From: Bacteroidales bacterium
Lineage (GTDB): Bacteria; Bacteroidota; Bacteroidia; Bacteroidales; UBA932
Assembly (NCBI GenBank): GCA_024401855.1
Contig: JAKSKH010000016.1
Span: 1-46,895 of the forward strand
Length of the DNA stretch: 46,895 bases
Direction of reading: 5' to 3'
Shown: positions 1 to 46,895 of the stretch, one piece after another
How positions within the stretch are numbered: position 1 is the stretch's first letter
Layout of the letters: each line of letters starts with the position of its first letter
Made by a program: the position numbers and the translations under genes
The notes under the pieces: model-generated
Databases searched by the model: none
What the model saw: the letters and a program-made list of their open reading frames with translations, nothing else
What the model was told of the DNA's origin: nothing

Positions 1-1
1 T

Positions 2-445
2 CTGGGAGGCCTGCTCATAGTCGACGGATGATTTCTTCCCCTCGGCGATTGCGTTGAGAGCCTCAAGCGCCTGGTTGCCGCTGGTGCGCGCATTTGCGGC
101 GAGCTGACTTACGCTTTGAAGATTCCTGAGAGAAGTGGCGAGTTCCTCTTTGCCTTCGGATACGGTTGTGGCAATGTTTACGAGCTCGTCGAACTCCGTC
201 ATACGGGAAGTGAGGACGGTGAGGGAAGCGGTGGCTTTCTCAAGTTCCTCGGGATTGCTGGTGATTTTCTCCTGAAAAGCGCTCATCGCCGGACTTACTA
301 CATTTTTATTGAATTTTGACGCTTTTGAGATATCACCTTGAGCAAGATCCGGTGTTATCTCTGCCCCCCTGAAGAAGAAGCCGGCCGCTCCTCCTACCAG
401 AAAGCCTATGACTGTGGCCAGTGCCAATTTGGAATTGGTTTTCAT
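2..445 (-). CDS. Small membrane-anchored protein, partial (C-terminus beyond window edge)
   Basis: The frame is open from an ATG at 445 to the left edge, giving 148 codons. Residues 5-26 form one hydrophobic segment (LALATVIGFLVGG and onward), so the protein is probably held in the membrane by its N-terminus. The rest is helical and polar, rich in Ala, Glu and Ser, with no Cys. A DISKASKF stretch follows the anchor; the next gene upstream (458-730) has DISKAAKF at the equivalent place, so the two are paralogues. The genes are 12 bp apart and probably share the promoter at 779-786. It resembles small Bacteroidales proteins of unknown function; I assign no function. The true C-terminus is not visible. 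Confidence 0.75.
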   Translation of the reverse strand, partial: MKTNSKLALATVIGFLVGGAAGFFFRGAEITPDLAQGDISKASKFNKNVVSPAMSAFQEKITSNPEELEKATASLTVLTSRMTEFDELVNIATTVSEGKEELATSLRNLQSVSQLAANARTSGNQALEALNAIAEGKKSSVDYEQASQ

Positions 446-457
446 AGTGGATAATTT

Positions 458-730
458 TTATTTTACAATTATTATTTCCATACTTTTCCCATCATCATCA
501 ACTGCCTCATATCTGACTGTGTCTCTGCTTTGAGCGGAATCATCTCTGACGGTGGGAATATCCGTGAACTTCCCGAATTTGGCTGCCTTGGAGATATCTG
601 CAGATGTATTTCCTTTATCAACTCCGAACTCGGACCCGGGATTGCCGAAAACGACTCCCAGGACAAAACCGACCAGAGTTCCGGTCAGGACCCCAAGGAA
701 TACATTTTTCTTTGTTTCTGTCATTGCCAT
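458..730 (-). CDS. Small membrane-anchored protein, paralogue of its downstream neighbour
   Basis: This 90-residue protein has a glycine-rich hydrophobic segment (about residues 9-29, FLGVLTGTLVGFVLGVVFG), then DISKAAKF, then a short polar tail ending in a beta-like EIIIVK. It shares the anchor and DISKA motif with the gene at 2-445 but lacks the long helical extension. The start is ATG 730; an in-frame ATG at 724 (MTETKK) is an alternative. A TACTTTTG box at 779-786 would start the transcript about 45 nt upstream. Function is unknown. A tandem pair of a short and a long version suggests duplication followed by divergence. Confidence 0.72.
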   Translation of the reverse strand: MAMTETKKNVFLGVLTGTLVGFVLGVVFGNPGSEFGVDKGNTSADISKAAKFGKFTDIPTVRDDSAQSRDTVRYEAVDDDGKSMEIIIVK

Positions 731-778
731 TGTTTGTATTGTTTATTCAAATTGCGGACTTTCCTCGGTTGGCTGTTG

Positions 779-786
779 CAAAAGTA
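779..786 (-). promoter_or_regulatory. Bacteroidetes -7 box (TACTTTTG) for the two small membrane genes
   Basis: On the minus strand the sequence TACTTTTG matches the Bacteroidetes TAnnTTTG consensus. It lies upstream of ATG 730 with no other gene between. I did not identify a clear -33 TTTG. Confidence 0.45.
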
Positions 787-842
787 AGACAAGAAATCAG
801 GATTTGGACTGCAAAAAATGGAAAATTCCAGAAAATGCACGA

Positions 843-1955
843 TTATTCCGCCGATTCTCTGAATTTTGACGGGGACATACCCGTCACTTTCGTAAAATTC
901 CTATAGAAAGTGCTCACGTTAGAGTAGCCCGCCATATCGGAAATCTCCTCCATCGACAAGTTTTCTTTCTGCAGGAGCCTCTTGGATTCCTCCACACGCA
1001 GGCGGTTGACAAACGACATGAACGTCTCCCCGTAATGGTAATGGAGATAATCCGAGACATATTTCGAATTTACACCTATCCTCGTTGCCAGGTCGATCAG
1101 ATTGACATTCTGTTCCAGATAGAACTTGTCTTCCACCAATTTCCCGATGCGGGATTGGATTACGTCGTTTGCGACAGGAGTTCTCATCCTTTCCGCCTGC
1201 TGTTGCGCCATCTTCCCGAGTTCCTCCGCAGTATAGCGGACACGGCATACGCACAGTGCGGCGATTGCATAGAAAAGGACTGACACGACAGCCTGCAACA
1301 CCGGAAGCCAGGACGGCAATACGCTCCGGGAAATGAAACCGGACACGCCAAGGATAATAAGCCGCAATCCCATAAGCGAAAGGATAGAGACAACAGGTAT
1401 CAATGTACGTGCGTTAAGGTCGGAATAGTAATTTTCAAGAGATTTCAGATAACCGGACAGATTTATTATGCTGAATACCTGTATGAAAAGATACTCTGCC
1501 AGATACAGGGCATATGCCGTCCTGTCCAGGGTCAGCAGGACTGAGACTCCCGTGCTTACTGACTCTGAACGACCCTGAATCAGACGGAAGAAAACTTCTC
1601 TGTCACTGGGGGTTATGCCTGACACTACCGGCAGATAGACGGCCAGGAATATGACAGCTGTCTGAAAAATCCACAAATTCCGGCTGCGTATTCTCTCTTC
1701 CCGGAGAAGAGGCCGGACGGCAAGATAGTAAAAAGCCGGCGTGACCAGCAACATAGCCAGATACAGCACATATACCGGCAGATGGAATGTCTCTGCCCTG
1801 TAGATTAGAGATATGTTCAACAGCGAAGTGAGCCCTTCGAACAGAAATGTGAACCCCATTGCTTTATGGAAGCGGCGAAGGGAAGGGCAGGAAACAAAGA
1901 TATATGTTACTGCCAGTATGGCTGCGAAAGCCGGTATATATAGCCAAAGACTCAC
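843..1955 (-). CDS. AraC-family regulator with N-terminal membrane domain
   Basis: The N-terminal 230 residues contain about six to seven hydrophobic segments. The C-terminal 100 residues form a double helix-turn-helix of the AraC type: ATRIGVNSKYVSDYLHYHYG is the first helix pair, and SMEEISDMAGYSNVSTFYRNF with the closing TGMSPSKFR is the signature half. The product is therefore probably a membrane-bound sensor that regulates genes directly. I place the start at GTG 1955, because a perfect TATCTTTG box ends 4 nt upstream; the frame can be read back only to a TTG at 1973 that lies inside or upstream of that box. This gives 370 residues. Neighbours do not reveal a target; the small membrane pair downstream is a candidate. 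Confidence 0.85.
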   Translation of the reverse strand: MSLWLYIPAFAAILAVTYIFVSCPSLRRFHKAMGFTFLFEGLTSLLNISLIYRAETFHLPVYVLYLAMLLVTPAFYYLAVRPLLREERIRSRNLWIFQTAVIFLAVYLPVVSGITPSDREVFFRLIQGRSESVSTGVSVLLTLDRTAYALYLAEYLFIQVFSIINLSGYLKSLENYYSDLNARTLIPVVSILSLMGLRLIILGVSGFISRSVLPSWLPVLQAVVSVLFYAIAALCVCRVRYTAEELGKMAQQQAERMRTPVANDVIQSRIGKLVEDKFYLEQNVNLIDLATRIGVNSKYVSDYLHYHYGETFMSFVNRLRVEESKRLLQKENLSMEEISDMAGYSNVSTFYRNFTKVTGMSPSKFRESAE

Positions 1956-1959
1956 AATG

Positions 1960-1967
1960 CAAAGATA
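1960..1967 (-). promoter_or_regulatory. -7 box TATCTTTG four bases before the AraC-type GTG start
   Basis: TATCTTTG on the minus strand is a perfect TAnnTTTG match. Only four bases (CATT) separate it from GTG 1955, so the transcript would be leaderless or nearly so. The same spacing occurs at mutS and at the glycosyltransferase gene. Confidence 0.6.
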
Positions 1968-2163
1968 ATACAATCAGGCGATAGCGGAAGCTATAATACG
2001 CATAGTCCGCTAATTTTCTGTACCGAATTAGTTTCGTCCGTATATGCGGACAAAACTTACTCGGATATTGGAACCGGCTGACGAACTAAGTTTGCGGCTC
2101 ACCACCGCCCTGTCATGGTCAGAGTGTGTCTGCTGGACATGCTGAGATTGGAATGCATCAAAA

Positions 2164-2186
2164 AAAGCACCTGCCGGAGGTGCTTT
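2164..2186 (-). terminator. Rho-independent terminator (possibly bidirectional)
   Basis: AAAGCACCT and AGGTGCTTT pair over 9 bp around a 5-nt loop. Read on the minus strand the hairpin is followed by a run of T (the A run at 2160-2166), directly behind the stop of the frame ending at 2190. It would end transcription of the XRE/pseudogene unit. On the plus strand the T run is short. Confidence 0.7.
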
Positions 2187-2189
2187 CTG

Positions 2190-2774
2190 TCAAATATGAG
2201 GTATAATGTGTGGTGTTGGTGTGGGTTGTGTATAGAAATCACTGCTGCAATATTGTTTTGTTCTCCCACAAGAACATTCGAAATACATCCTGGTATGAGT
2301 CGTATTTTCATAATAGGGAAAAAACACCTTATCTCCATTCTCCACTATCTCCACATTCCATTCATTCCACCAGAAAGATTCTTCCACCGGAACCCAGTAA
2401 CTTCCAGTAGAAGTAGCCTCTCCAGGTTGAGGCGCCCCTGGATTCATACACGTGACATAATACATTGCTCCACATTCACAGGTGTATTCTATTGTGACAG
2501 CAGAAAGACCGTCTGTCACCTCTGGTTCCGTGACTTTTTCATGCGAGATGGTGACGAATGCCGTTGCCGAACCCGCTCTTGGTCTGGACCGGAGAGAAAA
2601 CGGCCTTATGGATGAACCTTTCAGTGTCGGACAGAATCTCTGCGTACTTCGCAGGTGTCACTGATATGTCAAGGTAAAAATTGGTGCTCTTATCCCCACC
2701 GCCTCTGAAGTCTTCGGTTCCTTGACGGTCCCGTCATCAAAGTCCGGAACTATGCCATAGCAAACTTCATACAC
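2190..2774 (-). pseudogene. Frameshifted hypothetical gene downstream of the XRE regulator
   Basis: Three minus-strand pieces in different frames read like one broken protein. Piece one starts at GTG 2774 inside the XRE gene (VYEVCYGIVPDFDDGTVKEP). Piece two, in another frame, contains GGGDKSTNFYLDISVTPAKY and AEILSDTERF. Piece three contains TAFVTISHEKVTEPEVTDG and then a Cys-rich tail (CECG, CSCG), ending at 2190 before the terminator at 2164-2186. Only piece three forms a 109-residue open frame of its own, with a GTG start at 2519. I do not recognise the family. Position and overlap suggest it was co-expressed with the XRE protein. Sequencing or assembly error is an alternative to true decay. 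Confidence 0.4.
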
Positions 2775-3055
2775 GATATCCCGAGTTTCACTTCTATATC
2801 AGCAACGCTTTTGAAAGAGAAATTGGTATTGCCTGAAAGGATGCGGCTGACATATTGAGGGGATACGCCGAGTTTGGCGGCTACGTCCGAACGGCTCAGC
2901 CCGTTCTCCTGCATATAGTCAACAATCGACATTGCGACACCCCGTGACCATTTGAGCCACACTTCATTCTCCTGACGCCATTTGGCATCTTCTGTAAAAG
3001 TTGAAGGCATCTCGCTCTGATGAGCCTCCAGAAATTCCAATGTTTTCTGTTTCAT
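2750..3055 (-). CDS. Small XRE-family helix-turn-helix regulator
   Basis: From ATG 3055 the product is 101 residues. The C-terminal half is a helix-turn-helix of the Cro/C1 type: LSRSDVAAKLGVSPQYVSRI is the HTH core and LSGNTNFSFKSVADIEVKLG the following helices. The N-terminal half is a polar helix resembling the leader of HigA-like antitoxins found in Bacteroidetes. The frame can be extended to 3097, but a TACCTTTG box at 3067-3074 lies inside that extension, so 3055 is preferred. A perfect 16-bp palindrome sits just upstream (3094-3109) and is the likely self-operator. The downstream gene appears broken, so any partner may be lost. No HigB-like toxin is visible upstream. Confidence 0.75.
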   Translation of the reverse strand: MKQKTLEFLEAHQSEMPSTFTEDAKWRQENEVWLKWSRGVAMSIVDYMQENGLSRSDVAAKLGVSPQYVSRILSGNTNFSFKSVADIEVKLGISCMKFAMA

Positions 3056-3066
3056 CAGTTTAGATA

Positions 3067-3074
3067 CAAAGGTA
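3067..3074 (-). promoter_or_regulatory. -7 box TACCTTTG of the XRE gene
   Basis: TACCTTTG on the minus strand matches TAnnTTTG and lies 11 nt before ATG 3055. It supports the shorter start for the XRE protein. Confidence 0.5.
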
Positions 3075-3093
3075 TGAAAAAGAATCAAATCTC

Positions 3094-3109
3094 GCAACTT
3101 ATAAGTTGC
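3094..3109. promoter_or_regulatory. Perfect 16-bp palindrome, likely XRE operator
   Basis: GCAACTTATAAGTTGC equals its own reverse complement. It lies 20 bp upstream of the -7 box of the XRE gene, in the -33 region, where a bound dimer would block RNA polymerase. This is the usual layout for self-repressing XRE proteins; binding is inferred. Confidence 0.55.
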
Positions 3110-3262
3110 AAATTCAAAGATTGTCGGGCAAACTTCTCTTTTGCCGAATTATACTTAACTGCCCCCGAAAGAATCGCGCTCACGCGCCACGTTAGAGTAA
3201 CTTCCCATAGGTCGATTATTTTTAAGACGAATTAAATTGTTAAACAAAATACCGTGAATTTC

Positions 3263-3525
3263 GCTGTAAGCCGGGTCACGGAGTCCCGTTGTGTACCCCT
3301 CGACAATGTTGGAAGAGGTTTCCTTGGGTTGTCAGCAACACTGTTCCTACCCTTCAGAACTGTTTAATCACTGACCGCAGGGTCCGGGACTGGGATAAAC
3401 ATCCCGGAGTGCCTATGTATTCTCAACCAACGTAGTTCGGCGGCTGAACCGCTTCACTGAGTCTGGTCAACCGGGCTTTCGGTCTTCCGACCTCAAGTCC
3501 ACGAATTCATTCGTGGGTAGTTGAC
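3263..3525. other. Structured non-coding stretch; possible IS200/IS605-type end or unknown RNA
   Basis: No credible reading frame covers this stretch; all six frames are broken within short distance. It is rich in perfect short stems: TCCGGGA/TCCCGGA (3383-3389 with 3402-3408), GGTC/GACC around a four-base loop (3481-3492), and CCACGAA/TTCGTGG (3499-3516). The last hairpin followed by GTAG and TTGAC (3521-3525) looks like the right end of an IS200/IS605 element, where such hairpins and guide RNAs occur, but no TnpA or TnpB is present. On the minus strand ACCCGGCTTAC near 3263-3276 recalls the 3' conserved core of RNase P RNA, but the other RNase P core elements are missing. The identity is open. 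The sequence from 3110 to 3262 holds nothing I can name. Confidence 0.35.
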
Positions 3526-3562
3526 GGGCATTGATGGATTCAATGGCGTCATCTATCCAAAA

Positions 3563-4107
3563 TCAGTGCACGATCCATTCATCGACCGTTATCGGCTCGA
3601 ACGGATTGCTGTCGATCTTGAACTTGATGGCTTCAAATAAAGTTGATTTATCTGCTCCGGGATAATGATCGTAATCCAACTCCTCCCCGCTTCCGTAGAA
3701 CTTCACGTTGATGGGATAGTATGAGGAGCACCTTTCAATGAGCTCATTGTCCCAGCCGGTCTTCTCGTCGAAGACCGCGGTGGCCCCGGGAATGGTCGGC
3801 AGCGTGACCTTCACGGCGGAATGCGCCACGTCGGCGGGTTTCCAGTCCGCGCCCCACTTGTCGACATGGCCCACGTACTCGTTCTTGTCGGAGGTGACGC
3901 CCCCGGTGTTGAAGTAGACATACACGGACCTGCCTTCGGTGTCTCCCTTGCGCAGGGCTATCGTCTTGCCGTCGGAGATCATCGTCTCCCCCGCATCATC
4001 CAGCGACAGACCGAGATATCTGTCATGCTGTCAGCGGTACTTTCCTCCAGGCAGGGCTTCGGGAAAAAGACGGCCGCGAGCTTGCACGAGGTGTTCGGAT
4101 ATAACAT
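3563..4107 (-). pseudogene. Frameshifted hypothetical gene
   Basis: An open frame of 139 codons runs from ATG 3982 to a stop at 3563 and contains GRSVYVYFNTGG and KTGWDNELIERCSSYYP. Read upstream, its frame continues sensibly (RYLGLSLDDAGETM) to a stop near 4033. A different frame from ATG 4107 (MLYPNTSCKLAAVFFPKPC) runs up to the same point, around 4020. The two look like one protein of about 180 residues broken by a frameshift. The family is not recognised. It lies beside the structured stretch at 3263-3525 and may belong to a decayed mobile or phage-like insertion. The frame from 3982 could also be a real short gene. Bases 4108-4216 hold nothing I can name. Confidence 0.4.
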
Positions 4108-4216
4108 AAGATTTCTTCTCTGCGGAGAAGGGACTCTTCGGGATGAGGCGACAGATGAAGGAAAAAAAGGGGTATTTAAATTTCAATAATGACAAACGAA
4201 TTACATCTTGACGAGT

Positions 4217-5242
4217 TCAGGGCTTGGCTTTTTTCCAGCGCTCAAGGGCAAACTGCTGCATGTCAACAACGGAGTCGCGCTCGTCGACGATTTCATTTCC
4301 GAGTACGGTTTCTATAATGTCCTCCATTGTAATCAGCCCTTCAAAGGCACCGTATTCATTGATCACGGCGGCTATCTGTTCCTTGTTGGCAACCATGCTG
4401 TCCCAGACTTTGTCTATGGTCTCGGTCATGGGGAAGCAGCTTATGCTTCTCTTTATCTCTGCAAGGGTTGCGTCATATTTGTCTTCGGCCATCAGCTGGA
4501 GGGCATCCATCCGGAGAATATATCCGGTAATGTATTCGCTGCTTGTGGAATAGACGGGAATCCTGCTGTGATGCAGGTACCTGCGGTCTTTATAGAAAGT
4601 TTTTATTGTCATCGACTCCGGTGCGATGGCGGCCACGACACGCGGAGTCATGGCATCCTTGACGCAGAGTTCGTCAATGTTGATAAGGTTCTGGATTATC
4701 TCGTTCTCATCTTCTTCGAGCTCTCCGGCCTCCTCCGCCACGTCTGCCATAGCGCCGATTTCCTCGCGTGACACAGATATGTCCTTGTTTTTGGGAGCTA
4801 TCAGCTTCTGGAGAAATTCAATTGAAACAACGATGGGGAACAAAACCAGGATGAGGCAGCGTATGGTATTCGTTGCAAATGCCGTCAACGACTTCCAGTA
4901 GGATGTCCCTATGGTCTTGGGGATGATTTCCGCAAAGACAAGTATGAGAATCGTGGTGACCGCACTCACCAGACCGAACCACTGTGAACCGAAAACCAGT
5001 GTGGCCTGACGACCGACCCCGGCTGCTCCTATGGTGTTTGCAATTGTATTCAGAGACAGAATTGCGGCAAGGGGCCGGGACGGGTTCTGCTTGTATTTCT
5101 TGAGCAGGGAGGCGTGACCATGGCCATCCTCCTCAAGCATGGTTATATATGAGATGGGAGTGCTCATGAGGGTCGCTTCCAGTATTGAGCAAAGGAAAGA
5201 AACCCCCAGAGCGGAACCCAGAAAAATCAGCAGTAGCAGCAT
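4217..5242 (-). CDS. CNNM/DUF21 transmembrane protein with CBS pair (hemolysin-like family)
   Basis: The N-terminal 150 residues hold three to four membrane segments in a DUF21/CNNM arrangement (LGSALGVSFLCSILEATLMS, then LVFAEIIPKTIG, the family hallmark). Two CBS motifs follow (VKDAMTPRV and TMEDIIETVLGNEIVDE). The protein ends soon after and lacks the C-terminal CorC_HlyC domain found in longer relatives. The family is linked to magnesium and cobalt handling; the direction of transport is not shown by sequence. I place the start at ATG 5242 (MLLLLIFLG), 7 bp after the stop of the DUF5020 gene, rather than at 5308 inside it. That gives 341 residues, co-transcribed with mutS and the DUF5020 gene. 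Confidence 0.85.
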   Translation of the reverse strand: MLLLLIFLGSALGVSFLCSILEATLMSTPISYITMLEEDGHGHASLLKKYKQNPSRPLAAILSLNTIANTIGAAGVGRQATLVFGSQWFGLVSAVTTILILVFAEIIPKTIGTSYWKSLTAFATNTIRCLILVLFPIVVSIEFLQKLIAPKNKDISVSREEIGAMADVAEEAGELEEDENEIIQNLINIDELCVKDAMTPRVVAAIAPESMTIKTFYKDRRYLHHSRIPVYSTSSEYITGYILRMDALQLMAEDKYDATLAEIKRSISCFPMTETIDKVWDSMVANKEQIAAVINEYGAFEGLITMEDIIETVLGNEIVDERDSVVDMQQFALERWKKAKP

Positions 5243-5249
5243 AAAATCT

Positions 5250-5957
5250 TTAGAAGACCCATTTTGCGCCCAAGCAAGGGCGGACTTTCCATCCGTGAAC
5301 TCCGGCAAAGTTGCAGCTTATCTCAAGCTCTCCGCCGATGTTCAGGTTATCGCAACCGAAGTGCTGACCTATGTTGTACCAGAGCTGGGGCTCGGAAAGA
5401 AACACGAACTTGTCTCCTGCAGATCCGAGGTATCCGTTCTCTCCCCATATGTCAGCGAACCCGCTGAAAACGAAGCCTTTTACTCCGAAGATATGCCTCA
5501 TTCCCCACACTGCGGTGAACTGTAAGGGGCAGTCGCTGGTAGAACCCTTGAAAGTCTTGTACATAAGTTCGAGGGTGAGAGTGTTGCTGAAGTCTTCGTT
5601 GTGGAAGAGGTAGTTTGCCCCGAACAGCCAGTTTATGTTTCCGAAGTTGACACCCGCATTCATTTCAACGTGGGCGCTCAGGTCCTTGAATGCGGAGTTC
5701 TGCCAGAAGTTCAGGCCCCTTGCAATCTCGAAGTAGCTTCCGTAGGAGCCGGGGGTGCCGTTCTTCTTTGCGTTGAAATCATAGTCGATGAAGAAGAAAG
5801 TGTCTCCCCACTTGTCTCCGTAGTAGCCTTCCAGAGTGGTGGTGACGCATTTCCTGTCATCACCGAAATCATAGAAGACCTGAAGGTTAGTCTGGGCTTT
5901 TGCGGCAAAACTGCAAGCCAGTGTGGCAAAAGCGACGGTAGCGAATATTTTTTTCAT
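5250..5957 (-). CDS. DUF5020 family outer-membrane protein
   Basis: The 235-residue product has a signal peptide (MKKIFATVAFATLACSFAAKAQ) followed by alternating aromatic and polar strands typical of a small outer-membrane barrel. It ends in an aromatic residue (AKWVF), the usual barrel-assembly signal. The start NLQVFYDFG and the strand pattern match the Bacteroidetes DUF5020 family, which is distantly like Tsx nucleoside channels; a substrate cannot be read from sequence. It lies 17 bp after mutS and 7 bp before the CNNM gene on the same strand, with no promoter seen between, so it is probably in the mutS operon. Confidence 0.8.
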   Translation of the reverse strand: MKKIFATVAFATLACSFAAKAQTNLQVFYDFGDDRKCVTTTLEGYYGDKWGDTFFFIDYDFNAKKNGTPGSYGSYFEIARGLNFWQNSAFKDLSAHVEMNAGVNFGNINWLFGANYLFHNEDFSNTLTLELMYKTFKGSTSDCPLQFTAVWGMRHIFGVKGFVFSGFADIWGENGYLGSAGDKFVFLSEPQLWYNIGQHFGCDNLNIGGELEISCNFAGVHGWKVRPCLGAKWVF

Positions 5958-5974
5958 AAATGTGTTAAAAAAGT

Positions 5975-8560
5975 TTAAATTCCCAATTCATTTTTCATCG
6001 AACGTATGAGGTCGAAGGCCTGCAGCGGTGTCATGTTGTTTATGTCCGCATTCTCCAGCTTCTCCTTTATTGAAGACAGCGTGGGGTCATCCAGCTGGAA
6101 GAACGAGAGCTGCACGCCGTCGTCCGGGACCGATGCCGCCTTCCTGTCTTTCATCTCCAGGTCGCGGAGGGTTTTCTCTGCCGCCTCGATCACTTCCTTA
6201 GGCATTCCGGCCAGGCGTGCAACGTGGATTCCGAAACTGTGCGCCACTCCTCCCGGAACGAGTTTCCGCAGGAATATCACGTCTTTCCCTTCCTCCTTGA
6301 TGGCAATATGGTAGTTCTTTACCCTGTCGTAAAGTTGCTCAAGGTCGTTCAGCTCATGATAGTGGGTGGCGAACAGCGTCTTGGCACCCTTGCCGTAACG
6401 GTGGATGTATTCCACGAGACCGCGTGCGATGGACATTCCATCATAGGTTGACGTACCCCTGCCTATCTCGTCCAGAAGAACGAGGGAACGTGCGGACAGG
6501 TTATGCATTATCATGGACGTCTCGAGCATCTCCACCATGAAGGTTGACTCTCCGCGGGAGATGTTGTCGGTGGCGCCCACGCGGGTGAATATCTTGTCGA
6601 AGTACCCTATGCGGGCGCTTGTTGCGGGAACGAACGAACCCGTCTGGGCCATCAGCACTATGAGGGCGGTCTGTCTCAGGAGGGCCGATTTGCCGGCCAT
6701 GTTAGGGCCTGTAAGAATCATTATCTGATTCTTTTTGCTGTCCATCACTATGTCGTTCGGAACGTATTCCTCTCCGGGTGCCATCAGGGTTTCTATCACG
6801 GGATGCCGTCCCTCCTTTATCTCGAAGGAATTGCTCCTGTCCATGACGGGGCGGCAGTAGTTCCTGTCTATAGCCTGTCTTGCGAAGCCCTGAAGCACGT
6901 CCAGACGCGAGATGATGTTGCAGTTGTGCTGGATGTCCCGGATGGACTTCTGCACATCCGCCACCAGTTCGGCGTAGATTCTGCTCTCGAGCTCGTAGAT
7001 GTCCGCTTCGGCGCTCAGGATTTTCTCTTCGTAGTCCTTCAGTTCCCGGGTGATGTATCTTTCGGCATTCACGAGCGTCTGCTTCCTCACCCATTCCGGG
7101 GGGACCTGGTCCTTGTATGTGTTGCGAACTTCTATATAGTAGCCGAATACGTTGTTGTAGCTTATTTTCAAAGAGCTGATTCCGGTGCGTTCCGTCTCTC
7201 TCTGCTGCATGCGCAGCAGGTAGTCCTTACCTCCGCGGGAGATGCTCCTGAGTTCATCGAGATTCCGGTCCACCTCCGCCGCTATGACATCCCCCTTGCC
7301 TATCTGGGCCGCAGGACTTTCCGCTATAGTAGCCCTGATGCGCCCCAGCAGCTTGTCGCAGTTTCTCATTCCCTTTGCAAGGCGGTCAAGAGCGGGAACC
7401 CCGGCTCCTGCGCAGATGTCCGTGACCGGCTGCATCCGCGAAAGGCTTTTCCCGAGCTGGACCATCTCTCGGGGGAGTATCTTTCCGGTGGCGGCGCGTG
7501 ACAGAATGCGCTCCAGGTCCCCTATGTCTGCAATATAGGAGCGGATCTCTTCCAGAACTTCTTCGTTGTCGAAGAAGAACTGAACGGTGTTGTACCTGAG
7601 TTCAAGCTCCGTAAGGTCCATTACCGGCATGGCGAGCCACTGTCTCAGAAGGCGGGCTCCCATGGGTGAGGAACATCTGTCTATGGTCTCCACGAGAGAA
7701 ACCCCGTCCTTTCCCGCATTGGAGGAGAACACCTCCAGATTGCGGAATGTGAAGAGGTCCATCCATACGAACTTGTCTTCGTCTATCCTGGAGAGGGAGC
7801 AGATATTCTTCAGTCCGCTGTGCTGAGTCTGTTCCAGGTAGTATATCAATGCTCCGGCAGAGCAGACCGCGAGGGGGAATCCGTCAACCGCAAAGCCTTT
7901 CAGACTTGCTGTTCCGAGCTGCCTGCACAGCTTTTCCGCTGCCGATTCGTAAACAAAGGCCCATTCGTCCAGCGGGCTTATGTAGTAATCGCTGAAACGC
8001 TCCCTGACAGCTCTCACTATGTCCCTGCATACGACAAGCTCCTTCGGCTGAAGAGAAGCAAGAAGGGTGGAGATATAGTCCACAGAGCCCTGGGCAACCT
8101 GGAATGTTCCCGTGCTGACATCCAGGAACGCTGCCCCGCATGTCTGGTTCTCGAAGGTGAGTCCGCAGAGATAATTGTGTTCCTTCTGCTCCAGCATTCC
8201 TTCTCCGAAAGCCACTCCGGGAGTCAGAATTTCCGTAATTCCGCGCTTTACAAGCTTGGACTGGGTGAGCTTGGGGTCTTCAAGCTGGTCGCAGATTGCA
8301 ACTTTGTAGCCTGAACGTATGAGTTTCTGAAGATAGTTCTCGATGGCGTGATGGGGGAACCCTGCCATGGGGGTGTCTCCCTTGTCTCCGTTCGAGCGCC
8401 TGGTAAGGACAATCCCGAGGACTTTGCTGGCAGTTATGGCATCGTCTGAATAGGTTTCGTAGAAGTCACCTACACGATACAAGAGAATTGCTTCCGGATG
8501 TTGTGCTTTTATGCTGAAATACTGCTTCAGCAACGGGGTATCTTCAGCAGACTTTGCCAT
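5975..8560 (-). CDS. mutS: DNA mismatch repair protein MutS
   Basis: The 861-residue product recognises mismatches and starts MutL-dependent repair. The mismatch-reading Phe-x-Glu is present (GDFYE, F33 and E35). The ATPase domain has Walker A GPNMAGKS near residues 618-625, Walker B VLLDEIGRGTSTYDG, and the dimer-forming ATHYHEL. The C-terminal clamp-binding and tetramer region is short, ending in SMKNELGI. The open frame runs on upstream to 9358, but that part is antisense to the glycosyltransferase gene. ATG 8560 starts the conserved domain and sits 4 nt after a TATCTTTG box. It leads an operon with the DUF5020 and CNNM genes. Confidence 0.97.
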   Translation of the reverse strand: MAKSAEDTPLLKQYFSIKAQHPEAILLYRVGDFYETYSDDAITASKVLGIVLTRRSNGDKGDTPMAGFPHHAIENYLQKLIRSGYKVAICDQLEDPKLTQSKLVKRGITEILTPGVAFGEGMLEQKEHNYLCGLTFENQTCGAAFLDVSTGTFQVAQGSVDYISTLLASLQPKELVVCRDIVRAVRERFSDYYISPLDEWAFVYESAAEKLCRQLGTASLKGFAVDGFPLAVCSAGALIYYLEQTQHSGLKNICSLSRIDEDKFVWMDLFTFRNLEVFSSNAGKDGVSLVETIDRCSSPMGARLLRQWLAMPVMDLTELELRYNTVQFFFDNEEVLEEIRSYIADIGDLERILSRAATGKILPREMVQLGKSLSRMQPVTDICAGAGVPALDRLAKGMRNCDKLLGRIRATIAESPAAQIGKGDVIAAEVDRNLDELRSISRGGKDYLLRMQQRETERTGISSLKISYNNVFGYYIEVRNTYKDQVPPEWVRKQTLVNAERYITRELKDYEEKILSAEADIYELESRIYAELVADVQKSIRDIQHNCNIISRLDVLQGFARQAIDRNYCRPVMDRSNSFEIKEGRHPVIETLMAPGEEYVPNDIVMDSKKNQIMILTGPNMAGKSALLRQTALIVLMAQTGSFVPATSARIGYFDKIFTRVGATDNISRGESTFMVEMLETSMIMHNLSARSLVLLDEIGRGTSTYDGMSIARGLVEYIHRYGKGAKTLFATHYHELNDLEQLYDRVKNYHIAIKEEGKDVIFLRKLVPGGVAHSFGIHVARLAGMPKEVIEAAEKTLRDLEMKDRKAASVPDDGVQLSFFQLDDPTLSSIKEKLENADINNMTPLQAFDLIRSMKNELGI

Positions 8561-8564
8561 AACG

Positions 8565-8572
8565 CAAAGATA
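8565..8572 (-). promoter_or_regulatory. -7 box TATCTTTG of mutS
   Basis: TATCTTTG on the minus strand ends 4 nt (CGTT) before the mutS ATG at 8560. It faces the matching box at 8585-8592 in a 36-bp divergent gap, so the two promoters overlap. Confidence 0.65.
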
Positions 8573-8584
8573 AGAATTTCTTTG

Positions 8585-8592
8585 TATCTTTG
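8585..8592 (+). promoter_or_regulatory. -7 box TATCTTTG of the glycosyltransferase gene
   Basis: TATCTTTG ends 4 nt (AACA) before ATG 8597. The octamer and spacing are the same as at mutS on the opposite strand. A leaderless transcript is implied. I see no convincing -33 TTTG. Confidence 0.6.
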
Positions 8593-8596
8593 AACA

Positions 8597-9886
8597 ATGC
8601 TTACGAAAAGGATATTGGTGGTAACATATTACTGGCCTCCCACCGGAGGTTCCGGGGTGCAGCGCTGGGTCAAGTTCGCCAAATATCTTCCTTCGCAGGG
8701 ATGGCAGCCCGTCATCTACACCCCTTCCAATCCCGAGCGGATTGCCAGGGATGAAAGCCTGCTTGCGGATATCCCACCAGAGGTGGAGGTGGTCAAGCTC
8801 CCCATTTCCGAACCTTACGGAATTTACAGAAAGTTCTTCGGGAAGAAGAAGGAGGGGGCCGGAGTAAATCCTATCAATTCCCAGAAAAAGAGTTTCCTTC
8901 AGAGGCTGGCTGTCTGGGTGAGGGGCAACTTCTTTGTTCCGGATCCTCGCGTGGGTTGGGTGGGACCGTCCGTGAAGTTCCTGAAGGAATATCTTGAAGA
9001 ACATCCCGTGGATGTGGTTGTCACGACGGGACCCCCGCATTCCATGCACCTGATAGGCCTTGGCCTGAAGAAATCTCTCGGCTTGAGGTGGATTGCGGAT
9101 TTCCGTGACCCGTGGACGGAGATGTTCTACTTCAAGCATCTCGGCCTGTGGCCCGTTGCGGAACGCAGGCACCGCAGCCTGGAAAAGAAAGTTCTTGACA
9201 GCTGCGATGCGGTGATCAGCGTGTCTCCCCTTGTCCGCGATGATTTCCAGGCAAGGACGCATACCCCCGTGCATCTTGTCACCAACGGTTTTGATGAAGA
9301 GGATTTTCCGCAGGGTGAGCCACCGGTTTTCCGCGAAGACGAATTCCGTATCGTACATACAGGCCTTTTCGCTTCCGACGGCAACCCGCTGAATCTGTGG
9401 GACGCCCTGTCTTCACTTGCCGCCACCGACGGAAGGTTCGGCAAGCAGCTGAGAATCCGTCTGGCGGGAAAGACAGACCCCGAGATAATCTCCGCCATAA
9501 AGGAACGCGGACTTGGAGCGAATCTGGAAAATTTGGGATATCTTCCTCACAATGAGATAGTAAGTGAGCAGAGAAATGCCGATATCCTCATACTTCCTCT
9601 GCGTCGCGAGCCCGAATACCGGAAAGTCCTTCCCGGTAAGATTTTCGAATATCTGGCCGCGCACCGTCCTGTTCTGGGAATAGGTCAGGAAGACGGAGCC
9701 GCAGCCTCGGTGCTGAAGGAGGCTGAAGCCGGGGAAATGCTCGGTTGGAACAGAACCTCCGAGGTGATGGAATTCATTGAGAAAGAATGGCGCGGTCATC
9801 TGTCCGGCAGGACCGGAAGCGCAGGCGCCGGAATAGAAAAATACAGCCGCAGGGCTTTAACAGAGAAATTGACTGAATTGTTATGA
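8597..9886 (+). CDS. GT4-like glycosyltransferase
   Basis: The 429-residue product has a two-domain GT-B layout. The N-terminal domain begins RILVVTYYWPPTGGSGVQRW, the glycine-rich acceptor loop seen in family 4 enzymes. The C-terminal domain has FRIVHTGLF, NLENLGYLPHNEIV and LILPLRREPEYRKVLPGKIFEY, the E(x7)E-type nucleotide-sugar binding region. It would transfer a sugar to a cell-surface or lipid acceptor at the inner face of the membrane; the sugar is unknown. Its stop overlaps the YfhO-like gene start (ATGA, 9883-9886), so the two are translated together and probably act on the same glycan. Confidence 0.85.
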   Translation: MLTKRILVVTYYWPPTGGSGVQRWVKFAKYLPSQGWQPVIYTPSNPERIARDESLLADIPPEVEVVKLPISEPYGIYRKFFGKKKEGAGVNPINSQKKSFLQRLAVWVRGNFFVPDPRVGWVGPSVKFLKEYLEEHPVDVVVTTGPPHSMHLIGLGLKKSLGLRWIADFRDPWTEMFYFKHLGLWPVAERRHRSLEKKVLDSCDAVISVSPLVRDDFQARTHTPVHLVTNGFDEEDFPQGEPPVFREDEFRIVHTGLFASDGNPLNLWDALSSLAATDGRFGKQLRIRLAGKTDPEIISAIKERGLGANLENLGYLPHNEIVSEQRNADILILPLRREPEYRKVLPGKIFEYLAAHRPVLGIGQEDGAAASVLKEAEAGEMLGWNRTSEVMEFIEKEWRGHLSGRTGSAGAGIEKYSRRALTEKLTELL

Positions 9887-12333
9887 AGAAGAAAATATTG
9901 ACTTGTCTGGTAATCATTGCAGGTTTTCTGGTCCTTTCTTATCTGACGGTGCCCCAGGTTCTTGCCGGCAAGATTGTAAACCAGAGCGATATCTCCGGAT
10001 GGCAGGGGATGTCCAGGGAGATGATGAGCTGGAACGACCGGCATCCTGAAGACGAGACCGCCTGGACAAACTCCATGTTCGGCGGAATGCCTACAGCGAC
10101 GATTCACGCTTCTACAAAGGGAGACTGGACGCAATATGTCTATGACGCTCTTCTTACCGGACGCAGGCCTGCAACATATCTTTTCATTTCCCTGCTGGGG
10201 GCATTCCTGATGATGCTTGCATTCGGAATCAACCCTGTCGTTGCGGCGGCGGGAGCGATTGCCGTCACCTATTGCGCATACAATTTCCAGATTATCCAGG
10301 TGGGCCACAATACAAAGATGCAGGCTCTGGCTTTTCTTCCCTGGGCAGTCGCCGCCTTCGTCTTCACCTACCGCAAGGCTCTTGACGGGAAGAGGTGGAT
10401 TCCGATGACACTTCTGGGTTCCGCCGGCTTCGGCCTGTTCCTTTCTTTCCAGGTCAAGGCCAATCATCCGCAGATTACATACTACCTTGCCTTGATGCTG
10501 ATTGCCTATGCAATCGTGATTCTGGTGTGGCTGTTGAAGAAGAAGGAAGGGAAATCTCTTCTCGGTCGTTTTTTCATTGCGTCCGGGCTTCTTCTGGTTC
10601 TCGGCTTTGCCGGAATCGCCACCAATGCCATAAAACTTCTGCCCACCTACGAATACACACCATATTCGATGCGCGGAGGAAGTACCGGTTCTCAGGAGGG
10701 AAAGGGAAGCAAGGGCCTGGACCTCGATTATGCCACGGCCTGGTCTTACGGATGGCAGGAACTTCCCAACTTGCTGATCCCCAATTTTAACGGAGGATCT
10801 TCCTCCGGTGCCGTGAACATCAAGCATTCCAAAACCTACGAACTGCTCAGGGAAAACGGGCAGAGCAACGTCAAGGAGATATGCCGGCATCTGCCCCTTT
10901 ATTGGGGCCCTCAGCCTTTCACCGCCGGACCCATGTACATGGGAGCCATAACGTTTTTCCTGTTTGTCCTCGGGCTGCTCTGGTACAGAGGCAAGGAAAA
11001 GTGGTGGATAGTTGCGGCCACCGTGCTTGCGGTCTTCCTCGGACTTGGAAGCCACTTTATGCCGTTTACCAGGTTCTTCTACAATTACATACCGCTTTAC
11101 AGCAAGTTCAGGACGGTATCGATGTCTCTTGTGGTACTTCAGTTCACCCTTCCCGTACTCGGCTTTCTTGTTCTGAACGGGATAGTCAGGGACTGCGGTG
11201 ACTGGTCCGAGCTTAAGAAAAAGGGACTCATCGCCTTGGGCATCACAGGAGGCTTCTGTCTCTTGTGCGTTCTGTTCCCTGGAATTGCCGGCTCCTTCAC
11301 TTCAGATGCCGATGCATCCCAGCCCCAGGTTCTGGTGGATGCCCTGGCGGCGGACAGAAGGCACCTTCTGGTTATGGATGCATTGCGTTCCTGCCTTTTC
11401 ATCTGTGCGGCATTCGCCCTTCTTCTATGGGCCTGCAATCCTGAAAAGACAAACTGCGGAAAGAGGGGCCTTGCCGCTCTGTTCATTGGAATCCTTGTTC
11501 TTGTGGATATGTTTTCCGTCGGGAAGAGATATCTGAATGCCGATGATTTCGTGACTCCCCGCAATTTCTCCAGCCAGTTCAACAAGAGACCCGTGGATGA
11601 GATGATTCTTGAAGACCCGGACCTCTCCTATAGAGTTCTGGACCTTACGGTCAATGTTTTCAATGACTCCCATCCTTCCTACTGGCACAAGAATATAGGC
11701 GGTTACTCTCCCGCAAAACTCCAAAGATATCAGGAATTCATAGATTCGAAGCTTTCACGGGAAATTAACGGCATATACAAATCCATAGAAAATGCCGCCA
11801 CGGTGGAAGATGCCCAGAAAGCCCTTCCCAATATGCCCGGACTTGCAGAGATGAACTGCCGCTACATCATTGTCGGAGCAGAACTCCCTCCGTTGAGGTA
11901 CAGATATGCCCGGGGCAATGCCTGGTTTGACGGTGTTAAGGGAAAGGTTGAACTTACTTCGTATGCCCCCAACGAACTGAGGTACAAGTATTCCTGTGCC
12001 GATGGCGGAAGACTTGTATTCAGCGAGGTTTTCTATCCCAAGGGATGGTCTCTGACTACGGAAACCGGAGAAAGTCTTGACATTGAAGTATATGACGATA
12101 TTCTCCGTTCGGCTGTGGTTCCGGCAGGAGAACACGAACTTGTGATGAGGTTCGCCCCCGCTTCGTATGCTGTGGGAGAGACCGTGTCGATGGCAAGTTC
12201 CATCCTGTTGCTTGTGCTGGTATTAGCCTCTGTTGTCCTGAATCTGCTGGACAGGTTTCTGAAACATAAGGGTAAGTCTGACGAAATCCTCGATTCCGAG
12301 CCTCTCGGCCCTGAGGTCGAAGATGGGGTCTGA
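9883..12333 (+). CDS. YfhO-like polytopic membrane protein
   Basis: The 816-residue product has a dozen or more hydrophobic segments, with an extracytoplasmic loop after the first one (SDISGWQGMSREMMSWNDRH) and a large soluble domain at about residues 570-770. Segment order and the GHNTKMQALAFLPWA and GGSTGSQEGKGSK stretches fit the YfhO/GT-C-like family, whose better-known members add sugars to surface polymers with a lipid-linked donor. The partner role with the GT4 enzyme is inferred. The last membrane helix is followed by a short acidic tail ending at 12333, whose coding sequence overlaps the 3' end of rsmA on the opposite strand by 111 bp. Confidence 0.82.
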   Translation: MKKKILTCLVIIAGFLVLSYLTVPQVLAGKIVNQSDISGWQGMSREMMSWNDRHPEDETAWTNSMFGGMPTATIHASTKGDWTQYVYDALLTGRRPATYLFISLLGAFLMMLAFGINPVVAAAGAIAVTYCAYNFQIIQVGHNTKMQALAFLPWAVAAFVFTYRKALDGKRWIPMTLLGSAGFGLFLSFQVKANHPQITYYLALMLIAYAIVILVWLLKKKEGKSLLGRFFIASGLLLVLGFAGIATNAIKLLPTYEYTPYSMRGGSTGSQEGKGSKGLDLDYATAWSYGWQELPNLLIPNFNGGSSSGAVNIKHSKTYELLRENGQSNVKEICRHLPLYWGPQPFTAGPMYMGAITFFLFVLGLLWYRGKEKWWIVAATVLAVFLGLGSHFMPFTRFFYNYIPLYSKFRTVSMSLVVLQFTLPVLGFLVLNGIVRDCGDWSELKKKGLIALGITGGFCLLCVLFPGIAGSFTSDADASQPQVLVDALAADRRHLLVMDALRSCLFICAAFALLLWACNPEKTNCGKRGLAALFIGILVLVDMFSVGKRYLNADDFVTPRNFSSQFNKRPVDEMILEDPDLSYRVLDLTVNVFNDSHPSYWHKNIGGYSPAKLQRYQEFIDSKLSREINGIYKSIENAATVEDAQKALPNMPGLAEMNCRYIIVGAELPPLRYRYARGNAWFDGVKGKVELTSYAPNELRYKYSCADGGRLVFSEVFYPKGWSLTTETGESLDIEVYDDILRSAVVPAGEHELVMRFAPASYAVGETVSMASSILLLVLVLASVVLNLLDRFLKHKGKSDEILDSEPLGPEVEDGV

Positions 12334-13020
12334 AGTGTCAAATCCCTCCCTTATCATAGGCTTGAGTGCGTTTCTCAACGTCTTCCTGCGCTGGTTGAAC
12401 GCTGTCTTTACAACGGTCTTGAAGAGTTTTCCGTCGCAGCCCAGGTCTTTCCGTCCGTTCCTTCTCAGCCTTATCACGGCGGATTGAACTTTGGGAGGAG
12501 GGGCGAAAGCCCCTGAACCGACGCTCATCACATAGTCTATGTCATACCATGCCTGCAGCAGGACAGAAAGGATACCGTAGGTCTTGCTTCCCGGCTTTTC
12601 TGCAATGCGCTCAGCTACCTCTTTCTGGATCATGCATACTACTTCCGGTACTATGTCCTTGTCTTCCAGTATCTTGAAAAATATCTGCGAGGAAATGTTG
12701 TAGGGAAAGTTCCCTATTACCCGGTATTCGGCCGGAAAGAGTTTATGCACGTCAAGTTTGAGGTAATCGGCCATATACAGCCTGCCCTGCATTCCGGGGA
12801 AATGAGTCAGAAGATAGTCCACCGATTCCCCGTCGAGTTCGACCATTTTCAGATTGATGTCATCCCTCTGGAGAAGATATTGCGTGAGCACTCCCATTCC
12901 CGGACCTATCTCGAGTACATCCCTTGCCCCGCCGGTGCTGAGAGCCTCCACTATGCCGCGTGCTATGCTCTGGTCCGTAAGGAAATGCTGACCGAGAGCC
13001 TTCTTTGCCCTGACTTCCAT
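12223..13020 (-). CDS. rsmA: 16S rRNA dimethyladenosine transferase RsmA/KsgA
   Basis: The enzyme dimethylates two adjacent adenines at the 3' end of 16S rRNA during small-subunit assembly. It opens with AKKALGQHFLTD, carries the SAM-binding VLEIGPGMGVLTQYLL and the catalytic NFPYNISSQ, and ends with the family's RAERLGIEDFVRLT. I place the start at ATG 13020 (MEVRAKK), one base after the mrp stop, giving 265 residues; the frame reaches 13059 inside mrp but the extra residues are not family-like. The 3' end lies within the end of the YfhO-like gene. The conserved RAERLG motif is itself in the overlap, so both frames are real there. Confidence 0.93.
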   Translation of the reverse strand: MEVRAKKALGQHFLTDQSIARGIVEALSTGGARDVLEIGPGMGVLTQYLLQRDDINLKMVELDGESVDYLLTHFPGMQGRLYMADYLKLDVHKLFPAEYRVIGNFPYNISSQIFFKILEDKDIVPEVVCMIQKEVAERIAEKPGSKTYGILSVLLQAWYDIDYVMSVGSGAFAPPPKVQSAVIRLRRNGRKDLGCDGKLFKTVVKTAFNQRRKTLRNALKPMIREGFDTSDPIFDLRAERLGIEDFVRLTLMFQKPVQQIQDNRG

Positions 13021-13021
13021 C

Positions 13022-14083
13022 CTATGACAGTTTTTTTGCAATTCTGCCTGCGAGTTCAACGAAGGCGATTCCGTCCGGACGGTTGCTCAGCGAAGCCGGT
13101 TCTCCCGCATCGCCGCTTTCGCGTATGCTTTGCACGAGCGGAATCTGTCCGAGAAGCTCCAATCCCAGGCCGGAGGCCATCTCCGCTCCGCCGTTTTTCC
13201 CGAATATGTAGTATTTTTCATCCGGATGCTCTTCCGGAGTAAACCAGGCCATGTTTTCAACCAGACCTAGAATGGGCTTGCTGACGTTGGGGTTGCGGAA
13301 CATGTTCACTCCCTTCTCCACATCTGCGAGAGCCACCGCCTGCGGGGTCGTCACGATTACCGCTCCGTCCATCGGAATGTCCTGGACAAGGCTTATGTGT
13401 ATGTCTCCCGTTCCCGGGGGCATGTCTATCAGAAGGAAGTCAAGCTCGTCCCACTTGACCTGCAGAATCATCTGTTTGAGGGCGTTGCAGGCCATGGGTC
13501 CACGCCAGATGAGAGCTTGTCCCTTTTCTGCAAAATAGCCTATGGACATCCATTTCACGCCATATTTCTCTATGGGTATGATGAGCTCCTCCTCTCCGTT
13601 CTTCACCGCTTCCGGTACCATTCCTTCCGTATCGGTCATGGTAGGTACGGAAGGTCCGTAAACGTCTGCATCGGCGAGTCCTACCTTGAATCCCAGTCTG
13701 GCAAGCGCGCAGGCAAGGTTCACTGCTACGGTTGATTTACCCACCCCTCCTTTGCCGGAAGCCACGCCTATTATATGCCTGACTTCTGCCAGTTGGTCCT
13801 TGTTGAGTTCGAGTTTTTTCTTTTTGGGAGACTGTTCGTCCGTTACGACTCCCTTGACTTCTGATGTCACGCCTTCCGGAAGATGTCTGACAAGACAGGC
13901 CCTCGCCGCACCTACAAGGTATTCAGTGAGGGGGTCTCTGCGTTTGGGGAAGCCGAGGGTCACCGTCACTTTGGAATCTTCAATTTCTATGGAGTCCACC
14001 ATCCCGAGATCGACCAGGTCCCTGTCCTGTTTTCCCGGGTGATGAACTTCCCGAAGGAATGTGTATATCTCGTGTTCTGTCAT
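13022..14083 (-). CDS. mrp: Mrp/ApbC P-loop iron-sulfur carrier ATPase
   Basis: The 353-residue product has an N-terminal MIP18-like domain (about residues 1-90) and a P-loop ATPase with a deviant Walker A, GVASGKGGVGKST. The family moves iron-sulfur clusters to apoproteins in the cytoplasm. The place where many relatives have a CxxC reads ENMAWFTPEEHPDEKYYIFG, without cysteines, as in other Bacteroidetes copies as I recall them. The start overlaps the S46 peptidase stop by one base (TAATG at 14085-14081), which implies translational coupling. rsmA follows one base after its stop. Confidence 0.9.
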   Translation of the reverse strand: MTEHEIYTFLREVHHPGKQDRDLVDLGMVDSIEIEDSKVTVTLGFPKRRDPLTEYLVGAARACLVRHLPEGVTSEVKGVVTDEQSPKKKKLELNKDQLAEVRHIIGVASGKGGVGKSTVAVNLACALARLGFKVGLADADVYGPSVPTMTDTEGMVPEAVKNGEEELIIPIEKYGVKWMSIGYFAEKGQALIWRGPMACNALKQMILQVKWDELDFLLIDMPPGTGDIHISLVQDIPMDGAVIVTTPQAVALADVEKGVNMFRNPNVSKPILGLVENMAWFTPEEHPDEKYYIFGKNGGAEMASGLGLELLGQIPLVQSIRESGDAGEPASLSNRPDGIAFVELAGRIAKKLS

Positions 14084-16191
14084 TATTTTACAATGTTCAT
14101 TTCTTTCAAAAGATATCCTGCGCCGCCGAATTTGTCCATCATCAAAAGAACGTATCTGATGTCAACGCAGATGCATCTCTGCAATTCGGGTTCAAAAATC
14201 ACATCTCCGCTCATCGCCTCCCAGTTTCCGTCGAAAGCCAGGCCTATAAGGCATCCGTCCGCGTCGAGAACCGGACTTCCGGAGTTGCCTCCCGTGATGT
14301 CCAGGTTGGTAAGGAAGCAGGTTACCATCTCTCCGTTCTCATCGGCATATCTTCCGTAATCTTTTGTCCTGTATATTTCCTTGAGCCTCTCGGGAACCCT
14401 GAATTCGTAATTGTCCGGGTCTTCTTTCTGCATCACTCCCTTGAGGGTGGTGTAATGCCTGTAGACCAGTCCGTCCTTGGGAGAATAGCTGGATACCTTT
14501 CCGAAAGTAAGACGGCAGGTGGAATTTGCATCGGGGTAACTGGGAGCGCCTCTTTTCCAGTCAAGAAGTCCTCCGGTGAAGAGTTTGTTCTGTTTTGCAA
14601 GTTCTTCCTTGAGGCCTGCCTGCTCGGCAATCAGTCCCATGTACTTGTCGTTTATGACCTTGTACAATTTTACGGCGGGGTCTTCGTCAAAATCCGCGGT
14701 TGTCCAGTTCCCTTTCGCCTTTTCAAGCGAGGAGAACCTGCTCTCGGAGAATAACCTGTCAACAAACTCATTCAGGTCCATATCTGAAAGGATGCGTCCC
14801 GGAATGAGGATGATGTCGTCGAGTTTCACGTTCTTGCGGTAATGGTCCAGCATGGCGACGGCCTCTTTACGGTCGAGGCTCTCGTCATAGTTCCTGAACC
14901 TTTTGTCCATGCCGGCCAGCGCTTTGTCGAATTCCGCCTGGAAGTCTGCGTCATTATCCCTGTGGCCTGAGGTGTAGTAGTCAATGATTCCGGCCGTGCT
15001 GATCAACTCTATGTTGTAAAGAGTCTCGACCAGCAGGGTCGAGGCTTCTGTAAGTGTCTGAAGCTTGTCATAAATTCCGTCTATGTCACTTAATACGTTT
15101 CCGTACACGGACACCCTTCTGCGGTTGGAACCCACCCATTTCATGAAATCCTCCTCTTTCTGCTTCTCTCTTTCTATGACATTGAGCTTTCCGAACGCTT
15201 CCTTCATTCCTATCCATTTCTTCCATCCGTTTGCAGACCCGGCGAATTTATTTGCGTACTGGAGGCGTACCACGGGGTCCGCCATCATGGCGTCCCACAT
15301 GATGTCCTGCCTTACGGTGCGTGCGTCAATGCGGATGTCGTTTGTTCTGATCATGCCTTCCAGCTGTCTTGCAGTCTGGAATCTCTGCGTACGGGCCGGA
15401 TAGCCCATGATCATTGTAAAGTCGCCTTCCTTTACTCCCTTGAGTGAAATCCTGAGGGACTGGCGGGGTGTGAAAGGAACGTTCTCAGCGGAATAATCCG
15501 CAGGTTCGTTATCTTTGCCTGCATAAACGCGGAACATTGAGAAGTCGCAGGTGTGCCTGGGCCATACCCAATTGTCCGTTTCTCCTCCGAATTTTCCGCA
15601 GGATGCGGGAGGGGCTCCCACAAAACGGACATCGCGGTATGTCTTGGAAATGACAAGATAATACACATTGCTGTTGTAGAAACTTGTAATTTCCACATTG
15701 CATCCCGGGTTCTCTTTCTCTGCGGCGGCGATTATCTCCTCCTTTTCTTTCTTGAACTCCGATTCGTCCCTCCTTTCCAGCTTTTCAAGCTTCCAGGTGA
15801 TGTCTTCCATGCTCTGCAGGAATTTTACGCTGAGACCGGGAACCGGCATTTCCTCATTTCTGTCCATTGCCCAGAAACCATCTTCGAGATAGTTGTGCTC
15901 GGGGGTTGACAGAGACTGTATGCTTGAATAGCCACAGTGATGATTTGTCACAAGCAGACCTTTGTCCGATATGATTTCTCCTGTGCATCCGCCTCCGAAC
16001 ATTACAACCGCATCTTTTATGGATGAATTGTTCACGCTGTAGATTTCTTCGGGGGTGAGGTGACATCCGAGATTGTAAATCATATCGCTGTTCATCTTCT
16101 CCAGGAGGGGAAGCAGCCACATTCCTTCATCTGCCGGGGCCGGGGTGGCAATCAATATTGATACCGCTATGCCGGCTATAAACTTTTTCAT
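14083..16191 (-). CDS. S46 family dipeptidyl-peptidase, DPP7-like
   Basis: From ATG 16191 the protein has 702 residues with a signal peptide (MKKFIAGIAVSILIATPAPA). Family S46 enzymes release dipeptides from peptide N-termini in the periplasm of Bacteroidetes that feed on peptides. The catalytic His is H85 in TNHHCGYSS, the likely Asp lies in RHTCDF, and the Ser is S637 in TGGNSGSPV. Eighteen residues after the Ser is Gly655 (LAFDGNWEA). In Porphyromonas gingivalis this position is Gly in DPP7 and Arg in the acid-specific DPP11, so DPP7-like preference for hydrophobic residues is predicted. The gene starts 2 bp after the rnhB stop. Confidence 0.92.
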   Translation of the reverse strand: MKKFIAGIAVSILIATPAPADEGMWLLPLLEKMNSDMIYNLGCHLTPEEIYSVNNSSIKDAVVMFGGGCTGEIISDKGLLVTNHHCGYSSIQSLSTPEHNYLEDGFWAMDRNEEMPVPGLSVKFLQSMEDITWKLEKLERRDESEFKKEKEEIIAAAEKENPGCNVEITSFYNSNVYYLVISKTYRDVRFVGAPPASCGKFGGETDNWVWPRHTCDFSMFRVYAGKDNEPADYSAENVPFTPRQSLRISLKGVKEGDFTMIMGYPARTQRFQTARQLEGMIRTNDIRIDARTVRQDIMWDAMMADPVVRLQYANKFAGSANGWKKWIGMKEAFGKLNVIEREKQKEEDFMKWVGSNRRRVSVYGNVLSDIDGIYDKLQTLTEASTLLVETLYNIELISTAGIIDYYTSGHRDNDADFQAEFDKALAGMDKRFRNYDESLDRKEAVAMLDHYRKNVKLDDIILIPGRILSDMDLNEFVDRLFSESRFSSLEKAKGNWTTADFDEDPAVKLYKVINDKYMGLIAEQAGLKEELAKQNKLFTGGLLDWKRGAPSYPDANSTCRLTFGKVSSYSPKDGLVYRHYTTLKGVMQKEDPDNYEFRVPERLKEIYRTKDYGRYADENGEMVTCFLTNLDITGGNSGSPVLDADGCLIGLAFDGNWEAMSGDVIFEPELQRCICVDIRYVLLMMDKFGGAGYLLKEMNIVK

Positions 16192-16193
16192 AT

Positions 16194-16805
16194 TCAAAAT
16201 AAAACTGGTTCCAATTCTTTTGGGTGAAAACTTTTTCTGTGTTCGGGAGTGTATCCGAGTTTCCTGATAGCCGCAATGTGCCCTGCAGTGGGATATCCCA
16301 TGTTCTTTTCCCAACCGTAACCGGGATATTTCAGGGCCAGGCTCCGCATATGCTCGTCCCTGTGTGTCTTTGCAAGGACGGATGCGGCGGCTATGCTCGC
16401 ATAGGTGGCGTCTCCGTGAACAACGGTGGCGTACCGGTATCCGCCGAACGGACGGAATCTGTTGCCGTCGACAAGCAGGAAATCCGGTTTTACCGTGAGG
16501 TTTTCCACCGCTCTCTGCATTCCCGCGATGGATGCCGCAAGAATGTTGATCCGGTCTATTTCCTCCGCACTCACAGCCACGACGGCCCAGGATACGGCTT
16601 CTTTCTCTATAACCGGCCTGAGCATGTCGCGCGCCTTTCCGCTCATCTGCTTGGAATCGTTCAGCAGAGGATGACGGAAATCCGCGGGTAGAATGACGGC
16701 TGCGGCGAAAACGGGACCTGCCAGCGGCCCCCGGCCCGCTTCATCGCATCCGGCTTCCACGACCCCTTGGTTCATATACGGAAGAAGATGGATATCCTGT
16801 GGCAT
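16194..16805 (-). CDS. rnhB: Ribonuclease HII
   Basis: The 203-residue product cuts RNA in RNA-DNA hybrids and starts removal of single ribonucleotides. The hallmark GCDEAGRGPLAGPV (D21, E22) supplies two metal ligands and LLVDGN the third acidic residue. HRDEHM and GYGWEKNMGYPTAGH close the domain. ATG 16805 lies 7 nt after a TAAATTTG box at 16813-16820 that overlaps the stop of the upstream XRE gene. It heads the rnhB / S46 / mrp / rsmA operon. Confidence 0.95.
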   Translation of the reverse strand: MPQDIHLLPYMNQGVVEAGCDEAGRGPLAGPVFAAAVILPADFRHPLLNDSKQMSGKARDMLRPVIEKEAVSWAVVAVSAEEIDRINILAASIAGMQRAVENLTVKPDFLLVDGNRFRPFGGYRYATVVHGDATYASIAAASVLAKTHRDEHMRSLALKYPGYGWEKNMGYPTAGHIAAIRKLGYTPEHRKSFHPKELEPVLF

Positions 16806-16812
16806 AGTGCCA

Positions 16813-16820
16813 CAAATTTA
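16813..16820 (-). promoter_or_regulatory. -7 box TAAATTTG of rnhB
   Basis: TAAATTTG on the minus strand ends 7 nt before ATG 16805. It overlaps the last codons of the XRE gene, so rnhB can be transcribed on its own with an almost absent leader. Confidence 0.5.
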
Positions 16821-17207
16821 ATCTTTTTTGCTGAGTTTTGACCTAAGAATATCAAGCTCTTTCTCAAGACCTTGAATAATTTGTTCCAATCCGGCCCTGC
16901 GGCTTCTCTCGGCATCCAGCAGGTTTTCGTAGTATCCGGTCAGTTCTTTTATTTCTGCAAGTTTCCCGGAGTTCTCCGACAGATAGTCAGGGGGAAGAAC
17001 GACGGATCCTGTCAGGAGTTCTTCCAGCTTTTTCCCGAAGGTATGCTGAACTCTCTCAAGATTTTCATTGATGAGCCTTGTCTTCCCTCTTTCCATCTTC
17101 CCGAGAGCGACCCGGGATATTCCCAATTCTTCGGCAAAGACTTCCTGCGAGAGTCCGAGGCTTTCTCTGTATTTCTTTAGATTTTCACCAATTGATCCGT
17201 TGTCCAT
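16818..17207 (-). CDS. XRE-family regulator with C-terminal coiled coil
   Basis: The 129-residue product has a classic HTH_3 domain in residues 1-65 (LKKYRESLGLSQEVFAEELG, then ISRVALGKMERGKTRLINENL). A coiled-coil-like helix follows (residues 75-129; YYENLLDAERSRRAGLEQ and onward), likely for oligomerisation. This arrangement is common among Bacteroidetes regulators of unknown target. A TATATTTG box at 17230-17237 gives a leader of about 20 nt. It is divergent from the small gene at 17365. Confidence 0.82.
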   Translation of the reverse strand: MDNGSIGENLKKYRESLGLSQEVFAEELGISRVALGKMERGKTRLINENLERVQHTFGKKLEELLTGSVVLPPDYLSENSGKLAEIKELTGYYENLLDAERSRRAGLEQIIQGLEKELDILRSKLSKKD

Positions 17208-17229
17208 ATGCTTCCGCGAATATGAACTT

Positions 17230-17237
17230 CAAATATA
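17230..17237 (-). promoter_or_regulatory. -7 box TATATTTG of the coiled-coil XRE gene
   Basis: TATATTTG on the minus strand, 22 nt before ATG 17207, in a very AT-rich stretch. It fits TAnnTTTG. Confidence 0.5.
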
Positions 17238-17364
17238 TTTTATAAATATTGATATATTGGCAAATAAAAACATATCAAATTCGGGAAATACCCCCTTTAT
17301 GATAACTTGCAGTTTGCAACAAACGCCTCTTTTGGTCATATTTGGTTTTCAAAATGACATGCTT

Positions 17365-17562
17365 ATGAGAACGATGAAAAAGATTTATGAGCGCTTCGGT
17401 GTCCTGATGGAAAGTGATGAGGTCCTTTCCCGTCCCGGTATTGATTTCAGACTTGTCTGCAGGATGCTGCGGGTGTCTCCTCCGGATCTTGATGAAGTTG
17501 TCCGCAAGGAATTGGGAATGAGCGGGGAGGAGGTAGTTGGAAAGTGCAGGTCCCGCAATTAA
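17365..17562 (+). CDS. Small conserved-looking protein
   Basis: A 65-residue frame from ATG 17365 reads MRTMKKIYERFGVLMESDEV and ends KELGMSGEEVVGKCRSRN. The pattern of a short helix, RPGIDFRLVCRMLRVSPPDL and DEVV(x)KELGMSGEEV resembles small Bacteroidales proteins with a degenerate helix-turn-helix, where a similar LxV(x)PxxLDEV...FGMSGDEI string occurs; that likeness is from memory. ATGs at 17359 and 17374 are alternative starts. An approximate -7 box (CATATTTG) lies just upstream. It sits between a divergent XRE gene and the EF-G2-like gene. Function is unknown. Confidence 0.55.
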   Translation: MRTMKKIYERFGVLMESDEVLSRPGIDFRLVCRMLRVSPPDLDEVVRKELGMSGEEVVGKCRSRN

Positions 17563-17568
17563 GAATGT

Positions 17569-17600
17569 TTTGGTATTGGAGATAAAAATTATTAATTTTG
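17569..17600 (+). promoter_or_regulatory. Promoter of the EF-G2-like gene (-33 TTTG, -7 TAATTTTG)
   Basis: TTTG at 17569-17572 and TAATTTTG at 17593-17600 are separated by 20 bp, the usual spacing of a Bacteroidetes primary promoter. The leader to ATG 17638 would be about 30 nt and contains the palindrome at 17604-17617. Confidence 0.7.
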
Positions 17601-17603
17601 CGA

Positions 17604-17617
17604 ATTGTCGCGACAAT
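17604..17617. promoter_or_regulatory. Perfect 14-bp palindrome at the start of the EF-G2-like transcript
   Basis: ATTGTCGCGACAAT is identical on both strands. It begins 4 bp after the -7 box, so it covers the likely transcription start. This position suits a repressor site or a short 5' RNA hairpin. No regulator is known to me for this motif. Confidence 0.45.
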
Positions 17618-17637
17618 AATTAATAATACCAGATAAA

Positions 17638-19746
17638 ATGAAAGAATATTCTACCAAAGACATTAGAAATGTGGTGCTTCTGGGCTCATCCAAATCAGGT
17701 AAGACCACATTGGCAGAGGCGATGCTCTTCGAGGGCAAGGTGATTGACCGCAGGGGAACTGTTGAGGACAAGAACACCGTTTCCGACAACGATGAACTTG
17801 AGAAACTGAATCAGAGGTCAATCTATGCAACTCCCCTTTATGCCGAGTTCATGAACACCAAGATCAATTTCATTGATGCTCCGGGTTCCGACGATTTCAT
17901 CGGCGGTGCATATTCCGCATTCAAGGTATGTGAGAGCGGAGTTCTGGTAATCAACGCCCAGCAGGGAGTCGAGGTCGGCACCCAGGGATTCGTCCGCAGG
18001 GCCGAAGAGAAGAAACTTCCCCTCATCATCGCAGTCAACCAGCTCGATGCCGAGAAGGCCGACTGGGACAATGTCTGCGCTTCCATCAAGGAGACTCTCG
18101 GAGGAAAAACCATCAACATCCAGTTCCCTGTAAACGCAGGTCTGAACTTCGACGGATTCGTTGATGTCCTTTCAAACAAATATTATCATTTCAAGGATGC
18201 CAACGGCACACGCGAGGAACTTGAAATCCCCGCAGAGTTCGCAGACCAGGCTGAGGAGGCCCGCCAGGCTCTTATCGAGAAGGCCGCTGAATTCGATGAT
18301 GCCCTTATGGAGAAATTCTTCGAGGAAGGAACCCTTTCAGAGGAGGAAATCCACAGCGGACTCAACAAGGGAATCGCCGCTGGAGAGCTCTATCCCGTAT
18401 TCTGTGCAAGCGCAAAGAAGAATATCGGTACCAAGAGAATCATGGAGTTCATCAAGGATGTGGCTCCCGTTCCCGCAGTCAAGGAAGACGGCCCCGCTTC
18501 ACTGTTCATTTACAAGAATGATGTCGAGCAGCATCTTGGAGAAGTGTCATTCTTCAAGGTCATGACAGGCACCATCACTACCGGAATGGATCTTGAGGAC
18601 CCTGCAACCGGAAACAAGGAGCGCCTTTCAGCCATTTATGCTGTTGCAGGACTCAAGAAGGAGTCGGTGACCGCACTTCACGCCGGAGATTTCGGAGCAG
18701 TTGTCAAGCTCAAGGCAGGAAAGTCAGGCACAACTCTTTCTCAGCCCGGTTCCGGTCTCAAATATGACAAAATCGTTTATCCCGCACCCAAGTACCGTTG
18801 CGCAATCAAGGCAAAGGTTCAGCAGGATGAGCAGAAACTCGGTGACGCTCTCAAGAAGATCGCTTCCGTTGATCCCACCGTCATCGTGGAATATTCCAAG
18901 GAACTCCGCCAGACCATTCTCAGCGGAAACGGCGAGCAGCACATCAATATTGTAAAATGGCTCATCAATAATGAGTACAAGCTTGATGTCGAGCTCTTTG
19001 CACCCAAGGTTCCTTACCGTGAGACCATCACCAAAGTGGCAACGGCCCAGTATCGTCACAAGAAGCAGTCCGGCGGTGCCGGTCAGTTCGGAGAAGTTCA
19101 CCTTCTTGTATGCCCTGCAGAAGGAGAACTCAACACCAAGTTCAAGATTGACGGAAAAGACACCCAGCTCAATGTCAAGACTCAGGATATAAGTGAGATG
19201 GAGTGGGGAGGAAAGCTTGAGTTCTATAACTGCGTTGTCGGTGGTGCCATCGATCTCGGATTCATGCCCGCCATCCTCAAGGGTATCAAGGAAAAGATGA
19301 ATGAAGGACCTCTTACCGGTTCTTATGCTCGTGACATCCGCGTATTCGTTTACGACGGTAAGATGCACCCGGTTGATTCCAAGGAAATCGCCTTCATCAT
19401 TGCCGGACGCAACGCATTCAAGGAGGCATTCCGCAATGCAGGACCCAAGATTCTTGAGCCTATCTACAATGTTGAGGTCATGACTCCTTCAGAATATCAG
19501 GGAGCTGTTATGAGCGATCTCCAGAACCGTCGCGGTATGCTTGGAGATATGGGCGCAGACAAGGGATTCGCCATCCTCAAGGCCCGTGTTCCTCTCGCAG
19601 AACTCTATCGTTACTCTACAACATTGAGTTCTCTCACAGCCGGTTCTGCAACATTCTCAATGGAATTTGCAGACTATCAGCCTGTTCCCGGAGATGTTCA
19701 GACCAAGCTCCTCGCAGAATACGCTGCTCAGGACGAGGAAGAGTAA
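17638..19746 (+). CDS. fusA2: EF-G paralogue (EF-G2-like) with altered GTPase motifs
   Basis: The 702-residue product has the five-domain layout of elongation factor G, which moves tRNA and mRNA through the ribosome. G1 is GSSKSGKT (residues 16-23). The G3 motif reads DAPGS (80-84) where normal EF-G has DTPGH, so the catalytic His is Ser. The G4 motif is NQLD (134-137) instead of NKxD. The domain IV-V core (HKKQSGGAGQFGEV, GSYARDIRVFVYDG, PVPGDV) is intact. In Bacteroides thetaiotaomicron an EF-G2 of this kind supports translation without GTP hydrolysis and is needed in carbon-poor conditions in the gut. It is monocistronic: its own promoter lies at 17569-17600 and a terminator at 19765-19792. 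The normal fusA is outside the window. Confidence 0.88.
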   Translation: MKEYSTKDIRNVVLLGSSKSGKTTLAEAMLFEGKVIDRRGTVEDKNTVSDNDELEKLNQRSIYATPLYAEFMNTKINFIDAPGSDDFIGGAYSAFKVCESGVLVINAQQGVEVGTQGFVRRAEEKKLPLIIAVNQLDAEKADWDNVCASIKETLGGKTINIQFPVNAGLNFDGFVDVLSNKYYHFKDANGTREELEIPAEFADQAEEARQALIEKAAEFDDALMEKFFEEGTLSEEEIHSGLNKGIAAGELYPVFCASAKKNIGTKRIMEFIKDVAPVPAVKEDGPASLFIYKNDVEQHLGEVSFFKVMTGTITTGMDLEDPATGNKERLSAIYAVAGLKKESVTALHAGDFGAVVKLKAGKSGTTLSQPGSGLKYDKIVYPAPKYRCAIKAKVQQDEQKLGDALKKIASVDPTVIVEYSKELRQTILSGNGEQHINIVKWLINNEYKLDVELFAPKVPYRETITKVATAQYRHKKQSGGAGQFGEVHLLVCPAEGELNTKFKIDGKDTQLNVKTQDISEMEWGGKLEFYNCVVGGAIDLGFMPAILKGIKEKMNEGPLTGSYARDIRVFVYDGKMHPVDSKEIAFIIAGRNAFKEAFRNAGPKILEPIYNVEVMTPSEYQGAVMSDLQNRRGMLGDMGADKGFAILKARVPLAELYRYSTTLSSLTAGSATFSMEFADYQPVPGDVQTKLLAEYAAQDEEE

Positions 19747-19764
19747 CAATCGCAAAGGATAAGG

Positions 19765-19792
19765 AAGGCGGCTTGTTACAGGCCGCCTTTTT
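19765..19792 (+). terminator. Rho-independent terminator after the EF-G2-like gene
   Basis: AAGGCGGC pairs with GCCGCCTT over 8 bp around a 9-nt loop and is followed by a T run. It lies 18 bp after the EF-G2-like stop. It separates that gene from pdxB, which begins 12 bp further on. Confidence 0.85.
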
Positions 19793-19804
19793 GAAATATA
19801 AGCA

Positions 19805-20944
19805 GTGGATGCCAGAATTGTCATAGATGATAAGATTCCTTTTGTCAGGGGAGTTTTTGAACCGTACGCGCAGGTATCATATCTGCCGGGTGCGGGAATA
19901 GGGCCTGATGATGTAAGGGATGCCGATGCCCTCATTGTAAGGACGCGCACCACCTGCAACGAAGCCCTCCTCAAGGGCTCCCGGGTAAGGGTGGTTGCTA
20001 CAGCGACTATCGGATACGATCATCTTGACACCCGCTGGCTTGAATCTGAAGGTATCGCTTGGTATAATGCCCCCGGATGCAATTCGGGGTCAGTTTCCCA
20101 CTATGTCGCATCTGTTCTTGCCGTGCTTGCGCAAAAGCATGGGATTGACCTGTCCTCAGCCACCCTCGGCATTGTGGGAGTGGGGCATGTGGGAAAGAAG
20201 GTTGCGGATGTGGCGCGTGCCTTCGGCATGGAGGTTCTTCTGAATGACCCTCCGCGTGCCAGGAATGAGGGAGAGAACGGCTTTGTCTGCCTGGATGAGC
20301 TTGTCCGGAAGTCCGACATCATTTCCCTGCATGTCCCGCTTGTACGTGAAGGTGAATTCCCGACTTATCATCTTTTTGATGAAAAGCGCATAGCCTCTGT
20401 TGGAAAAAGAGGAATCCTCATCAATTCTTCACGGGGGGAGGTGGTTGACAACATGGCTTTGAAGTGTGCATTGGAGAATGGCTCGCTGAAAGGGGCTGTC
20501 CTCGACGTGTGGGAGGGCGAGCCGGCGATAGATGCCTCTCTTGCTTCGCTTCTGGATGTGGCTACTCCGCATATTGCGGGATACAGCGCGGACGGAAAGG
20601 CGGCGGGGACGGAAATGGCCGTGCATGCCGTTGCGGAGAATCTCGGATTTCCTCTTGCAGGGTGGAAGGTGGAGGATATTCCCGGGCCTTCCGTGGCTGC
20701 GGAATTCGAAATCGATGCCCGCGGAAAGACTGTGGGGCAGGTTCTCTCGGAGGCGGTGCTCCATACTTATGATGTACGCTCAGACAGCGGCGCGCTGCTC
20801 TCCGCTGTGTCGTCCTTCGAGCATCTTCGCGGATGCTACGGAGTAAGGCGCGAACCTGCGGCATTCCGCATATGCCTGAACGGTGGGCCGGACGGATGTC
20901 CGGACCGTCTCAGGGATTTGGGTTTCAGCGCGGAACTTGTATAA
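19805..20944 (+). CDS. pdxB: Erythronate-4-phosphate dehydrogenase PdxB
   Basis: The enzyme oxidises 4-phosphoerythronate in the DXP-dependent route to pyridoxal phosphate. The 379-residue product has the D-2-hydroxyacid dehydrogenase fold: the start [13 protein letters not shown] is typical of PdxB, the NAD site is [20 protein letters not shown], and the catalytic Arg, Glu and His lie in NSSRGE, DVWEGEP and [13 protein letters not shown]-terminal PdxB-type dimerisation region follows. The start is GTG 19805; no in-frame ATG precedes the fold. It opens the long plus-strand run. I see no clear promoter between the terminator and the start, so some read-through is possible. Confidence 0.92.
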
Positions 20945-20967
20945 AGAAAGGTTTAAATAATATTGAT

Positions 20968-22707
20968 ATGTACAGGACAAATACTTGCGGAGAACTCCGT
21001 ATCAGTAATGCTGGTCAGAAAGTAACACTTGCAGGATGGGTGCAGAAAGCCCGTAAACTGGGTGGAATGACCTTTATCGATTTGCGTGACCGTTATGGTA
21101 TCACGCAGCTTGTTCTTGAGAAGGATTCCGAAGTCGGTCGCGAATGGGTGATCCAGGTTGAAGGAACAGTGGTGGAAAGGGAAAGCAGGAATGCGAAGAT
21201 CCCCACCGGAGACATTGAAATCAAAGTGGAAAAAATAAATGTTCTCAACAAGGCCCAGACTCCTCCTTTCACAATTGAGGAAGTCTCTGACGGAGGTGAG
21301 GACATACGTGCGAAATACCGTTATCTCGATCTCCGCCGCGCTCCTCTGCAGCGTGCGCTCGCCCTGCGTCACCGTCTTGCCCAGGAAATCCGCACCTATC
21401 TCGACGGACAGGGTTTCATGGAGATAGAGACACCCTATCTCATCAAGTCAACCCCGGAGGGAGCGCGCGACTTCGTCGTTCCTTCAAGGATGAATCCCGG
21501 TGAATTCTATGCCCTGCCTCAGTCTCCGCAGACTTTCAAGCAGCTTCTCATGGTTGCCGGATATGACCGCTACTTCCAGATTGTAAGATGCTTCCGTGAC
21601 GAAGACCTGCGTGCTGACCGTCAGCCCGAGTTCACCCAGATAGACTGCGAGATGTCTTTTGTTGAGCAGGAAGATGTCCTCAATACATTCGAGGGCATGA
21701 TGAGAACCATGTTCAAGAATGCTCTCGGTGTTGACATCCCTGACCCTCTCCCGAGAATGAGCTGGTACGAGGCAATGGACAGCTACGGCTCCGACAAGCC
21801 CGATGTGCGCTTCGGAATGAAGATCCATGAAATCTCCGACATAGTAAAGGGACACGGATTCAGTGTGTTTGACGGAGCGGAATACATAGGAGCGATTGCC
21901 GTGGAGGGATGCGCTGAATATACCCGCAAGCAGATTGACGAACTCACTGAATGGGTGAAACGCCCGCAGGTCGGAGCCAAGGGCCTCGTTTATATCAAAC
22001 TGGGCAAAGATGGTGTCAAGTCATCCATAGACAAGTTCTATACTCCGGAACAGCTGCAGGCCGTTGCCGAAAGGGCGGGGGCGCACGAAGGAGACCTCAT
22101 ACTCGTTCTCTGCGGAGCCAGGCGCAAGACCCAGACTCAGTTGGGAGTACTCCGCATAGAGATGGGCAACAGACTGGGCCTCAGGGATCCTCATGTCTTC
22201 GCCCCTCTATGGATTGTTGACTTCCCCCTGCTTGAATGGGATGACGAGACCCAGCGCTTCTATGCAATGCACCATCCCTTCACCGCTCCCAAGCCGGAGC
22301 ATGAGGAATGGTTCTATTCAGACAGGAAAGAGGATCTTGAGCGTGTATGCGCCAATGCGTACGATTTCGTCCTCAATGGAACGGAACTGGGAGGTGGCTC
22401 GATCAGAATACATAATGCGGAAATGCAGAGCCGCATGTTCGAGGTACTCGGGATCAGCAAGGAGGATGCCGAATACAAGTTCGGCTTCATAATCAACGCG
22501 TTCAAGTTCGGTGCACCCCCTCACGGAGGTCTCGCTTTCGGCTTTGACCGTGTCTGCGCCCTGTTCGGCGGCCAGGAGACCATACGTGATTACATCGCAT
22601 TCCCCAAGAACAATCAGGGAAGGGACGTGATGATAGAATCTCCGAGCAGGATTGACCGGGAGCAGATGGACGAACTCTGCCTTGCCACCACAGTGAAGGA
22701 AAAATAA
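20968..22707 (+). CDS. aspS: Aspartyl-tRNA synthetase
   Basis: The enzyme charges tRNA-Asp. The 579-residue product has an N-terminal OB-fold anticodon domain ([22 protein letters not shown]), class II motif 2 ([20 protein letters not shown]), a bacterial GAD insertion in the middle, and motif 3 ([15 protein letters not shown]). I chose ATG 20968 ([10 protein letters not shown]), because the frame upstream to 20833 lies inside pdxB. An AAAGAAAGG purine stretch lies upstream of the start. murB follows after 5 bp. Confidence 0.96.
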
Positions 22708-22712
22708 AAACG

Positions 22713-23726
22713 TTGCCCGGTTTGAAAGTTTTCTCCAATTATGACTTGTCTGCGCTGAACACCTTCCGCATGAAGGTGAAGTGCGCCAGATTCGTTGAAT
22801 ATGAAAGTGTAAAGGAACTGGAAGAGTTGGATTTCTCAACTCTCCCGGATCCTGTAAAACACATAGGAAGGGGTTCCAATCTGTTGTTTACCAAAGATTT
22901 CCCCGGAACTATCCTGCATTCGTCAGTCGACTATATAAAGTATATCGACCTTGGTCTCGATGAAGTTTACATGGCCGTGGGGGCGGGAGTTGAGTTTGAC
23001 CGTTTCGTGGAGGAAGCCTGCAAGGCCCCTTATTGGGGAGCTGAAAATCTTTCCCTGATTCCCGGTGAGGTCGGGGCGGCAGCGGTGCAGAATGTAGGGG
23101 CTTACGGAGCTGAGGTCAAGGACATAATTGCCGGTGTCGTATGCCTTGATACCCGGGAACACAGGAAGGTGGTCTTCAAGGTGGGTGAGTGCGGATACGG
23201 ATATCGCGACTCGATGTTCAAGCGCAGCGGTGGAAGATATATAGTTACCAGCGTGCTTTTCAAGCTCTCCCGGAAATATAAGCCTAATCTGGAATACAAG
23301 GGCCTTAAGGATGCTCTCGGTGGAAAGGAGCCGGAGTCTCCCATGCAGGTCAGGGAGGCCGTATGCTCGCTCAGAAGGAGCAAGCTTCCCGATCCGGCAC
23401 AGGTCGGCAGCGCGGGGAGCTTTTTCAAGAATCCCGTTGTTGATGCCGCCACCTTTGCAAGGATAGCCCTTCAGAACGATACCGTGCCGCACTATCTGCT
23501 TCCCGGAGGGCTTGTGAAGATTCCTGCCGCCTGGATGATAGAACAGTGTGGGCTGAAGGGGCAGAAAGAAGGAGGGGCGGCCGTTTATGACAGGCAGGCT
23601 CTGGTGATAGTCAACAGCAGCGGAGATGCCGCGCCTGAGGATATTCTCAGGCTTGAAATGCGTATAGTCTCGGCCGTTGAAGACAGGTTCGGTGTTGAAC
23701 TTGTTCCGGAAGTGGAGCATATTTAG
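22713..23726 (+). CDS. murB: UDP-N-acetylenolpyruvoylglucosamine reductase MurB
   Basis: This FAD enzyme reduces UDP-GlcNAc enolpyruvate to UDP-MurNAc, the second committed step of peptidoglycan synthesis. The 337-residue product has the FAD region (IGRGSNLLF, IPGEVGAAAVQNVGAYG) and the proton-donor Ser236 in VGSAGSFFKNPVV. It is a type I MurB, like that of E. coli. No ATG precedes the conserved LSALNTF, so the start is TTG 22713 or TTG 22722. It lies between aspS (5 bp) and murA (17 bp), so the first two UDP-MurNAc enzymes are co-expressed in reverse pathway order. Confidence 0.94.
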   Translation: MPGLKVFSNYDLSALNTFRMKVKCARFVEYESVKELEELDFSTLPDPVKHIGRGSNLLFTKDFPGTILHSSVDYIKYIDLGLDEVYMAVGAGVEFDRFVEEACKAPYWGAENLSLIPGEVGAAAVQNVGAYGAEVKDIIAGVVCLDTREHRKVVFKVGECGYGYRDSMFKRSGGRYIVTSVLFKLSRKYKPNLEYKGLKDALGGKEPESPMQVREAVCSLRRSKLPDPAQVGSAGSFFKNPVVDAATFARIALQNDTVPHYLLPGGLVKIPAAWMIEQCGLKGQKEGGAAVYDRQALVIVNSSGDAAPEDILRLEMRIVSAVEDRFGVELVPEVEHI

Positions 23727-23743
23727 TAACGAAAAAAAGAAGT

Positions 23744-25051
23744 ATGGGAAAATTCATAATAGAAGGAGGATACAGGCTGAGCGGAAGCATAAGGGCCCAG
23801 GGAGCGAAAAACGAGGCTCTCGAGGTCATCAGCGCCGTTCTGCTGACTTCAGGCAAGGTTACGATTTCCAATGTTCCGGAAATTCTGGATGTGCGCAATC
23901 TGATGCTGCTGTTGGAAAGAATGGGAGTCATCATAGAGAAGAAGGCAAAGGGAGAATACACTTTCGATGCCTCCGACATAGATTCGTCATATATAGAAAC
24001 AGACGATTTTATAGACAGATGCGCTTCTTTGAGGGGTTCCGTTCTGGTTGTGGGACCTCTTTTGTCAAGATTCGGTGAGGCATGGTTCCCAAAACCGGGA
24101 GGAGACAAGATTGGACGCCGCAGGGTGGACACCCATATCGAGGGTCTTGTCAAACTGGGGGCTGACTGTATTTACGATTCAGGTAAAAGAGCATACAAAC
24201 TTACCGCTCCGCATGGGCTGAAAGGCTGTTACATGCTTCTTGACGAGGCGTCCGTCACGGGTACTGCAAACATTCTGATGGCGGCTGTCATGGCGGAAGG
24301 CCGGACTGTAATCTACAATGCGGCCTGCGAACCTTATGTCCAGCAGCTGTGCCGTCTGCTTGTTTCCATGGGAGCGAAAATCCGGGGAATCGGCTCGAAC
24401 CTTCTTACCATCGACGGAGTGGGTGAACTCCATGGTGCAGAGCACAGGCTTCTTCCTGATATGATTGAAGTGGGCTCCTTCATAGCCATGGCGGCCATTA
24501 CCAGAAGCGAGCTTACAATAGAGGATGTGTCCTGGAACAACCTCGGCATCATTCCCGATTGCTTCCGAAAACTGGGTGTCAAACTGGAACAGCGGGGAGA
24601 AGACATATTCGTCCCGGCCCAGGAAAGTTATGAGATAGAGTCCTTTCTGGACGGTTCCATAATGACCATCGCGGATGCTCCCTGGCCGGGCCTTACGCCT
24701 GACCTTCTTTCCGTCATGCTTGTTGTGGCCACCCAGTGCAAGGGCAGCGTCCTTATTCACCAGAAAATGTTCGAGAGCCGTCTGTTCTTCGTCGACAAGC
24801 TGATTGACATGGGGGCTCAGATCATACTTTGTGACCCGCACCGTGCCGTAGTTGTCGGGCACGACCACAGAATGTCTCTCAAGGGGAACAAGATGACCTC
24901 GCCCGATATCAGGGCCGGTATCGCCATGCTGCTGGCGGCAATGTCTGCAAGCGGAGTGTCCGAGATAGACAACATAGACCAGATAGACCGCGGCTATGAA
25001 AATATAGACGGCCGTTTGAATGCTCTCGGGGCACATATTACAAGAAAATGA
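23744..25051 (+). CDS. murA: UDP-GlcNAc 1-carboxyvinyltransferase MurA, Asp-type active site
   Basis: The enzyme adds enolpyruvate to UDP-GlcNAc, the first step of peptidoglycan synthesis. The 435-residue product has the inside-out barrel motifs: AQGAKNEAL with the catalytic Lys and Asn, RGSVLVVGPLLSRFGEA, and GYENIDGRL near the end. In the active-site loop, where most bacteria have PGGC, this protein has PGGDKIG with Asp121. Fosfomycin acts by alkylating that Cys, and Asp at this place is known to make MurA insensitive, so intrinsic resistance is predicted. The stop overlaps the next start by four bases (ATGA). Confidence 0.95.
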   Translation: MGKFIIEGGYRLSGSIRAQGAKNEALEVISAVLLTSGKVTISNVPEILDVRNLMLLLERMGVIIEKKAKGEYTFDASDIDSSYIETDDFIDRCASLRGSVLVVGPLLSRFGEAWFPKPGGDKIGRRRVDTHIEGLVKLGADCIYDSGKRAYKLTAPHGLKGCYMLLDEASVTGTANILMAAVMAEGRTVIYNAACEPYVQQLCRLLVSMGAKIRGIGSNLLTIDGVGELHGAEHRLLPDMIEVGSFIAMAAITRSELTIEDVSWNNLGIIPDCFRKLGVKLEQRGEDIFVPAQESYEIESFLDGSIMTIADAPWPGLTPDLLSVMLVVATQCKGSVLIHQKMFESRLFFVDKLIDMGAQIILCDPHRAVVVGHDHRMSLKGNKMTSPDIRAGIAMLLAAMSASGVSEIDNIDQIDRGYENIDGRLNALGAHITRK

Positions 25052-25791
25052 AAGTAGATATCCTGCAGACGGACATATCCTGGGCCAGTCCGGAAAAGAA
25101 TATGGAGTCGCTCGCAGGGATGCTTCATCCCGGCGCCGGGCTCTACCTTCTTCCGGAAATGTGGTCCACGGGCTTCTCCATGACTCCGGAGGCTCATGCC
25201 GAGAAGGGGGGAGGAGCTGCGCTTTCGTTCATGAAGGAGCAGGCGGCACGGCTGAATGGTGCAGTGGCCGGCAGCGTTGCCGTTTCCGGGAACGGAGACT
25301 TCCGGAACCGTTTTTATTTTGTGGAACCGGATGGATCCGTATTCATCTACGACAAGCACCATCTTTTCACATACAGCGGAGAGGACAGGCACTACCGTGC
25401 CGGAAATGAAAAAGTGGTGGTGGAATGGCAGGGGATAAGGTTCCGTCTGGCGGTATGCTATGATCTCCGTTTCCCCGTATGGCTGAGAAACCGGGGAGAC
25501 TATGATGTCCTGCTCTGTGTGGCCAGCTGGCCGGAGTCGAGGCTTGATGCCTGGAAGACGCTCCTGAAGGCCCGTGCAATAGAGAACCAGTGCTATGTCA
25601 TGGCCTGCAACAGGACCGGAGATGACCCTTCCTGCCACTATGCAGGGGGCTCCGCCGCCATAGACCCTTACGGAAGGGAGATGACGGCATGGTCGGACGT
25701 GGAACAAGTGTTTGAAGCAGAGATTGATATGAATTCGCTTGTGGAGTTCAGGAAGAAATTCCCTGTCCTTCACGATGCAGATGAGATATAG
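25048..25791 (+). CDS. Nitrilase-superfamily amidase, omega-amidase (YafV/Nit2-like)
   Basis: The 247-residue product carries the nitrilase triad: Glu37 in LLPEMWSTGFS, Lys103 in YDKHHLF and Cys137 in AVCYDLRFPVW. The WSTGF and HLF(x)YSGE strings are typical of the omega-amidase branch, which hydrolyses alpha-ketoglutaramate or alpha-ketosuccinamate to the keto acid and ammonia. Those amides arise when glutamine or asparagine donates its amino group to a keto acid such as phenylpyruvate. The gene overlaps murA by ATGA and is 4 bp from iorA, so it could be a housekeeping repair enzyme or part of the aromatic keto-acid module that follows. Confidence 0.85.
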   Translation: MKVDILQTDISWASPEKNMESLAGMLHPGAGLYLLPEMWSTGFSMTPEAHAEKGGGAALSFMKEQAARLNGAVAGSVAVSGNGDFRNRFYFVEPDGSVFIYDKHHLFTYSGEDRHYRAGNEKVVVEWQGIRFRLAVCYDLRFPVWLRNRGDYDVLLCVASWPESRLDAWKTLLKARAIENQCYVMACNRTGDDPSCHYAGGSAAIDPYGREMTAWSDVEQVFEAEIDMNSLVEFRKKFPVLHDADEI

Positions 25792-25795
25792 ATTT

Positions 25796-27352
25796 ATGGA
25801 AGAAAAGAAATTGCTGTTGGGAGATGAGGCTCTTGCCGTTGGAGCTCTCCATTCGGGCCTTTCCGGGGTATATGCCTATCCCGGAACTCCTTCCACTGAG
25901 ATAACGGAGTATATTCAGAAATACGCTCCGGAGGTGAGGAGCCGCTGGTGCACCAACGAGAAGACCGCGATGGAAGCCGCACTGGGCATGTCCTATGCCG
26001 GAAAGAGAGCCCTTGTGTGCATGAAGCACGTCGGCATGAATGTGTGTGCGGATGCTTTCGTGAACTCGGCCATAACCGGGGTGAACGGGGGTCTGGTGGT
26101 TGTTGCCGCCGACGACCCTTCCATGCACTCATCACAGAATGAGCAGGACTCGCGCTTTTACGGCAAGTTTGCCATGGTCCCTGTCTTCGAACCCTCTGAC
26201 CAGCAGGAGTGTTATGATATGGTGTCCGAGGCCTTCGAACTCTCGGAGAATGTGAAACTTCCTGTCGTTATGCGTCTGGTGACGCGTCTGGCGCACTCCC
26301 GTTCTGCGGTGCAGTTCTCCGGAAGCCGTCAGCCCAATGCCCTGTCTCCATCTTCCGACAGATCCTGGGTTCTGCTTCCTGCAATAGCGCGCAGGCAGTA
26401 TGATGCGCTTGTGGACAAGCAGCCTTCTCTTGAAAAATACAGCGAGTCGTCTTCTGCAATCGAAGGCTCCGGAAAAACGGGGGTCATCGCCTGCGGAATA
26501 GCATATAATTACGTCAAGGAGACGGGAGCCGATGTCTCCATACTCAAGGTCAACCGTTATCCTCTTCCCGAGGCGGCGGTCAAGGCTCTCTCTCTCAGGT
26601 GCAGGAAGATCCTGGTCGCGGAAGACGGACAGCCCATGGTTGAGCAGGAGGTCCGGGGAATGCTCGGAAGCGGCTACCCCGTCAGGGGCCGTCTTACGGG
26701 AGACCTCCCGAGAACGGGAGAACTTACTCCCGATGTGATTGCTGAAGCTCTGGGATGCGCCTTGGGGGAATCTGCCGGAGAGGCCGGTACTGCTTCTGTT
26801 GCCTCCCGTCCGCCGCAGTTGTGCCCCGGATGCGGGCATCGCGACGTGTATGCTGCGCTCAACAGGGTGGCGGCGGAGTATCCGGATGCCAGGATATTCG
26901 GAGATATAGGGTGCTACACTCTGGGTGCGCTTCCACCCTTCCGCGCTCTTGCAAGCTGTGTTGACATGGGAGCATCCATCACTATGGCCAAGGGTGCCGC
27001 AGATGCCGGGATATTCCCTTCCATTGCAGTGATAGGAGATTCCACGTTCACTCATTCCGGAATGACGGGACTTCTGGATGCCGTCAATGACCATTCGCGG
27101 ATTACCGTCATCATCTCTGACAACCTCACTACCGCAATGACAGGAGGACAGGATTCTGCCGGCACCAGCAGGTTCGAGTCAATCTGCATCGGACTGGGGG
27201 TGGAGCCTGAACACGTCAGGACGGTTGTCCCCCTCCCTCAGAATATGGACAGCATCACGGCAATCATCAGGGAGGAGATAGAATATGACGGAGTTTCCGT
27301 AATCATACCCAGGCGCGAGTGCATGCAAACTCTAAAAAGACACAGGAAATGA
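25796..27352 (+). CDS. iorA: Indolepyruvate ferredoxin oxidoreductase, alpha subunit, without ferredoxin domain
   Basis: The 518-residue product binds thiamine diphosphate and interconverts aryl pyruvates and aryl-acetyl-CoA with ferredoxin as electron carrier. The N-terminal half has GVYAYPGTPSTEITEYI (pyrimidine-binding domain). The C-terminal half has LCPGCGHRDVYAAL and the diphosphate site IGDSTFTHSGMTGLLDAVND. The protein stops at MQTLKRHRK. The 8Fe ferredoxin domain that ends archaeal and many bacterial IorA is absent, so electrons must leave by the CPGCG region or another protein. I start at ATG 25796, 4 bp after the amidase stop; the frame reaches 25739 inside that gene. iorB overlaps the stop (ATGA). 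Confidence 0.92.
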   Translation: MEEKKLLLGDEALAVGALHSGLSGVYAYPGTPSTEITEYIQKYAPEVRSRWCTNEKTAMEAALGMSYAGKRALVCMKHVGMNVCADAFVNSAITGVNGGLVVVAADDPSMHSSQNEQDSRFYGKFAMVPVFEPSDQQECYDMVSEAFELSENVKLPVVMRLVTRLAHSRSAVQFSGSRQPNALSPSSDRSWVLLPAIARRQYDALVDKQPSLEKYSESSSAIEGSGKTGVIACGIAYNYVKETGADVSILKVNRYPLPEAAVKALSLRCRKILVAEDGQPMVEQEVRGMLGSGYPVRGRLTGDLPRTGELTPDVIAEALGCALGESAGEAGTASVASRPPQLCPGCGHRDVYAALNRVAAEYPDARIFGDIGCYTLGALPPFRALASCVDMGASITMAKGAADAGIFPSIAVIGDSTFTHSGMTGLLDAVNDHSRITVIISDNLTTAMTGGQDSAGTSRFESICIGLGVEPEHVRTVVPLPQNMDSITAIIREEIEYDGVSVIIPRRECMQTLKRHRK

Positions 27353-27906
27353 AGAAGGACATCATACTTTGCGGTGTCGGAGGACAGGGCATTCTTTCGA
27401 TAGCCACCGTCATCGGTGAGGCGGCCGTGCGTGCCGGACTTTTCATCAAACAGGCCGAGGTTCATGGGATGAGCCAGAGGGGAGGGGATGTCCAGAGCCA
27501 TCTGCGTCTTTCCACAGAACCCGTCTGGAGTGATCTCATACCCCGTGGCGAGGCGGATATCATCATCTCAATGGAACCCATGGAGGCTCTCAGATACCTG
27601 CCATGTCTGTCGAAGGATGGAGCCGTGGTCACTGCATCCTCGCCTTTCGTCAACATTCCGGACTATCCGCCGATGGAGGCGCTGGATGCGGAGTATGACA
27701 GGCTTCCCAATGCCGTGAGGGTGGACATAGAGTCCATTGCCCGGGAGAGCGGCAATCCCAAGGGCGCCAATATGGCTCTTCTCGGTGCCGCCGCTCCATA
27801 TCTTGAAATCCTTTCCCCCGAACAACTCGGGGATGCCGTGAAAGCGGTGTTTTCATCTAAAGGCGACGCAGTTGTGGAGGCGAACCTGAAAACTCTCGGA
27901 CTATGA
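27349..27906 (+). CDS. iorB: Indolepyruvate ferredoxin oxidoreductase, beta subunit
   Basis: The 185-residue product is the gamma-type catalytic partner of IorA. It has the family opening MKKDIILCGVGGQGILSIAT, followed by KQAEVHGMSQRGGDV. Together the two form the enzyme that makes or uses aryl-acetyl-CoA. The start is ATG 27349, overlapping the iorA stop; the frame runs back to 27319 inside iorA. The stop overlaps the first ligase gene by ATGA, which means the subunits and ligases are translated in series. Confidence 0.93.
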   Translation: MKKDIILCGVGGQGILSIATVIGEAAVRAGLFIKQAEVHGMSQRGGDVQSHLRLSTEPVWSDLIPRGEADIIISMEPMEALRYLPCLSKDGAVVTASSPFVNIPDYPPMEALDAEYDRLPNAVRVDIESIARESGNPKGANMALLGAAAPYLEILSPEQLGDAVKAVFSSKGDAVVEANLKTLGL

Positions 27907-29213
27907 TCTGGAACAAGACGAATGAGTGTATGCCGCGCGAGCAGATGCGTGCCCTTCAGGGCGAGCGTCTTCACAGAATCGTGGAATATGTTTACCATAA
28001 TGTCCCCTTCTATCGTGACAAGCTTCAGCAGATGGGAATCACACCGGACGACATCAATACGGTTGACGACATAGTGAAGCTCCCGTTCACGAGCAAGAGT
28101 GACCTCAGGGAAAATTATCCTTTCGGACTTCAGGCCGCGCCAATGAGCGAGATAATAAGAATACACGCATCTTCCGGCACCACCGGCAGTCCCACCATTG
28201 TGGGATATACCCGTCAGGATATAGGTGTTTGGAGTGAGTGCATGGCGCGCTGTCTTACCGCCTACGGTATCACCAGGGACGATATATTCTCTGTCGCATA
28301 CGGATACGGACTTTTCACCGGTGGCCTGGGTGTTCACTACGGAGTGGAGAATCTGGGAGCCGCCGTCCTTCCCGCATCTACGGGGAACACGGAGAAGCAC
28401 GTGCGTCTGATCCGCGATCTTGGAGCAACAGGAATAGCCTGCACCCCATCCTATGCCCTTCATCTTGCAGAAACGATGGAGACTATGGGAATCGCCAGGG
28501 AAGAGATCAGACTGAAGGTGGGGGTGTTCGGCGCGGAGCCCTGGACTGAAAACATGCGTTCCGAGATAGAGTCACGCCTTGGAGTCAAGGCATATAACTT
28601 ATACGGTCTGAGCGAGATAATGGGGCCCTGCGTAAGCTATGAATGTACGGAGCAGAACGGCTCACATATAAATGAGGACCATTTCTATCCGGAAATAATA
28701 GACCCCGTCACGCTTGAGGCGAAGGCGGACGGAGAACAGGGGGAGCTTGTCTTCACCTCGCTTACAAAGCAGGGAATGCCGCTGCTCCGCTACCGTACGC
28801 ACGATCTTGCCTCAATCACCAGGGAGCCCTGCGCTTGCGGACGTACCTTCGCAAGGATGTCAAAGATTGTTGGAAGATCCGATGACATGCTCATCATACG
28901 CGGAATAAACGTATTCCCGAGCCAGGTTGAGAGTGTGCTCCTGAGTATGCCCGAGTGCGCGCCGAGGTATCTGCTAATAGTTGACAGGGAAGGCAATCTG
29001 GACACTCTTACAGTTCAGGTAGAAGTCCGTCAGGAGTACTTCGACCAGGGATTCGATACTCTTACACCTATCACCGACCTTGAAAAGAAAATAGCATCCA
29101 AACTGAGGAGTGTGCTCAGCATAAGTGCCAGAGTACAGGTCAAGGCCCCCAATTCCATAGAGAGAAGCCAGGGCAAGAGCAAGTTCGTAATAGACAGAAG
29201 AAACATAGAATGA
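27903..29213 (+). CDS. paaK: Phenylacetate-CoA ligase family protein, copy 1
   Basis: The 436-residue enzyme activates phenylacetate or a related arylacetate to its CoA ester with ATP. The phosphate-binding loop is HASSGTTGSPT, the adenylate motif is YNLYGLSEIMGP, and the C-terminal domain has GRSDDMLIIRGINVFPSQVE, the typical PaaK hinge. It is the same length as the next gene and clearly a paralogue. The order iorA-iorB-ligase-ligase places the CoA ester between the ligase and the oxidoreductase. ATGA overlaps join it to the genes on both sides. Confidence 0.92.
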   Translation: MIWNKTNECMPREQMRALQGERLHRIVEYVYHNVPFYRDKLQQMGITPDDINTVDDIVKLPFTSKSDLRENYPFGLQAAPMSEIIRIHASSGTTGSPTIVGYTRQDIGVWSECMARCLTAYGITRDDIFSVAYGYGLFTGGLGVHYGVENLGAAVLPASTGNTEKHVRLIRDLGATGIACTPSYALHLAETMETMGIAREEIRLKVGVFGAEPWTENMRSEIESRLGVKAYNLYGLSEIMGPCVSYECTEQNGSHINEDHFYPEIIDPVTLEAKADGEQGELVFTSLTKQGMPLLRYRTHDLASITREPCACGRTFARMSKIVGRSDDMLIIRGINVFPSQVESVLLSMPECAPRYLLIVDREGNLDTLTVQVEVRQEYFDQGFDTLTPITDLEKKIASKLRSVLSISARVQVKAPNSIERSQGKSKFVIDRRNIE

Positions 29214-30520
29214 CAGACGAAAGATTTTTCAATGCGGAAGAGGCATACTCAAGGTCCGAACTGGAGGCTTTGCAGCAGGAACGCCTCAGAGCCACGGTGA
29301 AACATTGCATGAACTCCCCCTTCTACAGGGAGAGGTTCCGCAGTGCCGGCCTGAGTCAGGACGACATTCGTTCTCTTGACGATTTGCACAAGATTCCGTT
29401 CACCACAAAGCAGGATCTTCGTGACACCTATCCTTTCGGAATCGCATCCGTACCCCTCGGGGACTGCACTCGTCTGCATTCAAGTTCAGGCACTACCGGA
29501 AACCCCACGGTAATCCTGCATACGGCCCGTGACCTGGATCAGTGGGCCAATGCAGTCGCCCGCTGCCTCTGGATGGTGGGATGCCGTCCGGATGATGTCT
29601 TTCAGAACACCTCCGGGTATGGAATGTTTACAGGTGGCCTGGGATTTCAGTATGGGGCCGAGAAACTGGGAATGCTCACCGTCCCTGCCGCTGCGGGCAA
29701 CACACTGCGTCAGCTCAAGTTCTTCAAGGACTTCCGCACCACCGTGGTCCATGCGATACCTTCGTATGCGGCCCGTCTTTATGAGGTGATGTGCCAGCAG
29801 GGGATTGACCCTCGCCGCGATCTTTCGCTCCGAACCCTCGTGATAGGGGCGGAACCCCATTCGGAAGATACCAGGCGACGTATAGAGGATATGCTTGGTG
29901 TCAAGGCATACAATTCCTTCGGAATGAGTGAGATGATGGGTCCCGGCGTGGCATTCGAGTGCCCCGGGCAGAACGGAATGCATATATGGGAGGACTATTT
30001 CATAGTGGAGATAGTGGATCCCGTGACTCTGGAGCCGGTTCCCGACGGAGAGGTGGGAGAACTCGTGCTCACGACAATCAACCGTGAGGCTATGCCGCTC
30101 CTCCGTTACCGTACCCGTGACCTTACCAGGATTCTCCCGGGCGAATGCCCCTGCGGCCGTGTTCACAGGAGACTGGACAGAATGAAAGGCCGTTCCGACG
30201 ATATGATTATTCTCAAGGGTGTCAACATCTTCCCCATACAGATAGAACAGGTTCTCATGCAGTTCTCTGAACTTGCAACGGACTATCTTATCACTTTGCA
30301 GACACTCGACGACAATGACGGCATGACAGTTGAGGTGGAGATATCCGAAAAGGTCCTCACAGACGATTACTCCGCGCTGCAAAAACTCGAGAAGGAGATT
30401 ACAAGGTGTCTCAGGGATGAAATCCTCATTACACCCAAGGTCCGTCTGGTACCCTTCGGCTCTATTCCGAAATCGGAGGGCAAGGCGGTGAGAGTTAAAG
30501 ATTTACGAAAACAATATTAA
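29210..30520 (+). CDS. paaK: Phenylacetate-CoA ligase family protein, copy 2
   Basis: This second 436-residue ligase has HSSSGTTGNPT, YNSFGMSEMMGPG and GRSDDMIILKGVNIFPIQIE, in the same positions as in copy 1. Identity is high in the motifs but clearly lower between them (for example NENYPFGLQ-like versus DTYPFGIAS after the first domain), so this is an old duplication rather than a recent one. Different arylacetates, such as phenylacetate, 4-hydroxyphenylacetate or indoleacetate, are likely for the two copies; sequence alone does not assign them. The ACT-domain gene follows after 11 bp. Confidence 0.92.
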   Translation: MTDERFFNAEEAYSRSELEALQQERLRATVKHCMNSPFYRERFRSAGLSQDDIRSLDDLHKIPFTTKQDLRDTYPFGIASVPLGDCTRLHSSSGTTGNPTVILHTARDLDQWANAVARCLWMVGCRPDDVFQNTSGYGMFTGGLGFQYGAEKLGMLTVPAAAGNTLRQLKFFKDFRTTVVHAIPSYAARLYEVMCQQGIDPRRDLSLRTLVIGAEPHSEDTRRRIEDMLGVKAYNSFGMSEMMGPGVAFECPGQNGMHIWEDYFIVEIVDPVTLEPVPDGEVGELVLTTINREAMPLLRYRTRDLTRILPGECPCGRVHRRLDRMKGRSDDMIILKGVNIFPIQIEQVLMQFSELATDYLITLQTLDDNDGMTVEVEISEKVLTDDYSALQKLEKEITRCLRDEILITPKVRLVPFGSIPKSEGKAVRVKDLRKQY

Positions 30521-30531
30521 TACATTCAGTT

Positions 30532-30960
30532 ATGACAATCCACCAGCTTTCAGTTTTTCTTGAAAACAAGTCGGGCACACTTGTAAAGGTACTTAAATTG
30601 CTCAAGCAGGAGAACATACAGCTTATTGCCTCTACCATTGCCGATACGGCGGAGTATGGAATATGCCGGATTATATGCAGTGAGCCGGCACGTGCCTTCA
30701 ACGTGCTCAAGTCTGCTGGCGTGGCCGTCACCCTTACCGAGGTTTTCGCGCTGCAGCTGGATGACGTTCCGGGCCGGGCCGCCGATGCCATAGAGATATT
30801 CTCAAATGAAGGGATCAGCATAGCTTATCTGTACTCCTTCCTTCTCGGAGGCAAGGGTGTGCTCATATTCCGTACCGACAATGCAGACAAGGCGAGGGAT
30901 GCCATAGTTCGGAACAATCTTCGTGCAGTTCCCGAGAAAGACTTATCTGAACTGATATGA
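30532..30960 (+). CDS. Double ACT-domain protein
   Basis: The 142-residue product is two ACT domains in tandem and nothing else. The first begins TIHQLSVFLENKSGTLVKVL and the second begins FALQLDDVPGRAADAIEIF; both have the ligand-loop pattern NKSGTL or VPGRAA. ACT domains bind amino acids, and stand-alone double ACT proteins next to iorAB and paaK are common in Bacteroidetes and other anaerobes. It probably senses an aromatic amino acid and tunes the neighbouring enzymes; the target is inferred. It overlaps ddh by ATGA. Confidence 0.85.
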   Translation: MTIHQLSVFLENKSGTLVKVLKLLKQENIQLIASTIADTAEYGICRIICSEPARAFNVLKSAGVAVTLTEVFALQLDDVPGRAADAIEIFSNEGISIAYLYSFLLGGKGVLIFRTDNADKARDAIVRNNLRAVPEKDLSELI

Positions 30961-31856
30961 AAAGGATAAAAGTGGCTGTTGTCGGCTACGGCAACATAGG
31001 CAGATATGCCCTCTCCGCGCTTGAAAAGGCTGCGGACATGGAGTGCGTAGGCGTGGTTCGCAGATGTGGATGTTCCGAGGGAATCAAGGAACTGGAAGGT
31101 TATAAGGTGGTTTCCGACATTTCCGAGCTCGGGCAGGTTGACGTTGCAATCCTCGCAACACCGTCCCGCAGTGTCGGGGAGAATGCTTTCAAGTATCTGT
31201 CAATGGGAATCAGCACGGTTGACAGTTTTGATATCCATAGCGGTATAAGGCAGTTGCGCTCATCCCTGATGCCTGTTGCCAAGGCTAACAATGCCGTCAG
31301 CATAATATCGGCCGGTTGGGATCCGGGAACCGATTCGATAATACGCGCTCTTGTCGAAGCTATGGTTCCGGAGGGGGATACCTACACCAACTTCGGCCCC
31401 GGCCGCTCAATGGGCCATTCCGTTGTTGCGGCATCAAAACCAGGTGTCATCAAGGCTCTCAGCATGACAATCCCGGTGGGTAAGGGAATCCATCGCAGGG
31501 AGGTATATGTTGAACTGGAGCCCGGATGCGACTTCGCATCGGTGGAGAAAGCTGTCAGGGAAGACCCGTACTTTGTCAATGACGAGACTGCGGTATTCCA
31601 GGTTCCTGACGTGGGGGCAATAGACACCCACATGCATGGAGTCAAACTTGAACGTTCAGGTCTTTCCGGAAAGACAGAAGGTCAGCAGATAGACTTCAAT
31701 ATGAGAATCAACAATCCCGCGCTTACTGGGCAGATTCTGGTATCAGCCGCCCGTGCCGCCACAAAGCAGAGCCCCGGTTGCTATACGACGGTGGAGATAC
31801 CTGTGATAGATTTCCTTCCCGGAGAAAGGGATGAATTAATCGGCAAGCTCGTCTAG
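30957..31856 (+). CDS. ddh: meso-Diaminopimelate dehydrogenase
   Basis: The enzyme makes meso-diaminopimelate from tetrahydrodipicolinate, ammonia and NADPH in one step, for lysine and peptidoglycan. The 299-residue product has the dinucleotide-binding KVAVVGYGNIGRYALSALEK, the Ddh-specific SAGWDPGTDSI, and GPGRSMGHSVVA. It ends the long plus-strand run. Its last 21 bp overlap the end of dapA on the other strand. With dapA and dapB next door, the aspartate-semialdehyde-to-DAP segment is complete here without dapD, dapC, dapE or dapF. Confidence 0.94.
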   Translation: MKRIKVAVVGYGNIGRYALSALEKAADMECVGVVRRCGCSEGIKELEGYKVVSDISELGQVDVAILATPSRSVGENAFKYLSMGISTVDSFDIHSGIRQLRSSLMPVAKANNAVSIISAGWDPGTDSIIRALVEAMVPEGDTYTNFGPGRSMGHSVVAASKPGVIKALSMTIPVGKGIHRREVYVELEPGCDFASVEKAVREDPYFVNDETAVFQVPDVGAIDTHMHGVKLERSGLSGKTEGQQIDFNMRINNPALTGQILVSAARAATKQSPGCYTTVEIPVIDFLPGERDELIGKLV

Positions 31857-32690
31857 AGTTTCCTTCATCAGGGCTATCGTTTCAGGGGTGGCTCCGCTAA
31901 GCGGAAGACGTACCTCCCCGGTGGCCAGCCCCAGTATCTCCAGACCGGCTTTGACAGGAATCGGATTGCTTTCTGCGAAACAGTTCCTGAAGAGGGGTTG
32001 AAGTCTGGCATCGATCTCGTCGGACAGGGAGTGGGTCATCTCCGCCACCTTTTCCGGAACAAGGTTTGATGCAACGGAGACCACGCCTGCGGCCCCGTGT
32101 TTCATCATCTTGAGAGTAAGGTCGTCATCCCCGCTCAGAACGGAGAATCCTTCCGGCGCCCCGTCCAGAATTTCGAACACCTGGTCCAGATTCCCCGAGG
32201 CTTCCTTTATTCCTATGATATTCCCGACCTCTCTTGCCAGCCTGAGACAGGTCTGCGCTTTCATGTTTGCGCCTGTCCGTCCCGGGACATTATATATAAC
32301 TACAGGTTTGTCTGTTAATTCCGCTATTGTCTTGAAGTATAGATACATTCCTTCCTGGGTCGGCTTGTTGTAATAAGGTACCACCACCAGCCATGCGTCA
32401 ACGTTGTATGGCTCCAGCAGTTTCATGTTGTCCAAAGTTCCTTGAACTGAGTTGGAGCCGCAGCCGACAAGCAGCGGCAGCCCTCCGGCGTGTCCGTAGG
32501 TAAGCATGAGAAGAGCTATTTTTTCCTCGCTGGTCAGTGTTGGTGTCTCCGCAGTTGTGGCAAGAGGAACCAGAAAATCAACCCCGGCCTCCACCTGCCT
32601 GTCAACCAGAGATGCATAGGCTTCGTAATCAACTTCCCCATCTATGAACGGGGTTACCAATGCCGTACCGCAACCTTTTAACTTAATCAT
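31836..32690 (-). CDS. dapA: 4-Hydroxy-tetrahydrodipicolinate synthase
   Basis: The enzyme condenses pyruvate and aspartate semialdehyde. The 284-residue barrel begins GCGTALVTPF, has the catalytic Tyr in VVIYNVPGRTG and the Schiff-base Lys in IIGIKEASGNL. The start overlaps the dapB stop by four bases. It is the last gene of the cdaA operon and converges on ddh with a 21-bp overlap of coding ends; no terminator is visible between the two. Confidence 0.96.
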   Translation of the reverse strand: MIKLKGCGTALVTPFIDGEVDYEAYASLVDRQVEAGVDFLVPLATTAETPTLTSEEKIALLMLTYGHAGGLPLLVGCGSNSVQGTLDNMKLLEPYNVDAWLVVVPYYNKPTQEGMYLYFKTIAELTDKPVVIYNVPGRTGANMKAQTCLRLAREVGNIIGIKEASGNLDQVFEILDGAPEGFSVLSGDDDLTLKMMKHGAAGVVSVASNLVPEKVAEMTHSLSDEIDARLQPLFRNCFAESNPIPVKAGLEILGLATGEVRLPLSGATPETIALMKETLDELAD

Positions 32691-33352
32691 TTTATTATCA
32701 GTTCTTTGAATGTATATACCCCTTTTATGTTCTCTGTCATCTGCGCTGCCAGAACGGCTCCTTCGGCAAATCCCTGACGGGAGAAAGCCTCGTGTGATAT
32801 TGTAATCCTGTCAACTTCCGAGTCGAATTTCACCACATGGGTTCCCGGCACCTCTCCTATGCGGAAGGACTTGATTTCCGGCTTGTGACCGATAGAAGAT
32901 GAGACGATTTCCGCCATGGTCTTCGCCGTTCCGCTTGGCGCGTCGAGTTTGTGGATGTGGTGAGTTTCTTCAATTCCGGCCGTGTATCCGTTTCCGGCAA
33001 GAATGGAGGAAACCTTTTCAAGGGCGGCGAACACGGCGTTCACTCCTATGGAGAAATTGCTGGAATAAACCATAGTTGTCCCGCATGCGCGGAAATATCC
33101 GGTTACCTCATCCTCAATGTCGTTCCATCCCGTTGTCCCTACGACCACGGCCTTGAAATGTTCTGCAAGCCAACGGTAATTGGCTCTGAATGCATCCGGA
33201 GCAGTGAAATCTATGCATACGCATTCCTTTGCCACTCCCGGGTCTATGGAACAGACGTCTTCAGTGGCGCAGGCCGTTTCAATATTCCTGCGTATCAGCA
33301 CCTGTTCAATCATATGGCCCATCTTGCCGTATCCGCTTATAACTGCTTTCAT
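32687..33352 (-). CDS. dapB: 4-Hydroxy-tetrahydrodipicolinate reductase
   Basis: The enzyme reduces the DapA product to tetrahydrodipicolinate, the substrate of Ddh. The 221-residue product has a short N-terminal nucleotide site (AVISGYGKMGHMI) and the catalytic ETHHIHKLDAPSGTA. It is shorter than the E. coli protein (about 270), as is common in Bacteroidetes. The start lies 8 bp after the manC stop and the end overlaps dapA. Confidence 0.95.
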   Translation of the reverse strand: MKAVISGYGKMGHMIEQVLIRRNIETACATEDVCSIDPGVAKECVCIDFTAPDAFRANYRWLAEHFKAVVVGTTGWNDIEDEVTGYFRACGTTMVYSSNFSIGVNAVFAALEKVSSILAGNGYTAGIEETHHIHKLDAPSGTAKTMAEIVSSSIGHKPEIKSFRIGEVPGTHVVKFDSEVDRITISHEAFSRQGFAEGAVLAAQMTENIKGVYTFKELIIK

Positions 33353-33360
33353 ATATAATG

Positions 33361-34452
33361 TTATTTGTAATCACTGTATTCCGGCATTCCGAGCTCCGAA
33401 AGGAAATTCTTGAAATATGCATCGTCCCTGGGACAGATGAAGAGAACGTCATCCGTATCAATGACAATATAGTCATCCAGTCCGTTGATTGCCGTGAGCT
33501 TGCCTTTCTTTGACGAATAGAGGATGTTCTTGTGGCTGTTCTTGAGCAGACTCTTTCCGGTGAAATTGGAGGCGTTTCCCTCTTCGTCATGATGGGACAG
33601 GTGGTCATACAGGGACTCCCAGTTCCCTATGTCTGCCCATTTGAATTCAGTCGGATATACCCATGCGCTTGCCGTTTTTTCCATTACGGAATAATCTATT
33701 GAACTGCGCGGGCAGTCAAGGTAAACCTTTCTGAGGAAATCTTTCTGGTTCTCCGAGTCCAGTGCGTCTCTCCACCCTTTCCACAATCTGGTGATGTCGG
33801 GGGCATGCGTTTCCAGCTCATCCCTCATTGCAGAGGCCCTCGAGACGAATATTCCGGAATTCCATACGAATTCTCCGCTTTCTATGAACACCTTTGCAAG
33901 CTCAACCCCCGGTTTCTCGGTGAAAGTCTTGACCTTGACAGGATTGTTCCCCTTGAAAGGACCTGCCGTCTGAATGTATCCGAAGTTGGCGTCGGGCCTT
34001 GTTGGCACTATGCCCAGTGTAATGATTGCATCTGTTCCTGCAGCGTATGAAAGTGCATTCTCGATAGAATGGTTGAACACTTCGGCGTTGCCGATGACCT
34101 GGTCCGAAGGGGTGGCCACCATGACTGCAAGAGGATCTCTCTTGAGGAGGGTATACGTGGCGAAAGTGAGACATGGGGCGGTGTTGCGCCCGTATGGTTC
34201 AAGCAGGAGATTCCTTTCCTTCAATTCGGGAAGATGCTCCATGACGATGTCCCTGTACCTTTCCAGCGAAACTACCAGAATGTTGTCTTCCGGTATTGTA
34301 GCCTTCATGCGGTTGTACGTCAACCTGAGAAACGATTCTCCGGTTGAGGTGAAGTCCAGGAACTGCTTGGGCTTGTCAGTCCTGCTTATGGGCCAGAAAC
34401 GTGATCCTGTTCCTCCGGCCATTATCACGCAATAGAAATGTTCTTTAAGCAT
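33361..34452 (-). CDS. manC: Mannose-1-phosphate guanylyltransferase
   Basis: The enzyme makes GDP-mannose from mannose 1-phosphate and GTP, for surface glycans and as the precursor of GDP-fucose. The 363-residue product has the signature MAGGTGSRFWPISRTDKPKQ and the sugar-binding FTEKPGVELA. It has only the transferase domain and no fused phosphomannose isomerase. It overlaps the yraN stop by 8 bp and precedes dapB by 8 bp. Confidence 0.93.
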   Translation of the reverse strand: MLKEHFYCVIMAGGTGSRFWPISRTDKPKQFLDFTSTGESFLRLTYNRMKATIPEDNILVVSLERYRDIVMEHLPELKERNLLLEPYGRNTAPCLTFATYTLLKRDPLAVMVATPSDQVIGNAEVFNHSIENALSYAAGTDAIITLGIVPTRPDANFGYIQTAGPFKGNNPVKVKTFTEKPGVELAKVFIESGEFVWNSGIFVSRASAMRDELETHAPDITRLWKGWRDALDSENQKDFLRKVYLDCPRSSIDYSVMEKTASAWVYPTEFKWADIGNWESLYDHLSHHDEEGNASNFTGKSLLKNSHKNILYSSKKGKLTAINGLDDYIVIDTDDVLFICPRDDAYFKNFLSELGMPEYSDYK

Positions 34453-34828
34453 AAATCGGAATGAATGCTTGAGGGTAATAATCTATGACGGTCTTTCCTC
34501 TGTCAAAAACTATGCTTATGACATCAAACATAACGTCAAGGTTCTTTGGAAGAGGGGTCATCTCCGCAGAATTAAGGAAAGCGTTTGCGGCCTTGACCAG
34601 TCTGTCCCTTTTTGTCTTGTTCACATTGAAAGCCGGGTCCGCCGCCACCGGGGCTGTCCGGGATTTCACTTCCACGATATGCAGTTCCTCTCCGTAAAGG
34701 GACACGATGTCCAGTTCCAGATGCGAATTCCTCCAGTTCCGTGCAAGAATGGTGTGTCCTTGTCCGGAAAGGAAACGGCAGGCTTCGTCTTCCCCTGCCT
34801 TCCCTACGTTTTGCCTTATGTCTTTCAT
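34445..34828 (-). CDS. yraN: YraN/UPF0102 family nuclease-like protein
   Basis: The 127-residue product has the UPF0102 pattern GEDEACRFLSGQGHTILARN, then LELDIVSLYGEELHIVEVKSR, which is a PD-(D/E)xK nuclease core. The role is not established in most bacteria; a part in DNA processing is assumed. It lies 5 bp after mutS2, another DNA-structure protein, and overlaps manC by 8 bp. Confidence 0.88.
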   Translation of the reverse strand: MKDIRQNVGKAGEDEACRFLSGQGHTILARNWRNSHLELDIVSLYGEELHIVEVKSRTAPVAADPAFNVNKTKRDRLVKAANAFLNSAEMTPLPKNLDVMFDVISIVFDRGKTVIDYYPQAFIPIYA

Positions 34829-34833
34829 AGTGT

Positions 34834-37296
34834 TCAGAATTTAACGATGGTCACGCCGGTACCTCCCTGACGTATGTCTTCGTCCGCGACGGACAGGAAG
34901 TGGAAGGTCCTCAGGTATTTCTGTATTTCCTCCCTGAGCACACCCGTTCCCTTGCCGTGTATGATGCGGACTGTTCCGACATTGAGCATCACGGCGTCAT
35001 CGATGAAGTGGGTTACAATGTCAAGCGCGTCAGAAAGCCTTTCTCCTCTTACGTCAAGTTCCGGCTTGAATGACAGCTTGCGTTCCGTTATGGCGCTGTC
35101 AACCCGTTCTCTCGCCGGACCGAATATCTTTCTTGAGGTTTCCCTGAATTCATTCGATGAAATTCTTTCCACCTTGTCCGGAGACATTGTGCTGCTTATG
35201 CTGCCTACAATTATCGTGACGGACTTGCTGGATATCTTGCAGACCTCTCCCACCATTCCGCTGTCCTTGATGCGCACCTTCTCCCCGACCTTGAGAACCT
35301 CATCCTTCTTCTGTGGCTGCTGTTCCGCCTTGTCTTTTCCGCTGCGCTTCTCAAGTTGCGCCAGTTTTCGGTCTATGTATTCATCCCGGGCTTTCTGCTC
35401 TTTGGTCTTGCGCTTTTCCAGCGCGCCCAGGAACCCCTGGAGTTCCATGCGGGCTTCCTTTGTCCTGTCTTTTTCCGCCTGGGCCTCCTTGATTACGCGT
35501 ATGGTCTTCTCCACCTGTTTCCCCGCATCCTTCACTATGTATTCAGCCTCCTTGCGGGCCTCGTCCAGTATGGCCTTCTTCTGACTTTTTATATCTTCAA
35601 GCTCCTTCTGGTATTCTTCCGTTATGCCTTCCAGAGTGCGGTTCGTGTTCTTTATCTTCTGGAGTTTCTGGTCAAGAGCCCGGCGGTTTCTTGCAATCTT
35701 GCGCAGGTTCCGTTCCATGCCTACGAATTCTTCCCCCGCACGGGCTTCGGCATCCTTGACTATGCTTTCGGGGAGCCTCATCTTTCTGGCAAGTTCGAAC
35801 GCGAATGAATTTCCCGGCAGGCCTATCTCCAGTTTGAACATAGGTTCGATTCTGGACGAATCGTACAGCATTGCCCCGTTCGTGACGTAGGTGTCCGCGG
35901 ATGCCGCATAAAGCTTGAGATTGGTGTAGTGGGTCGTGATTACACCGTAAACTCCCCGTTTGTCCAACTCTCCCAGTATGGCTTCGGCTATTGCGCCGCC
36001 TGCCGCCGGTTCGGTTCCGGAGCCGAATTCATCAATCAGCACCAGTGTCTTTTCGTCGGCGCAGGCGAGCATGTCTCTCATGTCGGCCAGGAACGAACTG
36101 TATGTGCTGAGGTCGTTTTCTATGTTCTGGTCATCACCTATGCTTACGATAATCCTTTCGAATATCGGCAGTTCCGATGTTTCCGAGGTGGGAATCAGCA
36201 TCCCCCATTGGAACATGTACTGGAGGAGTCCCGCCGTCTTCAGGCATACGGATTTTCCTCCGGCATTGGGACCGGAAATGAGAAGAATCCTTTTCTGTGG
36301 AGTGAGGGTGACCGTAAGAGGGACGATTTTCTTTCCCTCCTTGCCGAGGGCCTTCTCCAGCAGGGGATGGCGCGCTTTTCTGAGGAACAGTCCTCCCTCT
36401 TCGGAAATGACCGGCAGTCCGGCAATGAAATCCAGGGCCGTCCTTGCCTTGGCCATAAGGAAGTCTATCTCCCCGAGAAAAGCGGCTCCCGCCATTATTT
36501 CGGGGATGTATGGCCGCAGAAAAGCTGAGAATTCAAGAAGGATTCTCTGGATTTCCCTTGCTTCGGCAAAGTGCAGCTCGATTATCTCGTTTTCAAGTTC
36601 CAGTATTTCAGCAGGCTGTATGAAACTGGTCTTGCCGGAGGATGATTCGTCATATACATATCCCGGAATCTTGCGCTTTGCGGAAGAATTCACAGGAATG
36701 AGGTACTTGCCGTCTCGCAGGTTAACACTGGCGTCGGAGTCCACGATACCGTCTTCCTGAGCCTGGTGAAGAATTGCCGCGGCACGCTTCGATACGGCAT
36801 TTTCCTTTGCGTGTATGCTTTTCCTTATCTCAAAAAGAGAATCCGAGGCGGAGTCCTTTATTTCTCCGTAACGGTCAAGGATGCATTCAATCCGCCGCTG
36901 GACTTCAGGGAAGGTCCTTACGGGTTTTGCCAGCCTTTTGAGGCAGGGATACACGCCGTCCTTGATTCCGTAAAGGAATGATGTCACACGCCGGGTAGTG
37001 TCAGTTACGGTCTTGAGTTTGCCGAGGGAAAGGACATCTATGCAGGAGCCCTCCTTTTTCAGAGCTTGCAGAAAGGGTATTGCATCTATGTATCCTGTTG
37101 TAGGGAAGTTCTCCTCGAACATCATCACCAGCCGCATCTCTTCCGTAAGTGACAGTCTTGTCCTAATAATGTCCGGGTCCGTTGAGAATTCCTCTCCGGA
37201 GACCCTTTCCGCGGCATAGTCCGTAAGGCACCTGTCAGAAATAAGCGCCCGTATCTTGTCGAATCCTAATTTTCCTTCCAGTCTTGTGTCCGTCAT
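34834..37296 (-). CDS. mutS2: MutS2 with C-terminal Smr nuclease domain
   Basis: The 820-residue protein is the MutS2 branch, which has no mismatch-binding domain and acts on recombination intermediates or collided ribosomes, depending on the species. The ATPase has Walker A SGPNAGGKSVCLKT and Walker B LVLIDEFGSGTEPAAGG. A long charged coiled coil lies at about residues 520-650. The C-terminal Smr domain has LDVRGERL and VRIIHGKGTGVLRE. Its start overlaps the cdaA stop by four bases. Confidence 0.95.
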   Translation of the reverse strand: MTDTRLEGKLGFDKIRALISDRCLTDYAAERVSGEEFSTDPDIIRTRLSLTEEMRLVMMFEENFPTTGYIDAIPFLQALKKEGSCIDVLSLGKLKTVTDTTRRVTSFLYGIKDGVYPCLKRLAKPVRTFPEVQRRIECILDRYGEIKDSASDSLFEIRKSIHAKENAVSKRAAAILHQAQEDGIVDSDASVNLRDGKYLIPVNSSAKRKIPGYVYDESSSGKTSFIQPAEILELENEIIELHFAEAREIQRILLEFSAFLRPYIPEIMAGAAFLGEIDFLMAKARTALDFIAGLPVISEEGGLFLRKARHPLLEKALGKEGKKIVPLTVTLTPQKRILLISGPNAGGKSVCLKTAGLLQYMFQWGMLIPTSETSELPIFERIIVSIGDDQNIENDLSTYSSFLADMRDMLACADEKTLVLIDEFGSGTEPAAGGAIAEAILGELDKRGVYGVITTHYTNLKLYAASADTYVTNGAMLYDSSRIEPMFKLEIGLPGNSFAFELARKMRLPESIVKDAEARAGEEFVGMERNLRKIARNRRALDQKLQKIKNTNRTLEGITEEYQKELEDIKSQKKAILDEARKEAEYIVKDAGKQVEKTIRVIKEAQAEKDRTKEARMELQGFLGALEKRKTKEQKARDEYIDRKLAQLEKRSGKDKAEQQPQKKDEVLKVGEKVRIKDSGMVGEVCKISSKSVTIIVGSISSTMSPDKVERISSNEFRETSRKIFGPARERVDSAITERKLSFKPELDVRGERLSDALDIVTHFIDDAVMLNVGTVRIIHGKGTGVLREEIQKYLRTFHFLSVADEDIRQGGTGVTIVKF

Positions 37297-38090
37297 TCCG
37301 TCTTACCTCCCATGATGAGCAGTTTGAGGGCATTCGCACTTTTTATTTCTGTCACTTTCCCGGAATGGACGAAGGATACCCTTCCTGTCTCCTCGCTTAC
37401 CACTATCACGTCTGCGTCATTCTGTTCCGACAGGCCGAGGGCCGCTTTGTGCCTCATTCCGAAAGAGGCCGGTATGTCAAGCCTGTCGGTGATCGGCAGA
37501 GTGCATCGGGCTGCTATTATCCTGTCTCCTCCTATTATCGTCGCCCCATCGTGCAGGGGTGAGTTCTTGAAGAACAGGTTCATTATCAGACGTGAACAGA
37601 TTCTTGCGTCTATCGTGTCTCCCGTAGAGATGATGTCTTCCAGGCTGTTGTTCCTGCGCAGGACTATGAGGGCTCCTGTTTTCTGTGTGCCCATCTCCAT
37701 GCAGGCATCAGCGATCTCCGATGTGGAACCGTCGGAAACGGCATTCACGTTGTTCTTCAGGAATTTCTGCAGAAAGGCTCTCTTCCCGAGCTTGTTTCCG
37801 GCACTGCTTCCGATATTGTTGAGGAAGCGCCTTATTTCAGGTTGGAAGATTACTATCACTCCCACGGCGCCCACGTCTATGACTGTTCCCAGAATGCTGG
37901 ATATCATCTTCATGTTGAATGCAAGCGCCACAATGCGGGCAACCAGCAGCAGAATGATGGCAAGGAAGATGTTCATTGCAGACGATCCCTTGATCCATTT
38001 GAACAGGACATAAATGATGAGGGCAACGAGAATGATGTCCAGAATATCTATCAGGGACAGGTTCAGAAAACCTAGAAAACTCAATACCAT
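37293..38090 (-). CDS. cdaA: Diadenylate cyclase CdaA (DAC family)
   Basis: The enzyme makes cyclic di-AMP from two ATP. From ATG 38090 the 265-residue product has three membrane segments at the N-terminus and a DAC domain with DGATIIGGDRIIAARC (DGA at 181-183) and the second motif RHKAALGLSEQNDADVIVVS. In most DAC enzymes this motif is RHRAA; here the second Arg is Lys215. The frame extends to 38129, but a TATTTTTG box at 38099-38106 falls in that extension. It is the first gene of the cdaA-mutS2-yraN-manC-dapB-dapA operon. Confidence 0.92.
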   Translation of the reverse strand: MVLSFLGFLNLSLIDILDIILVALIIYVLFKWIKGSSAMNIFLAIILLLVARIVALAFNMKMISSILGTVIDVGAVGVIVIFQPEIRRFLNNIGSSAGNKLGKRAFLQKFLKNNVNAVSDGSTSEIADACMEMGTQKTGALIVLRRNNSLEDIISTGDTIDARICSRLIMNLFFKNSPLHDGATIIGGDRIIAARCTLPITDRLDIPASFGMRHKAALGLSEQNDADVIVVSEETGRVSFVHSGKVTEIKSANALKLLIMGGKTE

Positions 38091-38098
38091 AATATGAG

Positions 38099-38106
38099 CA
38101 AAAATA
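38099..38106 (-). promoter_or_regulatory. -7 box TATTTTTG of the cdaA operon
   Basis: TATTTTTG on the minus strand ends 8 nt before ATG 38090, so the mRNA would have almost no leader. No other promoter was seen for the six-gene operon. Confidence 0.5.
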
Positions 38107-38213
38107 ACGTATTCAGCCAAACTCTGCAAGTTACAAAAATTGTCCGATTTTGTGCAGACTCCCTTCCGTTTTTTGGAATATATCGGATAAGTTGCTGATT
38201 ATCAAAGAAAGAG

Positions 38214-38245
38214 TTTGGATATTTTGGAAATAAAGCGTATATTTG
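38214..38245 (+). promoter_or_regulatory. Promoter of the rplC operon (-33 TTTG, -7 TATATTTG)
   Basis: TTTG at 38214-38217 and TATATTTG at 38238-38245 are 20 bp apart, a near-ideal Bacteroidetes promoter. The leader of about 55 nt to ATG 38306 contains a small hairpin (CCGCA/TGCGG, about 38250-38264). It shows that the ribosomal cluster starts at rplC here. Confidence 0.75.
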
Positions 38246-38305
38246 CAGCCCGCAAAAGTATGCGGATATACTTAAAGTATTTATAAACAATTAATTAACA
38301 AACCA

Positions 38306-38932
38306 ATGCCTGGATTAATTGGAAAAAAAATCGGAATGACTTCCGTTTTCAGTGCCGAGGGTAAGAATATACCATGCACTGTTATCGAGGCTGGTCCGTG
38401 CGTTGTTACGCAGCTGCGTACAGTAGAGAAAGATGGTTATGCCGCTGTACAGCTTGCCTATGACGAAACTACAGAAAAGCACGCCAGCGCGCCTCTTCAG
38501 GGGCACTTTAAAAAGGCAGGAACCACTCCCAGGAAAAAGCTTGTCGAGTTCCCGGCAGACTTTGGGAAAGAGCTCAAACTCGGTGACGTCATCACCGCAC
38601 AGGATCTCCTCACAGAGGGTGAATCATTCGTTGACGTTGTCGGTACTTCTAAAGGTAAGGGCTTCCAGGGCGTTGTACACCGTTATGGCTTTGCCGGAGT
38701 AGGCGGCCAGACCCACGGTCAGCACAACCGCCTTCGTCACCCCGGTTCAATGGGTGCATCATCTTGGCCTTCCCGCGTACTTCCCGGTATGCGTATGGGA
38801 GGACACATGGGTAACGAGAGGGTGAAGATTTTCAACCTTCGCGTCATCAAGGTGATTCCTGAGAACAATCTCGTCGTTGTTAAGGGTTCCGTTCCGGGAG
38901 CCAAGGGTTCTTATGTAATTTTGGAGGCTTAA
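38306..38932 (+). CDS. rplC: 50S ribosomal protein L3
   Basis: The 208-residue L3 begins [15 protein letters not shown] and has the [20 protein letters not shown] stretch that reaches the peptidyl-transferase centre. It is normally the second gene of the S10 operon after rpsJ; here no rpsJ lies upstream and a promoter stands directly before it. rplD follows after 4 bp. Confidence 0.97.
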
Positions 38933-38936
38933 GAGT

Positions 38937-39566
38937 ATGAAATTGCCAGTTTTGAAAATCGACGGAACAGACTCCGGAAAGAAGGTGACTCTTGAGGATA
39001 GCGTATTTGCCATTCAGCCGAATGACCACGCAATCTATCTTGATGTAGTCCAGTATCTCGCAAACCAGCGTCACGGCAACGCCAAGACCAAGGACCGCAG
39101 CGAGAACGCTCACAGTACAAAGAAGCTCGGACGTCAGAAAGGCGGCGGCGGTGCACGTCACGGCAGTCTCAAGTCCAACATTTTCGTAGGCGGTGGCCGC
39201 GTTTTCGGTCCCGTACCTCGTTTTTATCATTCAAAGTTGAACAAGAAGGTCAAGGCTCTCGCCCGCAAGTCAGCCCTTACATACAAGGCTCAGGAGCAGG
39301 CAATCATAGTTGTCGAGCCCTTCACCATGGAAGCGCCTAAGACAAAGGAACTCCTCAACATCACTTCAGCCATCAAGGCAGGTGACCGCAAGGTTCTCTA
39401 TGTGCTTCCCGAAAATTCAACCAATATCTATCTTTCATCACGCAACCTTCCCCAGGTGAATGTCATCTGCGTAGACGAGATCAACACTTACGAGATCATG
39501 AATGCAAATTCACTCGTTCTCATCGACGGCGTCCAGGACATTCTTGCCGAGAGAAACCAGCGCTAA
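38937..39566 (+). CDS. rplD: 50S ribosomal protein L4
   Basis: The 209-residue L4 has the tunnel-lining loop GRQKGGGGARHG and KSNIFVGGGRVFGP. In E. coli L4 represses its own operon through the mRNA leader; whether the short leader before rplC could serve this is unknown. It sits between rplC and rplW in the usual order. Confidence 0.96.
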   Translation: MKLPVLKIDGTDSGKKVTLEDSVFAIQPNDHAIYLDVVQYLANQRHGNAKTKDRSENAHSTKKLGRQKGGGGARHGSLKSNIFVGGGRVFGPVPRFYHSKLNKKVKALARKSALTYKAQEQAIIVVEPFTMEAPKTKELLNITSAIKAGDRKVLYVLPENSTNIYLSSRNLPQVNVICVDEINTYEIMNANSLVLIDGVQDILAERNQR

Positions 39567-39581
39567 AAGAAACTTACGAAA

Positions 39582-39872
39582 ATGGGAATCATTATTAAGC
39601 CAATCGTAACAGAAAAGTTGACGGCTCAGGGCGAAAAGTTGAACCGTTACGGCTTTATCGTTGATGTTAAGGCCAACAAAATCCAGATCAAGGAGGCGGT
39701 CGAGAAATTGTACAACGTCTCCGTATCAGATGTCAATACAGTCAATTATCACGGAAAGAAGAAAGCCCGCTACACAAAGGCAGGTATCCTTCGTGGCCGT
39801 ATGAATCACTACAAGAAGGCATACATTACCCTTGCTGGTGAGGATAAGATTGATTTCTACGCTAACATTTAA
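39582..39872 (+). CDS. rplW: 50S ribosomal protein L23
   Basis: The 96-residue L23 sits at the tunnel exit, where trigger factor and SRP dock. It starts [20 protein letters not shown] and has [20 protein letters not shown]. Order and spacing are standard. Confidence 0.96.
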
Positions 39873-39886
39873 GGGAGGGCAAGACA

Positions 39887-40711
39887 ATGGCAGTAAGAAA
39901 ATTCAAACCGGTTACTCCCGGTCAGAGAAACAAGGTGATCAGTGCATTCAGCGAGATCACTACCAAAAAACCTCAGAAATCATTGTTGGAGCCTCTCAAG
40001 AGCACAGGTGGACGTAACAACACCGGTCAGATGACCGTACGTTACATCGGTGGCGGTCACAAGAGAATGTACCGTATCATCGACTTCCTGCGTTCCAAGG
40101 ACGAGTGCACGGCAAAGGTTCTTACCATCGAGTATGACCCTAACCGCAGCGCACGCATCGCTCTCGTTCAGTACGAGGATGGTGAGAAGAGATACATCAT
40201 CGCTCCCAAAGGTCTTCAGGTAGGACAGATTATCGCTTCCGGAAGCGGAGTGGCTCCCGAAATCGGTAACACTCTTCCTCTTGGTGAAATTCCTGTAGGT
40301 ACTCTCGTTCACAACATCGAGCTCCGTCCCGGTCAGGGTGCCGCCATGGCGCGTTCCGCCGGAACATTCGCACAGCTTGCTGCACGTGAGGGCAACCACG
40401 CCGTTCTCCGTCTCCCTTCCGGTGAGACCCGTATGGTTCTGGTTTCCTGCCGCGCAACAGTCGGCGAGGTATCAAACGCAGACCACAATTTGGAGAGTCA
40501 CGGAAAGGCCGGCCGCCGCAGATGGCTCGGCAAGCGTCCTCACAACAGAGGTGTCGTTATGAACCCTGTTGATCACCCTATGGGTGGTGGTGAAGGCCGC
40601 GCATCCGGTGGACACCCTCGCTCTCGCAAGGGATTGCCTGCTAAGGGCTACAAGACACGTAATCCTAAGGCATCTTCAAATAAGTTCATTATTGAAAGAA
40701 GAAAGAAATAA
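39887..40711 (+). CDS. rplB: 50S ribosomal protein L2
   Basis: The 274-residue L2 is needed for subunit joining and peptidyl transfer. It starts [16 protein letters not shown] and has the conserved [17 protein letters not shown] with the functionally important His. It lies 14 bp after rplW. Confidence 0.97.
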
Positions 40712-40733
40712 CAGGAATTAAACTTTAGAGATT

Positions 40734-41006
40734 ATGAGTCGTTCTATAAGAAAAGGTCCATATATCCAGGAAGCTCTGGAGAAAAGAGTTCTTGCTATGA
40801 ATGATGGTAGCAAGAAGAAGGAAGTGGTCAAGACCTGGTCACGCGCCAGTATGATCTCTCCTGACTTTATCGGCCATACTATCGCAGTTCATAACGGAAA
40901 CAAGTTTATACCTGTTTACGTAACTGAGCAGATGGTAGGTCACAAACTCGGCGAGTTCGCCCCTACTAGAACATTTAGAGGACATTCAGGTAACAATAAG
41001 AAGTAA
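40734..41006 (+). CDS. rpsS: 30S ribosomal protein S19
   Basis: The 90-residue S19 of the 30S head begins [18 protein letters not shown] and has [19 protein letters not shown] and [14 protein letters not shown]. Standard position between rplB and rplV. Confidence 0.97.
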
Positions 41007-41011
41007 TCATT

Positions 41012-41428
41012 ATGGGAAAGCGTAAAAGACTTATGGCTGAGCGCCTCAAGGAGGCCAAGAAGGTTACAGCTGTTGCAAAGCTGAATGATGTTCCTACATC
41101 TCCCCGTAAAATGCGTCTCGTAGCGGACACTGTTCGCGGAGTGGAGGTAAACCACGCACTTGATCTTTTGAAATTCTCAAAGAGAGAGGCGTCCATCCGT
41201 CTTGAGAAACTTCTCCGCAGCGCCATTGCGAACTGGGAGGCAAAGAATCAGGACAAGGCAAAGGAATTGGATAACGGTAACGTTTATGTAAAGACCATCA
41301 TGGTTGATGAAGGACGTACGCTCAAGCGTATCCGCCCCTGCCCTCAGGGTAGAGCCGGACGTATCCGCAAGCGTTCAAATCACGTTACTGTCATTCTCGA
41401 TGTTAAACAACCGGTAGAGAACAAATAA
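41012..41428 (+). CDS. rplV: 50S ribosomal protein L22
   Basis: The 138-residue L22 has the [16 protein letters not shown] core and a beta-hairpin tip [17 protein letters not shown] that lines the exit tunnel. Its stop is one base from the rpsC start. Confidence 0.96.
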
Positions 41429-41429
41429 T

Positions 41430-42188
41430 ATGGGACAGAAAACTAACCCTATCAGCAACAGAATCGGTATCACCCGTGGTTGGGACTCTAACTGGTGTGG
41501 TGGAAACTATGCCGAGAAAATCGCAGAGGATTTCGAAATTCGCAAATACCTCGGCAATCGTCTTGCAAAGGCAAGCCTTAGCAGGATCGTCATCGAGAGA
41601 ACTCTCAAGCTCATAACCGTTACAATCTATGCCGCACGTCCGGGATTCATCATCGGAAAGGGTGGCACCGAGGTTGACAAACTCAAGGAAGAGCTCAAGA
41701 AGGTCACAAAGAAGGACGTTCAGATCAACATCTATGAGGTCAAGCGCCCCGAGGTTGATGCCAATATCGTAGCAGACAGCATCGCACGTCAGATTGAAGG
41801 CCGCGTTTCATACCGCAGGGCCATCAAGATGGCTGTAGCCAACACTATGAGAGTTGGTGCAGAAGGTATCAAGGTTCAGATCAGCGGCCGCGTAGGTGGA
41901 GCTGAAATGGCCCGCAGCGAAATGTTCAAGGAAGGACGTACTCCTCTCCATACATTCCGCGCCGATATTGATTATGCACTTGCAGAGGCTCACACCAAGG
42001 TAGGTTGCCTTGGAATCAAGGTTTGGATCTGCAACGGAGAACGTTACGGCAAGCAGGATCTCACCCCTGCGGCGCTTGCAGCCGCAAATGCTCAGGCAGC
42101 AGGTCAGGGCCGTGGTGGAAACCGTGGTGGAGACCGTCGTCCCCGTCGTGATGGAGACCGTCGCCCCCGCCGTGACAACCAGAAGTAA
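41430..42188 (+). CDS. rpsC: 30S ribosomal protein S3 with Arg/Gly-rich tail
   Basis: The 252-residue S3 forms part of the mRNA entry site. It begins [20 protein letters not shown] and has the KH domain with [14 protein letters not shown]. The last 30 residues are low-complexity (GRGGNRGG, then RRPRRDG twice), a positively charged tail that may touch rRNA or mRNA. In the normal S10 operon rplP and rpmC follow; here a strong terminator comes 22 bp after the stop. Confidence 0.96.
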
Positions 42189-42210
42189 TTTTTAAAAAAA
42201 TTGCTATATT

Positions 42211-42244
42211 AGTGCCGGTTTCGGATTCCGATACCGGCACTTTT
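42211..42244 (+). terminator. Strong rho-independent terminator after rpsC
   Basis: AGTGCCGGT pairs with ACCGGCACT over 9 bp, extended inside by TCGG/CCGA, and is followed by TTTT. It ends the ribosomal-protein transcript 22 bp after rpsC. Confidence 0.9.
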
Positions 42245-42263
42245 AATAAATATTCCAGAATTC

Positions 42264-43049
42264 ATGAAGAAGTTATTTTTTGTTGTTTCTCTTGCATTGA
42301 GCGTGCTTGTCGGATGCAAGAATGCGCCTATTGATGAGCAGGTTTCCCAGTTCATGGATGAAGTTGCCAAGATGAACGATGATGCGGCTGAAGCGTATCA
42401 GGCTATCACCGATGAAATAGAGCAGGATGCCTTCGTAGAGAAGTTCTATGATGAAATGAAGGACAAATGCCTTTCTGTCATCAGAAAGAACAAGGACAAT
42501 GAACTCGGTCTTGCGGCTTTCAAGGAGGTTTTCCAGATTTTGGATCCTGAAGAGCTCGAGTCAACGGTAAAGATGCTTGGTGCAAAAATCAGCGAAGACC
42601 AGTTCATATCTTCGGTAAAGCAGGGGATAGCCAGCAAGAAGGCTACGGCCGAGGGCTGCAAATTCACTGATTTCGAGGTTGATGGAGTAAAGTTCTCCGA
42701 TTTTGTAGGCAAGGGGAAATATGTGCTCGTTGATTTCTGGGCAAGCTGGTGCGGCCCTTGCAAAAGGGAGATTCCCAATATTGCCGCCGTTTATGAGAAA
42801 TATCACGGAGAAGATTTCAATGTTCTCAGCATTGCAGTCTGGGACAAGCCTGAAGATACGGTCAAGGCCGCTGCAGAGCATGGCGTAGTTTGGGATCAGA
42901 TAATCAATGCCCAGAAGATACCCACGGATATCTACGGCATTGACGGAATTCCTCACATAATGCTTATAGGTCCGGACGGAACTATCCTCAAGAGGGATCT
43001 CCGGGGAGCAGATATAGAAAAGGCTGTTTCCGAAGCTCTTGGGCGTTAG
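42264..43049 (+). CDS. TlpA-like thioredoxin-fold lipoprotein
   Basis: The 261-residue product has a lipoprotein signal (LSVLVGC, Cys18 lipidated). A helical domain with a few conserved acidic stretches spans residues 20-130. A thioredoxin-fold domain starts near 133, with the redox pair in WCGPC (162-166) and the cis-Pro region GIPHIMLIGPDG. Such proteins reduce or protect periplasmic disulfides in Bacteroidetes. It probably begins a new transcript after the rpsC terminator, although I see no clear -7 box. Its end overlaps the uvrC start by 11 bp. Confidence 0.88.
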   Translation: MKKLFFVVSLALSVLVGCKNAPIDEQVSQFMDEVAKMNDDAAEAYQAITDEIEQDAFVEKFYDEMKDKCLSVIRKNKDNELGLAAFKEVFQILDPEELESTVKMLGAKISEDQFISSVKQGIASKKATAEGCKFTDFEVDGVKFSDFVGKGKYVLVDFWASWCGPCKREIPNIAAVYEKYHGEDFNVLSIAVWDKPEDTVKAAAEHGVVWDQIINAQKIPTDIYGIDGIPHIMLIGPDGTILKRDLRGADIEKAVSEALGR

Positions 43050-44823
43050 GGATAAAATAAGTCTGCTGCCGCATTCCCCTGGAGTTTACAGGTATTATAA
43101 CTCCGAGGGGAATGTGATTTATGTAGGCAAGGCCAAGGATCTCAACAAGCGTGTTTCACAATACTTCGTGAATCCGGAACGCTTGAACACCAAGACCAGG
43201 ATACTCGTTTCCAAGATAGCGGACCTGCAGTATTCCGTAGTTGATACCGAGGCCGACGCCCTCCTGCTTGAGAACAATCTCATAAAGCAGTACAAGCCCA
43301 AGTACAACATACTTCTCAAGGATTCCAAGACCTACCCTTGGATATGCGTCACCCCCGGCCCATTCCCTAAGGTCTTTATGACAAGAAGGGTGGTTCAGGA
43401 CGGGTCGAGATATTTTGGTCCGTACAGTTCCGTGATGCATGCCCGTACCCTGATAGAGTTTTTCAGAAAGACATATCCGCTTCGTTCCTGCAAGTACAAG
43501 ATAGATTCGGATGCCGTTCTGAGACATAAGTTCCGTCCTTGTCTTGACCTGCACCTCGGAAGATGCAGGGGATGCTGTATCGGTGCTGTTTCGGAGGAGG
43601 AATACCAGTCTTATATTTCCGAGATAGAAAGGCTGCTTGGTGGAGGGGTGAACTCCATAATCAAAGAATATAAGGAAAGGATGCTGAAAGCTTCGGAAAA
43701 TCTGGAGTTTGAGGATGCCCAGAATTATAAGATCCGTATCGAGGCGCTTCAGGAACATTATTCCAAATCCATAATAACTTCAGCCGGAGACAGGGATGTC
43801 GATGTCTTTTCTCTTGTTTTCGACGGGCAGGAAGCCTTCGGCAATTTCTTGAGAATACGTGGGGGAGCGATAATCCAGTCTCTGAACCTCGGTTTCAAGA
43901 TGAACATCGAGGAGGAGGAATCTTCCGTGCTCAGTACCTTCATCGCAGAGATAGAATCAAAGTTCGGAAATCTTGGAAGGGAGGTCCTGGTTCCCTTCAT
44001 GCCTGATGTCCGTATAGACGGGGTCGAGTTCAGAATTCCGGTCAGGGGGGACAAACTCGCCCTGCTTGAACTGAGCGCCAAGAATTCCAAGGAATTCCGG
44101 TTCAATTCCCTCAAGCAGAAGGAACGCTGCAATCCTGATGAATATAAGGCGGCGGTTCTTGAGGAGATACGCAAAGCTCTGGGGATGGATGTTCTGCCTG
44201 AGCACATCGAGTGTTTTGATAATTCCAATATTCAGGGAACAAATCCGGTAGCAGCCTGCGTTGTCTTCCGTGGCGGTGTGCCCTGTAAGTCTGATTACAG
44301 GAAGTTCAAGATAAAGACCGTAGTGGGGGCGAATGATTACGCATCGATGAAAGAGGTCGTAAACAGGAGGTACTCCAGGATGTTGCAGGAGAACCCCGGT
44401 GATCTTCCGCAACTTGTAGTTATAGATGGAGGGAAGGGTCAGTTGAATTTTGCCTGGCAGGCCCTTTGTGAACTCGGAATTCAGGACAGGCTTACAGTTG
44501 TGGGCCTTGCGGAAAGAATGGAGGAGATTATAAGAGTCAAAGACCCGTATCCGTTGTTTCTTGACCGTAATTCACATGCATTCAGGGTATTGACCCATAT
44601 CAGAGATGAAGCTCACCGCTTCGGAATTACCTTTCACCGTTCTTTGAGGAGCAAGAGTGCGCTGGTAGGTGCATTGCGCTCGATAAAAGGGGTCGGAGAA
44701 CAGACGGAGCAGCGCCTGCTGATGCATTTCGGCAGTGTTGCCAGAATTTCTGCCGCCTCTTTTGAAGATATAGCGGAACTTGTAGGTCCGGTACTTGCCG
44801 GCAGAATAAAAAATAGTCTATGA
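43039..44823 (+). CDS. uvrC: Excinuclease ABC subunit C
   Basis: UvrC makes both cuts in nucleotide excision repair. The 594-residue product has an N-terminal GIY-YIG nuclease (PGVYRYYNSEGNVIYVGKAK), a UVR motif near residue 210, the RNase H-like nuclease (ECFDNSNIQGTNPVAACVVF) and a C-terminal helix-hairpin-helix (IKGVGEQTEQRLLMHF). The conserved fold begins so close to the frame start that TTG 43039 is the likely start, overlapping the lipoprotein gene by 11 bp. The stop overlaps pnuC (ATGA). Confidence 0.94.
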   Translation: MGVRDKISLLPHSPGVYRYYNSEGNVIYVGKAKDLNKRVSQYFVNPERLNTKTRILVSKIADLQYSVVDTEADALLLENNLIKQYKPKYNILLKDSKTYPWICVTPGPFPKVFMTRRVVQDGSRYFGPYSSVMHARTLIEFFRKTYPLRSCKYKIDSDAVLRHKFRPCLDLHLGRCRGCCIGAVSEEEYQSYISEIERLLGGGVNSIIKEYKERMLKASENLEFEDAQNYKIRIEALQEHYSKSIITSAGDRDVDVFSLVFDGQEAFGNFLRIRGGAIIQSLNLGFKMNIEEEESSVLSTFIAEIESKFGNLGREVLVPFMPDVRIDGVEFRIPVRGDKLALLELSAKNSKEFRFNSLKQKERCNPDEYKAAVLEEIRKALGMDVLPEHIECFDNSNIQGTNPVAACVVFRGGVPCKSDYRKFKIKTVVGANDYASMKEVVNRRYSRMLQENPGDLPQLVVIDGGKGQLNFAWQALCELGIQDRLTVVGLAERMEEIIRVKDPYPLFLDRNSHAFRVLTHIRDEAHRFGITFHRSLRSKSALVGALRSIKGVGEQTEQRLLMHFGSVARISAASFEDIAELVGPVLAGRIKNSL

Positions 44824-45560
44824 ACGAAGAAAAATTCAACAAATGGTTTAATGTATTCATCCTGGGAGGAATGGCGGTTTGCGTGATTCTTTCCTGTATG
44901 ACAAAGATGAAAGAGCCTGATGCAAGAAGAATACTTCTGGCCGTCTCCGCTTTCGGAGCCCTTATGGGAGTTGCAAGTACTGTTCTGTCTGCAAACGGGA
45001 GTATATGGAGTTTTCTTTTCGGACTCATAGATGTCTGCATATATTCGTACATCCTCTACGACAGCAGGATGCCGGGGCAGTTCCTTCTTCATGTCCTTTA
45101 CTTCATCCCCATGGAATTTGTCGGTTTCGTGCAATGGCGGAAAAGGGGGGCAGGATCCAAAAGCAAGGTCAAACCTCAACTGATAAAGGGAAAGAAAGGT
45201 CTTTTGTATCTGCTGCTCTTTGTCGGAGTTTATGCAATAGCCTTCGCTGTCTCGTATTTTGTCCTCAAACAGACGGGCGATTCCGGCAATTGGTCGAAGA
45301 TGACGCTGGATGCCATGGTGACCACCGCAAACATCGTCGCATTGGTGATGATGGCATTCGCTTATGTGGAACAGTGGTATCTGTGGACTCTTGTCAATAT
45401 CTCTTCGGTGGTCCTTTGGACCCTTACACTGATAAAGGATCCTCAGTCCGGGTATGCCGTGATCCCTCTCGTCAAATATGTCTTTTATCTGATTAACGGA
45501 ATAAACGGAATCCGCATCTGGTACGGTCTTGCAGGGAAGGATGGGGCTTATTGTAATTAA
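44820..45560 (+). CDS. pnuC: PnuC-type nicotinamide riboside / vitamin transporter
   Basis: The 246-residue product has seven or so membrane segments and the PnuC substrate signature EQWYLWTLVNISSVVLW with its paired Trp and Asn. Family members import nicotinamide riboside, and related ones thiamine or riboflavin, by facilitated diffusion. The substrate here is not settled by sequence, and no riboswitch stands before it. It overlaps uvrC by four bases. Confidence 0.87.
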   Translation: MNEEKFNKWFNVFILGGMAVCVILSCMTKMKEPDARRILLAVSAFGALMGVASTVLSANGSIWSFLFGLIDVCIYSYILYDSRMPGQFLLHVLYFIPMEFVGFVQWRKRGAGSKSKVKPQLIKGKKGLLYLLLFVGVYAIAFAVSYFVLKQTGDSGNWSKMTLDAMVTTANIVALVMMAFAYVEQWYLWTLVNISSVVLWTLTLIKDPQSGYAVIPLVKYVFYLINGINGIRIWYGLAGKDGAYCN

Positions 45561-45573
45561 GATTTTTTTTTGC

Positions 45574-45581
45574 TAAATTTG
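45574..45581 (+). promoter_or_regulatory. -7 box TAAATTTG of acpP
   Basis: TAAATTTG matches TAnnTTTG and lies about 50 nt before ATG 45633. It is preceded by a run of nine T (45563-45570 region). Confidence 0.55.
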
Positions 45582-45632
45582 TGAATCCGATTTTTGAGAA
45601 TAAAAGCAATAAAACTTAATATCTAACACGTT

Positions 45633-45878
45633 ATGGAGTACGAAGAAATCGTAAAGAAGGTGCAGGCCATCATAGTTGACAAACTTGGTGTGGAACCTTC
45701 CGAAGTTACTGAAACCGCAAATTTCACAAATGACCTTGGAGCAGACTCTCTTGATACCGTAGAGCTCCTCATGGAGTTCGAGAAGGTATTCGGAATCAAG
45801 ATACCCGATGAGGAGACAAGTACAATTGCAACAGTAAAAGATGCATATGACAAGGTAGCAGAGAAGCTTGCAGAATAA
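45633..45878 (+). CDS. acpP: Acyl carrier protein
   Basis: The 81-residue acidic protein carries growing fatty-acyl chains on phosphopantetheine. The attachment site is Ser39 in [16 protein letters not shown]. fabF, often its partner, does not follow: a terminator comes 21 bp after the stop, so acpP is alone. Confidence 0.97.
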
Positions 45879-45899
45879 AGTTCAACGGACTGACTGAAG

Positions 45900-45936
45900 A
45901 AAAGCGGCTGATAAGCGATTATCGGCCGCTTTTCAT
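45900..45936 (+). terminator. Rho-independent terminator after acpP
   Basis: AAAAGCGGC pairs with GCCGCTTTT over 9 bp, with an inner TGATAA/TTATCG stem and a GCGA loop. The A and T runs on both sides make it usable from either strand. Confidence 0.85.
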
Positions 45937-45975
45937 TTCATTTTCATTCAAATGTGTTTTTAAAATAAAATTTTA

Positions 45976-45983
45976 TATATTTG
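45976..45983 (+). promoter_or_regulatory. -7 box TATATTTG of the repeat-lipoprotein transcript
   Basis: TATATTTG in an AT-rich stretch matches TAnnTTTG. It would start a transcript with a leader of about 190 nt before ATG 46181, far longer than at other genes here. Confidence 0.55.
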
Positions 45984-45991
45984 AAAGACTG

Positions 45992-46128
45992 ACTGTCCAC
46001 TCAATCGGACTCCAAGGGGAGATTGCAGGACAGTACGGACAATAGAAATAAGGACGTTTCACGACGTTTACCTTCTGATTGAAGACTTGGCGTTTTTCAA
46101 GTTATGGTAACGGTGTGACTCCCACGTC
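45992..46128 (+). ncRNA. Structured leader or small RNA with two strong hairpins
   Basis: Hairpin 1 (45992-46034): ACTGTCC/GGACAGT, CAAT/ATTG and CTCC/GGAG are stacked around an AAGG loop. Hairpin 2 (46053-46128): GACGT/ACGTC, TCAC/GTGA, and CGTT/AACG with ACC/GGT stack around an inner ACTTG/CAAGT hairpin (46085-46102). TTTT follows hairpin 2, so it could end a small RNA or act as an attenuator. Transcription would begin at the box at 45976-45983. I recognise no known riboswitch class. No reading frame of note lies inside. Confidence 0.5.
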
Positions 46129-46149
46129 TTTTGTGTGCATATTCGGCTT

Positions 46150-46158
46150 GGGGGGGGG
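46150..46158 (+). repeat. G9 homopolymer tract in the 5' leader
   Basis: Nine consecutive G lie 22 bp before ATG 46181 of a surface lipoprotein. Tracts of this length slip during replication and are a known source of phase variation in other bacteria; an effect here is inferred. Confidence 0.7.
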
Positions 46159-46180
46159 TCGAAAAATAACTGTCAAATAC

Positions 46181-46895
46181 ATGAAACATGTACGAATTCT
46201 AATTCTGATGCTCTTGTCAGTAGTTTTGTCATGCTGTGACCCGAAACTGCAGCCGGTAACGCTGTCGCCGCCGACTCCACCGACCCCTGTCCCACCGGAG
46301 CCTGTGGAGAAAATCTATGTCATGATTAGTGATGCAAACTTCAAATCTTACATCCTGAACAATTTTGACGCGGACAAGGACGGAGGCATTGACGATTCCG
46401 AGGCGATGGCGGTCAAAACAATCGATTGTAAGAATCTTGGAATTTCTTCTCTGGAGGGTATCCGTTGCTTCTCAAATCTTGAAACTTTGGACTGCTCCGG
46501 AAACAATCTGGAATCGCTTGTCCTTTGCGGTACGGGAGAAACCAAGGCAAATGTCCCTGAAGGAGACTGCAGCAAACTGAAAGCAATTGAATGTTCAGGC
46601 AATAAAATCGCTTCTGTGGAGATTTCCGCCTGTGCGGAACTGGAGACTTTTGCCGCCTCGAACAATCAGTTGTCAGAAGTTGACTTGAGCGGCAATCCGG
46701 CTATAGAAAGCGTTAATGTCAGCGGCAATTCACTGACTGATATCGATCTGAGTTCAAATCCCGCCCTTGTGGATGTGGACTTGAGCGGCAATTCACTGAC
46801 AGATGTCGACCTGAGTGGTAATCCTGCGCTCGAAAGCATCAATGTCAGCGGCAATTCACTGACTGATATCGATCTGAGTTCAAATCCCGCCCTTG
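46181..46895 (+). CDS. Leucine-rich-repeat surface lipoprotein, partial (C-terminus beyond window)
   Basis: The frame is open from ATG 46181 to the right edge (238 codons). A lipoprotein signal (LLSVVLSC, Cys16) is followed by a Pro-rich spacer (SPPTPPTPVPPEP). Next is an EF-hand-like loop, DADKDGGIDDSEA, then leucine-rich repeats of 21 residues in which LSxNPALxxxDLSGNSLTD recurs. The last repeats are nearly identical in DNA. The form fits exported BspA- or internalin-like adhesins of Bacteroidetes. The opening EF-hand may bind calcium. The gene has its own promoter and a structured leader with a G9 tract. Confidence 0.8.
   Translation, partial: MKHVRILILMLLSVVLSCCDPKLQPVTLSPPTPPTPVPPEPVEKIYVMISDANFKSYILNNFDADKDGGIDDSEAMAVKTIDCKNLGISSLEGIRCFSNLETLDCSGNNLESLVLCGTGETKANVPEGDCSKLKAIECSGNKIASVEISACAELETFAASNNQLSEVDLSGNPAIESVNVSGNSLTDIDLSSNPALVDVDLSGNSLTDVDLSGNPALESINVSGNSLTDIDLSSNPAL
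46715..46895 (+). repeat. Tandem 63-bp repeats coding 21-residue LRR units
   Basis: The 55 bases from 46715 to 46769 recur without change at 46841-46895, exactly 126 bp (two units) later. The middle unit is a close variant. Such near-identity favours unit gain and loss by recombination. The array continues past the window edge. Confidence 0.9.

Follow-up and report, generated by a model that had tools for sequence, protein, structure and literature searches.

We think it somewhat probable that a run of nine G residues in the 5′ leader of a lipoprotein gene, at the end of the DNA analyzed here, is a simple-sequence contingency tract that works like the one upstream of uspA1 in Moraxella. By this analogy, the tract would be expected to vary in length, and its length to change expression of the gene downstream. 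The DNA (referred to as the window, 46,895 nt in its entirety) is the whole of contig C8 of the source genome. Slippage control of this lipoprotein was part of the original prediction, and support for it comes by analogy and from evidence gathered across the source genome and the genus. The features of the locus are as follows.

45633 to 45878, + strand: acpP, encoding acyl carrier protein (Pfam PP-binding, NCBIfam acyl carrier protein), the upstream neighbor, with its own terminator
45899 to 45934, + strand: intrinsic terminator of acpP, a 16-pair stem with a T tail
45976 to 45983, + strand: -7 box TATATTTG, the likely promoter of the lipoprotein gene, with no clear -33 element
45992 to 46034, + strand: first leader hairpin, with an outer stem of 7 bp (ACTGTCC, 45992-45998, with GGACAGT, 46028-46034)
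46053 to 46128, + strand: second folded stretch, with closing stem GACGT (46053-46057) and ACGTC (46124-46128), followed by TTTT (46129-46132)
46142 to 46163, + strand: hairpin predicted by RNAfold, with six of the G residues in its loop
46150 to 46158, + strand: the G9 tract, with 22 bases between it and the ATG at 46181
46181 to 46895, + strand: LRR lipoprotein gene with a MKHVRILILMLLSVVLSC-C signal and LRR_4 repeats, cut by the contig end

The -7 box, both hairpins, the TTTT, the G9 and its 22-base spacing all lie where the original prediction had placed them. We take TATATTTG to be a Bacteroidetes-type -7 box; a pattern scan of the + strand of 45851-46200 for TAnnTTTG found this occurrence only, and it comes after the acpP terminator. 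The lipoprotein gene is incomplete, since the contig stops inside a 63-bp repeat, and its NCBIfam matches, internalin-like and others, all fall far below the cut-offs.

Phase variation by slippage is well known. At the window locus, the G9 would gain or lose G residues during replication by slipped-strand mispairing, and sister cells would then carry tracts of different lengths. Tract length would set the amount of lipoprotein in a graded rather than an on/off manner, probably via transcript level or the efficiency of initiation. The tract of uspA1 is said to lie in the 5′ leader as well, about 30 nt before the ATG. As in the window, eight to twelve G residues precede a surface-protein ORF in Moraxella catarrhalis, and there their number alters transcript level: G9 gives a low and G10 a high level in two strains, and a third strain has another threshold (extracts of PMC7302503). 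The two loci differ in phylum and gene and in the long leader that lies upstream of the window tract; moreover, the effect of length is known for uspA1 and, like variation in length, predicted here.

With tracts of 6-12 G, the local RNA energy computed by RNAfold changes little (-10.2 to -11.8 kcal/mol). Such a small shift, for a tract that sits 3′ of the promoter, means that an effect of length is explained by neither structure nor promoter spacing. An effect on transcription or transcript level, as with uspA1, is more likely than a block of translation, given this nearly flat profile and the finding in Prevotella bryantii that a hairpin of 9 kcal/mol placed at -21 left translation undiminished (PMC3155529, in extract). 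A G-rich element 22 nt before an ATG stands out in this phylum, since Bacteroidetes are described in the same extracts as lacking Shine-Dalgarno signals and keeping their leaders unstructured near the start (PMC3155529).

The source genome (2.03 Mb, 85% complete) contains exactly four G9 runs, two G8 runs and none of 10 or more. As background we used same-genus loci picked without regard to G runs (276,172 bases), in which G-or-C runs of length 4, 5 and 6 numbered 890, 163 and 21 and none reached 7 or more. Extrapolating the decay of this background, or that of the window, gives 0.4-1.2 expected runs of 9+ in the source genome, against which the four G9 observed have a Poisson P of 0.0006-0.03. 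The window G9 is thus longer than background, as a contingency tract should be, and its position 22 nt before a lipoprotein ATG suits an effect on surface-gene expression. Two of the four, those in the window and on contig C34, lie in lipoprotein 5′ leaders. The runs outside the window are placed as follows.

Contig C34: G9 in the leader of another lipoprotein gene, with 62 nt to the ATG and with the start of a TATATTTG box 48 nt upstream
Contig C23: G9 within an Acyl_transf_3 ORF, the reading frame being kept with nine G
Contig C31: G9 located 20 nt upstream of a TAAATTTG box (likely a promoter), before a Bac_transf sugar-transferase gene

Of the other two frames at the C23 run, one meets a stop immediately and one runs on for about 25 codons. 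The C23 acyltransferase and the C31 sugar transferase presumably act on surface glycans. On C34, a single small lipoprotein gene has a G8 at 79013 and the G9 at 79364 close to it, on opposite strands and separated by ~350 bases.

Across 121 genomes of the genus (own included), we counted 505 G8, 295 G9 and 103 G10+ runs, with lengths read from MAG consensus sequences. The counts fall more slowly from G8 to G10+ than run counts do in the background loci, and some of the longest runs look like contig-end artefacts (G28 in L096, for example). We then classified 87 distinct G8, 94 G9 and 70 G10+ runs; 5 of 92 G8 loci were dropped, either because their flanks were the same as those of another or because no run was located. 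In this non-random sample (each genome contributed one locus at first and later at most a few others, hand-picked from listings), G9 runs were more often intergenic than G8 runs (63/94 versus 31/87, p 2.9e-5; G10+, 45/70), more often followed directly by TA (50/94 versus 12/87, p 2.1e-8; G10+, 25/70) and more often set in flanks of less than 45% GC (59/94 versus 23/87, p 1.3e-6; G10+, 43/70). By a crude ad hoc rule for calling signal peptides, 31 of 57 genes starting within 400 nt after an intergenic G9+ run encode one; for the remaining genes of these loci the figure is 69 of 288 (p 1e-5). Against this, when intergenic runs alone are compared, the share is similar for G8 (6/13) and G9 (17/35), and for G10+ it is 14/22. 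The pattern G9-N12..40-ATGAAR gave 65 raw matches (55 distinct places, spread over 43 of 300 genomes) versus 16 raw matches for the reversed control; part of this excess is expected because ATGAAR is itself a favored start. A pyrimidine tract upstream of the G runs was considered as a general rule and rejected: a rank test of upstream against downstream sequence gave p 0.0015, whereas neither a cut-off of 6 or more (p 0.26) nor a comparison of G9+ with G8 (p 0.32) showed a difference, and the feature is therefore retained only for the leader family described below.

The G tracts of the genus occupy three placements: signal-peptide codons, the promoter region and, as in the window, 5′ leaders. 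Among scorable runs, 9 of 74 G8, 3 of 69 G9 and 3 of 49 G10+ fall in signal-peptide codons (7, 3 and 1 of them in frame), and 25, 11 and 4, respectively, lie within long ORFs (18, 6 and 1 in frame). That the G8 and G9 tracts in ORFs and signal peptides are mostly in frame, as plain coding runs would be, is a counterpoint to the slippage reading. One of the two apparently out-of-frame G8 runs in signal-peptide codons (L167) was rejected as a wrong choice of frame, the run sitting in an intact ORF. At three loci (L173, L340 and L345), poly-G in the signal-peptide codons of likely secreted proteins is out of frame at the assembled length.

Within 30 nt after the runs, 12 TAnnTTTG boxes start for 194 G9+ runs and none for 90 G8 runs, a comparison biased by the inclusion among the 194 of loci fetched for a following ATG. 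At two loci (L398 and L399), three G9 runs lie inside a TTTG-TAnnTTTG spacer of 19-22 nt, which, judging from the sequence, would be the arrangement classically associated with transcriptional control by slippage. The window tract is not of this kind, as inspection by eye and the TAnnTTTG scan found no usable -33/-7 pair around its G9.

Some of the leaders form an RNA family. Thirteen of them share a pyrimidine tract, G9-11 and TATAAC..TAATCAA, and most also have a GC-rich hairpin; from these 13 we built a covariance model, R1. Loci assigned to the family are L102, L242, L086, L085, L124, L216, L220, L228 and L349-L378. In the R1 architecture, the pyrimidine tract pairs with G7-G11 and is followed by TATAAC..TAATCAA and then by the GC-rich hairpin. 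The model matched 55 of 250 genomes of the genus at E 0.01 or better, 9 of the 55 being sources of training sequences, and 36 places scored above 50 bits, including the 13 used for training. In a covariation alignment of 28 distinct rows (9 of the 29 matches being training sequences), which was fitted to the model and hence leans towards it, 89% of cells pair, and both sides changed in 50 cells (shuffles, 15.5; slid controls, 7-21). Covariation is seen at each of the five pairs in the second hairpin. Rfam had no match at the R1 leader in the loci tested. A script located no run in 1 of 30 loci.

The number of G residues differs (G7/G8/G9) in four of seven leader pairs whose flanks are at least 80% identical, the four representing two leader groups, while the three pairs of equal length (G9) form a third. 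Leaders with differing tracts are 96-100% identical over the nearest 80 bases, and one pair is identical at 80 of 80. These differences in length were seen between species and at loci other than the window.

R1 leaders sit before short ORFs and lipoproteins; in one group (L349, L351 and L358), their place is taken by a gene with a CxxxCxxC motif. At nine loci (L102, L350, L353, L355, L359, L362, L366, L376 and L377), short ORFs of ~43-61 codons lie between the leader and a lipoprotein-like gene and loosely share LYxSPE..E(V/M)K.EGVICxS. These could possibly be precursors of modified peptides, although this is a guess. A second recurrent leader (L090, L107, L218 and L329) has a CCCTYTCC-like tract, ~10 nt, G9-10 and a TAAATTGTTGAATATTAATTAGTTA-like stretch, with the ATG of a secreted-protein or lipoprotein gene 24-32 nt after the tract.

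We also examined the part of the window leader that lies upstream of the G9, which had been thought to stand out as unusually long and folded. The hairpins are present, but the fold is not clearly beyond chance. RNAfold gave a z of -1.20 for the 206-nt leader, 24 of 200 dinucleotide shuffles being equal or better, and about -1.6 for a 148-nt core, a value equalled by 10% of 156 + strand window segments; z for the whole fold ranged from -1.2 to -1.7. Folded alone, the first hairpin reached -2.4 to -3.6 and the second folded stretch about -1.5. The terminator-like hairpin at 46112-46128 is weak, with 6 pairs, 3 of them GC, and a TTTTG tail. None of 4227 Rfam models matched the window leader at its gathering cut-off, and the best sub-threshold match (frnS, E 0.016, 45895-45982) lies over the acpP terminator and is unconvincing. 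Elsewhere in the window, Rfam identified a HEARO RNA (RF02033, 3288-3525, - strand, 131.8 bits); neither of the two ORFs of at least 150 aa in 1200-4200 looks like IscB.

Searching 151 same-genus genomes (own and 150 others) by blastn, we found no homologous leader in the 150 others among the matches listed, and plasmid and phage sequences gave no match. Again among the matches listed, with at most five candidates scored per genome, 26 genomes (own included) matched with an E of 0.1 or lower. The other genomes account for 26 matches, all short (17-50 nt), of which 15 fall in the promoter box (query 1-33) and 11 elsewhere; all three of these 11 that were examined for ORFs lie inside them. The best match (L002, 78% over 50 nt, E 0.0017) lies antisense to a lipoprotein-like ORF and was attributed to chance. 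The LRR lipoprotein itself has matches at E 1e-8 in 109 of 400 genomes (own included), the best-scoring other being 39% identical; no close orthologue was found among the 400, and five distant loci were retrieved among genome contigs. Of 29 relatives' loci retrieved via pnuC, 25 contain acpP. Inspection by eye of the sequences listed shows a short hairpin with a T tail behind acpP in most relatives, and neither the LRR lipoprotein nor the window leader 3′ of acpP in what was listed for the 25.

The stretch upstream of the G9 is best read as the ordinary long leader of an accessory gene behind the acpP terminator. The original prediction had instead proposed an attenuator, a riboswitch or an independent small RNA, here taken to span 45990-46132. 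Although such an element would account for two hairpins with a weak terminator-like end and TTTT, and would fit the low z of the first hairpin alone, we regard it as very unlikely, given an ordinary whole-leader fold, the lack of any Rfam family at cut-off and the failure of blastn to find a homologue in 150 other genomes, phages or plasmids. It would be more surprising still if translation began upstream of 46181, making the tract coding and slippage a shift of frame: the frame is indeed open from a TTG at 46079 across the G9 into the lipoprotein, and an in-frame GTG offers another start, but no in-frame ATG lies upstream and the lipoprotein signal starts exactly at the ATG at 46181.

Two further explanations concern the G9 itself. 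It could be a chance or neutral run without function, as might be supposed for a single locus with no homologue found, given that G8-G9 runs occur in coding sequence too and that the highest estimate expects 1.2 runs of 9+. We consider this unlikely: four such runs are present where 0.4-1.2 are expected, they fall at two lipoprotein genes and at two enzymes with a likely role, as we infer it, in surface glycans, and Bacteroidetes as a phylum are reported to avoid homopolymers of eight or more strongly (extracts of PMC4060949). Alternatively, the poly-G could have a structural role in the leader RNA, either pairing with a poly-pyrimidine stretch in a helix or forming a G-rich loop, and would be recognized by a protein, the ribosome or another RNA; changes in length would then be tolerated rather than exploited. 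The R1 family demonstrates that covarying leaders with a conserved poly-G strand exist in the genus, and the window G9 also folds into a hairpin by RNAfold. The window leader is nevertheless not an R1 member (the best score in the window, 9 bits at 38240, lies outside the leader), no member was found in its own genome, and the R1 training leaders make up only 13 of the 164 classified G9+ runs. A structural role at the window locus therefore seems distinctly unlikely. Slippage of a contingency tract remains the reading that we prefer for the window G9.

More tentatively, the genus may possess a slippage system of wider extent, in which poly-G tracts lie in the leaders of surface genes, in promoter spacers and in signal-peptide codons, and which includes a leader RNA, unmatched in Rfam, where a pyrimidine tract pairs with a poly-G strand of drifting length. 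We see this as possible rather than probable; the window G9 would then be a switch of the leader type. Comparable poly-G loci, with homopolymers in ORFs and before genes, are described in Campylobacter, Helicobacter and Neisseria (extracts of PMC2823697, PMC8355987 and PMC5320596). Those organisms belong to other phyla, and the promoter-spacer tracts of this genus would sit in Bacteroidetes TTTG/TAnnTTTG promoters. Within the same order, gut Bacteroidales show phase variation of surface genes through invertons, by recombinase-mediated DNA inversion as opposed to homopolymer slippage (PMC12632263, in extract). Among the open-licence papers searched, the matches listed included nothing on poly-G slippage in Bacteroidales, and nothing was found that joins Cryptobacteroides with phase variation.

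If the wider proposal is correct, slippage would act beside, or instead of, the inversion known from Bacteroides. Extracts of two reviews describe phase variation in gut Bacteroidales as DNA inversion. Slippage at glycan enzymes, surface lipoproteins and TonB-type receptors would add to this another source of variation between cells, one that is easy to measure, in an uncultured, gut-type Bacteroidales genus rich in species.
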